From assembly GCF_013391105.1 (NCBI RefSeq), contig NZ_CP058335.1, positions 3,286,001 to 3,350,000 on the forward strand: a stretch of 64,000 nt of DNA, given 5' to 3'. The notes beneath the pieces are model-generated. The model searched no databases. It saw only the letters and a program-made list of their open reading frames with translations, and was not told the origin of the DNA. Within the stretch, counting starts at the first letter, position 1; the number at the start of each line of letters is the position of its first letter. This stretch comes from Natronomonas salina. GTDB lineage: Archaea; Halobacteriota; Halobacteria; Halobacteriales; Haloarculaceae. Both the position numbers and the translations under genes were made by a program. Below are positions 1 through 64,000 of this stretch, piece by piece.

Positions 1-1106
1 ACGTCTACTGCCGACTCGGCCGGCGGTCCCGGGCCGCCGACAGCGTCGACGAAGAGCCGAAGGCCGGCGTCTCCGCTAGCGGCGGCGCCGCGGTAGTCGA
101 GTCGACAGTCCCAGGCGTCGGCCAGCGCGACTGGGAAGAACGCCCGGTCCGCGATCGAGAACTCGAGTTCGACGACGTCGTCCGCCGCGAGCGCCCGGCG
201 GTTCTGGACCGCGTTCACCGCGGTCGCCATGCTCCGCCCGACCGCCTCCAGCACCACCCGTTCGCGTTCGTCGAGCGCGTCCGCCGTGACCCCTCTGACC
301 ACCAGGACGCCGTAAATCGCGTCGCCGTACACGAGCGGGACGGCGGCCAGGGCGCCGTCCGACGTGTCGGACCCGAAACGGGAGCCCTCGCCGGTCTCGG
401 TGGTCACCACGGTCCGATCACGGTACGCACGGGCGGCCGCTGAGGTGCCGTCTAACTCGAGGGTCTGTTCGTCGAGCGAACCGTCGAAGCCGGCCGCAGC
501 GGCGGTGACGAGGACCTCCCGGGCCAGGTCCGGCTCGCCGATCCAGGCCGCCGCGTAGGCGTCCGTCGCCGCGATCCGTTCGACGATCGCGCGCTCGGTC
601 TCCCGGCGGTCGACACCGTGCATCAATAGCTCGGTCACGTCGGCGAGTAACCCGTTGATCCGGTCGACCAGCCGATCGAGGCGCTCGCGCTCGTCCGCCA
701 GCGCCAGCTGGGCCTCCTTCCGCCGCGTGACGTCCACCTGGAAGCCAACGTAGTTCGTCACCTCGCTGTCGGCGTCTCGGAGCGGCGCGACTGTCACTTC
801 GTTCCAGAACGGCTCCCCGTCGCTACGGTAGTTGACGAGTTCGACGGTGACCGGCCTGGCTGCCTCGATCGCCGACCGGAGTTCCGCGACTGCCGACGGG
901 TCGGTCCGTTCGCCCTGGAGGAACCGGCAGTTCCGGCCGAGCACGGCTTCCCGCGAGTAGCCCGTGAGACGCTCGAATGCGTCGTTGACGTAGACCAGCG
1001 GGTTGTCCTCGCGGCGAGGGTCCGAGATCGTGATGCCGACCGGCGCCTCGTCCATCGCACGCTCCTTCAGCTCGAAGGCCACGTCGCGGGACTCCTCCTG
1101 CGGCAT
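1..1106 (-). CDS. LOV-GAF-Bat sensory regulator, 3' part outside the window
   Basis: This is a soluble sensor/regulator read leftward from ATG at 1106; its C-terminus lies beyond the window edge. Residues ~15-130 form a LOV-type PAS domain. The flavin-adduct signature GRNCRFLQ is intact with the photoactive Cys at residue 60, and the flavin-contacting residues N92 (NYRSDG), N102 (FWNEV) and Q123 (VGFQVDVT) are all present. A helical linker follows, then a GAF domain (~145-290), then the start of the Bat (bacterio-opsin activator) domain (LAADDVVELEF), which normally precedes an HTH_10 DNA-binding domain. The complete LOV residue set implies blue-light sensing through FMN or FAD. Regulation of opsin or stress genes is inference, because the output domain is not visible. 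A TATA-like stretch lies at 1191-1200. Confidence 0.88.
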   Translation of the reverse strand, partial: MPQEESRDVAFELKERAMDEAPVGITISDPRREDNPLVYVNDAFERLTGYSREAVLGRNCRFLQGERTDPSAVAELRSAIEAARPVTVELVNYRSDGEPFWNEVTVAPLRDADSEVTNYVGFQVDVTRRKEAQLALADERERLDRLVDRINGLLADVTELLMHGVDRRETERAIVERIAATDAYAAAWIGEPDLAREVLVTAAAAGFDGSLDEQTLELDGTSAAARAYRDRTVVTTETGEGSRFGSDTSDGALAAVPLVYGDAIYGVLVVRGVTADALDERERVVLEAVGRSMATAVNAVQNRRALAADDVVELEFSIADRAFFPVALADAWDCRLDYRGAAASGDAGLRLFVDAVGGPGPPAESAVD

Positions 1107-1108
1107 AC

Positions 1109-1122
1109 CCGGTCTAGACCGG
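1109..1122. promoter_or_regulatory. 14-bp perfect palindrome next to the LOV regulator start
   Basis: CCGGTCTAGACCGG is a perfect palindrome that ends two bases before the start codon of the minus-strand LOV regulator. Its position would suit a repressor operator or a site affecting initiation. No binding protein is known to me, so the role is inference. Confidence 0.35.
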
Positions 1123-1415
1123 AAACGGCCAAGAACGTTCGCACGGCTCCCGTGGGATACCGACCCATCGTCCCGGTGAGTCACGCAGAAAGCTTATACG
1201 AAACTCGCCTCCCGGTACAGGTAACCGCGCCGAGGAAATGACCGTCGCGTGGAACACCACGGCGGCGGACCGGGTAGGGGTACACGGCGGCGCGGGCCGA
1301 CTCGGATTTTTCACGGTGGCCGGCATCGCCGACTGTCCAACCGGAGAATCAGTAGAATTGACGTCGTCGGAACGACCGACTGGTTCCGTGCACCTACTCG
1401 TCCGAGCGGCGGATC
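1123..1415. other. Intergenic stretch, no gene seen
   Basis: This region lies upstream of the LOV regulator and downstream of hemA. The only feature I can point to is the AT-rich box AGCTTATACG at 1191-1200, a plausible promoter for the minus-strand regulator with a leader of about 60 nt. Open frames here run into the antisense of hemA and show no family resemblance. Confidence 0.5.
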
Positions 1416-2774
1416 TCAGTCCTCTTCCGCCGATAGCTGTTCGAGGACGGCGGCTGGCATCTGTTCGCGCATCTCCTCGGGGATGCCGTCGGGGCCGTCG
1501 GGGATCGAGGGGATGTCCATCGTGTCGTCCAGGCCGGGGTCGAATAGCTGGAGGGCGGTGTTGATGGTCGACCAGTCGTCGTTCTCGGCGGCGTCCCGGA
1601 GGCTCTGGGTCGGCGCCGAGAGCAGCTGGCCGACGAGGGCGTCGGCCATCGACTCGAGGATCTCGCGCTGCTCGTCGGTCACCTCGCCGTCGGTCTCGGC
1701 TTCCAGCTTCGCGACCGCGGTGCGGAGCTCGCGGGCCTTCATCCGTTCTGCGCCCTCGTACATCGCGGCGATGACCTGGTCGGCGCGCTTGCGCTTGTAC
1801 TGGCTGATGAGGTGGTCGAACTCCTCGTCGATCATCGCCTCGACGGCCTCGGCGGCCTCGCGGCGCTGCTCGCGCGTGCGGTCGGTGACCGCCTCGATGG
1901 CGTCGAGGTCGCGGACTGTCACGCCGTCGACGTCGTCGGCCCCCGGGGCGACATCCCGCGGCTGGGCGATGTCGATGACGAGCGTCTCGCCGGCGTCGGC
2001 GAGCACGTCGCGGCCGACGACGTGGTCGTCGCTGCCGGTCGCCGTGATGACGAGGTCCGCGGTCTCGGCGGCGGCCGGGAGCGCGGCGAGGCCGACGGCG
2101 GTCGCGTCGGCGTCGATCTCGTTGACGACGTGCTCGGCGTGGGGGAGCGTCCGGTTGGCGATCACGACGCGGTCGACGGCTTCGGCGAGCGACTGGGCGG
2201 CCAGCGTCGCCATCTCGCCGGCGCCGACGACGAGCGCGGTGGCGTTGGCGAGGTCGCGCTCGGCCTCGGCCAGCCGGACGGCCGCCGACCCCAGCGAGAC
2301 GACGCCCTCGTTGATCGTCGTCTCGGTGCGGGCGCGCTCGCCGACGTGCAGCGCCTTGAGGATCGCGTCGTCGAGCGTCGGACCCACGGCGCCGGCGCCG
2401 CGGGCGTCCTCGTAGGCCTGCCGGACCTGCCCGATGATCTGGTCCTCGCCGAGGACGAGCGACTCGAGCCCGCAGGCGACCCGCAGCAGGTGCCGGAGGC
2501 TGGCCTCGTGGCCGAGGTCGCGCACCGCGTCGCCGTCGACGTCGCCGACGTGGTCGTCGAGGACGGCCCTGGCCGTCGCTTCGTCGTCGGCGACGACGTA
2601 CGCCTCCGCGCGGTTGCACGTCTGGAGGACGAACGCCTCGGAGATGCCGCGCTGTTCGTGGAGGCGTTCGACGGCCGCTCGCTGTGAGTCCGTGCAGGCG
2701 GCCTCGATCTGTTCGACGCTCGCGTGGCTGTGTGAGACGCTCACGCCGGCGATGATTCCTGTTCCTTTGGTCAC
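1416..2774 (-). CDS. hemA: Glutamyl-tRNA reductase
   Basis: This enzyme catalyses NADPH-dependent reduction of glutamyl-tRNA(Glu) to glutamate-1-semialdehyde, the first committed step of C5-pathway tetrapyrrole synthesis in the cytoplasm. The 452-aa protein has the catalytic Cys in QTCNRAE (C53), the conserved stretch ACGLESLVLGEDQIIGQV, a Rossmann NADP-binding domain around residues 170-310 (VVGAGEMATLAAQSL) and a helical C-terminal dimerisation domain. Length fits the family. Its start overlaps the stop of the upstream sirC gene by 4 bp, so it is the last gene of the ahb-sirC-hemA operon. The C-terminal ~60 residues are acidic and poorly conserved in appearance. Confidence 0.96.
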   Translation of the reverse strand: MTKGTGIIAGVSVSHSHASVEQIEAACTDSQRAAVERLHEQRGISEAFVLQTCNRAEAYVVADDEATARAVLDDHVGDVDGDAVRDLGHEASLRHLLRVACGLESLVLGEDQIIGQVRQAYEDARGAGAVGPTLDDAILKALHVGERARTETTINEGVVSLGSAAVRLAEAERDLANATALVVGAGEMATLAAQSLAEAVDRVVIANRTLPHAEHVVNEIDADATAVGLAALPAAAETADLVITATGSDDHVVGRDVLADAGETLVIDIAQPRDVAPGADDVDGVTVRDLDAIEAVTDRTREQRREAAEAVEAMIDEEFDHLISQYKRKRADQVIAAMYEGAERMKARELRTAVAKLEAETDGEVTDEQREILESMADALVGQLLSAPTQSLRDAAENDDWSTINTALQLFDPGLDDTMDIPSIPDGPDGIPEEMREQMPAAVLEQLSAEED

Positions 2775-3418
2775 TCCAGTTCACCCAACGCCGCGTCGAC
2801 GACGGCGTCTACTGTTCGCCGTGGCTTGTCCCTCCCGGTACCTAAATCCTTCCAAACCTGCGGGGATTGCACCACCTGACGGAGCGCTTCCCGGCGAACC
2901 GACGGGTCCACGCCCCGGTCTTTTAACTCCTCCCGCACTTCGCCGGTCAGTTCGGCGAGTTCGCCCGCGCCCCCGATCTCGGACTCGACGCGCTTCCGGA
3001 GCTCCTTCGCCAGCGCCGGGCTCGCGCCGCCCGTCGAGACGGAGACGACCACGTCGCCGTCCCGGACCGTCGCGGGGACGACGACGCTGCCGGCCTCGCG
3101 GCCGCCCGACTCGTCAGCGCGGTTGACGAGGACGTGGCGGGCGCGCGCTTCCTCCTCGACGGCCTCGTTGACCGCCTCGTCGCTGGTCGCGGCGACCGCC
3201 AGCGCCGGGTCGGTGCGGTCGAACCACTCGGGGACGTCGTCGACGCCGGGCGACGCACGAACCCGTTCGGCGCCGCCGTAGTCGTCGTCGGGGAACGTCG
3301 GACTCACGACCACGACGTCGGCCTCGCGAGCGAACCGCCGGGCCTTCCGGGCGCCGACGCGCCCGCCGCCGAAGACGAGGACCGTCTCGCCCGTGAAGTC
3401 GTGGTAGAGGGGGATCAT
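2771..3418 (-). CDS. sirC: Precorrin-2 dehydrogenase / siroheme synthase family protein
   Basis: The 215-aa protein oxidises precorrin-2 to sirohydrochlorin with NAD. It may also insert iron, as Met8-type enzymes do, but that activity cannot be read from the sequence. An N-terminal Rossmann fold is clear (LVFGGGRVGARKARRF, residues ~14-29), followed by the family block SVSTGGASPALAKELR at about residues 128-143 and a helical C-terminal part. There is no CysG-like methyltransferase domain. It lies between the siroheme decarboxylase gene (25 bp away) and hemA (4-bp overlap). This supports a role in making siroheme for heme by the siroheme-dependent route. Confidence 0.92.
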   Translation of the reverse strand: MIPLYHDFTGETVLVFGGGRVGARKARRFAREADVVVVSPTFPDDDYGGAERVRASPGVDDVPEWFDRTDPALAVAATSDEAVNEAVEEEARARHVLVNRADESGGREAGSVVVPATVRDGDVVVSVSTGGASPALAKELRKRVESEIGGAGELAELTGEVREELKDRGVDPSVRREALRQVVQSPQVWKDLGTGRDKPRRTVDAVVDAALGELE

Positions 3419-3443
3419 GCGTCCGTGGACTCTCCTGCCGCCG

Positions 3444-4502
3444 TCATCGCGTGTTCGCCTCGGCGCGCTCGTCCAGCCGGATCCCCGTCTTCTTCAGGAT
3501 CCGGGTGGAGAACAGCGTGTCCCAGTCGTCGTCGCCGACGTCCCAGTACCGCTCCATCGTCTCTCTGACCTCCTGGATGCGCGCCTCGCTCTCCGCTTCA
3601 GAGCGGCCGTGCGTCATCGCGAAGAAGTTGTACGGCCAGACCCCCTCGTGGCGGGGCCGCTGGTAGCAGTGCGTGACGAACCCAAGGGAGGCGACCTCCG
3701 GGCCGACCTCCTCGACGAGGTCGTCCGGGACGTTCCAGACGGTCATCCCGTTCTCGGTGTACCCGAGCGCGTAGTGGTTCGGGATGACGCCGACTCGCCT
3801 GACCTTGCCCTCCCGGTCGAAGCGCTTGATCGTCCGGCGGACCCAGTCGGCGTCGACCCCTAACTCCTCGGCGACGTCGGCGTACGGCGTCGCGGTGATC
3901 GGCAGGCCGCCCTGGATCTCGACGACGAGGTCGCGTTCCTCGGGCGTCAGCGTGTCGCGGTCGACCGCCTCGACGTCCGGCCCCAGGGCCGAGCAGTCGA
4001 CGTCGCCGTCCTCGACCGGCCCGTCGAGCAGGAACTTCGCCTCGACGCGGAACTCCCGCTGCTTCGGGAGGTTGTAGGTCTCCTGGCCGGTCTCGGCTTC
4101 GATGTCCGCCAGGACGCGGTCGACCTCGTCGGGGTCGGCGACCGACACGACGAACCACATGTTGAGGTGGGGGTGCTCGCGCTCGTAGTTGTGGGCGACC
4201 TCGCGGTGGGCGTTGACCTGCTCGGCGACCTCCTCGAAGCGCTCCTCGGGGGCGTGCATCGCGACGAGCGTCGCCGCGCCGCCGATCTCCTGGGCGTTAA
4301 TCAGCGCCCCGAAGCGCGTGAGGACGCCCTCCTCGTCGAGCGCCTGGACGCGCTCGAGGAGTTCGTCGGCGGTGACGTCGACGCCGCGCTCCCGGAGGGC
4401 CTCGGCGGCGGGTTCGAACGGCTCGGCGACGACCGGGAAGCCGCCCTGGAAGGCGTTGACGACCGCCCGGTCGAGGCGGTCCAGCCCGGTGGACTGACTC
4501 AT
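3444..4502 (-). CDS. ahbAB: Siroheme decarboxylase, AhbA and AhbB halves fused
   Basis: The 352-aa polypeptide is built of two Lrp/AsnC-like halves (about 1-165 and 180-345), each a winged-helix plus RAM-type domain. AhbA and AhbB together decarboxylate siroheme to 12,18-didecarboxysiroheme in archaeal heme synthesis. The C-terminal half carries the AhbB-like stretch HCYQRPRHEGVWPYNFFAM. The N-terminal half has a related NYEREHPHLNMWFVV. Such proteins are often annotated as AsnC regulators, but linkage to sirC and hemA supports the enzyme call. A TATA-like CCTTATGG at 4528-4536 on the minus strand sits about 27 nt from the ATG, so this is probably the first, leaderless gene of the operon. Confidence 0.88.
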   Translation of the reverse strand: MSQSTGLDRLDRAVVNAFQGGFPVVAEPFEPAAEALRERGVDVTADELLERVQALDEEGVLTRFGALINAQEIGGAATLVAMHAPEERFEEVAEQVNAHREVAHNYEREHPHLNMWFVVSVADPDEVDRVLADIEAETGQETYNLPKQREFRVEAKFLLDGPVEDGDVDCSALGPDVEAVDRDTLTPEERDLVVEIQGGLPITATPYADVAEELGVDADWVRRTIKRFDREGKVRRVGVIPNHYALGYTENGMTVWNVPDDLVEEVGPEVASLGFVTHCYQRPRHEGVWPYNFFAMTHGRSEAESEARIQEVRETMERYWDVGDDDWDTLFSTRILKKTGIRLDERAEANTR

Positions 4503-4527
4503 TACACCGTGGTGGGGGCCTCGGCAC

Positions 4528-4536
4528 CATAAGGGG
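4528..4536 (-). promoter_or_regulatory. TATA-like box of the heme operon
   Basis: On the minus strand CCTTATGG stands about 27-30 nt before the ATG of the siroheme decarboxylase gene. That is the spacing expected for a leaderless haloarchaeal transcript. Confidence 0.5.
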
Positions 4537-4577
4537 TCCGCTCCGATCGGTCGGTCGCAGGGAGGTCGCGAGACCGA

Positions 4578-4982
4578 CTACTCGCCGCGGACGCCCGTCG
4601 CGTCGAAGCCGAGGTCCTCGACGCCCTCGACGATCGCCTCCTGGTCGGCGTCGGCCTCGTAGTAGAAGACGACGTCGTAGGTGCCGTCGCGCATCAGCTG
4701 CTGGCACTCCCAGACGAACGCCTCGTCCTCGAGGGTGCGGCCCTGGTGCTGGTTGACGCCGAACTCGGGGTCGTCGTTGCCGGAGTAGACGAAGGTGTCC
4801 TTGGGGTCGATCCCGGATGCTTCGGCGATGACGTTCCCGACGTCGAGGGTCGCCTGGTGGAGCGTCGGCTCCTCCTCGCCGGTCAGGTCGGTGCGCACGA
4901 TGACGCCGTTCAGCTCGATGTCGCCGGGCTCGAGCAGCGCCTTCGTCCGCTGATAAAGGTCCTCGTCGATAGCGTCGCTCAT
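4578..4982 (-). CDS. Conserved haloarchaeal protein, possibly DUF5778
   Basis: This is a 134-aa acidic soluble protein without signal peptide or membrane segment. It looks like a small alpha/beta protein found across haloarchaea, possibly the family called DUF5778; I am not certain of the family number. It has no catalytic motif I recognise. The C-terminal part (TYDVVFYYEADADQEAIVEG) looks like a beta-alpha-beta unit. It stands alone between the heme operon and cspA, on the same strand as both. Function is unknown. Confidence 0.75.
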   Translation of the reverse strand: MSDAIDEDLYQRTKALLEPGDIELNGVIVRTDLTGEEEPTLHQATLDVGNVIAEASGIDPKDTFVYSGNDDPEFGVNQHQGRTLEDEAFVWECQQLMRDGTYDVVFYYEADADQEAIVEGVEDLGFDATGVRGE

Positions 4983-5080
4983 ACAGAGCGGTCGCTATCG
5001 AGGGTAATACAGGTCACGGTCCGCGACGAGGATCGCCCGCACCGCGCCGAAGTCGTCCGCTGTGCAGCTGTGTCGGTGGG

Positions 5081-5275
5081 TTACAGTCGCTCGAGGTTCT
5101 TCGCTCGGGGACCCTTGTCGGCCTGTTCGATGTCGAACTCGACCTCCTGGCCCTCTTCGAGGTCCGGACCGCCGACGTCCTCCATGTGGAAGAAGACGTC
5201 CTCGTCCGCGTCGTCAGTCTCGATGAATCCGTAACCGCCAGTGTCGTTGAAGAAGTCAACCACGCCTTTCGCCAT
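5081..5275 (-). CDS. cspA: Cold-shock domain protein
   Basis: This 64-aa single CSD protein is an OB-fold RNA/ssDNA chaperone. RNP1 (GGYGFIETD) and RNP2 (VFFHME) are both intact, and it starts with the typical MAKGVVDFFND. Length matches bacterial and haloarchaeal CspA. A TATA-like GTTTTTATC at about 5302-5310 on the minus strand is 27-35 nt from the ATG, indicating a near-leaderless transcript. It is monocistronic and divergent from uppS1. Confidence 0.96.
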   Translation of the reverse strand: MAKGVVDFFNDTGGYGFIETDDADEDVFFHMEDVGGPDLEEGQEVEFDIEQADKGPRAKNLERL

Positions 5276-5505
5276 TGCACCTGACCCGAAGACGGGATTA
5301 GATAAAAACCCTGCGGCTACATACCGCCGAGCTGACGCGTTAGGAGGCGGTTACGTTAAACGAGGGGCGGAAACAAGTTGTCGGACGGAGACTTCCCCTG
5401 GCCTATCGTCCGGCGTTTCGCGGTTCCGAACGGCGTCGTCACCTCGCGCGCGAGCACGGCTCGACACCGACACGCATTTGTTTGCGCCCCGACCAGACGA
5501 AATAG

Positions 5506-6426
5506 ATGAAGCGAGGGCCACGTCGGCTTGCGCGACGCGCCTACGAGCGGCTCCTCGAACGGGAGATCACCGGCGCACCGACGCACGTCGCCGTCATCCA
5601 GGACGGCAACCGCCGGTACGCACGCGAGAACGGTGCCGAGAAGACCGAGGGCCACCGGGCCGGCGCCGACACGACCGAGCAGGTGCTGCAGTGGTGTGCC
5701 GACATGGGCATCGAGGAGCTCACCCTCTACGCCTTCTCGACGGAGAACTTCGAGCGCCCGCCCGACGAGCGCGAGGCGCTGTTCGACCTCATCAGCGAGA
5801 AGCTCCGGAGCTTCGCCGACCACGAGGAGGTCCACGACCGGGAGGTCCGCATCCGCGCCATCGGCGAGACCGACCTGCTCCCCGAGCGCGTCCGCGAGGC
5901 CATCGAGTACGCCGAGTCCCAGACGGCCCACTACGACGAACTGTTCCTCAACGTCGCGCTCGCCTACGGCGGCCGCGCCGAACTGCTCGGCGTCGCCCGG
6001 GACGTCGCCCGGGAGGCCGCGACCGGCGACCTCGACCCTGCGGAGGTCACCGTCGACGAGATCGAGGACCGACTCACAGCCCGCTCGACGCGCGCGGTGG
6101 ACCTCATCATCCGCACCGGCGGCGACGAGCGGACCTCGAACTTCCTGCCGTGGCACGCCAACGGCAACGAGGCGGCCGTCTACTTCTGTACGCCCTACTG
6201 GCCGGAGTTCTCCCGCGTCGACTTCCTCCGGGCCATCCGGACCTACGAGTCGCGCCAGGAGTCGTGGCGCCGGACCCGCGTCAAGCGCGCCGCCGCGCTG
6301 CTGCGGGCGGTCGGCGACGTCGAACTCGAGGAGGCGCGCCGCGTCGTCGGCCGGTTCCGCGACTCGGTGCCGGACGGCGAACTCGAAGACGTCGAAGTCG
6401 CCGAGCCGGATCAGTCAGCGGACTGA
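5506..6426 (+). CDS. uppS1: Cis-prenyltransferase (polyprenyl diphosphate synthase), catalytic copy
   Basis: This enzyme adds isopentenyl diphosphate units in cis to make long polyprenyl diphosphate, the precursor of the dolichol-type carrier used for archaeal N-glycosylation and S-layer assembly. The 306-aa protein has the catalytic DGNRRYA motif (D33), FSTENFERP, and the C-terminal IPP-binding block IRTGGDERTSNFLPW. All positions needed for catalysis appear intact. It is longer than bacterial UppS (~250 aa) because of the N-terminal helix and an acidic C-terminal tail. A second, motif-less paralogue lies 1 kb downstream on the other strand, which suggests a heteromeric enzyme. Confidence 0.93.
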   Translation: MKRGPRRLARRAYERLLEREITGAPTHVAVIQDGNRRYARENGAEKTEGHRAGADTTEQVLQWCADMGIEELTLYAFSTENFERPPDEREALFDLISEKLRSFADHEEVHDREVRIRAIGETDLLPERVREAIEYAESQTAHYDELFLNVALAYGGRAELLGVARDVAREAATGDLDPAEVTVDEIEDRLTARSTRAVDLIIRTGGDERTSNFLPWHANGNEAAVYFCTPYWPEFSRVDFLRAIRTYESRQESWRRTRVKRAAALLRAVGDVELEEARRVVGRFRDSVPDGELEDVEVAEPDQSAD

Positions 6427-6484
6427 CCGCACCCGACTTCGGAGCCGGAGTGTGTCCGCAACTCTCTCCCTGCGAGAACCGGGG

Positions 6485-6649
6485 CTACTCCACCGGCTCG
6501 ACCGTCTCCTCGCCGCAGTGCGGGCAGTGCTCGTGGTTCTCCGAGACGGCCCGCTCGCAGGAGGTACAGGCGTACGCTCGCCCTTCGCCCCGCTTGAACG
6601 CCCGCTTGGTCTCCTCGAACTTCTCGCCGGCTTTCCTGAAGATGCCCAT
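6485..6649 (-). CDS. Small zinc-ribbon protein
   Basis: This is a 54-aa protein starting MGIFRKAGEKFEETKRAF at the ATG ending at 6649. The N-terminal half is a basic helix. The C-terminal half is a zinc ribbon with paired cysteines ACTSCERA and CPHCGEE, a double-CxxC knuckle. Upstream in-frame sequence is not protein-like, so the internal ATG was chosen. Small stand-alone zinc ribbons are common in haloarchaea and mostly uncharacterised. It is convergent with uppS1. Confidence 0.8.
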   Translation of the reverse strand: MGIFRKAGEKFEETKRAFKRGEGRAYACTSCERAVSENHEHCPHCGEETVEPVE

Positions 6650-6818
6650 CACCTGTGGTTGGGTAGCACACCGAATAAGCGTTGGGCAGCCGCCGGTCGA
6701 GGCGCTCGAAACCGTCGCCGTCGGCGGTAGCGCAGCCGCGACGGCGAGCCGGGTCGGGACAGAGTATGTGAAACGCTGGCGAACACGTATACACGTCCGG
6801 GCCCAATCTAGCGATATA

Positions 6819-7088
6819 ATGGACGAACCCCAGCAGGAGGACATCTTCTACCGGGACTTCGACACGGACGGATTGCGACCGGGCGTCGCGGTCGTCGAAG
6901 CTATCGGCCGGATCGACGAGCGCGACCCGGCCGAGATGACGCCGCTGTGGGGCTGTATCGACGGGATGCTCGAACATCTCTTCTCCGACCCGCCGGCTGC
7001 CGAGGCGGACATGGAGGTCGAGTTCAGTTACGAGTCGTTCCGGATCACGGTCTCCCAGGACGGCACCGGCAAGTTCGTCAGGACGTAG
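6819..7088 (+). CDS. HalOD1 output-domain protein
   Basis: This 89-aa soluble protein is a stand-alone HalOD1 domain, a small haloarchaeal module named as an output domain because it is often linked to signal-transduction proteins. The visible family pattern is VVEAIGRIDERDPAEMTPLW followed by CIDGMLEHLF and, near the end, VEFSYESFRITVSQDGTG. ATG at 6819 is used because the in-frame sequence upstream is antisense to the zinc-ribbon gene and not protein-like. It is monocistronic and ends 15 bp before the tandem repeat block. Biochemical function is unknown. Confidence 0.85.
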   Translation: MDEPQQEDIFYRDFDTDGLRPGVAVVEAIGRIDERDPAEMTPLWGCIDGMLEHLFSDPPAAEADMEVEFSYESFRITVSQDGTGKFVRT

Positions 7089-7102
7089 CCGCGCCGGCGG
7101 CC

Positions 7103-7414
7103 CGGTCTACCGCCCGAACCTGAGGGAGACTCGCTCCACTCGTCTCCCGGGGCTCGGTCTACCGCCCGAACCTGGGGGAGACTCGCTCCACTCGTCTCCC
7201 GGGGCTCGGTCTACCGCCCGAACCTGGGGGAGACTCGCTCCACTCGTCTCCCGGGGCTCGGTCTACCGCCCGAACCTGGGGGAGACTCGCTCCACTCGTC
7301 TCCCGGGGCTCGGTCTACCGCCCGAACCTGGGGGAGACTCGCTCCACTCGTCTCCCGGGGCTCGGTCTACCGCCCGAACCTGGGGGAGACTCGCTCCGCT
7401 CGTCTCCCAGGGCT
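7103..7414. repeat. Six tandem copies of a 52-bp hairpin repeat
   Basis: Copies start at 7103, 7155, 7207, 7259, 7311 and 7363. Copies 2-5 read identical, copy 1 has one change, and copy 6 has two. Each unit holds a perfect 7-bp stem GGGAGAC/GTCTCCC with an 11-nt loop (TCGCTCCACTC). The first ~20 nt of each unit (CGGTCTACCGCCCGAACCTG) closely resembles the end of the neighbouring uppS2 gene at 7429-7447 (CGGTCAGCGTCCGAACCTG). The block lies between the 3' ends of convergent genes, so an amplified bidirectional terminator derived from the uppS2 tail is the simplest reading. No spacers are present, so it is not CRISPR. Confidence 0.97.
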
Positions 7415-7431
7415 CGGACGCTTCCCGTCGG

Positions 7432-8040
7432 TCAGCGTCCGAACCTGCGCTGGCGCTCCTGGAACTCCCTGACTGCCCGCAGGTAGTCGCGCCGGCGGAA
7501 GTCCCGCCAGTTGACGTCGGTGAAGTACAGTTCCGAGTAGACCGACTGCCAGATGAGGAAGTCCGAGAGCCGCTCGGCGCCGGTCTTGATGACGAGGTCC
7601 GGCGGCGTCTGGAAGACGAGCCGCTCCTCGATCTCCGACTCGTCGACGCCCGCCGGGTCGAGGTCGCCGGCGGCGGCGTCCTCGGCGATGCGGCGGACGG
7701 CGGCGGCGAACTCCTCGCGGCCCCCGAGGCCGATGCTCACCTGGACGGGCGCATCGGCGGCGGCGTCGGCCTCCGGGCCGCGGACCGCGACCTCCCGCGG
7801 GCTCTCGAGGTCCGAGAGCGCCGACCGGAGCGTCGGGACGGCCGCCTTGTCGAGGACGCTCACGTAGATGAGCACCCGCTCGGCGCCGGTCTCGAAGGCC
7901 CACTCGAGGAACGACGCCAGGGTGTCGTAGGCGCCCTGCTCGAGGAGGTCGTGTTCGGTGATGACGAGCGCGACCTGCTCGGGGACGTCGGCGTCGCTCG
8001 TGCGGACGCGGGTCGCCAGATACCGGTCGTACAGCCCCAC
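7432..8040 (-). CDS. uppS2: Cis-prenyltransferase paralogue lacking the catalytic motif
   Basis: The 202-aa protein is clearly UppS-like in its C-terminal half ([18 protein letters not shown], then [12 protein letters not shown] and the terminal RRFGR). The N-terminal catalytic DGNRR motif is replaced by VITEHD, and the IPP-binding loop is one residue shorter than in uppS1 ([11 protein letters not shown]). The frame is open throughout, so this is not a simple pseudogene. In eukaryotes DHDDS pairs with the non-catalytic NgBR/Nus1 subunit. A similar accessory role beside uppS1 is my inference. It is divergent from the DUF92 gene and flanked downstream by the 52-bp repeats. Confidence 0.85.
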
Positions 8041-8090
8041 GTTCGCGTGTTATCCTGGAGTCGCCTGAACGTATCGGTCCCCTTCGGGAA

Positions 8091-8100
8091 GGTTAAGTGG
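8091..8100 (+). promoter_or_regulatory. TATA-like box of the DUF92 gene
   Basis: GGTTAAGTGG is centred about 27 nt before GTG 8122. This spacing fits a leaderless transcript and is the main reason for choosing that start. Confidence 0.5.
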
Positions 8101-8121
8101 GCGACGACGGAATCTCGGTTC

Positions 8122-9447
8122 GTGACTGGCGAGGTACGTCGTGCCGTCGGCTTTCTGCTGATCGGAGCCCTCGCGTTGCTCGCGCCGGCGCTCGACGGCC
8201 GGACGAGCGGGTCGCTCGTCGCCGTCGGCACCGTGGTTCCCTTCGCCCTCGTGGCCGCCGTCGCGCTCGTCTCCACGGAGGGGCCGCTGTTCGAACTCTT
8301 CGCCCACGCCGGCGACCGCACTGAGGGACGTCTCTACGGCCTCGCCTCGTTCTCGCTGGCGGTCTCCGGGCTGGCGGTCCTCATCGTCGCCTTCGACCTC
8401 CCGATCCCCGCGTTCGTCGCGGGCGTGTTCGTCCTCACCACGGGGAACCTCGGGCAGGCGGTCGTCTCGCGGTACGACCCCGACCTCGTGGTCGGCACCA
8501 CCGCGTTCGCCGTCGCGGGGACGCTCGGCGCCGTCGCGGCCATCCTCGTCGCCGGCCTCCTCGGCGCCGGGACGTTCGCGCTGCCGCTCGTGGCGTTCGT
8601 CGCCGCCAGCGGCGCGCTGCTCGGGGCGCTCATCCGGTCGGTGCTGTACGTCCGCGACGACTCGCTGGTGTTGCTCTCGGCGGGGCTGCTCGTGTGGTTC
8701 CTCCTGAGCCTCGACCCGCCGAGCGTGACCGGCCAGCGCGTCGCCGTCGGCTTCGCGGTCACCTTCGCGCTCGGCTACCTCGCCTACGCGCTCGGGACGG
8801 CCTCGGTGACCGGCATGTTCACCGGCGTCCTGCTAGCGCTGTTCGCCGTCGTCCTCGGCGGCTACGGCTGGTTCGTCCTGCTGGTGACGTTCTTCGGGCT
8901 GGGCGGGCTCTCCTCGAAGTACCGCTACGAGGAGAAGCTCGACCGCGGCATCGCCCAGCGGAACGAGGGCGCCCGCGGCAGCGGGAACGTCCTCGCCAAC
9001 TCCGCGGTCGCGCTGGTCGCCGTCGTCGCCTACGCCGCCTCCGGGCTAGCCGGGATCGACCCGGCGGTCTTCCGGCTGGCGTTCGCGGGCGCCGTCGCCG
9101 CCGCCCTGGCCGACACGTTCTCCAGCGAGTTCGGCGGGCTCTTCGACGACCCGCTGCTCATCACAACGTTCGAGCGTGTCGACCCCGGCACCGACGGCGG
9201 CGTCACCTGGCAGGGCGCCGTCGCGGGGCTGGCCGGGTCCGGCCTCATCGCCCTGCTCGGCTGGGGGTTCTTCGACTACGGTCCGCTGCCGGCGGTGACC
9301 GTCGCGGTCGCCGGCGGCGTCGGGATGACCGTCGACAGCCTGCTGGGGGCGACGCTGGAGGGCCACCACCTCGACAACCAGGGCGTGAACCTCCTGGCGA
9401 CGCTGTCGGCCGGCCTCGTCGCCGGGGCGGTCGCGCTGGCGCTGTGA
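8122..9447 (+). CDS. DUF92 / TMEM19 family integral membrane protein
   Basis: The 441-aa protein has about ten to twelve hydrophobic segments. A conserved cytosolic-type block GLGGLSSKYRYEEK at about residues 265-278 is followed by AQRNEGARGSGNVLAN, and later by ADTFSSEFG near residue 330; these are DUF92 landmarks. Plant VTE6, a DUF92 member, is a phytyl-phosphate kinase, so the family may phosphorylate isoprenoid monophosphates. Divergence from uppS2 and proximity to uppS1 make a polyprenyl-phosphate substrate plausible, but this is inference. GTG 8122 was chosen because a TATA-like box lies 27 nt before it and the sequence further upstream is antisense to uppS2. Its stop overlaps the GNAT start. 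Confidence 0.85.
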   Translation: MTGEVRRAVGFLLIGALALLAPALDGRTSGSLVAVGTVVPFALVAAVALVSTEGPLFELFAHAGDRTEGRLYGLASFSLAVSGLAVLIVAFDLPIPAFVAGVFVLTTGNLGQAVVSRYDPDLVVGTTAFAVAGTLGAVAAILVAGLLGAGTFALPLVAFVAASGALLGALIRSVLYVRDDSLVLLSAGLLVWFLLSLDPPSVTGQRVAVGFAVTFALGYLAYALGTASVTGMFTGVLLALFAVVLGGYGWFVLLVTFFGLGGLSSKYRYEEKLDRGIAQRNEGARGSGNVLANSAVALVAVVAYAASGLAGIDPAVFRLAFAGAVAAALADTFSSEFGGLFDDPLLITTFERVDPGTDGGVTWQGAVAGLAGSGLIALLGWGFFDYGPLPAVTVAVAGGVGMTVDSLLGATLEGHHLDNQGVNLLATLSAGLVAGAVALAL

Positions 9448-9851
9448 CGGTCCGCTCGATGCGGTCGGCCGACGAACCGGCCGTCCGCTCGCTGCAAGGT
9501 CACCTCAAGTACGCCGACCAAGAGCTCGTGACGGCCGCGCTGGAGGGTCCCTTCCTCGGGCTCGTAGTCGAGACGGACGGGGACGTCGCCGGCTACGCTA
9601 TCGCGTTCCCCGGTCGAGAGACGACGCTCTCGGAGCTGGTCGTCGCGCCCGAGCACCGCGGATCGGGCCACGGACGGGCCCTGGTCGAAGCGGTCGCCGT
9701 GGAGACATCCGGGGACGGGCTGGTCGTCACGACGCCGGTCGGAGAGCAGGAAGCGCAGCGATTCTACGAGGCACTCGGCTTCGAGGTCGACGAGCGGTTG
9801 TCGGGGTTCTACGGGGACGACGACGCCCTACGCCTCGTTCGTCGCGAGTAG
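9444..9851 (+). CDS. GNAT family N-acetyltransferase
   Basis: This 135-aa protein is one GNAT domain. The acetyl-CoA-binding motif A is seen in VVAPEHRGSGHGRALVEAV (R/Q-x-x-G-x-G), followed by QRFYEALGFEVDERLSGFY typical of motif B. The substrate cannot be deduced. The GTG start overlaps the DUF92 stop codon by 4 bp (GTGA), so translation is probably coupled. An internal ATG at 9459 is an alternative start. The last 24 bp overlap the 3' end of dnaG on the opposite strand. Confidence 0.87.
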   Translation: MTVRSMRSADEPAVRSLQGHLKYADQELVTAALEGPFLGLVVETDGDVAGYAIAFPGRETTLSELVVAPEHRGSGHGRALVEAVAVETSGDGLVVTTPVGEQEAQRFYEALGFEVDERLSGFYGDDDALRLVRRE

Positions 9852-11237
9852 CTGGTCGGCGGTCCGGACCCGGACGCTCGTCGGTTGCTTGACGAACTCG
9901 CCGGTCGAGGCGGCGACGATCTGGTCGACGCCGCGCTGGGCCGCCACGTCGAGGAGCCGCTGGTCCAGTTCCGCGTCGAGGACTACGGCGGTGACGTCGG
10001 CCGACGCGTCGGCGAGGAGGTCGAAGGCGTCCGTCGCGTGCCCGCTCGCGACGACGCCGAACTCGGCGTCGAGCAGCCGGACCGTCCCTGCGTCGCCGTC
10101 GACGACCGCCCGGACGTGGCCGCGCAGCGTCTCGGGCTCGTCGGCGGATTCCGACTCCGGATCGCTCTCGTCGTCCTCGGGGGCGGCCGTGGACGTCGAG
10201 GAGGGCTCCTCCATCGTCGGCGCGTCGTCGACCGTGTCGTCGGCCGCGTCGTCGACGGGGCCGGCCGCCGATTCCGGGTCGGGAGTCGCCGCCTGGGCCG
10301 ACGCGCCGTCGGTCTTCACCGGCCGGTCGTTCGGCTGGGGCTCGGCTGCGGCGCCGTCGCCGGCCGCGGTCGTCGGGTCGGCGTCGGTCGGTCGCTCCAC
10401 GCCGCTCGGGACGACGTCGCCCGGGTCGTCGGCCGCCGCGACCCGGTCGTAGGGGACCTTCTCGCGGAGCGCCGTCATCACCTCGTGGCGCGCGAGGTCC
10501 TCGACGGAGCGGCCCTCCGGCGCGAACGCGACGTGGTCGACGTCACCGACCTGCTCGAGCTCCTTGAGGATCAGCTCGCCCCCGCGGTCGCCGTCGAGGA
10601 ACGCCGTGACGGTCCGGGACTCGGTCAGGTCGGCGACGGCGTCGGGGACGCTCGTCCCCTCGACGGCGATGGCGTTCTTGATGCCGTACCGGAGGAGCGT
10701 GAGCACGTCGGCCCGCCCTTCGACGACGACGATGGCGTCGGAGTCGGCGACGTGGGGGCCGGCCGGGAGGCCCTCGTACTCGCTGATGTCCTCGACCCGG
10801 ACCGCCTCGCGGACCTCCTCGACGAGGTCCCGGCTGGAGCGGACCGAGTCGTCGAAGGCCTCACCGAACAGCGTCTTCGCGCGCTCGACGACCTCGCGGC
10901 GCTTGGCGGCCCTGACGTCCTCGATCTTCCGGACCTCGATGGTCGACCGGCAGGGGCCGACCCGGTCGATGGTCTCCAGGGCCGCCCCCAGGATGGCGGT
11001 CTCGACCTGGTCGAGGCTGGTCGCGATGGTTATGTGTCCGAACGACTGGCCGTTCTGGGAGTCGATCTCGACGTCGATGCGTCCGACCTTCGAGGAGTCC
11101 TGCAGCTCCCGGAGGTCGAGGTCGTCGCCGAGGAGGCCTTCGGTCTGCCCGAAGACCGCCCCGACGACGTCCGACCGCTCGACGACTCCGTCGGCCGTGA
11201 TGTCCGCGTGTACGAGGTATTTCGCCGTGTCTTGCAT
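9828..11237 (-). CDS. dnaG: Archaeal DnaG primase
   Basis: The 469-aa protein has the archaeal DnaG N-terminal region (MQDTAKYLVHADITADG) and a Toprim domain: VVVEGRADVLTLLRYG carries the catalytic Glu and AFLDGDRGGELILKEL carries the DxD-type acids. In archaea DnaG can make primers in vitro and is also an exosome subunit. A long acidic, Ala/Pro/Asp-rich, probably disordered linker fills roughly residues 270-395 before a conserved C-terminal segment. ATG 11237 fits the family start; an upstream in-frame extension to 11345 is His/Arg-rich and rejected. AT-rich boxes for the divergent dnaG and csaA-like genes lie at 11301-11330. Confidence 0.95.
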   Translation of the reverse strand: MQDTAKYLVHADITADGVVERSDVVGAVFGQTEGLLGDDLDLRELQDSSKVGRIDVEIDSQNGQSFGHITIATSLDQVETAILGAALETIDRVGPCRSTIEVRKIEDVRAAKRREVVERAKTLFGEAFDDSVRSSRDLVEEVREAVRVEDISEYEGLPAGPHVADSDAIVVVEGRADVLTLLRYGIKNAIAVEGTSVPDAVADLTESRTVTAFLDGDRGGELILKELEQVGDVDHVAFAPEGRSVEDLARHEVMTALREKVPYDRVAAADDPGDVVPSGVERPTDADPTTAAGDGAAAEPQPNDRPVKTDGASAQAATPDPESAAGPVDDAADDTVDDAPTMEEPSSTSTAAPEDDESDPESESADEPETLRGHVRAVVDGDAGTVRLLDAEFGVVASGHATDAFDLLADASADVTAVVLDAELDQRLLDVAAQRGVDQIVAASTGEFVKQPTSVRVRTADQLLATNEA

Positions 11238-11300
11238 TGGTGAACTGCCCGTCGCCGGGCGTGGATGGTGATGGTGAATCCATGAGCGAGCCCATGGTCG

Positions 11301-11330
11301 GTTTAAATACGTTCCGGTCGACATATAAAT
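11301..11330. promoter_or_regulatory. AT-rich promoter boxes between dnaG and the CsaA-like gene
   Basis: GTTTAAATAC (11301-11310) and ACATATAAAT (11321-11330) are two strong AT-rich boxes in a GC-rich region. On the minus strand they would start dnaG transcripts with a leader of roughly 40-60 nt. The plus-strand CsaA-like gene has its own box (GTTTATGG near 11383). Confidence 0.5.
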
Positions 11331-11412
11331 GGCACGGACCGGCAACCGACCGTCGAGCGCCGGCCGCGGCGGTCCCGTCGACGTTTATGGTGGCCGGCGT
11401 CCACGTCGACCC

Positions 11413-11760
11413 ATGGGCATCGAAGAAGCGGACGTGGACCCGACGACGTTCCTCGAGGACGTCGAGATGCGGGTCGGAGAGGTGACGAGCGTCGAACCGT
11501 TCCCGGAGGCCCGGAAGGACGTCTACAAGCTGGCGGTCGACTTCGGCGAGGAGACCCGGCAGTCCGCGGCCGGCCTGACCGACCTCTACGACCCCGACGA
11601 CCTCGTCGGTCGTCAGGTCGTCGCCGTCGTCAACCTCGGGACCGTCTCCATCGCCGGCTACGAGAGCCAGTGTCTCGTCACCGGCGTCGACGACGCCGAC
11701 GGGAACGTCGTCCACCTCCAGCCGGAGCGGGAGGTGCCGAACGGGACGCGCGTGTACTGA
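11413..11760 (+). CDS. CsaA-like tRNA-binding domain protein
   Basis: This 115-aa protein is a single EMAP/Arc1p-type OB-fold tRNA-binding domain, as in CsaA. Family stretches include FLEDVEMRVGEVTSVEPF near the start, then VYKLAVDFGEETRQSAAGL, then DDLVGRQVVAVVNL. CsaA was proposed as a secretion chaperone in Bacillus, and the archaeal role is unclear. The ATG at 11413 is preceded by TTTATGG at about -27, supporting a leaderless start; the in-frame ATG at 11329 lies within promoter-like sequence. It is divergent from dnaG and is followed by the symporter pair after 79 bp. Confidence 0.88.
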   Translation: MGIEEADVDPTTFLEDVEMRVGEVTSVEPFPEARKDVYKLAVDFGEETRQSAAGLTDLYDPDDLVGRQVVAVVNLGTVSIAGYESQCLVTGVDDADGNVVHLQPEREVPNGTRVY

Positions 11761-11839
11761 AGAATAATTCTCTTCGACGCCGACGTTCGTCGACGATTAG
11801 CAACGTTTAGGCACCTCCGTCCGATAATCGGTCGTAACG

Positions 11840-12073
11840 ATGGTCTCGAAGGTCGAACGGTACGGGTGGGCGGTAGCGATGGCGGTCCTGATGGCCCTGG
11901 CCATCCCCTGGTTCCTCTGGGGCGACAGCCGGATAGCCCTGGGGCTACCGCTGTGGCTCTGGTGGCACGTCGGGTGGCTGACGCTGTCCTCGGTCGTCTT
12001 CTGCCTGTTCGCGCGGCGCGCCTGGGGCATCGGCATCACCGACACGCGGCCGACCGGAGGTGAGCGGGCGTGA
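11840..12073 (+). CDS. DUF3311 small membrane protein
   Basis: This 77-aa protein has two hydrophobic helices (about residues 9-27 and 35-60), with the DUF3311-like WFLWGDSRIALGLPLWLWWH between and around them. It is paired with a sodium/solute symporter whose start overlaps its stop by 4 bp. The arrangement resembles the YhdT/PanF pair, where the small protein accompanies a sodium symporter. It is probably an accessory subunit in the same membrane complex, which is inference. Confidence 0.85.
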   Translation: MVSKVERYGWAVAMAVLMALAIPWFLWGDSRIALGLPLWLWWHVGWLTLSSVVFCLFARRAWGIGITDTRPTGGERA

Positions 12074-13602
12074 CGGCGACCCTCCAGCTCGGCATCATCG
12101 TCGGCTACCTGCTCGTCGCGCTGGCGGTCGGGCTCGTCGCCTACCGGCTCACCGACCGCACCGCCGAGGACTTCTACCTGGCGAGCCGGACGTTCGGCAC
12201 GGTCGTCCTCCTGTTCACCGTGTTCGCGACGCTGCTGTCGGCGTTCACCTTCTTCGGCGGCCCCGACAACGCCTACGCGTTCGGTCCGGAGTGGATCCTC
12301 GTCATGGGGCTGATGGACGGGGTCATCTTCGCCGTCCTCTGGTACGTCGTCGGCTACAAGCAGTGGCTCCTCGGCCACCGGCACGGCTACGTGACCCTCG
12401 GGGAGATGCTCGGCGACCGCTTCGGGTCGACCGCCCTCCGGGCGCTCGTCGCCGTCGTCTCGCTGTTCTGGCTGTTCCCGTACGTGATGCTCCAGCAGAT
12501 CGGCGCCGGCGCCGCCCTCGCGTCGCTCACCGGCGGCACCTTCCCCTTCTGGGCCGGCGCGACGCTCGTCACCGTCTTCATGATCCTCTACGTCGCGTTG
12601 GCGGGGATGCGCGGCATCGCCTGGACCGACACCCTCCAGGGCGCCTTCATGCTCGTGATGGTGTGGGCGGCGATGCTGTGGGTCCTCGTGGCCGTCGACG
12701 GCGGGATCGCGACGATCAACGCCGGTCTTGAGGAGACGAACCCCGAGTTCCTCGCACTCGGCGGCGGCTTCTACACGCCGGCGACGATGCTCACCTTCGC
12801 CATCTCCATCGCCTTCGGCGTCGCGATGTTCCCGCAGGTGAACCAGCGGTTCTTCGCCGCGTCCTCCGAGACCGTCCTCAAGCGGTCGTTCGCCCTGTGG
12901 CCCGTCCTCGTCCTGCTGCTGTTCGTCCCCGCGTTCATCCTCGGGACCTGGGCCGCCGGACTGGGCCTCGAGGCCGACGTCACCGCGGGCGAGAGCATCC
13001 TGCCGGTCCTGCTGGGCGAGTACACCCCGGCGTGGTTCGCGGCGCTCGTCATCGCCGGCGCCATCGCCGCGATGATGTCCTCGTCGGACTCGATGCTCCT
13101 CTCGGGGTCCTCGTACTTCACCCGCGACCTCTACCGCCCGCTGGTCGACGAGACCATCTCGCCGACCCGCGAGGACCTGCTAGCCCGCGCGGGTGTGGCG
13201 GTCTTCGCGACCGCGGCGCTGGCGGCGAGCATCTGGGCGGAGGCCTCGGCGTTCGGCGGCGGGACCGTCGGTTCCATCCTCGTCAGCATCGGCGACCTCG
13301 CGTTCGGCGGGTTCGCCCAGCTGGCCCTGCCCGTCATCGTCGCGATGTACTGGCGGAAGACGACACGCCCGGGGATGATCGCCGGGATCGTCGCCCCGCA
13401 GGCCGTCTACGTCCTGTTCAACTTCGTCGACCCGGTGACCGTCGGGTCGGTCACCCTCTTCGCCGACGCCTACCTCGGCTGGGGCGTCTCTATCTACTGC
13501 ATGCTGCTCGGCCTGCTGGTGACCGTCGGCGTCTCGGCGGCCACCGTCCAGTCGCCGGAGGAGGACACCGACCTCTACTTCGAGGGCCTGACCGCGGACT
13601 GA
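12070..13602 (+). CDS. Sodium:solute symporter (SSS family)
   Basis: The 510-aa protein has about 13 membrane segments and the SSSF pattern near the N-terminus (DFYLASRTFGTVVLLFT, then FGGPDNAYAFGPEW). The conserved GAIAAMMSSSDSMLLSGSS with its DSM element is at about residues 328-346. SSS carriers move substrates such as carboxylates, sugars or pantothenate with sodium. The substrate here cannot be read, although the DUF3311 partner fits a PanF- or acetate-like subgroup. It is translationally coupled to DUF3311 via a GTG start overlapping the stop (GTGA). Confidence 0.92.
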   Translation: MTATLQLGIIVGYLLVALAVGLVAYRLTDRTAEDFYLASRTFGTVVLLFTVFATLLSAFTFFGGPDNAYAFGPEWILVMGLMDGVIFAVLWYVVGYKQWLLGHRHGYVTLGEMLGDRFGSTALRALVAVVSLFWLFPYVMLQQIGAGAALASLTGGTFPFWAGATLVTVFMILYVALAGMRGIAWTDTLQGAFMLVMVWAAMLWVLVAVDGGIATINAGLEETNPEFLALGGGFYTPATMLTFAISIAFGVAMFPQVNQRFFAASSETVLKRSFALWPVLVLLLFVPAFILGTWAAGLGLEADVTAGESILPVLLGEYTPAWFAALVIAGAIAAMMSSSDSMLLSGSSYFTRDLYRPLVDETISPTREDLLARAGVAVFATAALAASIWAEASAFGGGTVGSILVSIGDLAFGGFAQLALPVIVAMYWRKTTRPGMIAGIVAPQAVYVLFNFVDPVTVGSVTLFADAYLGWGVSIYCMLLGLLVTVGVSAATVQSPEEDTDLYFEGLTAD

Positions 13603-13853
13603 CCCATCTCCCGCACGGGCCGACTCGTGGCACGGGATTTCGTATCTCTCCCATCGGCAGGGCGGGTAACGCCACCCAATTACGGAGGTATGGAGAGGTG
13701 AAACCGACTGTGCGGGGCTGAGTCGCGCGAACCGGCACGTATCCGTGTGACGCGATCGCGTGGTGATCGGCTTGATTCGGGCCATCGGCGGCCAGGGCGG
13801 GCTTACCGGATTTCTCTCCCGATAACAATCCTCCCGGGGGCACAGCATCCGCT
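13603..13853. other. Intergenic region, promoter of the surface protein only
   Basis: I see no gene here. ATAACAATCC at 13822-13831 is about 27 nt before the ATG of the next gene and is the likely TATA box. ACGGAGGTATGGAGAGG at 13684-13700 looks like a ribosome-binding site plus ATG, but the frame closes quickly. Confidence 0.4.
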
Positions 13854-15383
13854 ATGGGAAAGTTTTCCGTGTTCTCTCTCGTGGTGCTGGTCCTCGTGGC
13901 CGGGGCTGCGGTCCCCGGGGCCGCGCTCCAGGGCGGCCCGCCCGACCACGCCGGGGGCGGAGACGGCGGCGGTCCCCCCGACCACGCGAACGGCGGCGAC
14001 GCCGACGACGATGACGCCGAAGCCGACGGTGACGACGACGCCGGCGAAGAGGAAGCGGGCGACGAGGCGGACGACGGTCCGCCGGACCACGCGAACGCCG
14101 CGGAGGAGGGAGGTTCGGAGTCGGCGGATAGTGATAGCGACGACGCCACGACCGACGCGGACTCGGACGAGCGCGACGGCGAGTCGTCGCCGGAGGGTGG
14201 GTCGGACTCCGACGACGGCCCGTCGGACGTGGTCGACTCCGTGCTCGAGCCCCTCGACCCGTCGGAGGACCCGACGCCGGAGACGCCCGAAGCGACGCCC
14301 GACACGCCCTCCTCGCAGGACGACCGGGAGCGGTTCCCCTTCCCGGAGGAGACGGAGACGTCGACCCCGGAGGCGGAGTCCGAACCGACCGGGACGCCCG
14401 GATTCCCATCGAACCAGTCGGTCGACTCGACGCCGACCCCGGACGACGGCGGTGCGTCCACTCCAGCCACAACTCCGACGAGTTCGGGCGTGGCTGACCC
14501 GGGGCCGTCGGTCGACGTCGAGACCGGTGAGAACGAAACCGTCGCGTCGGTCTCGGGCGTCGACGACGGCGAGAACGTCTCGATCGATCTGCGCGGCCCG
14601 GCGACCGACGGCCGGACCGTCGGCGTCGAGGCAATCGACGTCGGCGTCGGCGACGGGCAAGCCTTCGACATCGGGGTGACCCGCCCCACGGCGAACGCGA
14701 CCGACGAACCGGTTTCCGGGGTCTCGCTCGCGTACTTCGACGTCGAGACCGACCTGGACGACGTCGAGCGGGCGACGCTGACCCTCGAGGTCGACGCGGA
14801 CGCCCTGCCGTCGGACGTCGCCCCCGAGGCCGTCCAGGTACTGCGGTACCACGACGGCGAGTGGACGAGCGCGGAGACCTCGACCGACGGGACCGCCAGC
14901 GACGCGGCGACGGTCACCGCCGTGACGCCGGGCTTCTCGACGTTCGCGGTCGCCCTGCCGGAACGGCGGCCGCTGCAGGTCACCGACGCCGAGGTGCCGG
15001 CCGACCAGGTCCGGGCGGGCCACGAACCCACCGCCCGCGCGACGGTCGCCAACCCCAGCGAACGACGGGCGACCGAGTCGGTGTCGGTCTCCGTCGACGG
15101 CGAGACCGTCGAGACCCGCGAGGTGACCCTCGACGGCGGCGAGTCCACCACGGTCGAGTTCGAACTGCCGGCCCAGGCGGCCGGCGAGCGCTCGGTCGCC
15201 GTCGAGGGCGTCGAGGCCGGCCAGTTGCAGGTCCGCGGCGCGGACACCGCGACGCCCGCGGCGGCCGAGGAGAGCCGTCTCGACGTCGGATTCGGCATCG
15301 CGGCGGCGACCTTCGTCGTGCTCGCCGCTGCGGGGACCGGCCTCCTCGCCTCTCGACGCGAGAACTGGGACTGGCGGCGCTGA
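13854..15383 (+). CDS. PGF-pre-PGF domain cell-surface protein
   Basis: The 509-aa exported protein has a signal peptide at residues 1-25 (FSVFSLVVLVLVAGAAVPGAA). An extremely acidic, probably disordered region follows to about residue 220 and contains three GPPDHA motifs. A PGF-pre-PGF domain (~225-365) ends in the typical TAVTPGFSTFAVAL. Next comes a CARDB-like beta domain (~370-460, EVTLDGGESTTVEF) and a C-terminal membrane helix with a basic tail (SRRENWDWRR). No PGF tripeptide precedes the helix, so it may be a permanently membrane-anchored protein rather than an archaeosortase substrate. N-glycosylation sequons are present (NQS, NET, NVS). Confidence 0.87.
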   Translation: MGKFSVFSLVVLVLVAGAAVPGAALQGGPPDHAGGGDGGGPPDHANGGDADDDDAEADGDDDAGEEEAGDEADDGPPDHANAAEEGGSESADSDSDDATTDADSDERDGESSPEGGSDSDDGPSDVVDSVLEPLDPSEDPTPETPEATPDTPSSQDDRERFPFPEETETSTPEAESEPTGTPGFPSNQSVDSTPTPDDGGASTPATTPTSSGVADPGPSVDVETGENETVASVSGVDDGENVSIDLRGPATDGRTVGVEAIDVGVGDGQAFDIGVTRPTANATDEPVSGVSLAYFDVETDLDDVERATLTLEVDADALPSDVAPEAVQVLRYHDGEWTSAETSTDGTASDAATVTAVTPGFSTFAVALPERRPLQVTDAEVPADQVRAGHEPTARATVANPSERRATESVSVSVDGETVETREVTLDGGESTTVEFELPAQAAGERSVAVEGVEAGQLQVRGADTATPAAAEESRLDVGFGIAAATFVVLAAAGTGLLASRRENWDWRR

Positions 15384-15465
15384 CTGGACACGGATCGCAG
15401 GCTCCGCTCCCGCCCCGGACTCTGCGATGCCACAATTCATTACCGCGCGCCCACTACGCCACTAC

Positions 15466-15660
15466 GTGTCACGATACATCGTCGAGTCGCCCGACGGGCC
15501 CGAACGGGGCATCCGGGTCACCTGCGAGGAACACGGCGAGAGCGAGGAGTTCCCAGCGGGCCACGCCAAGGCCGCCTTCTACTGCGAGTTCTGCGGTTAC
15601 GAGGTGGAGGTCGCGCTCCGCGACGCCCACGACTGGAAGGACACCGGCGAGATGTGTTGA
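15466..15660 (+). CDS. Small haloarchaeal zinc-binding protein
   Basis: This 64-aa protein has possible metal ligands in VTCEEHGESEEF and FYCEFCGYEV, plus a C-terminal Cys. GTG at 15466 is taken as the start because an AT-rich box (CACAATTCATTA, 15431-15442) lies about 27-30 nt before it and the protein then begins VSRYIVESPDG. An ATG at 15427 in the same frame would place the start before that box. Function is unknown. It is followed after 60 bp by the HFX_2341-type regulator with its own promoter. Confidence 0.72.
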   Translation: MSRYIVESPDGPERGIRVTCEEHGESEEFPAGHAKAAFYCEFCGYEVEVALRDAHDWKDTGEMC

Positions 15661-15690
15661 ACGGGGCCGCCTTCGGCGCACTCTGCAGGC

Positions 15691-15698
15691 TTTTATAA
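15691..15698 (+). promoter_or_regulatory. Strong TATA box of the HFX_2341-type gene
   Basis: TTTTATAA is centred 26-27 nt before ATG 15721, a textbook haloarchaeal leaderless promoter. Confidence 0.7.
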
Positions 15699-15720
15699 CC
15701 ACACGCGCGCTGTAGCCGGT

Positions 15721-16617
15721 ATGCAGGTGCACATCGTCCCGGTCGGGTTCGACTACGACCGGCTCATCGCGCCGCTCGTCCGGGATCAGCTCGACGTGGA
15801 CCGCGTCGTGCTGCTGGAGGGGGCGGTCGGCAGCGAGGCGAACGTCGAGTACTCCCGGAACCTCGCCGACAAGCTCGACAAGGACTTCACGAACCTGCTG
15901 GGCGCCGAGACCGAGCAGTTCGTCGTCGAGGACGTCTACGACTACGACGCGGCCTTCGAGCAGGCCTACGACCTCATCAACAGCGAACTCGACAGCGGCG
16001 GCGAGGTCTGGGTGAACGTCTCGGCGATGCCGCGGACGGTCTCCTTCGCGTTTGCGACGGCGGCCCACTCCATCATGGTCGAACGGGAGGGCGACCGCGA
16101 CCGCATCCACACTTACTACACGGTCCCGGAGAAGTACCTCGAGACCGAACTGGCCGAGGAGCTGCGCGCCCACCGCGACCTGCTCTCGGACCTCCTGGAG
16201 GGCGACGTCGAGGACGACCGCGTCGAGGAGCACCTCGAGGTGGCCGACGACCTGCTGGAGGAGTTCGACGAGCGGGGCACCACCATCGGCGCCAAGAAGT
16301 TCGGCGACAGCCACATCATCGAGCTCCCGGTCGCCTCGTTCTCGAACGTCAAGCCGTTCGAGGAGCTCATCCTCTTCACGCTCGGCGAGCACGGCGAGTT
16401 CGAGTCGGTCTCCGAGCTCGCCCAGACGCTGGCCCGCGAACTCGGCGAGGAGTACACCGACAGCTTCCGCTCGAAGGTCATCTACAACGTCGACCGGCTG
16501 GGCCCCGGCGGGAAGGGGTACATCGAGCAGGAGTCCCACGGCAAGTCCTACCGGACCCGGCTCTCGCGGATCGGCGAACTGTGGGTGCGGTCGCACGCCG
16601 ACCAGTCCGAACTGTAG
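15721..16617 (+). CDS. HFX_2341-type regulator with CARF-like and winged-helix domains
   Basis: This 298-aa soluble protein has an N-terminal Rossmann-like domain (~1-130) with the stretch VWVNVSAMPRTVSFAFATAA. That kind of glycine/serine-rich strand-loop recalls CARF (cyclic-oligonucleotide sensing) domains. A charged helical linker (~140-190) and a C-terminal winged helix (~210-298: ELILFTLGEHGEFESVSELA) follow. In haloarchaea this family is annotated as HFX_2341 transcriptional regulator (DUF6293). A ligand-controlled DNA-binding role is likely but unproven. No CRISPR or nuclease genes lie nearby. It is monocistronic with a strong TATA box. Confidence 0.78.
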   Translation: MQVHIVPVGFDYDRLIAPLVRDQLDVDRVVLLEGAVGSEANVEYSRNLADKLDKDFTNLLGAETEQFVVEDVYDYDAAFEQAYDLINSELDSGGEVWVNVSAMPRTVSFAFATAAHSIMVEREGDRDRIHTYYTVPEKYLETELAEELRAHRDLLSDLLEGDVEDDRVEEHLEVADDLLEEFDERGTTIGAKKFGDSHIIELPVASFSNVKPFEELILFTLGEHGEFESVSELAQTLARELGEEYTDSFRSKVIYNVDRLGPGGKGYIEQESHGKSYRTRLSRIGELWVRSHADQSEL

Positions 16618-16693
16618 TCGAACGGGGCTGCGACCGTGTAGCCGAACGCGGCCGCAGCCGGCGGGAGCCGGCCGCCGATGCCGCGCGGCCCCG

Positions 16694-17464
16694 CTAAATC
16701 CGGTCGCCGGTGCCGCGCGCGGAGGGATTCTTCTCCAGGGACGGAATCTCGCCGGTCTCGACGAGGCTCTTGAACCGATCGAGGATGGTTCCGACCGCGG
16801 CCTCCGGCAGCAGGCGCCCCGCGATCGCCCGCCCGACGGCGCCGCCCGGCGGGTCGAGGGCGACCGTCAGCGTCACCTTGGTCTCCTCGCCGTCCGCCAG
16901 TTCCTCGAAGCGGACGGTCCACTCGTTGGCGACCGCCGCGTCGCCCGTGGAGCGCCAGCGGAGTTCCTCGCCGGGGCGGTCCAGCATGGTCCGGGTCTCC
17001 CACGAGAACTTCCGGCCGAGCGGTCCCGTCATCTCCCAGCGGAGGCGGTTGCCCTCGGCGTCGCTCACCTCGGCGAACTCGCCGAGCAGCCGGGACAGGT
17101 GTTCGGCGTCCTGCCAGTACTCCGAGAGCTCCTCCGCCGGTTTCCCGACGATGATGCTGCGCTCGACGCCGCCCGGGCGCTCGGCGGCCGACGGGTCGCT
17201 CCGGTACACCTCGGACTCGGCGTCGCGGCCGCCGCGCTGGAGCGGGCTCCAGTCGCCGAGCCCACGGTACAGCAGCGCGCCGCCGACGCCGGCGCTGGCG
17301 AGGCCGGCCAGCGACCGGCGCCGGAGCCCGCCGACCAGCATGAAGCCGCCGAGGGCGGTCGAGGCGGCCCGCTCCCAGCCCCGGAGGTCGGCCTCGGCGG
17401 CCGACTCCTCGACGGCCTCCTCGGCCTCGGCCTTCGGCGCCGCGTCCTCGCTGGCGGTCGTCAT
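16694..17464 (-). CDS. SRPBCC-domain protein with short N-terminal membrane region
   Basis: The 256-aa protein begins with an acidic segment. Two short hydrophobic stretches follow (about residues 32-68: ASTALGGFMLVGGL and ASAGVGGALLYRGL), resembling DUF2892/YgaP-type membrane hairpins. An SRPBCC (START-like) domain follows from about residue 92 to 235 (ERSIIVGKPAEELSEYWQDA, later ANEWTVRFEELADGEETKV). Such proteins bind hydrophobic ligands; the ligand is unknown. The ATG at 17464 is preceded by a good Shine-Dalgarno sequence (GGAGGT, 9 nt upstream). A TATA box at 17564-17570 implies a leader of about 75 nt. Confidence 0.82.
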   Translation of the reverse strand: MTTASEDAAPKAEAEEAVEESAAEADLRGWERAASTALGGFMLVGGLRRRSLAGLASAGVGGALLYRGLGDWSPLQRGGRDAESEVYRSDPSAAERPGGVERSIIVGKPAEELSEYWQDAEHLSRLLGEFAEVSDAEGNRLRWEMTGPLGRKFSWETRTMLDRPGEELRWRSTGDAAVANEWTVRFEELADGEETKVTLTVALDPPGGAVGRAIAGRLLPEAAVGTILDRFKSLVETGEIPSLEKNPSARGTGDRI

Positions 17465-17563
17465 CGGCGGCACCTCCCGACCGGCAGTGGCTGTGCGGGT
17501 GCGATTCCCCCGGCCCGTCGCGTATGCGTAGCTTCCAGGAACATGCGAAGTCAGCAACCGTAC

Positions 17564-17570
17564 TATATAA
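17564..17570 (-). promoter_or_regulatory. TATA box of the SRPBCC gene
   Basis: TTATATA on the minus strand is the most AT-rich stretch between the aldehyde oxidoreductase and SRPBCC genes. It predicts a start of transcription near 17540 and a leadered mRNA, agreeing with the visible Shine-Dalgarno sequence. Confidence 0.55.
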
Positions 17571-17693
17571 GGTGGATTCCGGCCTTAGCTTCCGGGCCTG
17601 CAAGTGCAGCAGTGGCCGGTATCCGGCCGCCGCACTATCGCTCGAGCCGGTCGGCTGCTCGGCGTGTTCGAAAGAACGGAAGGTGGGTCTCGC

Positions 17694-19625
17694 TCAGTCG
17701 TCCGCGGGAGCAGGGCTGTCGCCGGCGGAGACGCCGGTGCCGGGCCCGACGTCGATGTCGAGTTCGTCGAGCTTCTCGTCGGTGACGACGCCGTCGACCC
17801 AGCCGCGGTGCTCGTAGTAGGCGTCCTTCATCCGGTCGAGTTCGACCAGGCTCCCCTCGACGCCACCCTGGCCGGGGACGGCGTCCTCGTGACCTTCGAC
17901 GAACCGGTCCGGCAGCGAGTCGTCGGCGCCGTCGAAGCCGGCGAGGTTGTTGTAGTAGCGCTCGAGGTTCCAGACGCGCTCGCCGGCCCGCATCAGCTCC
18001 TCCTCACCGACGTCGCGGCCGGTCATGCCGTTGTACTGCATGACGTACTCCTCGATGCCCTCCGCGAAGGCGTTGAACTTGCAGATGTCGAAGGAGTCGC
18101 TGATGGCGTGCATGTCCTGGAACGTCGCCGAGAGTTCGGCCTTCCCCTCCCACTCGACGGGGTCGACCTTCTCGGGGATGCCGAGGATCTCGGCCGCCGG
18201 GGTGTAGGCCCGCAGGTGGCAGGCCCCGCGGTTCGAGGTGGCGTAAGCGATGCCCATCCCCTTCATGCAGCGCGGGTCGTAGGCGGCCATCGTCTGGCCC
18301 TTGACGTCGAGCCGGCAGTCGTGGGCGTCGAGGGCGTCGGCGACGCCGCTGGCGCCCTCGGCGAGGACGTCAGCGAGGTCGCCCTCCCGGTGGGCGATGC
18401 GCTCGACCATGTCGATCATCTCGTCGACGTCGCCCCACTCGATGCCCTCGTCGATGTAGCCCTTCTCGGAGGCCTCCATCGCCATCGCGAGCATGTTCCC
18501 GGTGTCGATGGTGTCGATCCCGTAGTCGTTGCACTGGTCTATCATCACCGCGATCTTGTCGCGGTCGTCGTTCATCGAGTTCGGACCGAGCGCCCACGCC
18601 GACTCGTACTCGTAGGACTCCATCCGGACGTTCATGTCCTCGCCCTTGTGCTCGACGTCGACCTCGACCTCCTTCTTGCAGGCCACCGGACAGGAGTGGC
18701 AGGTCGGCTCGTCGACGAGGATGTTCTCCCGGACGTTCTCGCCGGAGACGTTCTCGGAGTCGATGTTCGGGTCGTCGGGGTCCGCGTCGGCCTCGTCCTG
18801 GGTCGAGGTGTACCGCCCGTTCCGGGTCGGCAGCCCAGACATCTCCTCGGTGGCGTTCATCAGGACGTTGGTGCCGTACAGCGAGAGGCCGCCCTCGTTG
18901 GGCGCGGTGACTTCCGACTCCTGGATGACCTCCATCGCCTGCTTGTGGCCCTCCTTGAACGTCTCCGAATCCGCGGGTTTCGGCATCTTCGTCGTGGACT
19001 TGACGACGACGGCCTTGAGGTTCTTCGAGCCCATCACGGCGCCGGTGCCGCCCCGGCCCGAGGCACGGTCGTCCTCGTTGACGATGCAGGCGTACTTGAC
19101 GCCGTTCTCGCCGCCCTGGCCGATGGCCATCATCGAGAGGTTCTTCCCGTAGCTCCCGTCGACCTCGGCCTCGAGTTCGTCCCGGGTGTCGTGGACGCCG
19201 GAGCCCCAGAGGTGCGAGGCGTCCCGGAGTTCGACCTCGCCGTCCTCGACGACGGCGTACACCGGGTCCTCGGCCTGCCCCTCGAACAGCAGGCCGTCGA
19301 AGCCCGCCCACTTCAGCCGCGCGCCGGACCAGCCGCCGTGATGACTATCGGTTACGGTGCCGGTCAGCGGCGACTTCGTGCAGACGGCGATGCGTCCGCT
19401 CATCGTCGTCTGGGTGCCCGTCAGCGGGCCGTTCATGAACGCCAGCAGGTTGTCGGGGCCCATCGGGTCGACGTCCGGACCGTTGTCGAAGACGTACTTG
19501 ACGCCCAGCCCCCGCGCGCCGATGTACTTCTCGGCGTCCTCCTGATCTATCCCCTCGTAGTCGACGCTCCCGTCGGTCAGGTCGACGCGAGCGACGTGGT
19601 CGTGGAATCCGCCTAGGTCTGTCAT
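17694..19625 (-). CDS. aor: Tungsten aldehyde ferredoxin oxidoreductase
   Basis: The 643-aa protein oxidises aldehydes to acids with ferredoxin as acceptor, using a tungsten bis-pterin cofactor and one [4Fe-4S] cluster. Cluster ligands are visible as CHSCPVAC (C309, C312, C316) and C515 in DICKFNAFA. The N-terminal pterin-binding part has the family blocks GARGLGVKYVFDNG, FMNGPLTGTQ, SPLTGTVTDSHHGG and ASGRGGTGAVMGSKNLKA. Length fits AOR (~600-650). ATG 19625 gives the usual MTDLGGF start. A GTG at 19640 is also possible, since a TATA-like AGTATTACG sits at about -27 from it. Moco-type genes (moeA at 61797) are distant. It is monocistronic. Confidence 0.93.
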   Translation of the reverse strand: MTDLGGFHDHVARVDLTDGSVDYEGIDQEDAEKYIGARGLGVKYVFDNGPDVDPMGPDNLLAFMNGPLTGTQTTMSGRIAVCTKSPLTGTVTDSHHGGWSGARLKWAGFDGLLFEGQAEDPVYAVVEDGEVELRDASHLWGSGVHDTRDELEAEVDGSYGKNLSMMAIGQGGENGVKYACIVNEDDRASGRGGTGAVMGSKNLKAVVVKSTTKMPKPADSETFKEGHKQAMEVIQESEVTAPNEGGLSLYGTNVLMNATEEMSGLPTRNGRYTSTQDEADADPDDPNIDSENVSGENVRENILVDEPTCHSCPVACKKEVEVDVEHKGEDMNVRMESYEYESAWALGPNSMNDDRDKIAVMIDQCNDYGIDTIDTGNMLAMAMEASEKGYIDEGIEWGDVDEMIDMVERIAHREGDLADVLAEGASGVADALDAHDCRLDVKGQTMAAYDPRCMKGMGIAYATSNRGACHLRAYTPAAEILGIPEKVDPVEWEGKAELSATFQDMHAISDSFDICKFNAFAEGIEEYVMQYNGMTGRDVGEEELMRAGERVWNLERYYNNLAGFDGADDSLPDRFVEGHEDAVPGQGGVEGSLVELDRMKDAYYEHRGWVDGVVTDEKLDELDIDVGPGTGVSAGDSPAPADD

Positions 19626-19760
19626 AGTAACGTGTGTCACTAGCTAGACGGACCCATACGTCGTAATACTTGCCGACGAGATGTAACCGGAAAGGGTTAC
19701 GCGGGCGAACGGGCCAGCGACAGCGAGCAGTTGAAGTCCCAGCGCCCTCATCCCTGTGCC

Positions 19761-20153
19761 GTGACACGCTCGCTGCCGCCGGCGCCCCGGCCGCTCCGCT
19801 ACGCCGGGGTGGCCGCCTGCGCAGTCGTTATCCTCTACGCCTCGGTGCTCGAACCGGGCGACGGCGCCGCCACGACGCTCTTCGGCGTCGGCGCGACCGT
19901 CTACCTGCACTTCCTCGCCTACGGGGGGCTTGCCGGCGCCATCGGGTACGCTCGACTGGCCGCGGACGGTCGGACGTTGGCCGCGGCGGCTGGTACCGCG
20001 ACGCTGTTCGGCGTCATCGTCGAACTCGTCCAGGGGACAATTTCCTATCGGACGATGAGCGCCTTCGACGTGGTCGTCAACGGCGTCGGGGGCGTCGCCG
20101 GAACGCTGCTGTGGCGCGGTCTCGCTCCGCTATTCGGCGCGGAACGACCGTGA
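19761..20153 (+). CDS. VanZ-like membrane protein
   Basis: The 130-aa protein has three to four hydrophobic segments and the VanZ pattern: VYLHFLAYGGLAGAIGYARL, then FGVIVELVQGTI...MSAFDVVVNGVGG with the conserved E-x-x-Q and D-x-x-x-N. The role of the family is unclear; VanZ gives low-level teicoplanin resistance in bacteria, whereas archaea have no peptidoglycan. GTG 19761 is used as the start because the 10 in-frame residues before it are not conserved in appearance. It is divergent from aor. Confidence 0.82.
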   Translation: MTRSLPPAPRPLRYAGVAACAVVILYASVLEPGDGAATTLFGVGATVYLHFLAYGGLAGAIGYARLAADGRTLAAAAGTATLFGVIVELVQGTISYRTMSAFDVVVNGVGGVAGTLLWRGLAPLFGAERP

Positions 20154-20308
20154 TAAGCACTCCCCGGGATGCCCACGGCGAGCGCCAGTCAGGCCGTGAC
20201 GCCGCTGGTGTCGGCTATCTCGCTATCGTATCAGTCCGGTGTTCGGACCTGGTGAGGGACTGAGCATCCCCGACCTGGATGCAAAAGTCCCGAAAGGGGG
20301 ATGAGGTA

Positions 20309-21442
20309 TCAGTCCCGGACGCTGGCCTCGCCCTGCTCCGATGCCGACACCCACGACCCGGTCGGCCTGAATACGTACACCGTCCCGCCGTCGATGACGT
20401 AGTAGGACCCGTCACCGACGTCCTCGATGACGCGCTCGTCGCCGTCGATGGCGACGTCGACGAGGCCGCCCAGGGTGTCGGCCTCGACGAGCGGACCGGT
20501 ACGGAGTTCCCCCGGCACGCGGCCGCGGGTGATCCACTCGTCGAGTTCGTCGCGGGTCCGTCGTTCGAGGACGCGTCGCCGGACGTGGTCGGGCGGTGAG
20601 ACCCGCCCCAGGAGGCGACCGACCGCGAGGGCAGCCAGTCCTCCCAGCCCAGCGACGAGCGCGAGCGGGCCGCCGACTGCCCCCAGCGGATCGCCCGACC
20701 CGCGGACCGTCCGATGCTTGACGAGCACGGGTCTGGACTCGGCGGTGTGCTCCTCGTCGAGAACCGTGTAGGTGTTCCCCTTCGCGTCGAGGGGTAATCT
20801 CGTGGTCTCGACGCCAGCGACGGGTTGCTCGTCGACCATCCCCGTCGTGTGGGTCCGGGCGAGCAGCGTCGCCTCGACCGTCCCGGGCGTGCCGCCGACC
20901 TCCCCCTCGATCTCCTCGACCCGCTCGGAGAGCGCCTCGACGTCGAGGCTGAAGGGAACGACGACCGTGCCCGCAGGCCCCTCGACGCCCTCGGTCGCGA
21001 GTCGCTCCGAGGTCTCCCAGTAGACGTCCCCGCCGTCGACGGAGCGGAGCTGCAGCGAGAGGGTCGTCTCGACCGCCACGTCCTCCACGTCGGTGGCCCT
21101 GTAGTCGTGCGTGTAGGTGCCGTTCAGCTCCGGCGCCATCCGGACGACGAAGTTCCGCCGGTCGTCGAGGCGCGTCCCCACCGGGTAGACGGGATTGTCA
21201 CGCTGGACGGTCGCACCGTAATCGTACCCACCCTCGCCGTCGACGGACCCGGCGACGCGTTCCTCGGTGACCGGCGCCGCGTAGGCGGCGAACGTGAGCC
21301 ACCCGCCGACGAGGGCCACGACGAGCAGCGCCGTGAGGACGACCGGGAGGTGGTCGTCCAGGCGCACGCGAGCGCGGTCGAGAGCCGACGGGTCGTCGCC
21401 GGCTCGGCGGTCGGCGGACGCCTCGAGGCCGTCAGGAAGCAC
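20309..21442 (-). CDS. DUF5305 membrane-anchored protein
   Basis: The 377-aa protein has an N-terminal membrane helix (about 33-53), a large extracytoplasmic beta-rich domain (about 60-260) and a second membrane helix (about 268-293). It ends in a cytoplasmic tail of about 80 residues that may form a small domain (DGSYYVIDGGTVYVFRP). This is the DUF5305 pattern, widespread in haloarchaea and often found beside signal peptidases and TasA/DUF1102-type secreted proteins. Its start overlaps the end of the upstream gene by 11 bp, so the two are co-transcribed. A role in assembly or anchoring of the secreted subunits is inference. Confidence 0.82.
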   Translation of the reverse strand: MLPDGLEASADRRAGDDPSALDRARVRLDDHLPVVLTALLVVALVGGWLTFAAYAAPVTEERVAGSVDGEGGYDYGATVQRDNPVYPVGTRLDDRRNFVVRMAPELNGTYTHDYRATDVEDVAVETTLSLQLRSVDGGDVYWETSERLATEGVEGPAGTVVVPFSLDVEALSERVEEIEGEVGGTPGTVEATLLARTHTTGMVDEQPVAGVETTRLPLDAKGNTYTVLDEEHTAESRPVLVKHRTVRGSGDPLGAVGGPLALVAGLGGLAALAVGRLLGRVSPPDHVRRRVLERRTRDELDEWITRGRVPGELRTGPLVEADTLGGLVDVAIDGDERVIEDVGDGSYYVIDGGTVYVFRPTGSWVSASEQGEASVRD

Positions 21443-21947
21443 AGTTCGGATTCACCTCCCCGTTCGTCGTCCGCGTCGCCACGACGGTGACGCCACCGGT
21501 GGCGGTCAACTCGACGGTCGCGCGGGCGGCCGCCAGGTCCCGGGTCTCGTCGCCGCAGCTAATCTCGACGCGCCAGTCCGCGTCGCCTCCGTCCGTGACG
21601 ACGGCGACGGTCAGCGCCGGGCTCGAGTCGTCGCCGTAGGACACCAGTTCGGCGCTCACGTCGCCGGTCGTGGTCGTGTCGTACGTGCCCGCGTTGTCGA
21701 ACAGCGAGTAGATCGGAGCCGACTCGCCGGCGCCGACCGAGACGGCGGCCCCGCTCGCATCCGTCTCGTCGCGGATGCCGAGGTAGGAGTCCGCGTCCCC
21801 GGCGACGGTTACGGACATCCCCCGGTCCGCGCTGGTGGCGACGAACGCGCCGCTCGTGCCCCCCGCGAGGAGGACCCCGAGGAGCACGAGGGCGGCGCCG
21901 GCCAGCCGGAACCGGCGATCGCCGCCGGTCCCGCGGGTTGGTCGCAT
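21432..21947 (-). CDS. Secreted TasA/DUF1102-like protein
   Basis: This 171-aa protein has an N-terminal membrane/signal helix (residues ~14-34, AGAALVLLGVLLAGGTSGAF). Directly after it comes VATSADRGMSVTVAGDADSY, which resembles the mature N-terminus of the neighbouring DUF1102 protein (SADRDMTVTTANDSGSY). Two cysteines near the end (ISCGDET, NPNCAS) could form a disulfide. The rest is beta-rich. Such short single-beta-domain proteins, cleaved by SipW-type peptidases, resemble TasA/camelysin and archaeal bundling-pilus subunits. ATG 21947 was chosen over a GTG at 21968 because a TATA-like GATTAGTTG lies about 30 nt before it. It is co-transcribed with the DUF5305 gene. Confidence 0.72.
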   Translation of the reverse strand: MRPTRGTGGDRRFRLAGAALVLLGVLLAGGTSGAFVATSADRGMSVTVAGDADSYLGIRDETDASGAAVSVGAGESAPIYSLFDNAGTYDTTTTGDVSAELVSYGDDSSPALTVAVVTDGGDADWRVEISCGDETRDLAAARATVELTATGGVTVVATRTTNGEVNPNCAS

Positions 21948-22021
21948 CTGCGCACCCTTTCTGACCACCCCTCTTCAACTAATCGCCGGTCGAGGGAAGA
22001 ACGGGAGTTCGAGGCGACCGG

Positions 22022-22037
22022 CCCAATACGTATTGGG
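22022..22037. promoter_or_regulatory. 16-bp perfect palindrome in a divergent promoter region
   Basis: CCCAATACGTATTGGG is a perfect palindrome between the two divergently transcribed secreted-protein genes. A second short palindrome, CCAATTGG, follows at 22061-22068. The first lies about 45 bp upstream of the TATA-like box of the minus-strand gene. Together they look like binding sites for a dimeric regulator; the identity of the regulator is unknown. Confidence 0.5.
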
Positions 22038-22153
22038 TACGCAACAGAGAGCAACCCAAACCAATTGGCATCAAGGTGAAACGTTCCTGGTCTAATCGAG
22101 TTGGTAAGCATCGAACGCCCCGCAGACGGCGCGGCTCGGTGCGGACAACAACT

Positions 22154-22690
22154 ATGGAACGACGCAACTTCGTCATCGGACTCGGAGGAATCGCAGCGAG
22201 CGCAGGCCTAGTCGCCGGATCGGGTGCGTTCTCGCAAATCAGTGCAGACAGGGACATGACCGTTACAACCGCGAACGACTCGGGTTCCTATATCTCGCTG
22301 GCACCTGTTTCGGACACGAGTGAATACGCTAGTACGACTACAGATGGTCACGTACAGCTCCATTTCGGTGATATTAATGGTGCAGTTGTCAACGACAACG
22401 CAGTCTCCTGGTTCGACAATCTCGTCGAGATCGGGAACCACGTCAACAATTCTGTGTTGATTAATTATAAAATCCTTGATGGGTCTGGGACAGAGGTTAC
22501 GACCTCAGGGATTACCCTTTACCAGGGTTCCCGGGATACCGAACTTGTTGATGCATCTATTGGTCCGTACGATAGTAATAATTCAGCTCCCAGTACACTC
22601 GTATTCGGAGTGGAGATCGATACGGCGAATGGAACGCTACCGACAACTACTCAAGTTGAAATTACTGCAACTGAAGACACTACTGTCTAA
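22154..22690 (+). CDS. DUF1102 secreted protein (TasA-like)
   Basis: The 178-aa protein starts MERRNFVIGLGGIAASAG, with a hydrophobic signal helix. The DUF1102-type junction GSGAFSQISADRDMTVTTAN follows, then a beta-rich domain rich in Asn, Thr and Ser with many N-glycosylation sequons. DUF1102 proteins are abundant haloarchaeal secreted proteins; relation to TasA-type filament subunits is inferred. From about 22440 the GC content falls to roughly 45% and codons such as ATT, AAT, ACT and TTA appear. That is unlike any neighbour and suggests recent replacement or transfer of the mature part. ATG 22154 gives the family start; GTG 22076 would add 26 Arg-rich residues. Confidence 0.82.
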   Translation: MERRNFVIGLGGIAASAGLVAGSGAFSQISADRDMTVTTANDSGSYISLAPVSDTSEYASTTTDGHVQLHFGDINGAVVNDNAVSWFDNLVEIGNHVNNSVLINYKILDGSGTEVTTSGITLYQGSRDTELVDASIGPYDSNNSAPSTLVFGVEIDTANGTLPTTTQVEITATEDTTV

Positions 22691-22751
22691 GCGGCTCTAA
22701 CTCCGAGCCACATATTTCCCGGCTCACTCCCACTACGGTACATTTTCTACA

Positions 22752-23846
22752 GTGCACCCGACGCTCCGCTCCGTCCCGTGGCTACGAACGATCCTCGTGC
22801 TCGGAGCCGCGGCGATGGTCCTCGGCGCGGCGTTCGGCCAGCCCGTCCTGCTCGCGTACGTCGAGACCGGCAGCATGGAACCGACCATCGAGACCGGCGA
22901 CGGGTTCGTGGTCGTCCCTGCGGTCGTCGCGGGGGACCCCGAAGTCGGCGACGTCGTCGTCTTCCAGGCCGAGTCCATCCAGGGCGGCGGACCCACCACC
23001 CACCGGATCGTCGGCGAGACGGACCGGGGGTACGAGACCAGGGGCGACGCCAACCCGTTCACCGACCAGGACGGCGGCGAGCCGTACGTGACGGCCGACC
23101 GCGTCAGCGCGAAGGCCGTGACCGTCGGCGGCGACCCGATCGTGATCCCGCACCTCGGGACCGCGATCATGTCTCTGGAGGGCGCGCTGTCGACCGCGAC
23201 CGACTCGATCCCCGTGAGCGGGACCTCGGTGCTCGTCGCGCTCGGCGCGCTCCTGATCGCCGCTGGGACGTTCCTCGGCGGCCGGAGCGTCGACCGGGAC
23301 GTCGCGCGGAGCCGGTGGCGGCCGGGGAGCTATCCGACCTCGGAGCTGCTGCTCGCCGGTGCCGTCGCGTTCGCCGGCGTCACGGTCGCGGGGACGGTCC
23401 TCGCGTCGGGCCCCGCAGTCTACGGCCTGGTCGCGGTCGACGGGGGAGACGTCGACGACCCCCTCGTCGTCGAACCTGGCGGGACGACGACGCTCACCCG
23501 CCAGGTCGAGAACCCGGGACTGGTCCCCACAGTCGTCGTCTACGACGGGGGGCCGGGCGTCGAGTCGACGCCGGAATCGCGGCTCGTCGCGCCGCGAGGT
23601 TCGGCGTCGTTCTCGGTGACGATAGCGGCCCCGGACGAGCCGGCGCGGTTCGAGCGCGGCGCGTACGAGCATCACTACCCGGCCGTGCTCCCGCCGTCGC
23701 TCATCGCCGCGCTCCATGGCGTCCACCCCTGGCTCGCCCTGGCCGCGACGGCCACCGTGTCCGGCGGTGCCGTCGTTCTCGTCGGCCGGTTCGTACTGCC
23801 GGCGGACCGCATCCGCGTCCGGAGTTCCGCTCGTCGGCCGTGGTAA
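22752..23846 (+). CDS. sipW: Signal peptidase I, SipW/archaeal S26B type
   Basis: The 364-aa protein is a membrane signal peptidase that uses a Ser-His mechanism. The catalytic Ser is in TGSMEPT (S41), the catalytic His in TTHRIVGE (H84) and the supporting Asp in RGDANPF (D99). N-terminal and several C-terminal membrane helices flank the domain. About 180 residues after the peptidase contain an extracytoplasmic beta domain and more helices, making it twice the length of a minimal Sec11. It follows the DUF1102 gene by about 60 bp on the same strand, so a dedicated role in cleaving the neighbouring secreted proteins is likely. It starts with GTG. Confidence 0.93.
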   Translation: MHPTLRSVPWLRTILVLGAAAMVLGAAFGQPVLLAYVETGSMEPTIETGDGFVVVPAVVAGDPEVGDVVVFQAESIQGGGPTTHRIVGETDRGYETRGDANPFTDQDGGEPYVTADRVSAKAVTVGGDPIVIPHLGTAIMSLEGALSTATDSIPVSGTSVLVALGALLIAAGTFLGGRSVDRDVARSRWRPGSYPTSELLLAGAVAFAGVTVAGTVLASGPAVYGLVAVDGGDVDDPLVVEPGGTTTLTRQVENPGLVPTVVVYDGGPGVESTPESRLVAPRGSASFSVTIAAPDEPARFERGAYEHHYPAVLPPSLIAALHGVHPWLALAATATVSGGAVVLVGRFVLPADRIRVRSSARRPW

Positions 23847-23945
23847 ATACCCGAGCAGTGAGCACCCATCAGTGACCTCTTCGGCCCGATACAGCTCCTG
23901 AGGTGGGGGCCGAACTCATGTTGAGAGGGTGACTTATCTGCGGAA

Positions 23946-26288
23946 ATGCAACCGTCGATCAGGGTGCTCTGCGTGGACGACGATCAGGCGATCGTCGACC
24001 TCGTGACCACGTTCCTCGACGACGTCGACGATATCCGTACCTACGGCGAGACGGACCCCGCCGTCGCCGTCGAGCGAGTCCGCGAGGACGCGGTGGAGTG
24101 TGTCGTCTCCGACTACCACATGCCCGGCATGGACGGTCTCGAACTCCTCTCGGCCGTCCGGGAGATCGACCCCGAGATGCCCTTCATCCTCTTCACCGGC
24201 CGCGGCAGCGAGTCGGTCGCCAGCGAGGCCGTCTCTGCCGGCGTCACCGACTACATCCGGAAGTCGACCAGCACCGACCAGTACCACCTGCTGGCCAACC
24301 GGGTCCGGAACGCGGTCGAGGGCCGGCGCGCGCGGACGAACTACCGGGAGGTCTTCGACGCGGCCTCGGACGCCATCCTGGTCGTCGACCCCGAGTCCGA
24401 GACCATCGTCGACGCCAACAGGGCGACCGAACGGCTCTGGGGGTACGACGCCTCGGCGCTCGAATCTCGCCCGGTCGAGGACCTCCTCGTGGACGCGACA
24501 CACGTACGCGATACCGCCCCGACCGGAGGCGATCGCCCCGAGACGGTCGAGGTCCGGTGCGTCCGGGCCGACGGCGACCGGTTCTGGGCCGAGGCGAGCC
24601 TCGAGTCCAGAACCTTCGAGGGACAGAACTTGCGTCTCGCCGTGTTCCGCGACGTCACCCAGCGCCGGAACCGCGAGCGCGCGATCGATCGGCTCGTCAC
24701 CGGCCAGCAGGAGCTGCTGGCCGCCGAGTCGGAGGCCGCACTGGGGGCGGCTGCCGCGAACGTCGCGGTCGACGTCCTGTCGCTCGAGGCCGCGACGGTC
24801 TACGCCCGCGACGGTGCCGCGTTAGCGACGCTGGCCTCCGCCGGCATGCCGACGCCCGCCGACCGCGAGTCCCGGGCGCGGCACACCCTCGGCGGGAACG
24901 AGCCGGTACTCGAGACCACCGACAACTGGCGAGAACTGCACGTCCCTGTCGGGGACCGCGGGGTCGTCGTCGGGGTCGCCGCTCGCACCCGGTCGTTCGC
25001 CGCCCACGAGTACTCCCTGGCGATGGCGCTGGGCAACAGCCTCGATACCGCGCTCGAACGGATCGAGCGCGAGCGACAGCTCCGCGACCGTGGCGAACGG
25101 CTGGCACAGCGGCGCGGCGAACTCCGGACGAGCGACCGGATCAACGCGGTCATCCGGAACGTCCACTGGTCGCTCGTCCGCGCCTCGTCGCTCGAGGAGA
25201 TAGAGCGGCTGGTCTGCGAGCGGCTCGCGGCCTCCGACCCCTACAGCTCCGTCTGGATGGGCCGGTACGACGTCGATGCCGAGGAGATCGACCCGTCGGC
25301 CGCCGCTGGACTCGCGGGCGGACTGGGCGATCCCGTCCCCCTGGCGGACGCCCCCGCGACCCTGTCGGCGGCGATCACGGGTCCGTCCACGGAGATCGTC
25401 CAGGACGTGTCGCTGGAGCCCGACGCCGATCAGACGATCCTGCGGGGAAGCGACCACCGGTCGATCGCCTACGTCCCCGTCGTCAATCGGTCGTCCCTCT
25501 ACGGGGTCGTCGCGATCGCGGCCGACGAGCCGGACGTGTTCGGCGACGGCGAGCGGGAGGTCCTCGGGGAGCTCGGCGAGCTGATCGGCGCGGCGATCAC
25601 CGCCACCCGGCGGGAGCGTGCGCTGTTCGGGGACGACGTCGTCGAACTCGAGTTCGAGGTCACGAGCGGCGATTCGCTCGTCGGCGGCCTCTCGTCGGCG
25701 GTCGACGATCGCGTCGACGTCGAGAGCATCCTCGAGACGGGCGACGACGCGCTCTCGATGTTCGTCACGGTCCCCGGCATCGACGCCGACCGGATCGACG
25801 AGGTCGGCGCGGAGCACGCGAACGTCCGGTCGGTCGAGGCTGTCGACGAACGCCGCGGCCGCTACGAGATCGTCGTCGACCGGGCGCCGCTGATCGACGA
25901 CCTGACCGACCTGGGAGCCTCCATGGGCCGGATGTGGGGGGAGGCCGGGCGGGTCCGGTTCGCCATCGAGTTCCCCGGGGACGTCGACGTCCGCCGGTGC
26001 GTCGCCCTGATGGACTCGGCCTACGAGTCGACCTCGCTCGTGGCCCGTCGGGAACTCGTCGGCGATGCCGGCACGGACCGCTTCGGCGCTCCGATCCCGG
26101 AGGACCTGACCGACCGCCAGCGCGAGGTGCTACGGGTCGCGTACGAGACGGGGTTCTTCGAGTGGCCCCGGGCGCGGACCGGCGAGGAGGTCGCCGAGCG
26201 CCTCGACATCTCCCAGTCGACGTTCACCGAGCACCTGCGGTCGGGCGAGCGGAAGGTCTTCGAGGCGCTGTTCGGAGACCCGACCTGA
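23946..26288 (+). CDS. Response regulator-PAS-GAF-Bat-HTH_10 regulator
   Basis: This 780-aa multi-domain regulator begins with a REC domain (1-125) with the acidic pocket D11-D13, phospho-acceptor D56 (SDYHMPGMDG) and conserved Lys in DYIRKS. Next come a PAS domain (~130-245), two GAF-like domains (~255-385 and ~410-550), a Bat domain (~565-715, starting DDVVELEFEV) and an HTH_10 DNA-binding domain (~720-778, LTDRQREVLRVAYETGFFEW and STFTEHLRSGERK). The REC domain would be phosphorylated by a histidine kinase that is not adjacent. Targets are unknown; the gene starts 99 bp after sipW on the same strand. Confidence 0.92.
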   Translation: MQPSIRVLCVDDDQAIVDLVTTFLDDVDDIRTYGETDPAVAVERVREDAVECVVSDYHMPGMDGLELLSAVREIDPEMPFILFTGRGSESVASEAVSAGVTDYIRKSTSTDQYHLLANRVRNAVEGRRARTNYREVFDAASDAILVVDPESETIVDANRATERLWGYDASALESRPVEDLLVDATHVRDTAPTGGDRPETVEVRCVRADGDRFWAEASLESRTFEGQNLRLAVFRDVTQRRNRERAIDRLVTGQQELLAAESEAALGAAAANVAVDVLSLEAATVYARDGAALATLASAGMPTPADRESRARHTLGGNEPVLETTDNWRELHVPVGDRGVVVGVAARTRSFAAHEYSLAMALGNSLDTALERIERERQLRDRGERLAQRRGELRTSDRINAVIRNVHWSLVRASSLEEIERLVCERLAASDPYSSVWMGRYDVDAEEIDPSAAAGLAGGLGDPVPLADAPATLSAAITGPSTEIVQDVSLEPDADQTILRGSDHRSIAYVPVVNRSSLYGVVAIAADEPDVFGDGEREVLGELGELIGAAITATRRERALFGDDVVELEFEVTSGDSLVGGLSSAVDDRVDVESILETGDDALSMFVTVPGIDADRIDEVGAEHANVRSVEAVDERRGRYEIVVDRAPLIDDLTDLGASMGRMWGEAGRVRFAIEFPGDVDVRRCVALMDSAYESTSLVARRELVGDAGTDRFGAPIPEDLTDRQREVLRVAYETGFFEWPRARTGEEVAERLDISQSTFTEHLRSGERKVFEALFGDPT

Positions 26289-26343
26289 ACCGCAGGGCGC
26301 CCGGAGCGACACGGCTATCCGCGTCGACCGAGTAGCGGGGCCA

Positions 26344-27420
26344 ATGAGTCGACCGAGTCCCGACGCCTACGAGCAGGGCCGGGGGATGGACGCCCACAAC
26401 GAGGTGATGCGGGAGGTCCGCTCCCGCAACGATAAGACGTACGACCCGACGGAGCCGACGCGGGTGTGGCTCGACGAGGACAACACCCCGGACGGGGTCC
26501 GCCAGTCGCTGACGATCATCCTCAATACCGGCGGCTGCCGGTGGGCCCGGGCCGGCGGCTGCACGATGTGCGGCTACGTCGCCGAGTCCGTCGACGGCGG
26601 CAGCGTCGGTCACGAGAACCTGATGACGCAGGTCCAACACTGCCTGGACCACGAGGCGGAGAACGCCGAGGCGGAGGCCGGTCTCATCAAGATCTACACC
26701 TCCGGGTCGTTCCTCGACGAGCGGGAGGTCCCGGCGGAGACGCGGGACGCCATCGCCGAGACGTTCGCCGACCGCGACCGGATGGTCGTCGAGTCGCTGC
26801 CGGACTTCGTCGACCGCGAGAAGCTCCGGGAGTTCACCGACCGCGGCGTCGAGACCGACGTCGCCATCGGCCTCGAGACGGCGACCGACCGGGTGCGCCA
26901 CGACGCCGTCAACAAGTACTTCGACTTCGAGGAGTTCGAGGCGGCCTGCGAGGAGGCCCGGGCGGCCGGCGCCGGCGTCAAGGCGTACCTCCTGATGAAG
27001 CCCCCGTTCCTCGCGGAGCCGGACGCCGTCGCGGACATGGAGCGGTCGATCCGCCGCTGCGCGGACGTCGAGGGCTGCCACACGGTCTCGATGAACCCCT
27101 GCAACGTTCAGCGGCACACGATGGTCGAGGAACTGTACCACGACGGCGGCTACCGGCCGCCGTGGCTCTGGTCGATCTGCGAGGTCCTTGAGTCGACCGC
27201 GGACGTCGACGCCATCGTCGTCTCCGACCCCGTCGGCCACGGCTCCGACCGCGGCCCGCACAACTGCGGGGAGTGCGACGACCTCGTCCAGCGGGCCATC
27301 AAGGACTTCGACCTCCGGCAGGACCCCTCCGTCTTCGCGGAGGTCTCCTGCGAGTGCGAGGACACCTGGGCGTACGTGATGGACGAAGAGACGACGTTCA
27401 ACCAGCCGCTCGTCCGGTAG
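26344..27420 (+). CDS. raSEA: Archaeosine synthesis radical SAM protein RaSEA
   Basis: This 358-aa radical SAM enzyme acts with ArcS to turn the lysine adduct of preQ0 at tRNA position 15 into archaeosine. The cluster motif is CX7CX2C (C65, C73, C76 in GGCRWARAGGCTMCGY), characteristic of this family rather than the usual CX3CX2C. The internal blocks IKIYTSGSFLDEREVP, SLPDFVD and IGLETATDRVRHDAVNKY and the Cys-rich C-terminal part (HNCGECD, SCECEDTW) agree. It is monocistronic, downstream of the REC-Bat gene by 55 bp. ArcS and other archaeosine genes are not in the window. Confidence 0.92.
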   Translation: MSRPSPDAYEQGRGMDAHNEVMREVRSRNDKTYDPTEPTRVWLDEDNTPDGVRQSLTIILNTGGCRWARAGGCTMCGYVAESVDGGSVGHENLMTQVQHCLDHEAENAEAEAGLIKIYTSGSFLDEREVPAETRDAIAETFADRDRMVVESLPDFVDREKLREFTDRGVETDVAIGLETATDRVRHDAVNKYFDFEEFEAACEEARAAGAGVKAYLLMKPPFLAEPDAVADMERSIRRCADVEGCHTVSMNPCNVQRHTMVEELYHDGGYRPPWLWSICEVLESTADVDAIVVSDPVGHGSDRGPHNCGECDDLVQRAIKDFDLRQDPSVFAEVSCECEDTWAYVMDEETTFNQPLVR

Positions 27421-27565
27421 CCGAACCGCCAGCAGCGCTTCCTGCGGTGCTACCTCGCACGCGACGTCTCGAACCAGGGCTCACCGCCGGATATTTCGGC
27501 TCTCAGTAAGGTCGACTTACCTGACACGACCGCGGAGAGGGGTCACCCTTAGGTCGATAAATCCG

Positions 27566-27573
27566 CTTTATAC
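27566..27573 (+). promoter_or_regulatory. TATA box of the sugar ABC operon
   Basis: CTTTATAC lies about 34 nt before ATG 27604, predicting a leader of only a few bases. The rest of 27421-27603 holds no gene. Confidence 0.55.
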
Positions 27574-27603
27574 AAAGGGTGAACGGGCCGAAGACGGAAG
27601 GAC

Positions 27604-29088
27604 ATGGTAGGCAACGACAGGGAGTCGGCCGCCGTGGCCAGGCCGTCGCGTCGCTCGCTGCTCGCCGCGACCGCGTCGGCGACTGTCGGCGCGACGGCCG
27701 TCGCGGGCTGTCTCGGCCGGGGGCAGCCCGAGGACACCGTCGTCATGACGGGCAACACCGACATCGCCGACGCGATGCACGCCGACGAGGGGACGTCCAT
27801 CCACGAGGCGCTCCGGTCGGCCGGCCTCGACGAGGACATCACCGTCGAGGTCCGCACCGGCGTGGACGACTCCTCCCAGCGGATGCGGTCGGCCCAGTCC
27901 GCCCTCCAGTCCGGGCGGGCGCCGCCGGACATCTTCCGGATGGACTGCGGCTGGACCATCCCGTTCATCCTCAGGGAGCAGACCGTCCCGCTGGCGGACC
28001 ACCTCCCCGGGGACCTCCTCGACGAGGTCGAGTCGGCGTACCTCGAGGCGGCCCTGGAGACGGCCAGACACCCCGAGACCGGCGAGCTCCACGGGCTCCC
28101 GCTGTTCGTGGACTTCGGGACGATGCTGTACCGCAAGGACCTCGTGGCGGACGCCGGCTTCGACCCGGGCGGCTGGGCCACCGAGCCGCCGTCGTGGCAG
28201 CGGTTCTCCGAGGTGGTCGCGGAGACGCGCGACGACGCCGACGTCCAGTACGGCTTCACGACGCAGGCGGCCCCCTACGAGGGGCTGGCCTGCTGTTCGT
28301 TCACCGAGCTGATGACCACCTGGGGCGGGTCCTACTTCAACGGCACCGAGAACCTCTTCTCGGCCGGCGACCGCGAGGTCACCGTCGCCGACGAGCCCGT
28401 CCTCGACGCCGTCCGCATGATGCGGTCGTTCATCGACGGCGAGGACGCCGACTACGCCCTCGACGGCTACCGGAAGATCTGCCCGTCGTCGATCGTCCAG
28501 TGGACGGAGCCGGAGTCGCTCGGCCCGTTCACCGCCGGCGACGCCGTCGCCCACCGCAACTGGCCGTTCTCGATCAACGAGGCGGGCGGCGAGGAGGCCT
28601 TCGGCGAGGACCTCGGCGTCATGCCGATGCCGTACGCGGTCTCCGAGTCGGAGGCCGAACACCCCGGCACCGGCGGGACGGCCGCCGCCCTCGGCGGCTG
28701 GCACCTGACGATCAACCCCTACACCGAGAAGCTCGACCGGGTCACGCAGGTTCTCGAGGCCTTCGCGACCGAGGAGGTGATGCTCGCGGTCTTCGAGCAA
28801 CTCGGCTACCTGCCGCCGGTCCTCGACCTCGTCCAGCAGGCCGACGCCGACCAGATCGGTCCGATGGCCCGCTATACAGAGCAGATCCAGATCGCCGGCG
28901 AGAACGCCGTCTCCAGGCCGGTGACCGACGTCTGGCCCGAGCAGGCGTCGGTCATCGCCCGCGAGGTCCACGCCGCTTTCCGCGGGGAGGGGCCGCCGGA
29001 GCGGATCATGGCCGACCTCGCCGACCGCATCAGGCGGAGCGAGGCTGCCGTCGCTGAGGGTAACGGAGGGAGCGACGATGGCGACTGA
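27604..29088 (+). CDS. ABC sugar transporter substrate-binding lipoprotein
   Basis: This 494-aa extracellular binding protein belongs to the family of maltose/trehalose/glycerol-3-phosphate receptors. A Tat signal (SRRSLLAATAS) leads to a lipobox with Cys36 (TAVAGC). The mature protein has the typical receptor pattern (PPDIFRMDCGW, then DFGTMLYRKDLV, later GTGGTAAALGGWHLTINPYT). It is the first gene of a four-gene importer operon. Its stop overlaps the first permease start by 11 bp. The specific sugar cannot be determined. Confidence 0.93.
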   Translation: MVGNDRESAAVARPSRRSLLAATASATVGATAVAGCLGRGQPEDTVVMTGNTDIADAMHADEGTSIHEALRSAGLDEDITVEVRTGVDDSSQRMRSAQSALQSGRAPPDIFRMDCGWTIPFILREQTVPLADHLPGDLLDEVESAYLEAALETARHPETGELHGLPLFVDFGTMLYRKDLVADAGFDPGGWATEPPSWQRFSEVVAETRDDADVQYGFTTQAAPYEGLACCSFTELMTTWGGSYFNGTENLFSAGDREVTVADEPVLDAVRMMRSFIDGEDADYALDGYRKICPSSIVQWTEPESLGPFTAGDAVAHRNWPFSINEAGGEEAFGEDLGVMPMPYAVSESEAEHPGTGGTAAALGGWHLTINPYTEKLDRVTQVLEAFATEEVMLAVFEQLGYLPPVLDLVQQADADQIGPMARYTEQIQIAGENAVSRPVTDVWPEQASVIAREVHAAFRGEGPPERIMADLADRIRRSEAAVAEGNGGSDDGD

Positions 29089-30106
29089 CGGCGAGTCGCC
29101 GTTCGGCGGTGGGGACGGCGAGCACGACCGGACCGGCAACGCGGTCGTCAACTGGATGGAGTCGCTCAGCGAGGCCGCCTACGCCTACCTGCTGCTGGCG
29201 CCGACGTTCGCACTGCTCGGCCTCGTCGCCTTCTACCCGCTCGCGCGGACGTTCGTCACGTCGCTCCGGGAGAACCGGACGCGCGCGGCGGAGCCGCTGG
29301 GCGAGTTCGTCGGCCTCGAGAACTACGTCGACCTGCTCTCCGGGAACGCCCGGCTCGCCCAGCAGTTCGTCGACGTCTCCCTCTCGGCCTCGTTCCCCTT
29401 CGTCGAACTGGGCGTCCCGTTCTTCCAGCAGGCGCTGTTCGTGACCGTCGCCTTCGCCGTCATCAGCGTGGTCGTCGAGACGGTCATCGGGTTCGGTCAG
29501 GCGTACGTGCTCGACCAGGACTTCGGCGGCCGACGGTGGGTGCGCGTGGCCATCATCCTCCCGTGGGCCGTCCCCATCGTCGTCCAGGGGATGATCTTCT
29601 TCCTGCTGTTCCAGCCGGAGGTCGGCTTCGGGACCGACCTGATGCAGTGGCTCGGGGTCTTCGGCGAGAACCCGCTGGCCGACAGCCGGGACGCGTTCAT
29701 CATCATCCTCGTCGCGGACATCTGGAAGTCCTCGGCGTTCATGGCGCTGCTCATCCTCGCGGGCCTGCAGAGCGTCGACCGCAGCCTCTACGACGTCGCG
29801 CGGGTCGCCGGGGCCTCCCCGTGGCAGCGGTTCAAGCGGATCACGCTGCCGCTGGTGCTGCCAGCGCTGCTCGTCGCGATGCTGTTCCGGACGATGGACG
29901 CGATGCGCGTCTACGGGCTCATCGAGTCGACCGGCGGCTGCACGACGGTGCCGTCGCTGACCTGCCTGGTCGTCGAGGCGATGTTCGGCGGCACCCGCAT
30001 CTTCGCGACCGCCGCCGCCGTCGCCTTCACCACGGCGCTGGTGATCGCCTTGATGCTCTCGGCGTACGTCGCCTTCTTCCGCGACACCGAGGGGGGGATC
30101 TACTGA
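29078..30106 (+). CDS. ABC sugar transporter permease (MalF type)
   Basis: The 342-aa protein has six predicted membrane helices and the cytoplasmic EAA loop (LYDVARVAGASPWQRFKRITLP) that contacts the ATPase. The longer extracytoplasmic N-terminal loop fits the MalF/UgpA subunit. It sits between the binding-protein gene and the second permease; its stop overlaps the next ATG (ATGA). An acidic N-terminal tail of about 25 residues is typical of haloarchaeal membrane proteins. Confidence 0.93.
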   Translation: MATDGESPFGGGDGEHDRTGNAVVNWMESLSEAAYAYLLLAPTFALLGLVAFYPLARTFVTSLRENRTRAAEPLGEFVGLENYVDLLSGNARLAQQFVDVSLSASFPFVELGVPFFQQALFVTVAFAVISVVVETVIGFGQAYVLDQDFGGRRWVRVAIILPWAVPIVVQGMIFFLLFQPEVGFGTDLMQWLGVFGENPLADSRDAFIIILVADIWKSSAFMALLILAGLQSVDRSLYDVARVAGASPWQRFKRITLPLVLPALLVAMLFRTMDAMRVYGLIESTGGCTTVPSLTCLVVEAMFGGTRIFATAAAVAFTTALVIALMLSAYVAFFRDTEGGIY

Positions 30107-31101
30107 TGAGCGACGACGACTCCGAGCCGACCCGCGGCCGCCGGTCAGCCGCCGCCGACGGCGGGTCCGTCGTCTTCGACGACGAGGAGGCCGACCTGGA
30201 CCGCGGGCCGTTCCAGCGGTGGGTCGCGCGCTCGATCACCAACCCCGAGCGGGTCTACCGGTCGCTGTTCTACGTGGCGACCATCTTCTTCCTGTTCACG
30301 ACGCTGTTCCCGTTCTACTGGCTACTGATGGTGGCGCTGACGCCGGAGGGCCGCCAGCAGGACATCCTCCTGACGCCGAACGGGTTCAACCCCGGGGCGT
30401 TCCTCGAGGTCTTCGAGGTCATCCCGTTCCACTGGTACGTGTTCAACAGCTTCGTCATCGCGGCGGCGACGACCGCCGCCGTGCTGGTCGTCGCCAGCCT
30501 CGCGGGTTACGCATTCGGGCGCCTCGAGTTCCCCGGCAAGCAGCCGCTGATGCTGCTTGTGCTGGTCATCTCGTTCTTCCCGCCGGCAGCGTTCTTCATC
30601 CCGCTGAACGACCTGTTCAACACCTCGTTCACGGTTCTGGAGCCGATCACCGGCGACGGGACCCTCTACAACACGCCGGGGGCGATGGTGCTCCCGATGT
30701 CTGCCATCTTCCTGCCGCTGGCCATCTTCATCCTCACGACGTTCTACTCCCAGATCCCGGACGGCCTCGAGGACGCCGCCCGGGTGGAGGGGACGACGCG
30801 GCTCGGCGCGCTGTTCCGAGTCGTCGTCCCGCTGTCGGCCCCCGGCGTGGCGACCGCCGGCGTGCTGACGTTCATCGCCGTCTACAACGAGTTCTTCTTC
30901 TCGTACCTGATGACCGACGGACAGCCGCAGAACTGGGCGCCGATCCTGGAGGGCATCCTCGCCTACCAGGGTCAGTACGCGGTCATGTACCACCTCATGG
31001 CCGCCGCGAGCATCATCGGCGTCATCCCGGTGACGATCATCGTGATCGTCGCCCAGGAGAAGATCGTCAGCGGGCTCACCGCCGGCGCACTCAAGGAGTA
31101 A
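30106..31101 (+). CDS. ABC sugar transporter permease (MalG type)
   Basis: The 331-aa protein has six membrane helices and an EAA loop (LEDAARVEGTTRLGALFRVV), corresponding to the MalG/UgpE subunit. The start ATG overlaps the stop of the first permease (ATGA), and the in-frame sequence upstream is antisense or shadow. An acidic hydrophilic N-terminal tail of about 45 residues precedes the first helix. It forms the channel with the MalF-type subunit. Confidence 0.93.
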   Translation: MSDDDSEPTRGRRSAAADGGSVVFDDEEADLDRGPFQRWVARSITNPERVYRSLFYVATIFFLFTTLFPFYWLLMVALTPEGRQQDILLTPNGFNPGAFLEVFEVIPFHWYVFNSFVIAAATTAAVLVVASLAGYAFGRLEFPGKQPLMLLVLVISFFPPAAFFIPLNDLFNTSFTVLEPITGDGTLYNTPGAMVLPMSAIFLPLAIFILTTFYSQIPDGLEDAARVEGTTRLGALFRVVVPLSAPGVATAGVLTFIAVYNEFFFSYLMTDGQPQNWAPILEGILAYQGQYAVMYHLMAAASIIGVIPVTIIVIVAQEKIVSGLTAGALKE

Positions 31102-31107
31102 GATATC

Positions 31108-32292
31108 ATGGCACGCGTACAACTCGACGACATCACGAAGCGCTTCGAAGACGTCACCGCCGTCGACGACCTCGACCTGGAGATCAGGGACGGCGAGTTC
31201 GTCAGCCTGGTCGGGCCGTCGGGCTGCGGGAAGTCGACGACGATGGAGATGATCGCCGGCCTCACCAAGCCGTCCGAGGGCCGGGTCTTCATCGGCGACG
31301 ACGACGTGACGACCCTCGCGCCGAAGGACCGCGGCGTCTCGATGGTCTTCCAGAACATCGCGCTGTTCCCCCACATGGACGTCAGGGAGAACGTCTCCTT
31401 CGGCCTCCGGCTCCGGAAGTACGACGACAACGAGGTCGAGCGCCGGGTCGACCACGCCGCCGACATCGTCCAGCTGGAGGGCATGCTCGACCGCATGCCG
31501 GACGAGCTGTCGGGCGGCCAGCAGCAGCGCGTCGCCATCGCCCGGGCCATCGTCCGCAACCCCGACGTCTTCCTGATGGACGAGCCGCTGGCGAACCTGG
31601 ACGCGAAGCTCCGCGTCCACATGCGGACCGAACTCCAGCGGCTCCACCGCGAGCTGAACCAGACCATCGTCTACGTCACCCACGACCAGGCCGAGGCGAT
31701 GACGATGTCCAACCGCATCGCCGTCCTCAACGAGGGGAAGCTCCAGCAGATCGCGCCGCCGCTGACCTGCTACAACGAGCCCGCGAACCTCTTCGTCGCC
31801 GGGTTCATCGGCTCGCCGTCGATGAACCTCGTGGAGGGCGAACTCGTCGACGACGGCCTGTCGACGAAGAACTTCCACGTCGAGTTCGACCCGGCGACGG
31901 TCCCCGGGGTGAGCGTCGGCGACGCGGTCACGTTCGGCGTCCGGCCGGAGGACGTCCACTTGGCGGACGAAGCGGAGTCGCTCGGGCGGCTGCCCTCGCG
32001 GATCGAGGCCACGCCGGACGTCATCGAGCCGATGGGCGACGAGACGTTCGTCTACCTGCAGCTCTCGGCGGACGCCGAGCGGACGATGGAGCGCGACAGC
32101 CAGTCGACCCCCGACCAGCTGCTCATGAGCGTCGACCCCGAGGCCGACGTCGAGCAGGGCCGCCCCGTCGAGGTCGTCTTCGACGCGCCGGCGGTCCACC
32201 TGTTCGATACGGCCTCCGGGGAGGCGCTGGTCCACGGCGTCGGCGGCGAGGCTCGCGACGCGGAGAGCGGCCTCCAGGAACCGGAGCAGTAA
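31108..32292 (+). CDS. ABC sugar transporter ATP-binding protein (MalK/UgpC type)
   Basis: The 394-aa ATPase energises the importer. It has Walker A GPSGCGKST (37-45), signature LSGGQQQR, Walker B VFLMDEP, the H-loop THDQAEAMT and a C-terminal regulatory OB domain (~240-370) as in MalK. It starts 7 bp after the second permease and ends the operon. The last ~25 residues are an acidic tail. It is convergent with purQ, only 6 bp away. Confidence 0.95.
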   Translation: MARVQLDDITKRFEDVTAVDDLDLEIRDGEFVSLVGPSGCGKSTTMEMIAGLTKPSEGRVFIGDDDVTTLAPKDRGVSMVFQNIALFPHMDVRENVSFGLRLRKYDDNEVERRVDHAADIVQLEGMLDRMPDELSGGQQQRVAIARAIVRNPDVFLMDEPLANLDAKLRVHMRTELQRLHRELNQTIVYVTHDQAEAMTMSNRIAVLNEGKLQQIAPPLTCYNEPANLFVAGFIGSPSMNLVEGELVDDGLSTKNFHVEFDPATVPGVSVGDAVTFGVRPEDVHLADEAESLGRLPSRIEATPDVIEPMGDETFVYLQLSADAERTMERDSQSTPDQLLMSVDPEADVEQGRPVEVVFDAPAVHLFDTASGEALVHGVGGEARDAESGLQEPEQ

Positions 32293-32298
32293 GCGGCG

Positions 32299-32976
32299 CT
32301 ACCGAGCGAACCCTTCGAGGATCGGCGCCCCGTCGGTCGGCCCGATGTCGGGCAGCGACGCCCGCTCGGGGTGGGGCATCAGCACCGCGACGTGGTCGTC
32401 CTCGCCGAGGACGCCGGCGACGTTCTCCTTCGAGCCGTTCGGGTTCGCCGCGTCGGTGACGTTCCCGTCGGCGTCGCAGTACCGGAACAGCACGCGGTCC
32501 TCGTCGTTCAGCGTCGCGAGGTGGTCGTCGGAGACCTCGAAGCGCCCCTCGCCGTGGGCGATGGGGACCTCGACGACGTCGCCGGCCTCGAAGGCGGCGG
32601 TCCAGGGGGTCTCGGCGTTCTCGACGCGGAGGTGGACCGGCTCGCACTGGAATCGCGCGCTGCGATTGGTCGTGAACGCGCCCGGCGTGAGCCCGCTCTC
32701 CGAGCCGATCTGGGCGCCGTTGCAGACGCCGAGGACCGGCGTGCCGTCGGCGGCGGCCTCGCGGATCTCGTCCATGATCGGCGCGCGGGCGGCCATCGCG
32801 CCGGCCCGGAGGTAGTCGCCGTAGGAGAAGCCGCCCGGGACGACGACGCCGGTGGTGTCGGCCGGCAGGCCGTCCTCGTGCCAGACGATCACACAGTCGA
32901 TGCCGAGGTGCTCCAGGGCGCGCTCGGCATCGCGGTCGCAGTTCGAGCCGCCGAACCGAATTATCGAGACAGTCAT
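32299..32976 (-). CDS. purQ: Phosphoribosylformylglycinamidine synthase subunit PurQ
   Basis: This 225-aa glutamine amidotransferase (class I) supplies ammonia to PurL in purine step 4. The nucleophile C85 is in GVCNGAQIG, and the C-terminal MPHPERASLP holds the catalytic His and Glu. The N-terminal RFGGSNCDRD is typical. It starts directly after the purS stop, so the two are co-transcribed and act in one complex with PurL, which is not in the window. Confidence 0.95.
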   Translation of the reverse strand: MTVSIIRFGGSNCDRDAERALEHLGIDCVIVWHEDGLPADTTGVVVPGGFSYGDYLRAGAMAARAPIMDEIREAAADGTPVLGVCNGAQIGSESGLTPGAFTTNRSARFQCEPVHLRVENAETPWTAAFEAGDVVEVPIAHGEGRFEVSDDHLATLNDEDRVLFRYCDADGNVTDAANPNGSKENVAGVLGEDDHVAVLMPHPERASLPDIGPTDGAPILEGFAR

Positions 32977-33228
32977 CTACGCCTCGGCGACCTCGACCTC
33001 GTAGTCGTGGATGGTCGGGTTCGCGAGCAGCCGCTCGGCCATCTCCGTGGCGCGCTCGGCGGCGGCGTCCGCGTCGGCGGCGTCGAGGTCGACCTCGAAG
33101 CGGTCGGCCGACCGGAGGTCGTCCAGCTCGAACCCGAGGCGCTCGAGGGCCTGCTGGGTGGTCTCGGCCTCGGGGTCGAGGACGCCCCGCTTCAGCCGGA
33201 CGGTGACGGTCGCGGTGTAGGCGCTCAT
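32977..33228 (-). CDS. purS: Phosphoribosylformylglycinamidine synthase subunit PurS
   Basis: This 83-aa protein is the small subunit that bridges PurL and PurQ. Family features are TVTVRLKRGVLDPEAETTQQ at the start and ATEMAERLLANPTIHDYEVE near the end. It is the first gene of the purSQ operon and lies divergent from purU. The shared upstream region carries an inverted repeat (33263-33284). Confidence 0.94.
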   Translation of the reverse strand: MSAYTATVTVRLKRGVLDPEAETTQQALERLGFELDDLRSADRFEVDLDAADADAAAERATEMAERLLANPTIHDYEVEVAEA

Positions 33229-33262
33229 ACCTGACGAGGCGTGTTCGTGCGTGAAAACGGTT

Positions 33263-33284
33263 GTGTATTTTCCATGGTATACAC
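33263..33284. promoter_or_regulatory. Inverted repeat between purS and purU
   Basis: GTGTAT at 33263-33268 and ATACAC at 33279-33284 form an inverted repeat with a 10-bp spacer. The spacer contains CCATGG. It lies about 35-55 bp upstream of the purS start, at or near its promoter, where a regulator could act on both divergent genes. No regulator is assigned. Confidence 0.35.
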
Positions 33285-33366
33285 GTTCGTGTGGGTCGCG
33301 GACCGCTTCCGGCGACCCATCGCCAGAACGTCGCCCTTTTGGAAGCCCACGCCGGACCGAGTAGTG

Positions 33367-33408
33367 ATGACCGAGACGACCGACCGAACCCGGAGGTATC
33401 GACCGTGA
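33367..33408 (+). CDS. 13-codon upstream ORF ending inside the purU start codon
   Basis: ATG 33367 opens a short frame encoding MTETTDRTRRYRP. Its TGA stop (33406-33408) overlaps the purU GTG start (33405-33407) as GTGA. The ggaggt at 33392-33397 inside the short ORF serves as the purU ribosome-binding site. Leaderless initiation at the short ORF and reinitiation or coupling at purU is a plausible reading. Whether the peptide is made, or senses anything, is not known; three Arg and three Thr codons stand out. Confidence 0.4.
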   Translation: MTETTDRTRRYRP

Positions 33409-34367
33409 GCCGAGAGTACACCGAAATCACGGTCGTCGGGGACGACGACACGGGCCTCATCGCGCGGGTGACGACGCTGCTGTTCGAGCGCGACATCAAC
33501 ATCGAGGACCTCGACCAGGCGGTCCGGGAGGGGGTCTTCCGGATGACGATGTCCGTCGACACCGCCGACATGTCGTGTACGAAGGACGAGCTGCGCGAGG
33601 CGCTGGCCGACCTCGGCGACGACCTCGGGATGGACATCCAGGTGCGGTTCCCGGCCGACCGGGAGACCCGGACCATCGCGGTGCTGGTGACGAAGGAGTC
33701 CCACTGCCTGGAGGCGATGTTCGAGGCGTGGGCCGACGGCGAACTCGGCGCCGAGATCAGCGTCATCGTCGGCAACCACGACGACCTCGAGCCGCTGGCC
33801 GACCACTACGGCGTCGACTTCCACGACGTCGGCGACGAGAAGGGCAACCCCGACGAGGAGGAGCTGCTGGCGGTCCTCGACGAGTACGACACCGACCTCA
33901 TCGTGCTGGCGCGGTACATGCGCATCCTCAGCCCGAACGTCGTCTTCCGCTACGAGGACCGCATCATCAACGTCCACCCGAGCCTGCTGCCCTCCTTCCC
34001 CGGCGCCGAGGCCTACCGGCAGGCCCGCGAGGAGGGCGTCCGCATCGCCGGCGTCACCGCCCACTACGTCACGACCGACCTCGACCAGGGGCCGATCATC
34101 ACCCAGCGGGCCTTCGACGTCCCGGCGGGCGCCAACGTCGAGGAGATCGAGCGCCGCGGCCAGCCGCTGGAGGCGGAGGCGCTGCTGGAGGCCGTCCGGC
34201 TCCACCTCGACGGCGCCGTCTCCGTCTACCGCGGCCGGACGGAGCTCCGCGACGACGTCGACGCCGACGACTACCAGCTCGGACTCCCGGATGCCGCGGA
34301 CGACCTGCTGCCGGACCGCCCCGTCGACGGGCTCGGCGACGTCGTCGCCCGCGAGGACGGGTCGTAG
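33405..34367 (+). CDS. purU: Formyltetrahydrofolate deformylase
   Basis: This 320-aa enzyme hydrolyses 10-formyl-THF to formate and THF, balancing one-carbon pools and feeding formate to purine synthesis. An ACT domain covers the N-terminus (VVGDDDTGLIARVTTLLFER), followed by a formyltransferase-type domain with INVHPSLLPSFPG (N189, H191) and the catalytic Asp block LDQGPIITQ. The C-terminus has about 40 acidic residues beyond E. coli PurU. GTG 33405 has a good Shine-Dalgarno sequence (ggaggt at 33392-33397) and overlaps a short upstream ORF. It is divergent from purSQ, consistent with a one-carbon/purine link. Confidence 0.92.
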   Translation: MSREYTEITVVGDDDTGLIARVTTLLFERDINIEDLDQAVREGVFRMTMSVDTADMSCTKDELREALADLGDDLGMDIQVRFPADRETRTIAVLVTKESHCLEAMFEAWADGELGAEISVIVGNHDDLEPLADHYGVDFHDVGDEKGNPDEEELLAVLDEYDTDLIVLARYMRILSPNVVFRYEDRIINVHPSLLPSFPGAEAYRQAREEGVRIAGVTAHYVTTDLDQGPIITQRAFDVPAGANVEEIERRGQPLEAEALLEAVRLHLDGAVSVYRGRTELRDDVDADDYQLGLPDAADDLLPDRPVDGLGDVVAREDGS

Positions 34368-34378
34368 CCGACCGATGG

Positions 34379-34406
34379 TTTTATTGTTTTAGGCCAACCT
34401 AAAACA
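34379..34406 (+). promoter_or_regulatory. TATA box and DtxR/IdeR-like iron box
   Basis: TTTTATT (34379-34385) is a TATA box. A 22-bp perfect inverted repeat runs from 34385 to 34406: TGTTTTAGG, spacer CCAA, CCTAAAACA. The core TTAGG-N4-CCTAA resembles operators of DtxR/IdeR/SirR-type metal repressors. The TATA box lies 26 nt before ATG 34408, so the site would cover the transcription start of a leaderless mRNA. Iron-dependent repression of the downstream iron-type permease is a well-supported guess. Confidence 0.68.
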
Positions 34407-34650
34407 GATGCCGCGGACGGGTTCCGTGGACCCGCTTCGCGCCGCCGAACCGCCGACTCGTCGCTCCGTGGGCATCACCGTGGAGTTCGACCGGGTCACG
34501 TCCTCCGGGCGACGGCCCCGCTGTCCGTCCCGCGTGGGCCCGACCGGCGACCGCGCTCGCGTCTGTCCCTCGTCGCCGTCGGGCCGCCGGGAGGGCGCCC
34601 GGTTCTCGGTTCAGGAAGACCTAAACGACCCGAGACCGGACCGTCGACCC
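34407..34650 (+). other. Leader of the iron permease gene, in frame but not protein-like
   Basis: From ATG 34408 the frame stays open into the permease and would add 81 residues, rich in Arg, Pro and Ser and without a recognisable domain. A second TATA-like box CCTAAACG (34619-34626) sits about 28 nt before ATG 34651. Either this is a leader with two promoters, or it is the scar of a deleted first gene such as a binding protein, or it is a real N-terminal extension. I see no other gene. Confidence 0.45.
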
Positions 34651-36255
34651 ATGACCGAGGCGTCCACCAGGGAGAACCAGCCGGAGCGGCCGCTGGGTCT
34701 GACGCTCCTGAGCGGCGCCGTCGCCGCCGCGCTCGTCTTCCCGCTGACCTGGGTGGTCGTCCGCGCGGCCGAGGTCGAGACGGGCCGCGCGACCGAGATC
34801 CTCCTGCGGCCGCGCACCCACGAGATCTTCCTCAACAGCCTCCTGCTGATGGTCGGCGTCACGGTGCTGTCGATCCTGCTGGCGGTGCCGCTGGCCGTGC
34901 TGACGGTCCGTACCGACCTCCCGGGGCGGCGGTTCTGGACCGTCGTCGTCTCGCTGCCGCTGGCCGTCCCCAGCTGGCTCGGCGCCTTCGCCTTCGTCGC
35001 GATGTTCCGGCCGCGCGGCATCGTCCAGGGGTGGCTCGAACCCCTCGGCGTCCGGGAGCTGCCCGACCTCTTCGGGCTGCCCGGCGCCGTCCTCCTCATC
35101 ACCCTCTACACGTACCCCTACGTGTTCATCACGACCCGGGCGGCGCTGAAGACCTTCGACAAGTCCCTGGTCGACGCGGCCCGCACGCTCAACCACGGCT
35201 GGTGGGACACGTTTCGACGGGTGACCTTGCCGCAGATCCGGCCGGCCATCGCCGCCGGCGCGCTGCTGGCGGCGCTGTACGCGGTCTCGGACTTCGGGAC
35301 GCCGGCGTTCCTGCAGGCCGAGGTGTTCACCCGCGCCATCTACCAGGAGCAGCGCCTCGGCAACAACGACTACGCCGCCTTCCTCTCGCTGCAGCTCGTC
35401 GCGCTCACCGTCTTCATCCTCGCCGTCGAGTCGCGGGTCCGCCGCGCCGAGACGCTCTACACGTCGGGGACCGCCGGCGAGACCCGACAGGTCGAACTCG
35501 GCGCCTGGAAGTGGCCCGCCGTCGGCGCCTGCCTGCTGCTCTCGGGGTTCACGCTCGTCATGCCCGTCGCGCTGTTCACCTGGTACCTGTTCACCGGCCA
35601 GGCGGAGGCCAGCCAGAGCTTCGCGTTCCAGTGGTCCTGGCTGTTCAACTCGGCGTTCGTCGCCGGCCTCGCGGCGCTGGTGGCCGCCGTCGCCGCCGTC
35701 CCGGTCGCCTACCTGTCGGCCCGCTACGACACCCGCCTCGGCTCGGTGTTCGAGCGGGCGACGTACGTCGGCTACGCGGTGCCCGGCATCGTCGTCGGGC
35801 TCGCGCTGGTCTTCTTCGGCGCCCACTACGGCACGATCTCGTTCGGCACCGTCGAGGTCGGCCTGTACCTCACCCTCCCGGTCCTCGTGTTCGCCTACGT
35901 CGTCCGGTTCATGCCGCAGGCGGTCGGCTCGACGCGCACCTCGATCCTGCAGGTGAACCCGACGCTCGCGGAGGCCGCCCGGACGCTCGGCAAGGGCCCC
36001 CTGGCGACGTTCCGGTCGGTGACGCTGCCGCTCATCGCCCCCGGCGTCGTCGCCGGCGCCGCGCTCGTCTTCCTGACGACGATGAAGGAACTGCCGGCGA
36101 CGCTGATGCTGCGGCCGACCGGCTTCGAGACGCTCGTCACGCGCATCTGGGCGGCGGAGTCGGCGGGCCTCTACCGCTACGCCGCGCTCCCGGCGCTGCT
36201 GCTGCTCGTCGTCTCGGGACTGTCGATGGTGCTGATCCTCCGGCAGGAGGAGTGA
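34651..36255 (+). CDS. Iron(III)-type ABC transporter permease (FbpB family)
   Basis: The 534-aa protein is a fused double permease with about twelve membrane helices. Each half carries an EAA loop: LVDAARTLNHGWWDTFRRVT in the first and AEAARTLGKGPLATFRSVTL in the second. This fused layout is typical of Fe(III) (FbpB/SfuB) and thiamine (ThiP) importers. The upstream iron box favours iron. ATG 34651 gives a short cytoplasmic N-terminus before the first helix; the in-frame extension to 34408 is discussed with the leader. No binding protein or ATPase gene is adjacent, so partners must be encoded elsewhere. Confidence 0.9.
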   Translation: MTEASTRENQPERPLGLTLLSGAVAAALVFPLTWVVVRAAEVETGRATEILLRPRTHEIFLNSLLLMVGVTVLSILLAVPLAVLTVRTDLPGRRFWTVVVSLPLAVPSWLGAFAFVAMFRPRGIVQGWLEPLGVRELPDLFGLPGAVLLITLYTYPYVFITTRAALKTFDKSLVDAARTLNHGWWDTFRRVTLPQIRPAIAAGALLAALYAVSDFGTPAFLQAEVFTRAIYQEQRLGNNDYAAFLSLQLVALTVFILAVESRVRRAETLYTSGTAGETRQVELGAWKWPAVGACLLLSGFTLVMPVALFTWYLFTGQAEASQSFAFQWSWLFNSAFVAGLAALVAAVAAVPVAYLSARYDTRLGSVFERATYVGYAVPGIVVGLALVFFGAHYGTISFGTVEVGLYLTLPVLVFAYVVRFMPQAVGSTRTSILQVNPTLAEAARTLGKGPLATFRSVTLPLIAPGVVAGAALVFLTTMKELPATLMLRPTGFETLVTRIWAAESAGLYRYAALPALLLLVVSGLSMVLILRQEE

Positions 36256-36423
36256 TCAGACCCGGGGGCGACCCGGCTCCTTCAGGTCGTGCTCGAGGTC
36301 CGGGCCGTCGCGGATTTTTCCGAACGCCCAGATGAACGAGAACAGGATGACGAACACCATGACGACGCTCAGGACGACGACGCCCATCGCGATCGGGTCG
36401 GTGGCGGCTTGCAGCGGAATCAT
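36256..36423 (-). CDS. Small single-helix membrane protein
   Basis: This 55-aa protein starts MIPLQAATDPIAM, has one strong membrane helix (about residues 13-35: GVVVLSVVMVFVILFSFIWA) and ends in a charged tail (DLEHDLKEPGRPRV). Its stop codon abuts the permease stop on the other strand with no gap. No family was recognised. It could be co-transcribed downstream of purC, 99 bp away on the same strand. Confidence 0.65.
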   Translation of the reverse strand: MIPLQAATDPIAMGVVVLSVVMVFVILFSFIWAFGKIRDGPDLEHDLKEPGRPRV

Positions 36424-36522
36424 GGTCGGGGGTTGCGCTCGCCCCGCCATAAACATCTGGGATTCAGTCGGGAACGAACTGGCCAGAGCGGGAGCCCCCT
36501 ATCGGCTGGACCCAGGGTCCGG

Positions 36523-37542
36523 CTACAGGTTCCGGATCGTCTCCACGGCGTCGGCCAGCGGCGGCGCGCTGAACAGTTCGCGGTCGAGGTAGGCGTTCGC
36601 GCCGGCGGTGTACATGTCCCGGACCGCGTCGACGACGTGGTCGTCCAGCGGCGCCGGCTCGGCCTCGCAGAGCTCCCGCCAGTCGGCGACGTCCTGGGCC
36701 TTCGCCTCCGCCTTCGCGGCGTCGACGGCCTCGACCCACTCCGGCTGGGTGCGCTTGTGGTACTGCCGGACGACCTCCTTCGAGAGCTGCTGGCCCTCGT
36801 GGGAGAAGCGGTTCTCGTCGAACGTCCCGACGACGTCGGCCACCCGGATCTCGCCGTCGTAGTAGAGGCACTCGATCTTGCCGTCCTCGTGTTTCAGCCC
36901 GGCGTCGGCGGCCCGCTCGGTGACGAGGTCGTTGACCTTTCTGGCGACCCTCTCCAGGTCGTCGACGTCGGCCGCGCCCGCGATGTAGTCGGCGTTCTCC
37001 CGCGAGAGGTAGCGGTCGGACTCCTCGTACTTCGTCGAGAACTCGACGACGGGCTCCGGCAGGTCGACCGGCTCGTCCGGCCACGTCTCGACGTCCAGGC
37101 CGTACTCCCGGGGGTCGGCCCGCGAGCGGAGCGACGAGCCGACGGGCACCGTGTTCCGGAAGACGATCTCGAGGGGGACGAGGTAGTTCTCGCCGGCCGC
37201 CTCGTGGAACGCGGCGTAGTCGTACTCTCGGCCCTCGTGGGGCAGGTCCGGCACCTGGGTCAGGTCGATGGCCATCTCGCGGGGCGGGGAGACGACGTCG
37301 TCGAGGGGGACCACGTCGCCGCCGCTGACGACGCCGCGGTAGTGGGTCGGGACGCCGGCCGCCTCGAGGGCCTCGAAGTTCGCCGCGCCCATCGCGCACA
37401 GCGACGCCCCCTTGTTGGGGATGGAATCCGGCATCTTCCCCCAGTCGAACACCGAGTAGTCGTCGGTGAAGACGAAGGCGCCCCGCCCGAGGTCGTCGGG
37501 CCCCGCGGGCTCGGAGACGCGGAACTCCTTGACGCTGGTCAT
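36523..37542 (-). CDS. purC: Phosphoribosylaminoimidazole-succinocarboxamide synthase
   Basis: This 339-aa SAICAR synthase uses ATP and aspartate in purine step 7. The N-terminal region has [20 protein letters not shown], the usual start of the ATP-binding fold, followed by [14 protein letters not shown] and the active-site stretch [20 protein letters not shown]. It is longer than bacterial PurC (~240 aa), as in other haloarchaea. ATG 37542 is preferred because the 13 residues before it are not conserved-looking. It lies 57 bp downstream of the DUF2298 gene, and an operon with it is possible. Confidence 0.92.
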
Positions 37543-37599
37543 TACCGGGTCGGGGTCCCCAGCCCGGAAAGGCGTTTCCATCGGGTCGCGGCGCCCCGG

Positions 37600-39891
37600 C
37601 TACCCGGTCTCGAGTTCGCCGCGGTCGACGGCGTACACCGTGACCGCCCCCTGCCGGAAGGCGACCTCGTAGGCCGGCCCCTCGAACGGTTCCAGGTCGT
37701 CGCCGTACTGCTCGCGCTCGACGGGCCCGACGAAGACGTAGTCGACGCCGTAGGCCGCGAGGTGGGCCGAGCGGTTCTCGCCGGCGTATATCTCGTCGAC
37801 GTCGTCGGCCCGCCGCTGGTAGGGTTCGACGCCCCGGTACCCCTGCTCGTGGCTCCAGCCCGCGACCGAGGGGTGGCCCGTGAACGTGGAGGCCGGGTTC
37901 CGCCAGTGGTACGTGCTCCGGCCGGGCGCCTCGACGACCGTTTTCGTCCCCGACTGCTCGTCCAGCCAGGCGACGGCGGCCATCTCGGCCGGCCGGCGGT
38001 CCTCGTGGGCGGCGAGGCCGTCGAGGCTCCCCTCGTCGGCGCCGTCGAGGACGGGCGGGACGAACGCGAGCGCGGCGAAGGGCGTGCTGACGAGGACGAC
38101 TGCGAGACACAGCAGGACGACGCCGCCGGACGCCGCGTAGCGCCGAGCGCTCGAGCGAGCGTCGGTCCGGTCGCGGACCGCGTCGACGGCCGACCCGCCC
38201 CACCGGACGGCGACGCCAGCGGCCGCCAGCCCGGCGAGCGTCCACGCCTGGATGGCGACCTTCAGCGTCGTGTTCCAGCGGATCACGTCCGGCGGCCACA
38301 CCTTCGCGTGGACCACCTCCATCGCCAGCACGAGGCCGAGCCCGCCGACGAGCAGCACCGTCTCGAAGCCCGCGCGGTCGTCCAGCCTCAGCAGGAGCGC
38401 GCCGGCCAGCAGCGGGAGGCCGATCAGCGAGAGGCCGGCGAAGCCGACGGCGACGGTGGCGGCGGTGAAGGCGACGACGGCGACGACGGCCGCACCGGCC
38501 GCGATCGCGTTGTCTCGACGCGGCCGGCCGGCGGCCCACCGCCGGACCGGCTCGCGACCCAGCGTCAGCAGGTAGCCGACGAACAGCGCCAGCATCGCGC
38601 CGTACATCAGGAGGAACCCGACGGCGGGCGTCCGCGGCGGGAACAGCCCGATGCCGTCGTTGGTCGGCGTCCCGAACAGGAGGAAGGGGGCGCCCCACAG
38701 GAGGGCCAGCACGCCGACGACCGCGGCGATCCCGGTCGCGCTGGCGGCCCGCCACAGCTCGTCGGTCAGCCCCTCTCGCGTCGGCCCGCGGACCATCGTC
38801 GCGGGGTGGGCCGGCGCGAAGAGGAGCCCGAGCCACGCGAGGCCGACGACCGAGGGGAGGACCCAGGCGTTCATCACGCCGAGCAGGCCGCCGAAGGCCG
38901 GCACGACGCCGAAGACGAGGGCGAACCGCCGTCGGCGCTCGTCGGCGGGGGTCCGGTAGTAGGCGTACGCGAACGCGGCGGCGACGACGAGAAAGCCCGT
39001 CGTGATGGTGTGGCCGTGGTGGTCGGCCTTCACGAACGAGTACATCGGGAACTCGGTGAGCGCGCCCTCGACGACGTAGCGGTCGTAGAACCAGCCCCAG
39101 GTGCCGGCGGCCGTCTGCTCCCGGAGGGCCTCCTCGTAGGTCAGGTGCCGGATCGCGCCGAAGACGGGCCGGCCGTACGCCCGCGCGACGTCCGCCGGGA
39201 GCAGGTCCCACGACAGCCGGACGGCCGTCACGGCGTAGCCCCCGACGGCGACGAAGAAGACCGAGAGCGCGCCGCCGATCCGTCGCGACCGGTCGCCGGA
39301 CGCCGCCAGGGCGCCGCCGACCCCGTACGCCGCGGCGACGAGCACGCCGAAGTACCCCGACATCGCGAGGTTGTACGCGTAGCGCGGCGCGGTGTCGGTC
39401 AGGGTGGCCAGCGTCGCGGTCATCAGGTGGCCGCCGAAGTAGTACCGCACCGACTTCCCGGCGAACCACATGTCCTCCGGCGGCAGCGACTCCGCGCGGA
39501 GCACGGCGTTCAAGAGCCCGAAGTGGAGGAACTTCTCGCCGCCGGCGGGGTTGATCGTCGGGTCGGACGCCCGGTAGAGGGCGTAGACGACGACGCCGGC
39601 CGCGAAGACGAGGTAGGCCTCCGCGCCGGCCCGCCACGGGACCTCGACGCGGGTGGCGGCGACGACCGCGCCCCCGACGAGCAGGCCGACGACGACCGCG
39701 AACGTCCACGACGAGAGCGCGAGGTGGCCGAGCCAGTACAGCGGGAGCGTGAGCGCGGCCAGCGACACCGGGACCGCGAAGGCGGCCCCGCGGTGGGGGA
39801 ACCGGGGGAAGAGGGCCGCACAGAGCGGCAGCCCGCAGGCGGCCAGGACTGCGTAGAGCAGCAGCCAGCGGGCGAGCAGGAGGAACTCCAT
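37600..39891 (-). CDS. DUF2298 large membrane protein
   Basis: This 763-aa protein has about 14-16 membrane helices. It shows the DUF2298 (Chlor_Arch_YYY) landmark: near residue 108 DPTINPAGGEKFLHFGLLNA, then LPPEDMWFAGKSVRYYFGGH and later STYHWRNPASTFTGHPSVAG. The C-terminal ~150 residues form an extracytoplasmic domain. The overall plan resembles GT-C-type lipid-linked glycosyltransferases, but function is not established. It is co-directional with tmk (79 bp upstream) and purC. Confidence 0.88.
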   Translation of the reverse strand: MEFLLLARWLLLYAVLAACGLPLCAALFPRFPHRGAAFAVPVSLAALTLPLYWLGHLALSSWTFAVVVGLLVGGAVVAATRVEVPWRAGAEAYLVFAAGVVVYALYRASDPTINPAGGEKFLHFGLLNAVLRAESLPPEDMWFAGKSVRYYFGGHLMTATLATLTDTAPRYAYNLAMSGYFGVLVAAAYGVGGALAASGDRSRRIGGALSVFFVAVGGYAVTAVRLSWDLLPADVARAYGRPVFGAIRHLTYEEALREQTAAGTWGWFYDRYVVEGALTEFPMYSFVKADHHGHTITTGFLVVAAAFAYAYYRTPADERRRRFALVFGVVPAFGGLLGVMNAWVLPSVVGLAWLGLLFAPAHPATMVRGPTREGLTDELWRAASATGIAAVVGVLALLWGAPFLLFGTPTNDGIGLFPPRTPAVGFLLMYGAMLALFVGYLLTLGREPVRRWAAGRPRRDNAIAAGAAVVAVVAFTAATVAVGFAGLSLIGLPLLAGALLLRLDDRAGFETVLLVGGLGLVLAMEVVHAKVWPPDVIRWNTTLKVAIQAWTLAGLAAAGVAVRWGGSAVDAVRDRTDARSSARRYAASGGVVLLCLAVVLVSTPFAALAFVPPVLDGADEGSLDGLAAHEDRRPAEMAAVAWLDEQSGTKTVVEAPGRSTYHWRNPASTFTGHPSVAGWSHEQGYRGVEPYQRRADDVDEIYAGENRSAHLAAYGVDYVFVGPVEREQYGDDLEPFEGPAYEVAFRQGAVTVYAVDRGELETG

Positions 39892-39970
39892 GTCTCTGGA
39901 TTCCGGGACGGAGTTGTCGGTCTTTCGGTATGTACGAGCGCGGTTTCAGTCACCCGGGCGGGCGCGTGGG

Positions 39971-40561
39971 TCACTCGTCGTCCAGCAGGCCGGCGACCAC
40001 GCGCTCGGTCGCCTCGACGACCGCCTCGGGTGACTGCGTGGCGTCGATGCGGACGAATCGGGTCGGGTCGGCGTCGATGAGCCGCTCGTAGTTCTCGGCG
40101 ACCCGCTCGAGGTAGTCGGCGGTCTCGAACTTGTTCGTCGCGCCGGCGCGCTCGGCGCCCACCTCGGGCGGCACGTCGAAGTACAGCGTCGCGTCGGGCT
40201 TCCGGGTGAAGGGCTCGTGGACGCCCTTGACGTAGGCCATCGGACGCTCGAGGCGGTCGGCGAGCGTGGCGCCCTGGTAGGCGTACCGGGAGTCGGAGTA
40301 GCGGTCGGAGATCACGACCCTGCCGTTGTCGAGGGACGGCCGAATCACGCGGGAGAGGTGGTCGGCGTGGTCGGCGGTGTAGAGGAACAGCTCGGCCATC
40401 GGGTCGGCGTCGTCGTCGGCGATGGAGCGGTTCACCGCCTCGCCGTACCACGACTCGGTGGGTTCGCGGGTGAACACCGTCTCCTCGGGGAGGGCGTCCC
40501 GCAGCGCCTCGCAGGCCGTCGTCTTCCCGCTCCCGTCGATCCCCTCCAGCGTGATGAGCAT
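39971..40561 (-). CDS. tmk: Thymidylate kinase
   Basis: This 196-aa enzyme phosphorylates dTMP to dTDP. The P-loop is [11 protein letters not shown] (residues 5-15), followed by the DRY-like motif [20 protein letters not shown] and the lid region [11 protein letters not shown]. Length is typical. It is the first of the minus-strand run tmk-DUF2298-purC. Confidence 0.95.
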
Positions 40562-40694
40562 AGCGGCCAGTCGGCGGCGGCGTATTTCAGTCTCCGGGTC
40601 TCCCCCTCGCGCCGCCGGCGAGCTGGCGGTGTCCCGGCCCGTCAGGTACGGGTGCGGGTACAGGGGTTTTCCGACGGCCGACCGTAGTGACGGT

Positions 40695-40880
40695 ATGGCC
40701 GACCAACGCTACGAGTACACGGTGGAGCCCATCTTCCTCTCGCCGGACGAGCTGCGGAACGACCGGTTCAAGTTCGACGACACGCTCAACGAGAAGGCCA
40801 GCGAGGGCTGGGTGCTGGACAGCACGCTCCGGATCGACAGCTCGTCCTTCCTGCTCGTCTTCGCCCGGCCGGTCGAGTAG
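40695..40880 (+). CDS. DUF4177 small protein
   Basis: The 61-aa soluble protein matches the DUF4177 pattern: [10 protein letters not shown] at the start, [20 protein letters not shown] in the middle and a hydrophobic C-terminal strand ([12 protein letters not shown]). Function is unknown. It is a lone plus-strand gene with its stop 22 bp from the convergent membrane-protein gene. Confidence 0.82.
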
Positions 40881-40902
40881 GGGAACGGTTCGCCGCTGTC
40901 GA

Positions 40903-41931
40903 TCACTCCCACTCGATGTCGCTGCTGCGCTCCGAGTCGCGCAGGATGAACGGCCCGATCGCGAGGGTGCGCTTCGCGATGGTCGCGAGCCGCAGGATGT
41001 ACGTCGAGAGGAGGACGAACGGCACGAACCCCGCGGTGACGCCGGCGCTGGTGACCCAGACGAGGTCGCTGATCCCCAGCGTGCTGCCCTGGAACATCGA
41101 CGGCGAGAGGTAGATCGCCATCGACCCGGTGACGACGAGCGCGGGGATGGTGGTGTAGATGATGTTCCGCGAGAGGTCGACGAGCTCCCACTGGAAGTAG
41201 AGGTTCTTGATGTACTCGCGGGCCGGCCCGAAGAAGCTCAGGACGTGCAGGAGGTCGACGAGCGCGCGACGTTCGTCCTCCGAGAGGTCGTCGCCGTAGC
41301 GGTCCCGAACCCGCCGGGCCTGGTAGATCTTCTCGGCGTAGTTGTAGTCGAGCGCGGCCTCGACGACGGCGTACTCGCCGAAGGTCTTGCCGTCGAGCTT
41401 CTCGACGACGATGTCGGCGTGGTCGGCGAGGTGGTCGGTGAACTGGTCGACGTCCTCCTGGAGGTCGCCGTTCGCGGTCCCGTCGACCGCGTCCCTGAAC
41501 GCCTCCGCCTTCTCGCGGCTGTTGGCGATCAGCGCCTGGAGGAACGCCTCCGGCTCTGGCGGACTGATGGAGCCGAACGACTCTTCGACGTCCCCCCGGA
41601 AGCTCATGGCGTCGCTCATCCGCTCGCGCTGGCCGCCCAGCGGCCCGATCTCCTGGGAGAGGACGAGCTGGGCGATGGTGACGACGAGCGTGACGCCGGT
41701 GATGAGCGCGCCGACGAGTGCCTGGAACATGTAGCGGGTCGGCCCCATCGTCAGCATGTACTGCCGGAACGGGGTGGCCGCGCCGAGGAGCAGGAAACTG
41801 ACGAACATCCCCACGGTGACGACGCCGGTGAGCGCCATCCGGTTGGCGTTGAGCAGCACCTGGAGACGGGCCTTGTCCCACCGGCTCCCGACGCGCTCCC
41901 GCATCGTGTAGTCGGGCTGGTCGTCGCCCAT
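40903..41931 (-). CDS. Haloarchaeal four-helix membrane protein, unknown function
   Basis: This 342-aa protein has two N-terminal helices (about 32-50 and 68-90), a soluble acidic central region of about 150 residues and two C-terminal helices (about 258-275 and 290-312). I recognise no named family or active-site motif. The layout (paired helices, cytoplasmic middle) could suit a channel or sensor, but that is speculation. It is monocistronic, 93 bp upstream of the nucleoside phosphorylase stop. Confidence 0.72.
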   Translation of the reverse strand: MGDDQPDYTMRERVGSRWDKARLQVLLNANRMALTGVVTVGMFVSFLLLGAATPFRQYMLTMGPTRYMFQALVGALITGVTLVVTIAQLVLSQEIGPLGGQRERMSDAMSFRGDVEESFGSISPPEPEAFLQALIANSREKAEAFRDAVDGTANGDLQEDVDQFTDHLADHADIVVEKLDGKTFGEYAVVEAALDYNYAEKIYQARRVRDRYGDDLSEDERRALVDLLHVLSFFGPAREYIKNLYFQWELVDLSRNIIYTTIPALVVTGSMAIYLSPSMFQGSTLGISDLVWVTSAGVTAGFVPFVLLSTYILRLATIAKRTLAIGPFILRDSERSSDIEWE

Positions 41932-42024
41932 ACGTGACGATGGTCGCAGGCGCGTACAAACGTGGCGATACCCCGGATTTTGGCTCCTGCCTCGAGAACG
42001 CGGCGGAGGGCCGCCTCGGCGCCG

Positions 42025-42750
42025 CTACAGCGACGCGACGGCGTCCAGCGCGATGCGGATCGTGCGGCCGACGTTGTCCTTCGCCTTCTCGGGGAGCTCG
42101 TCGTCGTCGGTCGCTCCCTTCTGGGTGCCCTCGACGAGGTTGCCGTCGACGGTGCAGATGGCGCCGGCGGCGAGGCCCTTCCGGCGGGCGAGGGTGAACA
42201 GCGCGGCGGCCTCCATCTCGACGCACAGCAGGCCGGCGTCCTCCCAGTCCTCGACGTAGGCGTCGGTTTCCGCGTAGAAGGCGTCGTCCGTGGCGATGGG
42301 TCCGACGTGGACGGGGGCCTGCCGGCTCTCGGCGGCGTCGACCAGCGACGAGAGCACCTCGTAGTCCGGCACGGCCGGGACCTCGACGTCCTCGTAGCGC
42401 TTCGTCGTCCCCTCGTCCTTGGCGGCGCCGGTGGCGACGACCATGTCGCCGATCTCGATGCCGGACTGGAGCGCGCCGGTGGTGCCGACGCGGACGAACG
42501 TCTCGACGCCGACGGCGGCCAGCTCCTCGAGGGCGATTGCGGCCGACGGCGAGCCGATGCCCGTCGAGCAGATGGTCAGGTCGGTTCCCTCGTAGCTGGC
42601 GTTGACGACCTTGTACTCGCGGTTCTGGGCGACGGTCTCGCTGTCGTCGCAGTGGTCGGCGATGCGGTCGACGCGCCCGGGGTCGCCCGGCACGAGCGCG
42701 ACGTCCGCGAGGTCTCCCTCCTCGACCAGCAGGTGCGGCTGTTTCGCCAT
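42025..42750 (-). CDS. udp: Nucleoside phosphorylase (uridine phosphorylase type)
   Basis: This 241-aa enzyme is a PNP/UDP family phosphorylase that releases ribose-1-phosphate from nucleosides. Seen are VALVPGDPGRVDRIA near the N-terminus, the family signature STGIGSPSAAIALEELAAVG, the phosphate/ribose block RVGTTGALQ and CVEMEAAALFTLAR with the ribose-binding Glu. The signature favours uridine phosphorylase, but substrate range cannot be fixed from sequence. ATG 42750 gives the usual MAKQPHL start. Confidence 0.9.
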   Translation of the reverse strand: MAKQPHLLVEEGDLADVALVPGDPGRVDRIADHCDDSETVAQNREYKVVNASYEGTDLTICSTGIGSPSAAIALEELAAVGVETFVRVGTTGALQSGIEIGDMVVATGAAKDEGTTKRYEDVEVPAVPDYEVLSSLVDAAESRQAPVHVGPIATDDAFYAETDAYVEDWEDAGLLCVEMEAAALFTLARRKGLAAGAICTVDGNLVEGTQKGATDDDELPEKAKDNVGRTIRIALDAVASL

Positions 42751-42793
42751 GTCCGGAGGCTCGCGGCCGCTCCTCAAAAGTCGGTCGGCATTG

Positions 42794-42820
42794 CGAGGGT
42801 CGGAGCGAACGAGACCCTCG
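42794..42820 (-). terminator. Hairpin downstream of the HAD gene
   Basis: An 8-bp perfect stem CGAGGGTC/GACCCTCG encloses an 11-nt loop GGAGCGAACGA. It lies between the 3' end of the HAD gene and the start of udp. The loop shares GGAGCGA (in opposite orientation) with the loop of the 52-bp repeats at 7103-7414. A terminator or processing element for the HAD transcript is likely, without a clear T-tract. Confidence 0.45.
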
Positions 42821-42897
42821 GGGCAGCGAGCGGGGAGCGAAGCGACCCGAGAGCAGTGCGGGTCGACCTCCGCGCTCGGCGCCCGCGGCGCCCCGGG

Positions 42898-43539
42898 TCA
42901 GGACTCCAGGATGGAGGGCAGCGTCGGGAGGTCCGCGGGGTCCTCGATGCGGTGGTCCGCCAGGCCGCCGTCGTCCTCCGGGCCGACGAAGACGGTCCGG
43001 TAGCCGCGCTCTGCTGCGGGCCGGATGTCGTAGTCGACGTTGTCGCCGACCATGACGTACTCGTCGGCGGCCACCCCCTCCACGACGGCGTCGAACGGCG
43101 CGTCGGCGGGCTTGAACGCCTCGACGTCGTCGGCGCAGACCACGCTGTCGACGTGCTCGTCGAGGCCGGTCTCGGCGAGTTTGCGGCGCTGGATCGGCCC
43201 GTAGCCGTTGGTGACGACGCCGACGCGGTCGAGCGACGCCAGCAGTTCGGCGACGCCGTCGTGGACGCGCGTCGCCTCGAGTTCGGCCTCGACGTAGACC
43301 TCCGCGAAGGCCTCCGGGTCGACGTCCATGCCGGCCTCGCGAGCGGCGCGGGCGGCGCCGACGTAGGGGCTCTCCTCGAACGCCGTGAACGTCTCGACGT
43401 AGCCGGGGACGATGGCCTCGGCGGCCTCGTCGGTCGGCTCGACGCCCGCCTCCTCGCACGCCGCCCGGAAGATGCCCGGGATTCCCGGGTCGTACGTGAC
43501 GAGGGTGCGGTCGAGGTCGAAGAGGTAGCCGACGGTCAC
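42898..43539 (-). CDS. HAD-superfamily hydrolase
   Basis: This 213-aa phosphatase-like enzyme starts at GTG 43539 (VTVGYLFDLDRTLVTYDPG). It has motif I FDLDRT (nucleophile Asp), motif II VVTNG and motif III VMVGDNVDYDI, with a helical cap between motifs I and II. It resembles the YjjG/PGP-like HAD group; substrate is unknown. The frame upstream of the GTG is not protein-like. It is distinct from the HAD gene at 57353. Confidence 0.87.
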   Translation of the reverse strand: MTVGYLFDLDRTLVTYDPGIPGIFRAACEEAGVEPTDEAAEAIVPGYVETFTAFEESPYVGAARAAREAGMDVDPEAFAEVYVEAELEATRVHDGVAELLASLDRVGVVTNGYGPIQRRKLAETGLDEHVDSVVCADDVEAFKPADAPFDAVVEGVAADEYVMVGDNVDYDIRPAAERGYRTVFVGPEDDGGLADHRIEDPADLPTLPSILES

Positions 43540-43598
43540 GGTACCCGCGAAGAGGGCGGTGTCGGAAAAGACCGTTTCGGCCGCTTCTGCCGGTCCGT

Positions 43599-44135
43599 TT
43601 ATACGAGGAGCACGCTGTAGACGACCTTCATCGCGACGAACAGGAGGACGCCGTAGACGACCGCCGAGACGGCCCACTGACGACGGACCGTCCCGGGCCG
43701 CGTCTCGTAGGCGGCGCCGCCGAAGCGGGGGAACACCGCCTGGGAGAACCCGGCGTAGAGGACGCCGACCACGAGCGCGTAGGTGAGCAGTTCCGAGACC
43801 GTCGTCACGCCCACGACGACCACCTCGACGTCGATGCCGAGGGCCGGCCTGAGCCGCTCGTAGCCGACGACGAGGCTCTCGAAGAGGAGGCCGGCGGCCA
43901 TCCCGACGGCGAGGTGGGTCGCGTCGGCCGCCGACCGCGAGACCGCCTCGGGGGGCCGTCGCCACAGCGCCGCGGCGGAGACGTACGCCGGGACGTAGCC
44001 GTACGACTGCAGGCGCATCGCGCCGCTGGCGCCCAGCGCGGCGAGCAGGCCGGCGACCGTCGCCAGCGCCAGGCGGATGTCCAGCGGCGGCGGGATGTCG
44101 CCGGGGACGTGCAGGGGCACCCAGATCGGCGTCAC
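43599..44135 (-). CDS. Haloarchaeal membrane protein, unknown function
   Basis: This 178-aa protein has about four hydrophobic segments (about 18-36, 72-90, 100-125 and 150-172). GTG 44135 is the start because it overlaps the pfkB stop (GTGA), indicating translational coupling. No family motif was recognised. Coupling to a sugar or nucleoside kinase hints at a shared substrate pathway, for example transport, but there is no direct evidence. Confidence 0.68.
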   Translation of the reverse strand: MTPIWVPLHVPGDIPPPLDIRLALATVAGLLAALGASGAMRLQSYGYVPAYVSAAALWRRPPEAVSRSAADATHLAVGMAAGLLFESLVVGYERLRPALGIDVEVVVVGVTTVSELLTYALVVGVLYAGFSQAVFPRFGGAAYETRPGTVRRQWAVSAVVYGVLLFVAMKVVYSVLLV

Positions 44136-44980
44136 GCCTCGGCCAGCACCTCCTCGACGCGCGTCCAGGAGATCGGCGGCCTGGGCCCGCGCTCGCTGGC
44201 CGCGAGCGCGCCGCAGGCGTTGGCGACCGCCAGCGCCCGCTCGGGGTCGGCGTCCCGGAGCCACGCGGCGAGGAACCCGGCGGCGAAGGCGTCGCCGGCC
44301 CCCGTTGAGTCGACCGACGGGAGCCCGTAGCCCGGGTGGTCGAGGGTCCCTTCGGGGCAGTCGAGCGTGGCGCCGTCGGGGCCGTGTTTCGTGACCTGCC
44401 AGGGGACCTCGAAGTCGACGCCCGCGGACTCCCGGTCGGTGGCGAAGACGACGTCCGCGCGCTCGAGGACCGGGCCGAAGTTCCGGTCGCCGAGGCGCCG
44501 CCCGGGGTCGAAGCTCACGGGGACGTCGCGGTCGACGGCGAGTTCGGCGAGCCTGACGGCGGTGTCGGGCCGCTGGCCGGTGAGGTGCAGGGCGTCGGCG
44601 CCGTCGAGGACGGCCGGCGAGACGTCCGCGGGGGCCAGCGCCTCGTTGGCGCCGTCGCTGCCGACGAGCGCGACCTCGCCGTCGTCGTCGACGAGGACGT
44701 ACTTCGTCGTCGTCGGCTCGTCGTCGGCGACCTTGACCCGCGTCTCGACGCCGCGCTCCCGGAGGCTCTCGAGGGTCTCCTGGCCGGCGTCGTCGTGGCC
44801 GACGCTGCCGAGCAGGCGTGCGTCGGCGTCGAGGGCGGCCAGCGCGACCGCGGCGTTGGCGGCGCTGCCGCCGCCGGACTCGAACCGCTCGCGGACCCGG
44901 GCCTCGTCGTCGGGCGCTGGCAACCGGTCGACACAGAGGGTCACGTCCCAGTTGACGTGGCCGGCGCAGACGACGCGCAT
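44132..44980 (-). CDS. PfkB-family carbohydrate/nucleoside kinase
   Basis: The 282-aa ribokinase-fold kinase has the N-terminal GHVNWDVTL, the glycine pair in FESGGGSAANAAVALAAL (pfkB signature 1) and DSTGAGDAFAAGFLAAWL (signature 2, with the catalytic Asp and anion hole). Substrate cannot be assigned; ribose, fructose-6-P, KDG and nucleosides are all possible in this family. It is followed by a translationally coupled membrane-protein gene and preceded by the DUF63 gene on the same strand. Confidence 0.9.
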   Translation of the reverse strand: MRVVCAGHVNWDVTLCVDRLPAPDDEARVRERFESGGGSAANAAVALAALDADARLLGSVGHDDAGQETLESLRERGVETRVKVADDEPTTTKYVLVDDDGEVALVGSDGANEALAPADVSPAVLDGADALHLTGQRPDTAVRLAELAVDRDVPVSFDPGRRLGDRNFGPVLERADVVFATDRESAGVDFEVPWQVTKHGPDGATLDCPEGTLDHPGYGLPSVDSTGAGDAFAAGFLAAWLRDADPERALAVANACGALAASERGPRPPISWTRVEEVLAEA

Positions 44981-45012
44981 ACCACCGTCTGCGTCCCCGG
45001 GGGGCTTAAGCG

Positions 45013-45822
45013 TCAGGAGATGGCGAAGAGGACGACGTTGTGCGCGCCCGGCCCGAGGCCGACCGCGACGACGAGCCCGAGCAGGAGGTAGCCCTCGCCC
45101 GGCTCCTCGCGGACGTAGGACTCGAACAGCGCGACGACGACGGCGGCGAGTGCGAGCTTCACGACGACGAACAGCCAGCCCGACCCGACGAACTCGGCGG
45201 TCGGGAGCGCCTCGCCGGCGTGCAGGACGATACGTGAGAGGGGCGTCTGCTCGCCGAAGCCGAGGTGGTCGTAGCCGACCGCCGTCGAGACGCCGTCAAG
45301 GGCGTGGCCGAAGACGGTCAGGACGCCGACGGTCCCGATCGCGGCGACGTCGCGGACCCGCCGGAGACCCGCCCAGACCGCGCCGGCGGCGAGGGCCGAC
45401 GCGACGAGAATGAGTCCCGAGACGCCGAGGTCGGGCGACTCAGCTGCCGCGTAGGCCGCGAGGAAAACGACCGCGAGGAGGGTGGTGCCGACGACGGCGA
45501 GCACCCCCGGTGCGGAATCAGGGGTCCACTCGTCGCCCGACCGGTCGGCGACACCGAGCCAGACCGCGCCGGCGAGGACGCCGACGGTGACGTACACCGC
45601 GGGGGACCCGAACAGCGGCGCTGCCGCGTCCGGGACGCCGCCGACCTGGTAGAGGGCATACAGACCCCCACCGGCGGCCATCCACGGCGCGAGGGCGGTG
45701 ACGGTACCCTCGGTCACCGGCGGCCGGACCCGGTAGAGGAGGACGCCGACTATCGCGGCGGCGCCGAGCAGGCCGATCAGGTACTGCGTCGGGGGCAGCC
45801 CGAAGTCGCTGGGGAGTACCAC
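45013..45822 (-). CDS. DUF63 membrane protein
   Basis: The 269-aa protein has seven to eight hydrophobic segments. The DUF63 hallmark is VFGHALDGVSTAVGYDHLGF, then EQTPLSRIVLHAGEALPTAE. GTG 45822 was chosen, giving VVLPSDFGLPPTQYL; an upstream start at 45885 adds 21 polar residues and would overlap the promoter of map. Function is unknown. It is divergent from map and 32 bp upstream of the pfkB start on the same strand. Confidence 0.84.
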   Translation of the reverse strand: MVLPSDFGLPPTQYLIGLLGAAAIVGVLLYRVRPPVTEGTVTALAPWMAAGGGLYALYQVGGVPDAAAPLFGSPAVYVTVGVLAGAVWLGVADRSGDEWTPDSAPGVLAVVGTTLLAVVFLAAYAAAESPDLGVSGLILVASALAAGAVWAGLRRVRDVAAIGTVGVLTVFGHALDGVSTAVGYDHLGFGEQTPLSRIVLHAGEALPTAEFVGSGWLFVVVKLALAAVVVALFESYVREEPGEGYLLLGLVVAVGLGPGAHNVVLFAIS

Positions 45823-45888
45823 TACCCCATCCCGCGACGGCGAGGCTCGAAAGCGTTGCGATTGCCCCGACGACGGCGAACGCAACCC

Positions 45889-45898
45889 CTTTTATCGG
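45889..45898 (+). promoter_or_regulatory. TATA box of map
   Basis: CCCTTTTATC (about 45887-45897) is centred near -27 of ATG 45918 and predicts a leaderless transcript. Confidence 0.55.
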
Positions 45899-45917
45899 AC
45901 CGCACCAAGCCGCGGCC

Positions 45918-46808
45918 ATGAGCGTCGACCTCAGCGACGAGTCCTACGAGAAACACCGCGAGGCTGGCGAGATCCTCGCGCAGGTCCGCGAGGAGGCGGC
46001 CGACCGCGTCGAGGTCGGCGTCGAGCACCTTGAGGTCGCCGAGTTCGCCGAGGACCGCATCCGCGAGCTCGGCGGCGAACCGGCCTTCCCGGTCAACATC
46101 AGCATCGACGAGGAGGCGGCCCACCGGACGCCGGAGCCCGGCGACGACGCCACCTTCGGCGAGGAGATGATCAACCTCGACATCGGGGTCCACGTCGACG
46201 GCTGGCTCGCCGACACCGCCGTCACGGTCGACCTCTCGGGGCACCCGGAGCTGGCAGAGGCCTCCGAGGAGGCCCTCGACGCCGCCCTCGAGGTCGTCGA
46301 ACCCGGCGTCGAGACCGGGGAGATCGGCGCCGAGATCGAGGACGTCATCGACGGCTACGGCTACAACCCGGTCGTCAACCTCTCGGGGCACGGCCTCGGC
46401 CACTGGGACCAGCACACCGACCCGAACATCCCGAACCGCGGCGTCGCCCAGGGTGTCGAACTCGAGGTCGGCGACGTCGTCGCCATCGAGCCGTTCGCCA
46501 CCGACGGCGGCGGCAAGGTCAACGAGGGCTCCAGCGAGGAGATCTACGCCCTCGAGCGGGAGGCCAGCGTCCGCAACCGCCAGGCCCGGCAGGCCCTCGA
46601 GCAGATCGTCGAGGAGTTCAAGACGCTGCCCTTCGCGCGCCGCTGGCTGGACACCGGGCGAGCGGAGATGGCGCTGCGGCGCCTCTCCCAGCAGAGCGTC
46701 GTCCACGGCTACCCCGTCCTCAAGGAGGAGGAGGGCTCCCTCGTCAGCCAGAAGGAGCACACCGTCATCGTCACCGAGGACGGCTGCGAAGTGACGACGC
46801 GCAACTGA
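45918..46808 (+). CDS. map: Methionine aminopeptidase, type II
   Basis: This 296-aa enzyme removes the initiator methionine from nascent proteins. The dinuclear metal site is visible: Asp ligands in DIGVHVDGWLADTAVTVDL, His in SGHGLGHW, Glu in AIEPFATDG and the C-terminal EHTVIVTEDG. The type II insert (~55 residues before AIEPFA...) is present, as in other archaea. It has a leaderless start with a clear TATA box. Confidence 0.96.
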   Translation: MSVDLSDESYEKHREAGEILAQVREEAADRVEVGVEHLEVAEFAEDRIRELGGEPAFPVNISIDEEAAHRTPEPGDDATFGEEMINLDIGVHVDGWLADTAVTVDLSGHPELAEASEEALDAALEVVEPGVETGEIGAEIEDVIDGYGYNPVVNLSGHGLGHWDQHTDPNIPNRGVAQGVELEVGDVVAIEPFATDGGGKVNEGSSEEIYALEREASVRNRQARQALEQIVEEFKTLPFARRWLDTGRAEMALRRLSQQSVVHGYPVLKEEEGSLVSQKEHTVIVTEDGCEVTTRN

Positions 46809-46966
46809 ACGGTCGGCCGGACTGCAGAGACGACAGTTCTTCGATACGCTCTGCTCCGAGAGCCGATATCGAACGAGCTCACGAGTTGCGTCCGGCTCGT
46901 TGTCCGGCGGTATCACGCCGCGGTCAGCCGGTCGCCGTCGGAGACGTGGGACAGAAGCAGCCGCGT
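46809..46966. other. Short intergenic stretch, nothing seen
   Basis: 158 bp between the map stop and the 3' end of the next minus-strand gene. I see no gene or clear structure. Confidence 0.4.
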
Positions 46967-47164
46967 TCAGGCGTTGTTCATCCGGACGGACTCCTCGCTC
47001 CCGCAGACCCGGCAGGTCGCGACGCGGTAGGGTTCGCGGGAGAACTCGGCGTTCTCCTTCTTCCGGCTCTCCGTGAGGAGTTCGATGCTGACCTCGTGGG
47101 GCGTCTCTCGGCCGCACTCGGCGCACTCTTCGGCCATCCCCTCGTCGTCGATTCTGGTCGCCAT
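46967..47164 (-). CDS. Small zinc beta-ribbon protein
   Basis: This 65-aa protein starts MATRIDDEGMAEECAECG and carries two CxxC knuckles (CAECGRE and CRVCGSE) about 35 residues apart, typical of a zinc beta-ribbon. ATG 47164 is supported by a TATA-like TTTTATGC at about -27 on the minus strand (47188-47195). Similar proteins occur across haloarchaea, with unknown roles. It is convergent with map. Confidence 0.82.
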   Translation of the reverse strand: MATRIDDEGMAEECAECGRETPHEVSIELLTESRKKENAEFSREPYRVATCRVCGSEESVRMNNA

Positions 47165-47399
47165 GGTCACTCCTGCGTTGCCCGGATAATTGCATAAAAA
47201 CAACACTCGGTTGCCGCCAGTTCAGGGCGTGAACGGTCCGATCGGTGTGTGGCGAATAACGGACGCAGAACGTTCGATACGATTCAGGGGCGGTTCTGCG
47301 GAGTCGATAGCTCGTGAACTATCTACTGAACGGCCACAAAATTTAAAAGAGGGTCGGTGGTTCGGACAGCGTTAACAGCGGGCCGCTCCGAGAGCGCCC
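47165..47399. other. Intergenic region with promoters
   Basis: No gene seen. It holds the promoter of the minus-strand ribbon gene at its left end and AAATTTAAAAG (47339-47349) for the HIT gene at its right. A short inverted repeat GATAG...CTATC occurs at 47306-47323. Confidence 0.4.
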
Positions 47400-47936
47400 A
47401 TGGACCAGCTGTTCGCGCCGTGGCGCATCGAGTGGGTGGAACGCGACGACGACGAGGGCATCGACGGCTGCCCGTTCTGCGTGCTCCCCGAGCGTGAGGA
47501 CGCCAGCGAGGCTCGCGTCGTCGCCGAGACCGACCGTGCCTACGTCCTCCTGAACAACTACCCGTACAACCCGGGGCACGCGATGGTCATCCCGCGCGCC
47601 CACACCGGCGAGTACACCGCCCTGGACGACGAGACGCTGCTCGACCACGCCCGGCTCAAGCAGCGGACCATCCGGGCGCTCGACGACGGGTTCGGCCCGG
47701 CGGGCGTCAACACCGGGCTCAACCTCGGGGACGCCTCCGGCGGCTCCATCGACGACCACCTCCACACCCACGTCGTCCCGCGGTGGGCCGGCGACACCAA
47801 CTTCATGCCCGTTACCGCCGACACGAAGGTCATCGTCCAGGCCGTCGACGAGACCTACGAGCAGCTCCGCGAGGCGTTCGCCGAGCAGGAGGGCGCCCGC
47901 GTCGCCGACAGCGGGGCGGTCCGCATCGAGTTCTAG
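47400..47936 (+). CDS. HIT-family nucleotide hydrolase/transferase
   Basis: The 178-aa protein is a HIT-domain protein, with the histidine triad in DDHLHTHVVPRW. A zinc-type CPFCVLP near residue 22 and the preceding RIEWVERDDDEG resemble Ap4A-phosphorylase-like HIT proteins. The N-terminal MDQLFAPWRIEW is usual for this archaeal/actinobacterial subgroup. It probably acts on dinucleoside polyphosphates or AMP esters; the substrate is not determined. Confidence 0.92.
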   Translation: MDQLFAPWRIEWVERDDDEGIDGCPFCVLPEREDASEARVVAETDRAYVLLNNYPYNPGHAMVIPRAHTGEYTALDDETLLDHARLKQRTIRALDDGFGPAGVNTGLNLGDASGGSIDDHLHTHVVPRWAGDTNFMPVTADTKVIVQAVDETYEQLREAFAEQEGARVADSGAVRIEF

Positions 47937-48006
47937 TCGTCCCGACGGGTTTTCTTCGGCCGCTCTAATCCCACCGCTTATGCTGGCGGTCCCGGAATGG
48001 TGAGTG

Positions 48007-48936
48007 ATGAGCGACACGGCGGTCGCCGAGGCCGGCCTGGAGTCCGACACCGCAAGGCGGGGGTTCACCCGCGCCAGCGTCGTCAACGTCCTCGGCAACG
48101 CCGTCAAGATCGTCGTCGAGGCCGCCGCCGGGCTGACGTTCGGCTCCGTCGCGCTCGTGGCCGACGCCGCCCACTCCGTCGCGGACCTCGTCGCCAGCGT
48201 CGTCGTGCTGGTCTGGGGCCGCAGCGTCTACGCCGACCCCGACGAGCGCCACCCGCACGGCCACCAGCGCGTCGAACCGCTCGCGGCGCTGTTCGTCGGC
48301 ACCGTCATCGTCCTGCTCGGCCTCAACCTCTTCTACGACTCCGCCCGGAGCTTCGTCGAGGGCCCGGGCGTCGAGTTCAGTCCTTACCTGGTCGCCGCGC
48401 TGCTCTTCGCGATGGCCGACATGTACGTGCTCTACTGGTACACGATGCGCGTCAACGAGACGGTGGGCTCGTCGGCGCTGGACGCCCTCGCCGTCGACTG
48501 CCTCAACGACATCTACACCACCGTCGCGGCGCTCGTCGGCGTCGTCGGCGTCTTCCTCGGCTACCCGGTGCTGGACGCCGTCGCCGGCGGCGTCGTCAGC
48601 GTCCTCGTCGTCTACCAGGGCGTCGAGATCGGCCGGGAGAACGTCACCTACCTCGTCGGCGCCGCGCCCTCGGAGGCCGAACGCCGGCGCGTGACCGAGT
48701 CGCTCCGCTCGCATCCGGCGGTTCGCGGCGTCCACGATGTCGTCGTCTTCTACGACGGGACGCGACTGGAGGTCGAGGCGCACGTCGAGGTCGACGGCGA
48801 GATGACGCTCGTGGAGGCCCACGACATAGAGACGGAGCTCATGGACGCGCTGCGGGAGATGGACGACGTCGGCGACGTCCACCTGCACCTCGACCCCGAG
48901 GGGATCGGGGAGTGGAAGGACGCCGACGAGGAATGA
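48007..48936 (+). CDS. Cation diffusion facilitator transporter
   Basis: The 309-aa protein has six membrane helices and a C-terminal cytoplasmic ferredoxin-like metal domain (~215-295, HLHLDPEG). TM2 carries HSVAD (HxxxD) and TM5 carries DCLND (DxxxD), so the transport site has one His and three Asp. That differs from zinc (two HxxxD) and manganese (NxxxD/DxxxD) types, leaving the metal open. ATG 48007 is preferred over the adjacent GTG 48004; a TATA-like GCTTATGC (~47975) fits either. It is convergent with mtaB. Confidence 0.92.
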   Translation: MSDTAVAEAGLESDTARRGFTRASVVNVLGNAVKIVVEAAAGLTFGSVALVADAAHSVADLVASVVVLVWGRSVYADPDERHPHGHQRVEPLAALFVGTVIVLLGLNLFYDSARSFVEGPGVEFSPYLVAALLFAMADMYVLYWYTMRVNETVGSSALDALAVDCLNDIYTTVAALVGVVGVFLGYPVLDAVAGGVVSVLVVYQGVEIGRENVTYLVGAAPSEAERRRVTESLRSHPAVRGVHDVVVFYDGTRLEVEAHVEVDGEMTLVEAHDIETELMDALREMDDVGDVHLHLDPEGIGEWKDADEE

Positions 48937-48948
48937 GTAGTCGGACTC

Positions 48949-50193
48949 TCAGACCGGCTCGCCGAAGCAGTAGACCGTCTCGTTGGCCGTGATCTCCACC
49001 TCGAGGAAGTCGCCGACCGCGACGTCCTTCTCGTCGGCGTCGGTGACGATGACCTGCCGGTAGGCCTCGTCGCGGCACTTCACCGAGTCGCCGGTGCCCT
49101 CCTCGACGACGAGCACCTCGTGGGTCTCGCCGACCATCGACTCGTGGGCCTCCCGGCAGACGTCCATCTTCAGGTCGGTCATCGCCTTCGAGCGCTCCTT
49201 CTTGATCGTCCCACCGAGGCCCTTCATGTCGGCGGCGTCGGTACCCGGCCGCTTCGAGAACCGCGTGATGTTGATCTTCTCCGGACGGACGTCGGCGAGC
49301 AGTTCCATCGACAGCTCGTGGTCGCTCTCGTCTTCGGTCGGGAAGCCGACGATGAAGTCTGTCGACAGCGTCCAGTGGTCCAGGCGGTCGTCGAAGGCGT
49401 CGACGATCTCGCGGAACTTCTCGACGCGGTGCTGGCGGCGCATGTCCTCGAGGACGTCGTCGCTGCCGGACTGGACGGGGGCGTGGATGAAGTTGTAGAG
49501 CTTCTCGTTCTCGGCGTAGACGTCGGCGAGCTCATCGTGGATGCCGTGGACCCCGCCGGGGTTGGCCATCCCCAGCCGGACCCGGAAGTCCCCCTCGATG
49601 TCGCAGATGCGGTCGAGGAGCTCCGGGAGCTTCCGTTCGCCCTCGTCCCAGCCGTAGACGCCGGTGTCCTGGCCGGTGATGCGGAGCTCCTTGGCGCCGG
49701 CGTGGACGAGCGCTCGCGCCTTCTCGACGTTCTCCTCGACCGGCGGGGAGTCGACGCGCCCGGTGGCGAACTTCGTGATGCAGTACGAGCAGTTGCTCAT
49801 GCAGCCCCGGGCGATGGGGAGGATGCCGACGACGCCGTCGAGGATCGGCTCGGCGTCCGGCGTCGTCGTCGGGCACTCGCCGTTGGTGACGGCCTCCGGG
49901 ACGTCGTCCCAGTGGAGCACCTGGACGTCCAGCCCGTCGAACTCCTCGCCCTGCGCGAGCGCCATGCAGCCGGTGACGAGGACGTCAGCCGTCTCGTCCT
50001 GCAGTTCCTCCGCCCGGCGGAGCATGTTCCGCTCGGTCTTCTCGACGACCGTGCAGGTGTTGAGGATGGCCACGTCGGCCTCGTCGGGGCCGTCGACGCG
50101 GTAGTGACCCGCGTCGCGGAGTTGTCGCTCGATCTGCCTGCTCTCACCCCGGTTGGACGTACAGCCGTACGTCTCGATGTGGTACGTGGCCAT
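48949..50193 (-). CDS. mtaB: tRNA t6A37 methylthiotransferase
   Basis: This 414-aa MiaB-like radical SAM enzyme of the archaeal/eukaryotic CDKAL1 type converts t6A37 to ms2t6A37. It has an N-terminal UPF0004 domain with cluster Cys C11, C47 and C76, a radical SAM CX3CX2C (C131, C135, C138 in GCMSNCSYC), and a C-terminal TRAM domain (~350-414). The two clusters are those needed for sulfur insertion. It is monocistronic. Confidence 0.93.
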   Translation of the reverse strand: MATYHIETYGCTSNRGESRQIERQLRDAGHYRVDGPDEADVAILNTCTVVEKTERNMLRRAEELQDETADVLVTGCMALAQGEEFDGLDVQVLHWDDVPEAVTNGECPTTTPDAEPILDGVVGILPIARGCMSNCSYCITKFATGRVDSPPVEENVEKARALVHAGAKELRITGQDTGVYGWDEGERKLPELLDRICDIEGDFRVRLGMANPGGVHGIHDELADVYAENEKLYNFIHAPVQSGSDDVLEDMRRQHRVEKFREIVDAFDDRLDHWTLSTDFIVGFPTEDESDHELSMELLADVRPEKINITRFSKRPGTDAADMKGLGGTIKKERSKAMTDLKMDVCREAHESMVGETHEVLVVEEGTGDSVKCRDEAYRQVIVTDADEKDVAVGDFLEVEITANETVYCFGEPV

Positions 50194-50285
50194 CGTCGTT
50201 GTCGCGAGTTACGGGCCGGCGCTCAAAAGGCCGACGTTTCCGCTCCCCCGAAGATACTTGCCACCCCCGGTGATACGGAACGGAG

Positions 50286-51440
50286 ATGCCCTCCAGACGA
50301 TCGGTCCTCGCGGGCGCCGGGACACTCGCCGGTGCCGGCCTCGCGGGCTGCCTGAATCAGGACCCCGCAGCAGACGTGTCGCCCGGCACCGACGCCGACA
50401 CAGAGTGGCCCCAGCCCGGCGGAACCGACCGGTACGACTGCTATCTGAAGGACGCCGCCGCGCCCAGAGAGGAGCCGAGCGAGCGGTGGACCGCCGAGAC
50501 CAGCTCCCCGGTGGGTCGGCCCGTCGTCGCCGACGGCCGGGTCCTCCTGTTCACCCTCGGTGGCCTGTACGCCTACGACCTCGAGTCCGGCGAGGAGGTC
50601 TGGCGGCTCGACATGGACGACGTCGAGGTCAGGACGTCCCCGACGGTCGTGGACGGGACCGCCTATCTCGGCGTCGCCTTCCCGCACGGCGTGCTCGCGG
50701 TCGACGTCGAGGACGGAAGCCGTCTCTGGCACGCCGAACTCCAGCGGACCCCCTCGACCGCACCGGTCGTCGACCACCGGCGCGAACGGCTGGCCGTCGG
50801 CACCCACGGCAGACTCGCAGGCGTCGACGTGGAGGGAGAGAAACTCTGGAGCCGCCGGACGTTCAGTTCGGTGTCGGCGCTCACCTCGTGGGGAGACTCC
50901 ATCTACGCCGGTACCGAAGGTGGCGAGCTATACTGCTTCTACAACTACGACGACCCCCGGGGGCGCTGGCGTCGACAACTCGACGGCACCGTCGAACAGA
51001 TCGCACAGCTGAACGGTAGCGACATCGTGGTCTCGGTATTCGGTGGCCCCGTCGAGCGACGGGACGACAGCGAGGCGGGGGCCTCACGCTGGAGCCGCGA
51101 CACCGGATTCTATGGATTCGTCGCCGCGGGGAACACCTACGCCGTCGGCCACGGTCTCGCGTCCATCAGCACCCGAACGGGTGAGCGACACTGGACGGTG
51201 GACGACGGTCTCCGGGCGCGGCCAGCCGGCGCCGGCGACACCGTCTACACCGGCGGCGAGGGTTTCGTCGCTGCCTTCGCGATGGACGGCGGCATCGGCG
51301 TCGGCGATCACCGCGTCGGCTACGAGCGGTGGCGCCACGGCGTCGACGGCGAGGTGTTCGAGGGCGTCTCCGTCGCCGACGGCGCGGTGTTCGCCACCGC
51401 CGCCGACGAGAACGGTGCGACGCTCTACGCCCTCGAGTAG
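50286..51440 (+). CDS. PQQ-like beta-propeller lipoprotein
   Basis: The 384-aa extracellular protein has a twin-arginine signal and lipobox with Cys22 (SRRSVLAGAG to GLAGC). The mature part has repeated beta-propeller blades with the W-rich PQQ-like pattern (e.g. YAYDLESGEEVWRLD, AVDVEDGSRLWHAEL and RTGERHWTVDD). It has no cofactor residues that prove quinone binding. Function may be structural, like BamB-type propellers, and is unknown. It abuts deoC tail to tail. Confidence 0.88.
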   Translation: MPSRRSVLAGAGTLAGAGLAGCLNQDPAADVSPGTDADTEWPQPGGTDRYDCYLKDAAAPREEPSERWTAETSSPVGRPVVADGRVLLFTLGGLYAYDLESGEEVWRLDMDDVEVRTSPTVVDGTAYLGVAFPHGVLAVDVEDGSRLWHAELQRTPSTAPVVDHRRERLAVGTHGRLAGVDVEGEKLWSRRTFSSVSALTSWGDSIYAGTEGGELYCFYNYDDPRGRWRRQLDGTVEQIAQLNGSDIVVSVFGGPVERRDDSEAGASRWSRDTGFYGFVAAGNTYAVGHGLASISTRTGERHWTVDDGLRARPAGAGDTVYTGGEGFVAAFAMDGGIGVGDHRVGYERWRHGVDGEVFEGVSVADGAVFATAADENGATLYALE

Positions 51441-52085
51441 TCAGAACGCGCTCTCGTCGTAGCCCTCGACGAGCTCGACGCCCGAGGAGGCGCCGATGCG
51501 CTCGGCGCCGGCCTCCAGCATCGCGACCGCGTCCGCGAAGCTCCCGACGCCGCCGCTGGCCTTCACGGGGAGGTACTCGGCCATCACGCGGACGTCGTCG
51601 ACGGTCGCGCCGCCGACGGAGAAGCCGGTCGCGGTCTTCACGAATTCGGCGCCGGCCTCCTCGGCGAGCGTGCAGGCGGTCCGCAGTTCGTCCTCGGCGA
51701 GCAGCGGCGCCTCGACGATGACCTTGACTGGCACCGGGACGGCCGCCACGACGCGCTCGAGTTCCTCGGCGACGGCCTCGTCGTCGCCGGCGTGCAGTCG
51801 GCCGACGTTGACGACGACGTCGATCTCGTCGGCGCCGTCCTTCCAGGCCCGCTCGGCCTCGAACTCCTTGGTCTCGGGCGTCTCCTGGCCGTGCGGGAAC
51901 CCGCAGACGGTGACGAGCGTCACGTCGGGGGCGTACTCGGCCGCCTGGGCCACGTACGCCGGCGGGATGCAGGCGTTCATCCCGTGGTCGGCGGCCGCAT
52001 CGAGCACCGCCTCCACGTCGGGCCACGTCGTCTCCGGCCCGAGGACGGTGTGGTCGATACGCGCGGCGAACTCGTCGCGGTCCAT
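51441..52085 (-). CDS. deoC: Deoxyribose-phosphate aldolase
   Basis: This 214-aa TIM-barrel aldolase cleaves 2-deoxyribose-5-phosphate to glyceraldehyde-3-phosphate and acetaldehyde. The Schiff-base Lys is K150 in [11 protein letters not shown]; the proton-relay Lys is K175 in [20 protein letters not shown] is the family phosphate-site strand. ATG 52085 has a TATA box TTTTATCC near -27 on the minus strand, so it is leaderless. Confidence 0.95.
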
Positions 52086-52106
52086 ACCCGGTGGTTGCGA
52101 GCGACC

Positions 52107-52114
52107 GGGATAAA
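52107..52114 (-). promoter_or_regulatory. TATA box of deoC
   Basis: TTTTATCC on the minus strand, about 27 nt before the deoC ATG. Confidence 0.6.
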
Positions 52115-52164
52115 AACACCCCTCCGCAGTCGGTGGACGCCGGCTGCCCCTCCGACGGGACCGC

Positions 52165-53028
52165 TCAGCGCTCGTCCAGGTACCGAAGCACCCCGGCAAC
52201 GTCACGCTCGACGGTCGGGCTCTGCCACTCGGCGCCGAGGGAACCGACGATGGCTCCGACGTCGTCGCCGTGCTCGCGGCGCTTCGCCTCGACGACCTCG
52301 ACCCAGTCGGGGAGCATCCGCTCGTAGCGGTCGAGTTCCCGGACGGCGTCGTCGCCGCCCGGGCCGTAGTGCCCGTAGAAGTTCTTCTCGGGGTCGTACG
52401 CGCGCAGGCGGTCGACCGTCTCGAGGTTGGTCTCCAGGTCGAACCCCGGCGGGGGCGTGGTGGGCCGCATCTCGCCGGCGAGGTGCATCCCGGCGGCGTC
52501 GATGGAGAACAGCCCCTCGGTCGCGGGGTCGAAGGCCGCGTAGTGGTGCGGCGCGTGCCCCGGCGCGTCGATCAAGTCGAGTTCGCGGTCGCCGAGGTCG
52601 ACGGTTTCGCCGCCGGCGACCGACCGGCAGCGCGACGCGTCCAGCAGTTCCGGCTCGCCGTAGGCGTTCTCCGTCCCCATCGCCCGGTCGACGCTCTCCT
52701 TGAGCCGGGCGAGCTTCTCGGCGTCGGTGACGTAGGGCAGGCCGCGCTCGTGGACGTGGAAGGTGGCGTTCGGGAGTTCGTCGGCGAGCAGGCCGGCGCC
52801 GCCGGCGTGGTCGAGGTGGACGTGCGTGACGAGGACGTGGGCGACGGCTCCGGGGTCGATACCGAGCTCGTCGAGGGCGTCGAGGATGTGCGGAACGGAG
52901 TCGGCCGCGCCCGTATCGACGACGGCGGGCTCGGGGGCGTCGACGACGTACAGCGAGAGGGCGCCGGGCGTCCCCAGCAGGTGCGGGTCGACGGTGTGGA
53001 CGTCGCCGACCGCGTGCGTCACTGGCAT
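52165..53028 (-). CDS. Metallo-beta-lactamase fold hydrolase
   Basis: This 287-aa MBL-fold enzyme has the metal-binding motif THVHLDHAG, then downstream [11 protein letters not shown] with a third-site His and [12 protein letters not shown] with the bridging Asp, as in glyoxalase II or lactonase-like enzymes. The C-terminal ~60 residues are helical. ATG 53028 is used; the longer frame upstream is antisense to the phosphatase gene. Substrate is unknown. It is divergent from the phosphoglycolate phosphatase. Confidence 0.88.
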
Positions 53029-53082
53029 GCGCCGCCGTACGACGGGACGGGGCTTGATACCTGCGGCGGGCGACGCGCCGGT

Positions 53083-53760
53083 ATGGAGCCGCCGCTGGCC
53101 GTCGACATCGACGGCACGTTGACCCGGCCGGACAAGTCCGTCGACCCCCGCGTGTTCGACCCGCTGCGGGACTGGAACGCGCCGGTCGTCGTCGCGACCG
53201 GGAAGTCGTTCCCGTACCCCGTCGGACTCTGCGAGTTCCTCGGCATCACCCAGAACGTCGTCGCGGAGAACGGCGGCGTGGTCTACGTCGAGGACGCCGA
53301 GAAGATCGTCCACAACGGGGACCGGGAGGGTGCCGAGGCGGTCGCCGCCGCGTACCGCGAGGCGGGGTACGACCTCGGCTGGGGCGCCGTCGACATGGTG
53401 AACCGCTGGCGCGAGACCGAACTCGCCGTCTCCCGCGAGCAGCCGCTCGAACCGCTGGAGCGCATCGCCGACGAGCACGGACTGGGCGTCGTCGATACGG
53501 GCTACGCCTACCACGTCAAGTCGACGGCGGTCGACAAAGGGGAGGGACTGAAGACCGCCGCCCGGCTGCTCGACCGCGACCCGGGGGAGTTCGTCGCCGT
53601 CGGCGACTCGGAGAACGACGCCGAGGTGTTCGGCGTCGCGGGCCGGTCCTACGCGGTCGCCAACGCCGACGAAAAGGCGACGGACGCGGCCGACGTCGTC
53701 ACCGACGCGTCGTTCGCCGACGGCTTTCTGGAGGCGCTCGACCGGGTCCGCGACGAGTAG
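53083..53760 (+). CDS. pgp: Phosphoglycolate phosphatase, archaeal HAD type
   Basis: This 225-aa HAD-IIB phosphatase starts MEPPLAVDIDGTLTRPDK with nucleophile D9 in DIDGT. It has the ATGKSFPYPV motif II, VKSTAVDKGEGL motif III Lys, and VGDSENDAEVF motif IV. This pattern matches Thermoplasma-type phosphoglycolate phosphatase. A TATA-like CTTGATAC lies at about -27 from the ATG. It is convergent with the histidine kinase, 6 bp between stops. Confidence 0.9.
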   Translation: MEPPLAVDIDGTLTRPDKSVDPRVFDPLRDWNAPVVVATGKSFPYPVGLCEFLGITQNVVAENGGVVYVEDAEKIVHNGDREGAEAVAAAYREAGYDLGWGAVDMVNRWRETELAVSREQPLEPLERIADEHGLGVVDTGYAYHVKSTAVDKGEGLKTAARLLDRDPGEFVAVGDSENDAEVFGVAGRSYAVANADEKATDAADVVTDASFADGFLEALDRVRDE

Positions 53761-53766
53761 CGACGG

Positions 53767-54951
53767 TCAGGGGGCCGGCTCGACCTGTTCGAGCCCGTCG
53801 GGACCGGCGTCCGACGACGCACCCTCCGGCGTAGCGCCCTCGTCCGCCGGCGGGTCGCCCCGCGGCAGTTCGATCGCGAACACCGACCCGTCAGGCCCCG
53901 TCTCGACGAGTTCGACCCGGCCGCCGTAGCGGTCCGCGAGCACGTGGACGAGGTAGAGGCCGAGTCCGTGATTCTCCTGGCCGCGCTCGAAGAGCGTCTC
54001 CCGGTCCTCGTCGGCGACGCCGGGTCCGTCGTCGGCGATCTCGACGCGGACGGACTCGGCTCTCGTCTCCACGTCCACGGCGACCCGGGGCGACTCGTCG
54101 GGGTTGTGCTCGACGGCGTTCGACAGCAGGTTCGAGAAGATGCGTGGCAGCAGGTCGTCGGCGAGGACGTACGGGTCGTCGTCGGTCGAGAGCTCCCACT
54201 CCACGTCGGCGTGGGTGGCACGGAGGTCCTCGAGTTCGTCGGCGATGACGTCGACGACGTCGACCGACTGCAGTTCGACCGAGTGCTCGACGGCCCGGAC
54301 GAGCACGCGGACGTCGCCGATGACGTCGGTCATGTCGCGACTCTGTCGGTCGATGGTCTCGACGTACTCGCGGGCCGGCGACGGGAGGTCCTCCTCCTCG
54401 AGCAGCGAGGCGTACCCCTGGATGATGCTCGCGTTGTTCAGCACCTCGTGTCTGAGGAGGCTGTTCAGGTAGTCGAGCCACTGTCGCTGGGTCTCCAGGT
54501 GCTCGGTCTCGAGGGCCTTCCGTTCGGCCTCGACGGCGCGGTGGATCGCCCGCGCCTCGAAGGTCCCGACGATGACACCGCCCAGACCGCCGACGTAGAC
54601 GGCCCACAGCGCCCACGAGAGGTTCCCGAAGAGGGTACCGTCGGGGAACTGCGATATGACGAACAGGTTGATGGCGAGGAACACGAGTGAGAAGCCGACC
54701 GTCCACTTGGCGACCCGCGGGTACCGGGCGACCTCGACTCCGCTCCGGCCGAGCCAGACACCGGCGGCGGTGATGCCGCCGGTGAACACCAGTGCCATGG
54801 CGTTGAACGCGATGCTCGTCGGCGTCAGGAGCCCCGCCGGCCCGTAGAACCAGGTCTCCACGGCGACGTCGGCGAGGAACGAGACCGCACCGAACGCGAC
54901 GAGGGCGTGCGGGACGTACTTCGCCCACCCTGGGGAGGCTTGCGCCGTCAT
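53767..54951 (-). CDS. Membrane sensor histidine kinase
   Basis: The 394-aa protein has an N-terminal domain of four membrane helices (about 14-32, 44-65, 82-101 and 110-130), a short coiled coil, and a histidine-phosphorylation site RHEVLNNASII with H168. The ATPase domain follows: N-box NLLSNAVEHNPD, G1 DDGPGVAD and GLGLYLVHVLADRYGG. There is no external sensor domain, so the stimulus may be membrane-borne. No response regulator is adjacent. The very long open frame upstream of ATG 54951 is antisense to the GTPase gene and not used. Confidence 0.91.
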   Translation of the reverse strand: MTAQASPGWAKYVPHALVAFGAVSFLADVAVETWFYGPAGLLTPTSIAFNAMALVFTGGITAAGVWLGRSGVEVARYPRVAKWTVGFSLVFLAINLFVISQFPDGTLFGNLSWALWAVYVGGLGGVIVGTFEARAIHRAVEAERKALETEHLETQRQWLDYLNSLLRHEVLNNASIIQGYASLLEEEDLPSPAREYVETIDRQSRDMTDVIGDVRVLVRAVEHSVELQSVDVVDVIADELEDLRATHADVEWELSTDDDPYVLADDLLPRIFSNLLSNAVEHNPDESPRVAVDVETRAESVRVEIADDGPGVADEDRETLFERGQENHGLGLYLVHVLADRYGGRVELVETGPDGSVFAIELPRGDPPADEGATPEGASSDAGPDGLEQVEPAP

Positions 54952-55212
54952 CGTCCGGAGCCGTACCCACCTCCACAGGGTGCTGGCTGGCGGATCGAAC
55001 AGGTCATGGGGAGAGACCGGGCCGAACCGGCATGAACCCGGGACTCGAGTCAGGTCTCGATTCCCGCGGCCGTCGGGCCTCCGTTCCGGCGCCGGGGCGG
55101 GGATCGAGCAGCCCCGCGACGGCGTCGCTGCCCGCGCCACACCCGGAGACGGCGGATTCTGCCGGAACCCCGCGGAACCCTTAACTCGGTGTGGTTGCAA
55201 TGCGCACGCAAC

Positions 55213-56820
55213 ATGAGCGCCGACCGGGCCGCGCTTCGGCGGGCCCTCGAACGGGGCGAACGGGAGGGTGGGAACGTCGAATTCAAGGAACGCCTCACCC
55301 GGGGCGTCCACCTCGCCGACGGGCGGCTCGAATCGCTCGCGGCGCAGTTGCGCCACCGCATCCTCTCCGGCGACGGCGAGGCGACGTACGTCGTGGGCGT
55401 CACCGACGACGGCGGCATCGCCGGCATCTCGCCGGACGCCTTCTCCGAGTCGATGGACGTCCTCTCCCTGCTCGCCGAGGAGGCCGGCGCCCACATCGAC
55501 GACGTCGAGACCTGGGGCGTCGGCGACGGTGACGGCCTCGTCGGCGTCGCGACGCTGCAGGAGGGCGCCGTCCTCGACGTCGACGACGACCACATCGTCG
55601 TCGGCACCGCCGGCCACGTCGACCACGGGAAGTCGACGCTCGTCGGCTCGCTCGTCACCGGCGACCCCGACGACGGCCAGGGCGGCACCCGGAGCTTCCT
55701 GGACGTCCAGCCCCACGAGATGGAGCGGGGGCTCTCGGCCGACCTCTCCTACGGCGTCTACGGCTTCGACGAGGAGGGGCCGGTCCGGATGGACAACCCC
55801 CACCGGAAGTCCGACCGCGCCCGCGTCGTCGAGGAGTCCGACCGCCTGGTCTCCTTCGTCGACACCGTCGGCCACGAGCCGTGGCTCCGGACGACCATCC
55901 GCGGGCTCGTCGGCCAGAAGCTCGACTACGGGCTGCTGGTGGTGGCGGCCGACGACGGCCCGACGAAGACCACCCGCGAGCACCTCGGCATCCTGCTCGC
56001 GACGGAGCTCCCCACCATCGTCGCCATCACGAAGGCCGACGTGGTGAGCGACGAGCGCGTCCGCGAGGTCGAACGCGAGGTCGAGCGGCTGCTCCGGAAC
56101 GCCGACCGGACGCCGCTGCTCGTCGAGCGCCACGGCGTCGAGACGGCCCTCGACGAGATCAACGAGCAGGTCGTCCCGGTGCTGACGACTAGCGCGGTGA
56201 CGAAGGAGGGCCTGGACGCCCTCGACGAACTGTTCGAGCACCTGCCGAAGACGAGCGCCACGGAAGGGGCGTTCTCGATGTACATCGACCGCACCTACAA
56301 CGTGACCGGCGTCGGCGCCGTCGCCTCGGGGACGGTCCGCTCCGGCACCGTCGAGGCCGGCGACGAACTGCTCGTCGGGCCGCTGGCCGACGGCTCGTTC
56401 CGCGAGGTCGAGGTCCGCTCCATCGAGATGCACTACCACCGCGTCGACGAGGCCTCCGCCGGCCGCATCGTCGGCATCGCCCTGAAGGGCATCGGCGAGG
56501 CCGACCTCGACCGCGGGATGGTGCTGCTCCCCCGCGAGGCGGACCCGACGGCCGTCCGGGAGTTCGAGGCCGAGGTGATGGTGCTGAACCACCCGACCCG
56601 GATCGACGACGGCTACGAGCCGGTCGTCCACCTCGAGACGATCAGCGAGACGGCGTCCATCCACCCGGAGGGCGGCCAGCTCCTGCCCGGCGACACCGGC
56701 ACCGCCAGCGTCCGGTTCAAGTTCCACCCCTACATGGTCGAGGAGGGCCAGCGGTTCGTCTTCCGCGAGGGCAGTTCCAAGGGCGTCGGGACCGTCACCG
56801 ACATCGTCGACGAGGAGTAA
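55213..56820 (+). CDS. GTPBP1-like translational GTPase
   Basis: This 535-aa EF-Tu-superfamily GTPase has P-loop GTAGHVDHGKST (131-142), G3 DTVGHEPW and G4 TKAD, followed by EF-Tu domains 2 and 3. About 125 residues precede the G domain, as in eukaryotic GTPBP1/2. GTPBP1 is linked to mRNA turnover and ribosome rescue in eukaryotes. The archaeal role is unclear. The GHE variant of the usual GHxDF motif II is typical of the family. It is divergent from the histidine kinase and monocistronic. Confidence 0.9.
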   Translation: MSADRAALRRALERGEREGGNVEFKERLTRGVHLADGRLESLAAQLRHRILSGDGEATYVVGVTDDGGIAGISPDAFSESMDVLSLLAEEAGAHIDDVETWGVGDGDGLVGVATLQEGAVLDVDDDHIVVGTAGHVDHGKSTLVGSLVTGDPDDGQGGTRSFLDVQPHEMERGLSADLSYGVYGFDEEGPVRMDNPHRKSDRARVVEESDRLVSFVDTVGHEPWLRTTIRGLVGQKLDYGLLVVAADDGPTKTTREHLGILLATELPTIVAITKADVVSDERVREVEREVERLLRNADRTPLLVERHGVETALDEINEQVVPVLTTSAVTKEGLDALDELFEHLPKTSATEGAFSMYIDRTYNVTGVGAVASGTVRSGTVEAGDELLVGPLADGSFREVEVRSIEMHYHRVDEASAGRIVGIALKGIGEADLDRGMVLLPREADPTAVREFEAEVMVLNHPTRIDDGYEPVVHLETISETASIHPEGGQLLPGDTGTASVRFKFHPYMVEEGQRFVFREGSSKGVGTVTDIVDEE

Positions 56821-56891
56821 TCCCGCGGCGAGTTCTTTCCCGTTTTGATACCGCGAAACGTAGGCGTGAACGGCTCGTGACACCGGCCGGG

Positions 56892-56902
56892 CGACTTTTG
56901 AT
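56892..56902 (+). promoter_or_regulatory. TATA-like box of the small secreted protein gene
   Basis: ACTTTTGATAA (about 56893-56903) is centred about 28 nt before ATG 56927, fitting a leaderless transcript. Confidence 0.45.
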
Positions 56903-56926
56903 AACCCCTGCGGGTCCCGAACACAG

Positions 56927-57319
56927 ATGTTCACCAGTCGAACCGGCCGGCGGCTCCTGCTGCTGGTCACCGTCAGTATCGCGCTCCTGATCGCCGGCAC
57001 CGGCGCCGCGGCGGCCTGCGACACCTGTGCCGACCCCGACCAGGAGGAGTCAGACCACGAGCCGTTCTGGTCGAACGACGACTTCCCGTACGACACCAGC
57101 GAGAACAACTCCTTCGTCGACATCGTCGTCGACGAAACAGAAGAGGAGATGGAGGAGGACTTCGGCGGCGGCTCCGACGCGGCGGCCGCGAGCGCGTCGG
57201 CGGGTGACGCCTCAGTGACCGTGTCCGCGAACGCCGAGGGCGCGACGGTGGCCGGCGGCACAACGAGCGCGGAGGCGGGCGTGACACTCCGCTCCGGGGC
57301 CCCGTTCGCCGACGAGTAA
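56927..57319 (+). CDS. Small secreted acidic protein
   Basis: This 130-aa protein has a signal peptide (LLLLVTVSIALLIAGTGAAA) followed by ACDTCADPDQEES, where CDTC could bind metal or form a disulfide near the mature N-terminus. The rest is an acidic, Ala/Ser/Thr-rich, probably disordered region. I recognise no family. It is monocistronic and convergent with the HAD gene, 33 bp apart. Confidence 0.68.
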   Translation: MFTSRTGRRLLLLVTVSIALLIAGTGAAAACDTCADPDQEESDHEPFWSNDDFPYDTSENNSFVDIVVDETEEEMEEDFGGGSDAAAASASAGDASVTVSANAEGATVAGGTTSAEAGVTLRSGAPFADE

Positions 57320-57352
57320 GGGTCGTCCCGTGAAGACTTTCGAGACGGCCCC

Positions 57353-58030
57353 TCACCGACGTTCTACGATCGACGGGAACGCCTCGAGTGTCGGGACCCG
57401 GTGGTCGGGCTCCGGCTCCGCGGGTTGGTCGTCCTCCGAGAGCCACACCGATTGTACACCCGCTGCACGGGCGCCAGCGACGTCCGACTCCAGCGAGTTG
57501 CCGACGTGGACCGTCCGGTCCGGCCGGGCGTCCAGCGCCGACAGGGCCACCTCGAACGGCTCGGGGTCCGGCTTCGCTGCCGCGTCGTAGCCGGCGTGGA
57601 CCACCACGTCGAACGCGTCGGCCAGTCCGAGCGCCTCGAGCTTCGGCGCCTGCATCTCCGGCGAGCCGTTCGTCACGAGCCCGAGCGGGAGCTCCGAGAC
57701 CGCGTCGACGGCCGCCTCGACGCCCGGTAACGGTTCGACGTCGCCGTGGTCGCGCTCGGCGGCGTACGCCCGCGCCACCCGACGACCCACCGCGGGGTCC
57801 CGACCCTTCGACTCGGCGATGGCCGCGAAGCACCGCTCACGGAGGTCCGCCATCGAGTCGCTGTCGCCGACGAACTCGGGGTACCGGGCGTGGTACTCCT
57901 CGCGGGTGATGAACGGCTCCACGCCGGTCGCCTCGAACGCCGCCTCGAGCAGCTCCGACCCCGACCGGCGGTACCGGCAGAGCGTGTCGTCGAGGTCGAA
58001 CAGGACCGCGTCGAGTTGCACGGTCCTCAT
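57353..58030 (-). CDS. HAD-superfamily hydrolase (YjjG/haloacid dehalogenase-like)
   Basis: The 225-aa enzyme has motif I FDLDDTLC (nucleophile Asp14), a helical cap, motif II LVTNGSP, a conserved Lys in AAKPDPEPF and motif III VGNSLESDVAGA. Substrate is not known. ATG 58030 gives MRTVQLDAVLFDLDDT; the longer upstream frame is antisense to the aminotransferase gene. It lies 46 bp downstream of the aminotransferase on the same strand, so the two may be co-transcribed. Confidence 0.88.
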   Translation of the reverse strand: MRTVQLDAVLFDLDDTLCRYRRSGSELLEAAFEATGVEPFITREEYHARYPEFVGDSDSMADLRERCFAAIAESKGRDPAVGRRVARAYAAERDHGDVEPLPGVEAAVDAVSELPLGLVTNGSPEMQAPKLEALGLADAFDVVVHAGYDAAAKPDPEPFEVALSALDARPDRTVHVGNSLESDVAGARAAGVQSVWLSEDDQPAEPEPDHRVPTLEAFPSIVERR

Positions 58031-58076
58031 TCGACCGCCGAACCCAAATGTCGTTCGGCGCACGACGTCGGCGGAC

Positions 58077-59141
58077 TCAGGCGTGCCGGTCCAGGAACGA
58101 CCCAACTCGCGACAGCCCCTCCTCCAGTTCCTCTCGGTGCAATCCGTAGCCGATCCTGAAGTACTCCGGCCGTCCGAACGCCTCGCCCGGCGCGAGCACG
58201 ACCGACGCCTCCTCGACGAGGCTGCGGCAGAACGACCGTCCGCCGGCGAAGCCCTCCGGCACCTCGACGAAAGCGTTGACGCCGCAGTCGGGATCCGACC
58301 ACGACAGGTCGCGCTCCTCGAGGAAGTCGACGACGACGGAGCGGTGTTCCGCCGCGAGTTCGCGGTTCTCCGCGAGCAGTTCCTCACGGCGCTCGAAGGC
58401 CTGCCGGGCGACGTGCTGGCCGAACTTCGGCGGCGAGATGGTGGTGTAGTCCTTCCAGTTCTCCGCGGCGGCGACGACCGCGGCCGACCCGCAGAGCCAG
58501 CCGAATCGCAGGCCGGCGAGGCCGAAGGCCTTGGAGAACCCCCCGGTCGAGACGCCGTAGCGGCCGAAGCTGGCGACCGGCGGCGTCGGGTCCGCCGCGA
58601 GCATCCGGTACACCTCGTCGCAGAGCAGGTAGGTGCCGTTGTCCTCGCAGACGTCGTAGACGGCACGCATCGTCGCCTCGTCGTGGGCGCGTCCGGTCGG
58701 GTTGTTCGGATTGTTGACGACGACGAGGTCGGTCTCCGGTCGGACGGCCTCGGCGACGGTGTCGGGGTCGAGCGTCCACTCCGGCTCCTCGAGCGGGACC
58801 TCGGTCACCTCGCCGACGGCGTCCGGGAGCGCGGTCAGGGAGCCGTACGTCGGCGTGACGACGACGGCGTGGGCGTCGGCGAGCGCGAGGAACGCCAGGA
58901 GGTTGGCCTCCTGGGTCCCGCAGGTGAACAGCGTCTCGTCGGCGGTGCGGTCGTGGAGGGCGCCGACGTCGGCGCGGAACTCGGGGTCGCCGGCCGTCGG
59001 GATCACGTAGCCCAGTTCGCCGGGGTCGGTGTCGAAGCGGTCGGCGGGGAGGGGCCGGACGCCGCTCTCCGCGAGCATGATATCGGCGTCGGGTTCGACC
59101 TCGGCGAACCAGCGTTCGAGGTCGAAGGGGGCAATCTCCAT
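58077..59141 (-). CDS. PLP-dependent aminotransferase, class I/II
   Basis: The 354-aa fold-type I aminotransferase has the PLP Lys K204 in STGGFSKAFGLAG, NNPNNPTGRAHD (residues ~143-154) and CDEVYR (~174-179), with the C-terminal substrate Arg probably in YFRIGYGL. It is shorter than aspartate aminotransferase (~390 aa) and resembles capreomycidine-synthase/AAT-I-like archaeal homologues. Specific substrate is not clear. Confidence 0.9.
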   Translation of the reverse strand: MEIAPFDLERWFAEVEPDADIMLAESGVRPLPADRFDTDPGELGYVIPTAGDPEFRADVGALHDRTADETLFTCGTQEANLLAFLALADAHAVVVTPTYGSLTALPDAVGEVTEVPLEEPEWTLDPDTVAEAVRPETDLVVVNNPNNPTGRAHDEATMRAVYDVCEDNGTYLLCDEVYRMLAADPTPPVASFGRYGVSTGGFSKAFGLAGLRFGWLCGSAAVVAAAENWKDYTTISPPKFGQHVARQAFERREELLAENRELAAEHRSVVVDFLEERDLSWSDPDCGVNAFVEVPEGFAGGRSFCRSLVEEASVVLAPGEAFGRPEYFRIGYGLHREELEEGLSRVGSFLDRHA

Positions 59142-59238
59142 ACGTGGCGGTCGGGGGCGTCCCTCAAAAGCGCGCCGTCACGGCGTCGACGGTGACGGTC
59201 GCCAGCCAGGCGCAACGGTCACGTGCCGCACCCAGCGG

Positions 59239-60897
59239 TCACTCCTCGCGGCGCTCCCGGAGGTTCTGCCGGGTGAACTGCGGCTGGGTGCGGATGCCGC
59301 GGCGCTCCTTGAACGCTCGCCACAGCAGGAACGCCAGCACCGTCGAGAACGCGACCGTCACGAGCGAGGCCTCCAGGGTCGCGAAGGCGTACAGCACCGC
59401 CGAGGAGACGATGGTCGAGGCCAGCAGCGCCCCGAGGACGAGCCGCTTCGTTTGCTGCTGGAGGGTGCGTTCCTCGTCGGAGAGTGCGACCTCGACGGTG
59501 AGGTCGCCGCGGTTGACCCGGTCGAGGGTGTCCTCCAGTTTCGGCGGGACACGGACCAGCGACTCCCCGAGGTCGCGGACCTCCTCGGCGCGGTCCTCGA
59601 CGTAGCCGCGGGCGCTCTCCTCGATGAACCCCTGCTGGCGGAGGTAGTCGGTCGCCACCTCGATGAAGTCGAATTCGGGGTCGAGCGTCACGCAGACGCC
59701 CTCGACGACCGTCGCCACCCGGAGGACGAGCGCGAGGTTCGGCGGCAGCCGCAGCGGGAACTCGTAGATGGTGTCCTCGACCTGCTGGATGATCTGCTGG
59801 ACGCGGTACTGCTCGATGTCCTCGCCGCGGGCGTCGGCGATGGCCAGCTCCATCACGTTCGACATCACCTCGCGGTCGGCCTGCGGCGACAGCGTCCCCA
59901 TCTCGACGAGCGTATCGAGGATCTCGTCGGTGTCCTGGCGGGCGATGGCCATGTAGAACTCGACGATCTTCTCCTGGATGAACGGGTCCACGCGGCCCGA
60001 CATCCCGAAGTCGTAGAAGACGATGGTGCCGTCGTCCTGCACCGCGAGGTTGCCGGGGTGGGGGTCGGCGTGGAAGACGCCGTCCTCGATTATCATCTGG
60101 AGGTACGCCTCCTGTAGGGTCCGGGCGAGGGCGGTACGGTCGACCCCGAGAGCGTCCAGGTCCGTCAGTTCCGAGATCTTCGTCCCCCGGACGTACTCCA
60201 TCGTCAGCACGCGCCGCGTCGACAGCTCCGGGACCGCGTTCGGCACCCGGACCCGGGGTTCGTCGGCGAGGTTCTCGCCGATCTCTTCGAGCATCCGGCG
60301 CTCTCGCTCGTAGTCCATCTCCTGGCGGATGACGCGGTCGAACTCGTCGGCGAGCGTCTCCAGGGAGAACGACCGGGTCTCGTCGACGAACCGCATCAGC
60401 AGCGGCAGCGACCACCGGATCACCCGGAGGTCGGCCTCGACGAGCGCCTCGATGCCCGGCCGCCGGATCTTCACGGCGACCTGCCGACCCTCGTACTCCG
60501 CGACGTACACCTGCCCGAGGCTGGCGCCGCTGATGGCCGTCGGCTCGAAGTCGTCGAACGTCGCCTCGACGGGGCCGAGGTCGCCCTCGAGAACCTGCTT
60601 CGCCTCCTCCCACGGCGCCGGCGGGACGTCGTCCTGCAGGCGCTCGAACTCGTCGATGTACTCCGGCGGGAGGACGTCGGGGCGGGTCGACAGCAGCTGG
60701 CCCAGCTTGATGAACGTCGGCCCCAGCCGGAGCATCGAGTCGAGCAGCGACCGGGCGCGCTCCCGGCGGGTCTCGGAGGTGACCGTCCGGCTCGGGCCGA
60801 ACAGCAGGAACCGGTTGCGGTCCCGCGCGTAGGCGAACAGCAGCGGCAGGAACTGGTAGGCGACGACGAAGAAGCGGCGGTACGCGCGGAGCGTCAC
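59239..60897 (-). CDS. UbiB/ABC1 family atypical kinase
   Basis: The 552-aa protein has the ABC1/UbiB signature KLGQLLSTRPDVLP (KxGQ), a nucleotide loop with GASLGQVYVAEY, the catalytic DPHPGNL and the metal-binding FYDFGMSGR. Two C-terminal membrane helices end the protein (about 495-535). UbiB-like ATPases support quinone/isoprenoid lipid synthesis or lipid distribution, and in haloarchaea probably menaquinone. GTG 60897 is the start. It follows hsp20 by 95 bp on the same strand. Confidence 0.91.
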   Translation of the reverse strand: MTLRAYRRFFVVAYQFLPLLFAYARDRNRFLLFGPSRTVTSETRRERARSLLDSMLRLGPTFIKLGQLLSTRPDVLPPEYIDEFERLQDDVPPAPWEEAKQVLEGDLGPVEATFDDFEPTAISGASLGQVYVAEYEGRQVAVKIRRPGIEALVEADLRVIRWSLPLLMRFVDETRSFSLETLADEFDRVIRQEMDYERERRMLEEIGENLADEPRVRVPNAVPELSTRRVLTMEYVRGTKISELTDLDALGVDRTALARTLQEAYLQMIIEDGVFHADPHPGNLAVQDDGTIVFYDFGMSGRVDPFIQEKIVEFYMAIARQDTDEILDTLVEMGTLSPQADREVMSNVMELAIADARGEDIEQYRVQQIIQQVEDTIYEFPLRLPPNLALVLRVATVVEGVCVTLDPEFDFIEVATDYLRQQGFIEESARGYVEDRAEEVRDLGESLVRVPPKLEDTLDRVNRGDLTVEVALSDEERTLQQQTKRLVLGALLASTIVSSAVLYAFATLEASLVTVAFSTVLAFLLWRAFKERRGIRTQPQFTRQNLRERREE

Positions 60898-60992
60898 CGC
60901 GGCGACACCTCTCCGTCGTCGTCGTCACCGTCGGCGACCCCGCGCGGCGAACCCGGGAGGAGGGACTTGTCAGTCATCGGTCGGGCCCCCCG

Positions 60993-61340
60993 TCACGAGA
61001 CGGGGATGCGTTGCCCGCCGTCGTCGTCCGACTTCGGCAGCTCGAGGGTGAGGACGCCCTTCTCGATGTGGCCGTCGGCGTCCGCGCCGGTCGCGTCCGG
61101 GGGCAGCGGCAGCTCGGCGTCGAGGAACAGCGCGCGCTCCTCCGAGACGTACTGGAACTCCGTCGGGAACGCCTTCTCCCGGCGGGCCTCGATGCGGAGC
61201 CGCCCGTCGTCGAGGGTGACGTCGACCGTGTCGGCGGTCGCGCCGGGCAGGTCGATGACGAGGAGGTAGGCGTCGTCGCTCTCCAGCAGGTCGGCGAACA
61301 CCGTCTCGGGCAGTTCCCCCAGCGCCTCGCGCAGTTGCAT
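60993..61340 (-). CDS. Small heat-shock protein (Hsp20)
   Basis: This 115-aa alpha-crystallin-type chaperone has an alpha-crystallin domain of residues ~15-100 (AYLLVIDLPGATADTVDVTL, then LFLDAELPLP and VLTLELPK) with a short C-terminal arm. Length is short for the family, with little N-terminal region. ATG 61340 has a TATA-like CTTTAACG about 27 nt upstream on the minus strand. It sits upstream of the UbiB-family gene. Confidence 0.92.
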   Translation of the reverse strand: MQLREALGELPETVFADLLESDDAYLLVIDLPGATADTVDVTLDDGRLRIEARREKAFPTEFQYVSEERALFLDAELPLPPDATGADADGHIEKGVLTLELPKSDDDGGQRIPVS

Positions 61341-61466
61341 GCCCGGAGATAGTGTCGCGGGCTCGTTAAAGGCCCCGGTGGCGGCCAGCCGGCGCCGCGG
61401 GCGTCGACAGTTCAGGGCTCGAAACGGTGCGAAGTTCCAGTAGTGATACGTCAGTACAGAGGGACG

Positions 61467-61739
61467 ATGGCTGGAGCGAGTCGCTCGGCCGCCGCCGAGT
61501 TCGTCGAGGTGGCGGTCCACAACGAGGGTCGGTCGGCCGCCGACGTCAGGGTCCTCGTCCACGGCGACAGCGTCGTCGTCCACTCGATGGCCCTCGAGTG
61601 CGGCGAGACCGACACGCTGTCGGCGCCGACCGGCGCGGCCGTCGAGGTCCACTCGCCGGCCGGCACGGCCACCGCCCTGGCCTCGATCGGCGCGTTCTTC
61701 GTCGTCCGCGACGGCCGCGTCCTCGTCTCCAGCGACTGA
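61467..61739 (+). CDS. Haloarchaeal beta-rich protein, unknown function
   Basis: This 90-aa acidic protein is made of alternating strands (VEVAVHNEGRSAADVRVLV, then DSVVVHSMALECGE, then FFVVRDGRVLVSS), like an immunoglobulin-type or CARDB-like single domain without signal peptide. ATG 61467 is the likelier start; GTG 61443 is also in frame and would add 8 residues. It lies 57 bp before moeA on the same strand, so co-transcription is possible. Function is unknown. Confidence 0.65.
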   Translation: MAGASRSAAAEFVEVAVHNEGRSAADVRVLVHGDSVVVHSMALECGETDTLSAPTGAAVEVHSPAGTATALASIGAFFVVRDGRVLVSSD

Positions 61740-61796
61740 CCCGGGACGGCCGTCCCGGCGCGACCCTTTTTCATCCCCGCACCCCGAGGGGCGGGT

Positions 61797-63005
61797 ATGG
61801 ACGACGTCCGCGAGTCGGGATTCAAGGAGCGGACCCGCGTGGCCGAGGCCCGCGAGCGCCTGCTCGACGTCCCGCCAATCGAGCGCGCCGAGCGGGTCTC
61901 GCTGTCGGCCGCCGACGGCCGCACGCTGGCGGAACCAGTCGACGCCGCCCGGAACGTGCCCCACTACCCCCGCGCCGCGATGGACGGGTGGGCGGTCCGC
62001 GCCGAGGACACCTTCGGCGCCTCCGACCGCTCGCCGGCGGTCCTCCGGCCCGCCGAGTCGCCGGCCTCGGGGGCCGCCGTCCGCGTCCACACCGGGAGCG
62101 AACTCCCGGAGGGCGCCGACGCCGTGGTGATGGTCGAGCAGACAGATCAGGTCGGACGGGAACTCGAGGTCTTCGACGCCGTCGCCGAAGGGGAGAACGT
62201 CGCGCCGGTCGGCGAGGACGTCGAGGCCGGCCAGCGGCTCTACGAACCGGGCCACCGGCTCCGACCGTCGGACCTCGGACTGCTGAAGGGGACGGGCCTC
62301 GACACCGTCGAACTCGTCGCCGAGCCGGAGGTCGCCGTGATCCCGACGGGCGAGGAACTGGTGCAGTCGGACCCCGAGCCCGGCGAGGTGGTGGAGACGA
62401 ACCGGTTCACCGTCTCCCGGCTGGCCGAGCGCTGGGGCGCCGACGTGAAGCGTCGCCCCATCGTCACCGACGACCGCGAGGCGCTCCGGGCGGCCGTCCA
62501 GCGGGACCTCACCCGCGACGTCGTCGTCACGACCGGGGGCTCCTCGGTCGGCGAGCGCGACCTGATACCCGAGGTGGTCGACGACCTCGGCGAGGTGTTC
62601 GTCCACGGCGTCGCGCTGAAGCCCGGCCACCCGGTCGCGTTAGGTCGCGTCGAGGGCGTGACGGTCGTGATGCTGCCGGGCTACCCCGTCGCCGCCATCG
62701 TCAACGCCGTCCAGTTCCTCCGGCCGCTGATCAAGCACCTCGGCCGGATGCCGGCCGAGCCGCTGCCGACCCGGGAGGCCACGCTGACCCGGAAGATCAG
62801 GAGCGAGCCGGGCGTCAAGACGTTCGTCCGCGTTCAACTGGACGAGACGGCGGACGGTCTCGAGGCGACGCCCACGCGAGCGAGCGGGTCGGGCGTCCTC
62901 TCCAGCGTCGCGCTCGCGGACGGGTGGGTAGTCGTCGAGGAACAGCGCGAGGGCGTCCCCGAGGGCGAGACCGTGACCGTCGAGAACTGGGAGTACAACC
63001 AGTAG
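61797..63005 (+). CDS. moeA: Molybdopterin molybdenumtransferase MoeA
   Basis: The 402-aa protein inserts molybdenum (or tungsten) into adenylated molybdopterin. MoeA landmarks are MDGWAVRAED near residue 62, HTGSELPEGADAVVMVE, the active-site TTGGSSVGERDL at about residues 243-254, and PGHPVALGRVEG. The presence of a tungsten aldehyde oxidoreductase in the same window makes a W-pterin role plausible. The GGS pocket replaces the usual GGVS. Related haloarchaeal MoeA copies exist in pairs, and the partner is not here. Confidence 0.93.
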   Translation: MDDVRESGFKERTRVAEARERLLDVPPIERAERVSLSAADGRTLAEPVDAARNVPHYPRAAMDGWAVRAEDTFGASDRSPAVLRPAESPASGAAVRVHTGSELPEGADAVVMVEQTDQVGRELEVFDAVAEGENVAPVGEDVEAGQRLYEPGHRLRPSDLGLLKGTGLDTVELVAEPEVAVIPTGEELVQSDPEPGEVVETNRFTVSRLAERWGADVKRRPIVTDDREALRAAVQRDLTRDVVVTTGGSSVGERDLIPEVVDDLGEVFVHGVALKPGHPVALGRVEGVTVVMLPGYPVAAIVNAVQFLRPLIKHLGRMPAEPLPTREATLTRKIRSEPGVKTFVRVQLDETADGLEATPTRASGSGVLSSVALADGWVVVEEQREGVPEGETVTVENWEYNQ

Positions 63006-63327
63006 ACCGTGCGACTGGGTGGCAGACGCGCTCCGGCCGTCCGTCAGGAGTAGCGGCAACATTTCGGCTGTCCTCCGATTCTCCGCGACACCAGTCGGTG
63101 ATGAAACCGCCGCCTGACCCAAAGCCGATGCCGTGGATGGACGCGTAGCGACAGTGGGGGCGGTAGCGAAGTCTCCTGCCTGAAGAGGGGGCGGTCGCGT
63201 GCTGGGTTCCGAATGGGAGAGACCCCCTGTCGCACCAAGCGGAGAATATTGCTCTTTCCGAGATGAGTGAGGAATAATTGCGGGTTGACGAGCCCATACA
63301 AGAGGGTAGTGAATAGAGAAGGTCCAA
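63006..63327. other. Intergenic region upstream of the PstS-like gene
   Basis: I see no gene. The right half is noticeably more AT-rich than the surroundings (e.g. GAATATTGCTC near 63246 and GAATAATTGC near 63274). It probably holds the promoter of the binding-protein gene. Open frames on both strands lack family resemblance. No terminal repeats or transposase fragment were recognised. Confidence 0.4.
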
Positions 63328-64000
63328 TGACACGACGGTATTCACGACGGTCTGTGGTTCAGTTCGCTGGTGCGGGGACGGTCGCTGCACTGGCTGGCTG
63401 TACCGGCGGCGGCGACAGCGGTGATGCGGTCAGGATCTCCGGCGGCGTCGGGCCGCTGCCGATGGTAGAGGTGTGGGCGGACCTCTACGAGGAGGAGCAC
63501 GACACGACGTTCGACATCTCCGGCGGCGGCACCGGCGTCGGGGTCTCGGACGTCCTGAACGGGCAGGTCGACATCGCGATGATGGGTCGGGAACCCCAGC
63601 AGGAGGAGAACGACCAGGGGCTGTTCGCCGTCCCGATGCTGATCGACACCGTGGTCGCCACGGTCAACGAGAACAACCCGGTCCTCGACGAGATCCAGTC
63701 GCAGGGGCTCACCCGCGAGGACCTCGAGGCCATCTTCACGCGGGAGGTCACTACCTGGGGCGAGGTCGTCGGCACCGACGCCGACGAGGAGATCGTCGTC
63801 TACGGTCGATCGGACGCCTCCGCGGCCTACAAGAAGTGGGGCGACTTCCTGGGCGGCGAGGACGGCGCGTACACCGAGAGCGAACTCGAGGACCTCGCCG
63901 ACGCGAACCACAACGGCGACCAGCCGGTCGCCGAGGCCGTCGGCAGCAACGAGAACGCCATCTCGATGAACAACATCAACTACGTCTACGACCTCTCCAG
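63328..64000 (+). CDS. PstS-like ABC transporter binding lipoprotein, 3' part outside the window
   Basis: The first 224 codons are present. A Tat signal (SRRSVVQFAGAG) leads to a lipobox with Cys25 (LAGC). The mature part matches phosphate-type binding proteins: GGVGPLPMVEVWADLYEEEH, GGGTGVGVSDVLNGQVDIAM and IFTREVTTWGEVVG, ending at ISMNNINYVYDLS near the window edge. PstS-type receptors bind phosphate, with related ones for sulfate-like oxyanions. The rest of an importer operon would follow to the right. Confidence 0.88.

Follow-up and report, generated by a model that had tools for sequence, protein, structure and literature searches.

Copies of gene ends spaced by hairpins behind uppS2 and other haloarchaeal genes suggest repeated replacement of gene ends

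In the stretch of the Natronomonas salina genome analysed here (64,000 nucleotides, hereafter the window) the gene uppS2 is followed by a tandem array of hairpins, and each unit of this array carries a copy of the end of the gene itself. This raises the question of how the end of a protein-coding gene comes to be repeated behind its own stop codon. Rows of hairpins found behind uppS2 and other haloarchaeal genes suggest that gene ends have repeatedly been exchanged for new ones, with the former ends staying in place behind them, and the array of the window would be one instance of this wider turnover.

Anatomy of the array and its surroundings

TRF reported a repeat at positions 7094 to 7417 with a period of 52 bp, 6.2 copies, 98% matches and a score of 611, far above the other 17 TRF rows of the window. 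Six units start at 7103, 7155, 7207, 7259, 7311 and 7363 and together span positions 7103 to 7414. Counted against unit 2, units 1 to 6 differ at 1, 0, 0, 0, 0 and 2 positions, respectively, so that units 2 to 5 are identical, as a preliminary description of this locus had stated; the near-identity also fits the recent amplification proposed there. Read on the uppS2 (minus) strand, each unit consists of two hairpins, A followed by B. Hairpin A, with the arms GGTTCGG/CCGAGCC, holds a copy of Phe-Gly-Arg-stop (TTCGGGCGGTAG; 7107 to 7118, 7159 to 7170, 7211 to 7222, 7263 to 7274, 7315 to 7326 and 7367 to 7378, minus strand). The hairpin B nearest to the gene (7384 to 7408, minus strand) is formed by GGGAGAC, an 11-nt loop (GAGCGGAGCGA) and GTCTCCC, and the remaining ones (7332 to 7356, 7280 to 7304, 7228 to 7252, 7176 to 7200 and 7124 to 7148, minus strand) confirm the 7-bp stem and 11-nt loop described for every unit. 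The uppS2 stop codon itself sits within a hairpin A of the long type (7411 to 7445, minus strand) with a 12-bp stem (arms 7411 to 7422 and 7434 to 7445) and an 11-nt loop. Aligned by eye, the start of the unit matched 7429 to 7447 at 17 of 19 positions with one gap, in agreement with the preliminary description, which had overlooked that this matching part is itself a hairpin on the uppS2 strand. The present end of uppS2 (TTCGGACGCTGA) is a synonymous variant of the unit copies and not identical to them. An origin of the array by duplication of the gene end together with its terminator, as previously proposed, was thus borne out insofar as the units carry an uppS2 end, and failed insofar as this is not the end of today.

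RNA folding of the array yielded -208.5 kcal/mol for the uppS2 strand (z -5.66, a value inflated by the six near-identical units) and -168.1 kcal/mol for the opposite strand (z 0.01). The covariance models of Rfam 15 gave no match up to E=1 across positions 6400 to 8200. A 345-bp query across the array found a single locus in the genome, besides five weak hits on the B part. Among 20 genomes of the genus the gene-end 14-mer had 15 exact matches, of which coordinates placed 12 at uppS2, and its reversed control had none in the same genomes; the palindrome TTYGGNCGNTAGNCCRAA had 39 matches in 146 genomes, with 35 at uppS2 3' ends by coordinate. The 17-nt core of hairpin B occurred at 8 further sites in the window's genome. 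Its dispersal touches a point that the preliminary description had raised, namely that a unit scattered over unrelated loci would indicate a mobile repeat: the whole unit is confined to one locus, and the core of hairpin B is not. The apical motif was present in 24 hairpins with stems of at least 5 bp in 464 kb of the window's genome, six of them within the array, and the reversed motif in none over the same 464 kb. A viral origin was considered and set aside; the A pattern occurred in two viral contigs, by eye both times inside what appear to be other genes.

The gene uppS2 (7432 to 8040, minus strand) encodes a protein of 202 aa of the cis-prenyltransferase family with NgBR/NUS1-like extent that ends in QRRFGR and the stop. 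Domain PF01255 covered residues 97 to 201, and the RxG motif lies at the extreme C-terminus, where R-R-F-G was invariant in 20 of 20 rows. In profile alignments residues 16 to 202 matched NUS1 chains and the C-terminal half only matched catalytic subunits. By its C-terminal RxG motif and its extent, UppS2 is on sequence grounds an NgBR/NUS1-like cis-prenyltransferase subunit. In the human complex the RxG motif of NgBR is described to build, together with its terminal carboxylate, the active site of the partner (PMC7573591). Like NgBR/NUS1, UppS2 ends in RxG plus one basic residue, and its profile match is near full-length; it differs in that its C-terminal half also matches catalytic cis-prenyltransferases, with better scores. 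A gene for a HalOD1-domain protein of 89 aa (6819 to 7088, plus strand; PF18545, E=2.7e-15) is convergent with uppS2; a search for paralogues of this protein gave no useful lead. The full-length cis-prenyltransferase gene uppS1 (5506 to 6426, plus strand; PF01255, E=8.9e-70) faces uppS2 directly in convergent orientation in many relatives, judged by the distance of the uppS1 end at 80 named loci. In the window a zinc-ribbon ORF and the HalOD1 gene (6485 to 7088) separate the two.

Gene-end copies downstream of uppS2 in haloarchaea

A survey of uppS2 yielded 110 loci, 97 of them nonredundant, for which 337 nt downstream were scanned for GTTYGGNCGNT plus stop. The sense strand of the 97 loci held 36 exact copies, whereas the antisense strand had none and dinucleotide shuffles gave 0.3; the copies are therefore not due to chance. 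One-mismatch copies numbered 22 sense, 3 antisense and 2.3 in shuffles. Copies spaced by hairpins, on the sense strand only, were found at 29 of the 97 loci, 24 identified through an exact copy (the last by a slightly wider pattern) and 5 through a one-mismatch copy (L026, L029, L041, L069 and L074). An exact match in L091 at 305 nt was excluded because it was taken to lie in antisense uppS1. The other one-mismatch rows, of which about 2 in total are expected by chance, comprised 8 from loci included before, 8 located at 298 nt or beyond that were taken as antisense uppS1 coding sequence, and one in L044 at 160 nt that was dropped as weak.

Arrays were present in Natronomonas, Halorientalis, Haloarcula, Halobacterium, Halorussus, Halogranum, Halobium, Halarchaeum, Halosegnis, Halorarius, Halomarina and unnamed lineages. 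On the UppS2 tree this distribution requires no fewer than 21 gains or losses, and starred branches force 15 of them; shuffled labels averaged 25 changes, so that the presence of the array is only weakly clustered. Recurrence at 29 loci with different stems argues against a single local event as the full account of the array.

Hairpins A are of two types, a TAG type that mostly has a 4-nt GNTA loop and a TGA type with an 11-nt loop. Following a short A, the next A was spaced at 43 to 59 nt (109 nt in one case); following a long A, at 56 to 66 nt. In Haloarcula and Halorientalis arrays short and long A alternate, and either may form the coding end. The array of Halorientalis persicus has the order short-long-short. 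Aligned from its coding end against H. regularis from the first non-coding copy onward, it is identical at 101 of 110 positions, and by this offset alignment the coding end of uppS2 moved by one unit between the two sister species. Such a unit shift is what uppS2 provides; our search found no clean empty site for this gene.

Both A types show clear covariation of the hairpin arms. At a position left unconstrained by the search, 30 of the 35 palindrome matches at uppS2 loci were Watson-Crick paired, compared with 15.7 in shuffles (0/20000), whereas none of the four matches outside uppS2 loci was. For the long type 4 of 10 pairs had double changes, with a score of 0.270 against 0.149 shuffled and at most 0.118 in slid controls. 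The stem sequences of hairpins B differ between genera, and 38 of 41 distinct segments had a stem of at least 6 bp (mean 7.5, compared with 4.7 shuffled); the B apical motif was found 22 times sense and twice antisense. Decay was also visible, with 13 of 40 uppS2 copies lacking a hairpin of 6 bp. A class-wide RNA signal of the sense strand was rejected, its z being the lower one in only 16 of 26 loci, though the signal is strong in the window's genome.

Gene-end copies at aspS, other protein genes and tRNA genes

Because copies and gene ends at uppS2 differ mainly at synonymous positions, other genes were scanned at the peptide level by comparing C-terminal residues plus stop with the downstream frames, later in five genomes with 400 to 464 kb each. 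Gene calls were crude ORFs, some of them spurious and some missed (uppS2 of G041 and the GNAT-type gene of L127). Antisense matches of at least 4 residues numbered 0 in the four sets first scanned and 0, 0, 0, 3 and 0 in the five genomes. Genome G041 had a copy of a thermosome gene end (DDVISSS and stop, 8 changes in 24 nt), of the AspRS end (FPRDRQRLSP and stop, 6 changes in 33) and of a dCTP-deaminase-like end (EFGGDQ and stop, 7 changes in 21). A restriction of recoded ends to uppS2 was thus rejected. Apart from uppS2 and aspS they are rare: these three, one of them aspS, were the clear cases of G041, uppS2 was the only one of G000, and G003, G022 and G027 had no clear case in the 400 to 464 kb scanned of each, with one weak match against three antisense in G022. 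Exact repeats at nine loci (L140, L141, L146, L148, L155, L158, L172, L108 and L213) were regarded as tandem or dispersed repeats of the ordinary kind and left out of the recoded ends, as were weak short matches in L171 (minus strand), L209 and L245. L140 (194 to 1000) is a 59-bp tandem repeat array of G003 that is open in several frames.

For aspS, copies of four or more C-terminal residues with the stop followed downstream in 14 of 29 loci and in 2 of 4 further haloarchaeal loci including that of the window's genome (L250), giving 16 of 33; L206 yielded no gene end and was excluded. Outside haloarchaea copies were found in 1 of 24 loci. An AspRS gene from outside haloarchaea (L254) carries a recoded VRLTP and stop directly after its stop codon. 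Fifteen copies in 11 of the 29 loci were detected by their first four codons (none antisense) and scored at codons 5 to 11. There, 75 changes were synonymous and 26 nonsynonymous, against an expected share of about 71% nonsynonymous. Three copies accounted for 23 of the 26 nonsynonymous changes, which we read as decay of these copies, other readings being possible.

Genomes G022 and G077 of one genus form a filled/empty pair at aspS, with gene bodies identical at 582 of 600 positions. The G022 gene ends in an insert of 112 nt that comprises a recoded version of the last 33 nt plus hairpins, and behind it the 33 nt that form the coding end of G077 follow unchanged, together with the flank (identical to the coding end and flank of G077 in 229 of 242 columns). 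The insert carries a recoded end and not a copy of the resident one, which argues against duplication as the full account. Inserts also appear layered: by eye, the sequence that forms the second unit in G066 forms the first in G054.

Haloarchaeal genomes contain the hairpin part of the aspS insert at dispersed sites. We examined 20 sites, five of which had tRNA genes, and at these five, copies of the tRNA 3' end, some of them partial, follow downstream spaced by hairpins (by eye) and with small changes such as GGTTCGAATCC to GGTTCAAATCC; having been picked through the hairpin, the five loci are uninformative on frequency. At the remaining sites, on crude ORF calls, no recoded end was found except for the aspS end of G107 (L296), which is followed by a further, changed end. 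A dispersed hairpin family (AGTCGCAGCCCGCG..GAGCAGGAACGTCT; L277-L296) has many copies in G110, G089, G030 and G093, some of which lie beside tRNA 3' ends that have displaced copies. In the window's genome the end hairpin of a GNAT-type gene (L127, 4820 to 4990, plus strand; GAGGCCTGAGCGAAGCGAAGGCCTC) recurs about 140 nt downstream. L100 (3380 to 3560, plus strand) holds a fresh tandem duplication of about 103 nt at the end of a glutaredoxin-like gene with a T-rich terminator.

Origin and possible role of the gene-end copies

We consider it rather probable that the array is a recently tandem-amplified unit of a gene-end-restoring, non-coding hairpin insert that accumulates at haloarchaeal gene 3' ends. 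Each unit would provide a working copy of the last codons and stop within hairpin A, followed by hairpin B; once added at a gene end, its copy would become the coding end and push the old one downstream. UppS2 and AspRS have strongly conserved termini (in UppS2 RxG and the terminal carboxylate, by analogy with NgBR), and probably only restoring units would survive. Displaced ends would differ by synonymous codons because an insert is tolerated only where it immediately provides identical terminal residues and a stop, a survival filter that we infer from the pattern. In the window's genome one TAG-type unit would then have been copied head to tail. Insertion or recombination may bring units in from other strains, with hairpin boundaries as the probable sites. 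Against an insert model counts that no integrase, transposase or reverse transcriptase was found tied to the inserts, and a unit of 52 to 112 nt is too short to encode one. More tentatively, the units might belong to an undescribed class of gene-less mobile hairpin units of 50 to 140 nt that invade protein and tRNA gene 3' ends by supplying a replacement end, with invariant-terminus genes keeping a stratified record of former ends and recombination sliding the stop codon among units.

Neutral local tandem duplication of the gene end plus terminator hairpin with later point mutations, the origin first proposed, now appears unlikely to us. Near-identical units in the window and in G003, exact gene-end repeats at other ORFs of G003, and the fresh duplication in L100, which demonstrates that such events occur, all speak for it; yet a non-coding copy should lose its codons, whereas the differences are many synonymous and few nonsynonymous, and the new aspS end of G022 is recoded although the gene body is 97% identical to that of G077. 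Integrative elements that restore the 3' end of their target gene are known from e14 in icd of E. coli, tRNA-gene islands and SCCmec in rlmH. The haloarchaeal inserts resemble e14-like elements in the synonymous new end, the old end downstream, a left boundary fixed in the last codons and the use of tRNA 3' ends, and the G022/G077 pair combines a recoded functional end, a displaced old end and an empty site in a relative. That the copies are cargo-less remnants of such elements, left by tyrosine integrases with att sites at tRNA and protein-gene 3' ends, is nevertheless improbable. Unlike e14-like elements, the haloarchaeal inserts have about 50 to 140 nt and no genes, are stacked and tandem-amplified, and occupy several unrelated targets without a common sequence, which one recombinase would not serve. 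Neither the 112-nt aspS insert nor the 52-nt units of the window hold an integrase or cargo between two ends, spacing at uppS2 stays at 43 to 66 nt (one of 109) over many genera with no longer intermediate, and 79 of 80 named loci had no far sense copy downstream (up to 2.5 kb each, shorter in a few). REP/BIME palindromes (PMC3733652) are likewise small clustered hairpins near gene ends, and the dispersed B core resembles them; the A part with its gene end differs in being nearly confined to its own gene.

The hairpins might also be a selected multi-hairpin 3' element of the convergent uppS2-uppS1 region, a terminator or mRNA stabiliser of which the gene-end copies are a by-product. Covariation and the conserved A-B-A layout fit this explanation. 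T-runs are the main terminator signal of haloarchaea. Haloferax terminators use T stretches (PMC7237163), and such a stretch is lacking here, with no T4 run in the 1131 nt that follow uppS2 on the same strand and one within 150 nt at only 2 of the 29 array loci. The same source reports 59% termination by one hairpin in a Haloferax reporter, and hairpin clusters are described to terminate in bacteria (PMC8355165). The array has the layout of such clusters, with hairpins less than 15 nt apart directly after the uppS2 stop codon. Like these clusters (PMC8355165) and Haloferax S12 (PMC7237163), it stacks hairpins of 7 to 8 bp right after the stop; unlike them it has the stop codon inside the first hairpin and repeats a coding end per unit. 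We nonetheless regard selection for structure as a somewhat doubtful origin, since 68 of the 97 loci lack the array, the same pattern occurs at aspS, thermosome and tRNA ends, and a need for structure would not by itself explain why the codon pattern is kept when B stems drift freely. Least probable of all is palindrome-driven template switching that makes and perfects functionless hairpins and copies. Correction of quasi-palindromes would yield covariation without selection, and in most loci the two strands fold about equally well, but this process explains neither the synonymous recoding of the displaced end nor the recurrence at particular genes. By analogy with bacterial hairpin clusters (PMC8355165), the stacked hairpins would most likely determine or shield the 3' end of the uppS2 mRNA, through termination or as a protective structure.

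Among the papers accessible without subscription, our literature search found no description of displaced or recoded gene ends in haloarchaea. If gene ends are indeed replaced by such inserts, the last codons of some essential genes would be exchanged again and again with the protein unchanged, and discarded ends would be fossils in age order from which the order of insertion could be read. This would point to an unknown route of recombination or mobility in archaea, would account for part of the hairpin-rich intergenic space of haloarchaea, and would mean that in haloarchaea gene ends and 3' UTRs are renewed much more rapidly than the proteins.

A separate dispersed element of about 200 nt with several hairpins was seen in L122 (17990 to 18190, plus strand), L136 (2170 to 2400, minus), L118 (10770 to 10960, minus) and L129 (16200 to 16400, minus). 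Its copies share the core CGCCCGACGACTA, CAGGAGGAGG, GCATATTTTCCCC, TTTTTGCC and GCAAAAAGTGGG, with stems that vary between copies, and it is a possible candidate for a structured RNA or a terminator.

Follow-up and report, generated by a model that had tools for sequence, protein, structure and literature searches.

What kind of surface structure, if any, does this locus make? The window, a stretch of 64,000 nucleotides (positions 3286001–3350000) from the single-contig, 3.75-Mb genome of the haloarchaeon Natronomonas salina, carries four genes at 20309–23846 that a first-pass annotation had described as a putative TasA-like filament locus equipped with a signal peptidase of its own and a pair of divergent subunits. 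All four open reading frames are present and coding, and homology and neighbourhood bear out the filament locus, the peptidase, and the subunit pair. The specific kinship, however, is with a type of archaeal surface fibre described only recently, the Tat-fimbriae of haloarchaea (tafi; Galeva et al. 2025, iScience 28:111793, as cited in PMC12687288). We consider it very probable that the window holds a divergent, reduced tafi-type locus, probably brought in together with an inserted block, which would make a donor-strand fibre with the aid of a DUF5305 protein. The direct basis of this reading is gene content, homology, intact catalytic residues, a beta-sandwich model, a conserved neighbourhood, and an empty site in relatives. 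The features are as follows.

20309–21442, minus strand: DUF5305 membrane protein (PF17231, 1.4e-42; model pLDDT 88; hydropathy)
21432–21947, minus strand: TafC-type subunit (TafC matches in alignment members; profile against 9p0a; conserved C138 and C176)
22154–22690, plus strand: TafE/TafA-type subunit with Tat motif RRNFV and GC3 of 0.49 (TafE, TafA, 9p0a, and fold matches)
22752–23846, plus strand: signal peptidase of the SipW/archaeal type with a second outer domain (TIGR02228; invariant residues; hydropathy)
23946–26288, plus strand: Bat-type regulator with receiver, PAS, GAF, BAT, and HTH_10 domains (Pfam)
20154–26343, no strand: inserted block between a VanZ-like gene (ends at 20153) and a radical-SAM gene (starts at about 26344), from same-genus comparison

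The plus-strand subunit starts at ATG 22154. For the minus-strand subunit, whose gene overlaps the DUF5305 gene by 11 bases, the start of the homologues favours ATG 21947, with an upstream GTG at 21968 as the alternative.

Family, fold, and export class of the subunits

The plus-strand subunit matches the NCBI models TafE (6.5e-14) and TafA (7.5e-6), both below the equivalog cut-offs (52 bits vs 155 and 26 vs 190), and the minus-strand subunit likewise stays under the TafE cut-off (18 vs 155). The sole strong PDB relative of the plus-strand subunit is 9p0a, titled "Structure of Natrinema sp. J7-2 Tafi pilus" in the structure library, which is found at 3.8e-9 with the single sequence and at 6e-48 with a 40-member profile. 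For the minus-strand subunit, 17 of the 20 members of its alignment match TafC, and the group profile finds 9p0a at 5.7e-8. No Pfam family is matched by either subunit in the Pfam scan. This includes DUF1102 (PF06510), the label that had been attached to these proteins, which also has no match in their own genome; we therefore dropped DUF1102 as their family. It remains as distant kin, being weakly matched by 10 of the 40 rows of the plus-strand alignment (best 5e-7). The TasA/camelysin profiles (PF12389, NF046066) are also without a match to the window subunits in Pfam and NCBIfam scans at E up to 1.

The AlphaFold model of the plus-strand subunit is a beta-sandwich with a mean pLDDT of 77 and about 84–92 over most of the mature domain. 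In fold it is best matched by variants of FimA, by the bundling pilus of Pyrobaculum (7ueg, AbpA; second match, probability 1.00), and by 9p0a (probability 1.00), with modest TM-scores of 0.31–0.48. Of the two fold comparisons that had been proposed, the one with AbpA gives a match, while TasA is absent among the 50 structural matches listed. Residues 31–50 are modelled at a confidence of 65–69, under that of most of the domain, and the fold matches are donor-strand pilins.

The first reading had also seen a resemblance between the mature N-termini of the two subunits, and this holds up. Their mature parts align with a score of 66, which 1 of 2000 shuffles attains (shuffle mean 38). When the genome is searched with the minus-strand protein, the plus-strand one is retrieved at 4e-4. 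As judged from these alignments, the N-terminus common to both is not due to chance.

The plus-strand subunit carries a twin-arginine signal (MERRNFVIGLGG), with R3 invariant and R4 kept in >90% of the alignment, from which Tat export is predicted. The minus-strand group keeps two cysteines (C138 and C176) and mostly lacks a clean twin-arginine motif. In the window, this subunit has adjacent arginines (GDRRFRLAG) but not the hydrophobic residues that follow them in a Tat motif, so its export route is less clear than that of its group. The same division runs through 134 subunits with a readable junction: 70 have the Tat motif and fewer than two cysteines, 46 have at least two cysteines and no Tat motif, 15 have both, and 3 have neither. 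A further 99 subunit-like genes lacked a readable junction and stand outside this count. Tat motif and multiple cysteines strongly avoid each other (Fisher 4e-19, a value that overstates the evidence because the subunit rows are related), and each of the two main classes is found in 18–21 genera.

The peptidase, DUF5305, and their neighbourhood

The locus contains a dedicated SipW-type peptidase, which scores 7e-7 against PF10502, 1.8e-15 against TIGR02228 (over the cut-off), and 1.1e-7 against the SipW-type model NF046067 (below its cut-off). Residues S41, H84, D99, and D105, which we take to be the catalytic residues of this signal peptidase family, are invariant in the alignment. Hydropathy indicates about four membrane helices, and a second outer domain sits between the last two. 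The extra extracytoplasmic domain claimed for this protein is thus real, but it is family-wide, as the aligned homologues also carry it. In a quick tree, whose long branches are uncertain, none of the 112 end branches is longer than that of the window peptidase (1.29), and its highest identity is 45%; its function may have shifted, given that branch.

The DUF5305 protein passes the Pfam cut-off. Its model (pTM 0.60) runs from a membrane helix through an outer beta-sandwich to another helix and a small inner domain, and hydropathy supports the two membrane helices that had been noticed in the letters. By sequence, no PDB entry matches it. The best Foldseek matches are Af_0446 and the TMEM106B luminal domain (E about 2e-4), and, as the TM-score over the whole query is low (0.18), they suggest that the modelled outer domain is Ig-like and nothing further. 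A common origin of the outer domains of DUF5305 and the peptidase was considered and dropped after profile comparison returned nothing.

Two sets of neighbourhoods show how these genes are grouped in haloarchaea: 40 come from relatives, and 66 are full, named ones retrieved by way of the peptidase. Among the 66, subunits are present in all, DUF5305 in 65, and a DUF7344-type regulator in 60. Because the named loci were picked on peptidase peptide patterns, the presence of that gene follows from the selection, whereas the presence of its neighbours does not. A survey of DUF5305 neighbourhoods, as the annotation had proposed, gives the same picture from independent searches of 45 genomes: 38 of 41 DUF5305 genes have a peptidase from this family no more than 10 kb away. 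By genome, both are present in 28, only one in 2, and neither in 15. One locus, L103 (genome G024), has TafA, TafC, TafE, and TafF all over their curated cut-offs, together with the same families of peptidase, DUF5305, and DUF7344-type regulator. It follows that the window's peptidase and DUF5305 belong to the same families as their counterparts in a canonical taf locus. The letters skipped among TafA, C, E, and F suggest that the tafi work named additional genes, possibly the peptidase and DUF5305.

In a sample of 295 genomes of the phylum, 71 carry DUF5305. We analyzed 20 stretches around DUF5305 genes outside the order of the window, a non-random choice of the strongest and some weaker matches, and 18 of these have a match to the peptidase profile. 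L217, L219, L220, L221, L224, and L226 combine 2–4 subunits of the window's family with DUF5305 and a long peptidase. A regulator of the DUF7344 type was also seen in each of these loci except L224 (that of L221 is DUF7344). Two subunits tested from these DUF1102-type loci match DUF1102 at 2.9e-41 and 2.7e-37, and none of the subunit signals read there has a twin arginine. At L207 and L213, proteins matching camelysin (4e-8 and 3e-11) and SipW-dependent signal profiles occur beside SipW-type peptidases and DUF5305. By eye, L216 and L218 resemble these two loci. The likeness to TasA/SipW in the first reading is thus not supported by the profiles for the window subunits, but it holds at the level of the accessory genes elsewhere in the phylum.

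Because DUF5305 in these loci adjoins signal peptidases that serve either DUF1102 proteins, non-Tat in the signals read, or TasA/camelysin-like proteins, the module seems to predate its Tat dependence. The peptidase and DUF5305 may thus form the original core, with Tat export as a change made afterwards in haloarchaea. A wider proposal is that DUF5305 and the SipW-type peptidase form an ancient platform for Taf/DUF1102 and TasA/camelysin donor-strand fibres across the phylum, with DUF5305 a newly recognised assembly or anchoring factor and Tat export a later step in haloarchaea; we find this quite conceivable, though we lean slightly against it.

Probable insertion, reduction, and codon usage of the window copy

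In eight genomes of the same genus the VanZ-like and radical-SAM genes are directly adjacent, and in N. salina a block of ~6.2 kb lies between them. This is most simply read as an insertion in N. salina; the alternative is loss of the block in all eight. We found no border repeats or tRNA at the block edges. Carriage by a virus was set aside, with no relative of the peptidase in viral contigs, as was carriage by a plasmid, for which matches cover up to about a third of the query at most. One Haloferax megaplasmid has the peptidase with DUF5305 a few genes off. The Bat-type regulator in the block may or may not have arrived together with the pilus genes; its relatives occur in just 2 of the other 121 loci searched.

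The window locus holds two subunits only, and TafF and a DUF7344-type regulator are absent from it. A second and fuller locus in the same genome (L006) has a TafE-like subunit, a further subunit, a DUF7344 regulator, the peptidase, and DUF5305, and its peptidase groups with same-genus loci in the tree.

The plus-strand subunit gene has a GC3 of 0.49 vs a window mean of 0.93, while the other three of the four genes are host-like. This is also seen in the named loci, where Tat-type subunit genes have a median GC3 0.22 below that of neighbouring genes (n = 87). Specifically, 19 of these 87 genes are more than 0.35 below their neighbours, compared with 4 of 859 other genes, and the peptidase and DUF5305 genes show no deviation. 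One reading is that the exposed subunit is frequently replaced from elsewhere. Exchange of a cassette anchored in the conserved 5' end was rejected as the cause of the low GC, the two ends of Tat-type subunit genes being similarly low (0.63 for 5' vs 0.62 for 3' at fourfold sites), and high expression is unlikely as the cause of low GC3, given values of 0.87 and 0.97 in a tiny sample of two ribosomal-type genes.

Proposed assembly, alternatives, and known systems

From this basis we infer export routes, a cleavage site, donor-strand assembly, subunit positions, a role for DUF5305, and the fibre itself. The plus-strand subunit would probably be exported via Tat, and the TafC-type subunit, which has a Sec-like signal, probably via Sec. 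The dedicated peptidase would cleave both near the GAF...ADR junction, and the freed N-terminal segment common to both, ADRxMxVTxAxD, may serve as a donor strand, filling out the beta-sandwich of the following subunit. The product would be a thin fibre built from the plus-strand protein and carrying at one end the TafC-type one, proposed as a minor or end subunit. DUF5305, with its two helices and putative Ig-like outer domain, may hold subunits near the peptidase and aid assembly or anchoring.

Several points sit uneasily with the tafi-type reading, including scores under the cut-offs, the lack of the regulator, the longest peptidase branch, and the modest TM-scores. A true TasA/camelysin-type locus, with TasA-family subunits and SipW, would account for the weak match of the peptidase to the SipW-type profile and for the camelysin-type proteins that adjoin DUF5305 and SipW-type peptidases in other archaea, and donor-strand fibres occur in both systems (PMC9674648). 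However, the window subunits match Taf profiles and 9p0a and no camelysin or TasA profile, and TasA is missing among the fold matches listed, so we regard this as unlikely.

A pair of subunits whose regulator has been lost could also be secreted or surface proteins that do not polymerise, served by a private peptidase in a display or adhesin system derived from pili. This is quite unlikely, given that 9p0a is a solved pilus made by a close member of the family and that the segment common to both subunits lies where a donor strand is expected. Very unlikely, in our view, is a decaying, non-functional tafi copy: the missing regulator, the long peptidase branch, and the second locus in the genome would fit it, but four frames are open, the catalytic residues are kept, GC3 is host-like in three of four genes, and the DUF5305 model is confident. 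We thus retain a divergent, reduced tafi-type locus as the preferred reading.

Assembly of donor-strand fibres without the bacterial usher is an open question in archaea, and the pathway has been called unknown for archaeal thread filaments (PMC9715654). DUF5305 may be an unrecognised assembly or anchoring factor; it is a candidate that can be tested directly and it connects TasA-type with tafi-type loci. It gave no match in any of the 14 control genomes, a set that includes Sulfolobus acidocaldarius and Haloferax volcanii, and Sulfolobus makes donor-strand threads (PMC9715654), so DUF5305 is not required for every such archaeal fibre.

Among known systems, tafi is the one that shares the subunit families (TafE/TafA and TafC), the twin arginine on the plus-strand subunit, and, as at the locus with curated TafA, TafC, TafE, and TafF, the peptidase and DUF5305 families. 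The window differs in its scores, its two subunits, its lack of TafF and the DUF7344 regulator, and its place in an inserted block. The DUF1102-type loci have subunits of the window's family, the long peptidase, and DUF5305; they differ by signals without a twin arginine in those read, by tested subunits that are strongly DUF1102, and by a more divergent DUF5305. Pyrobaculum bundling pili resemble the modelled fold of the plus-strand subunit and Sulfolobus threads (Saci_0406) are archaeal donor-strand fibres (PMC9715654), whereas no sequence match to 7ueg was obtained and DUF5305 was not found in the control genomes. In Bacillus TasA-TapA-SipW, for which donor-strand assembly has been proposed (PMC9674648), a major and a minor subunit likewise resemble each other at the N-terminus and are served by a signal peptidase of their own. 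By contrast, the window locus has a larger peptidase with an outer domain, DUF5305, a Tat-type signal, and subunits that the TasA/camelysin profiles do not recognise. Tat-fimbriae are probably built like the Bacillus TasA fibre.

Codon-position GC of the subunit genes

The plus-strand subunit gene of the window (22154-22690) has a GC3 of 0.49, compared with a mean of 0.93 for the window. The same holds among related loci (L107-L186), where genes for subunits with a twin-arginine (Tat) signal have far lower GC3 than neighbouring genes (median difference -0.22, n = 87). This drop is not seen in the peptidase and DUF5305 genes. The pattern hints that the exposed subunit is often replaced.

Repeat-bearing subunits and a candidate sorting pair

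TafC-type subunits of four loci carry a C-terminal repeat region:

L122, 6640-7467: TafC-type subunit with C-terminal repeats
L136, 6627-7454: TafC-type subunit with C-terminal repeats
L149, 6409-7248: TafC-type subunit with C-terminal repeats
L150, 6690-7520: TafC-type subunit with C-terminal repeats

Four members of the alignment holding TafC-type subunits (A4) match Bactofilin (strongest 1.8e-8), and these were equated with the four loci by eye, from the repeats. Such subunits could form the fibre tip or anchor.

At another locus (L070, 10371-12173), a rhomboid-like gene adjoins the gene for a TafF-like protein. The latter protein has a marginal GlyGly-CTERM match and the former gene a weak rhombosortase match; the two products are possibly a sorting pair. 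In many loci, genes of similar size, without matches, stand ahead of the peptidase gene.

Other genes of the window and carriage elsewhere

Two further genes of the window were annotated:

13854-15383: secreted protein, 509 aa (profile match 3e-71)
23946-26288: Bat-type regulator (Pfam), within the inserted block

The profile matching the secreted protein was grown from the PKD protein adjoining the second locus of the genome, and had drifted to take in subunits as well, so the match is ambiguous. The DUF7344 regulator is missing at the window locus; the inserted block holds the Bat-type regulator, with Pfam domain order receiver-PAS-GAF-BAT-HTH_10, which could conceivably stand in for it. The archaellin family PF01917 has no match in the whole N. 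salina genome, while the same search does match in control archaea.

The plus-strand subunit has 13 matches in one genome (G055), and many of these lie together within a single 40-kb stretch (C1:2525001-2565000; L067-L068). A megaplasmid of Haloferax larsenii (NZ_CP078064.1 118408-130785; L206) carries a DUF5305 gene and a related signal peptidase, ~5 kb apart at most, and such carriage of the two genes is a possible route of transfer.
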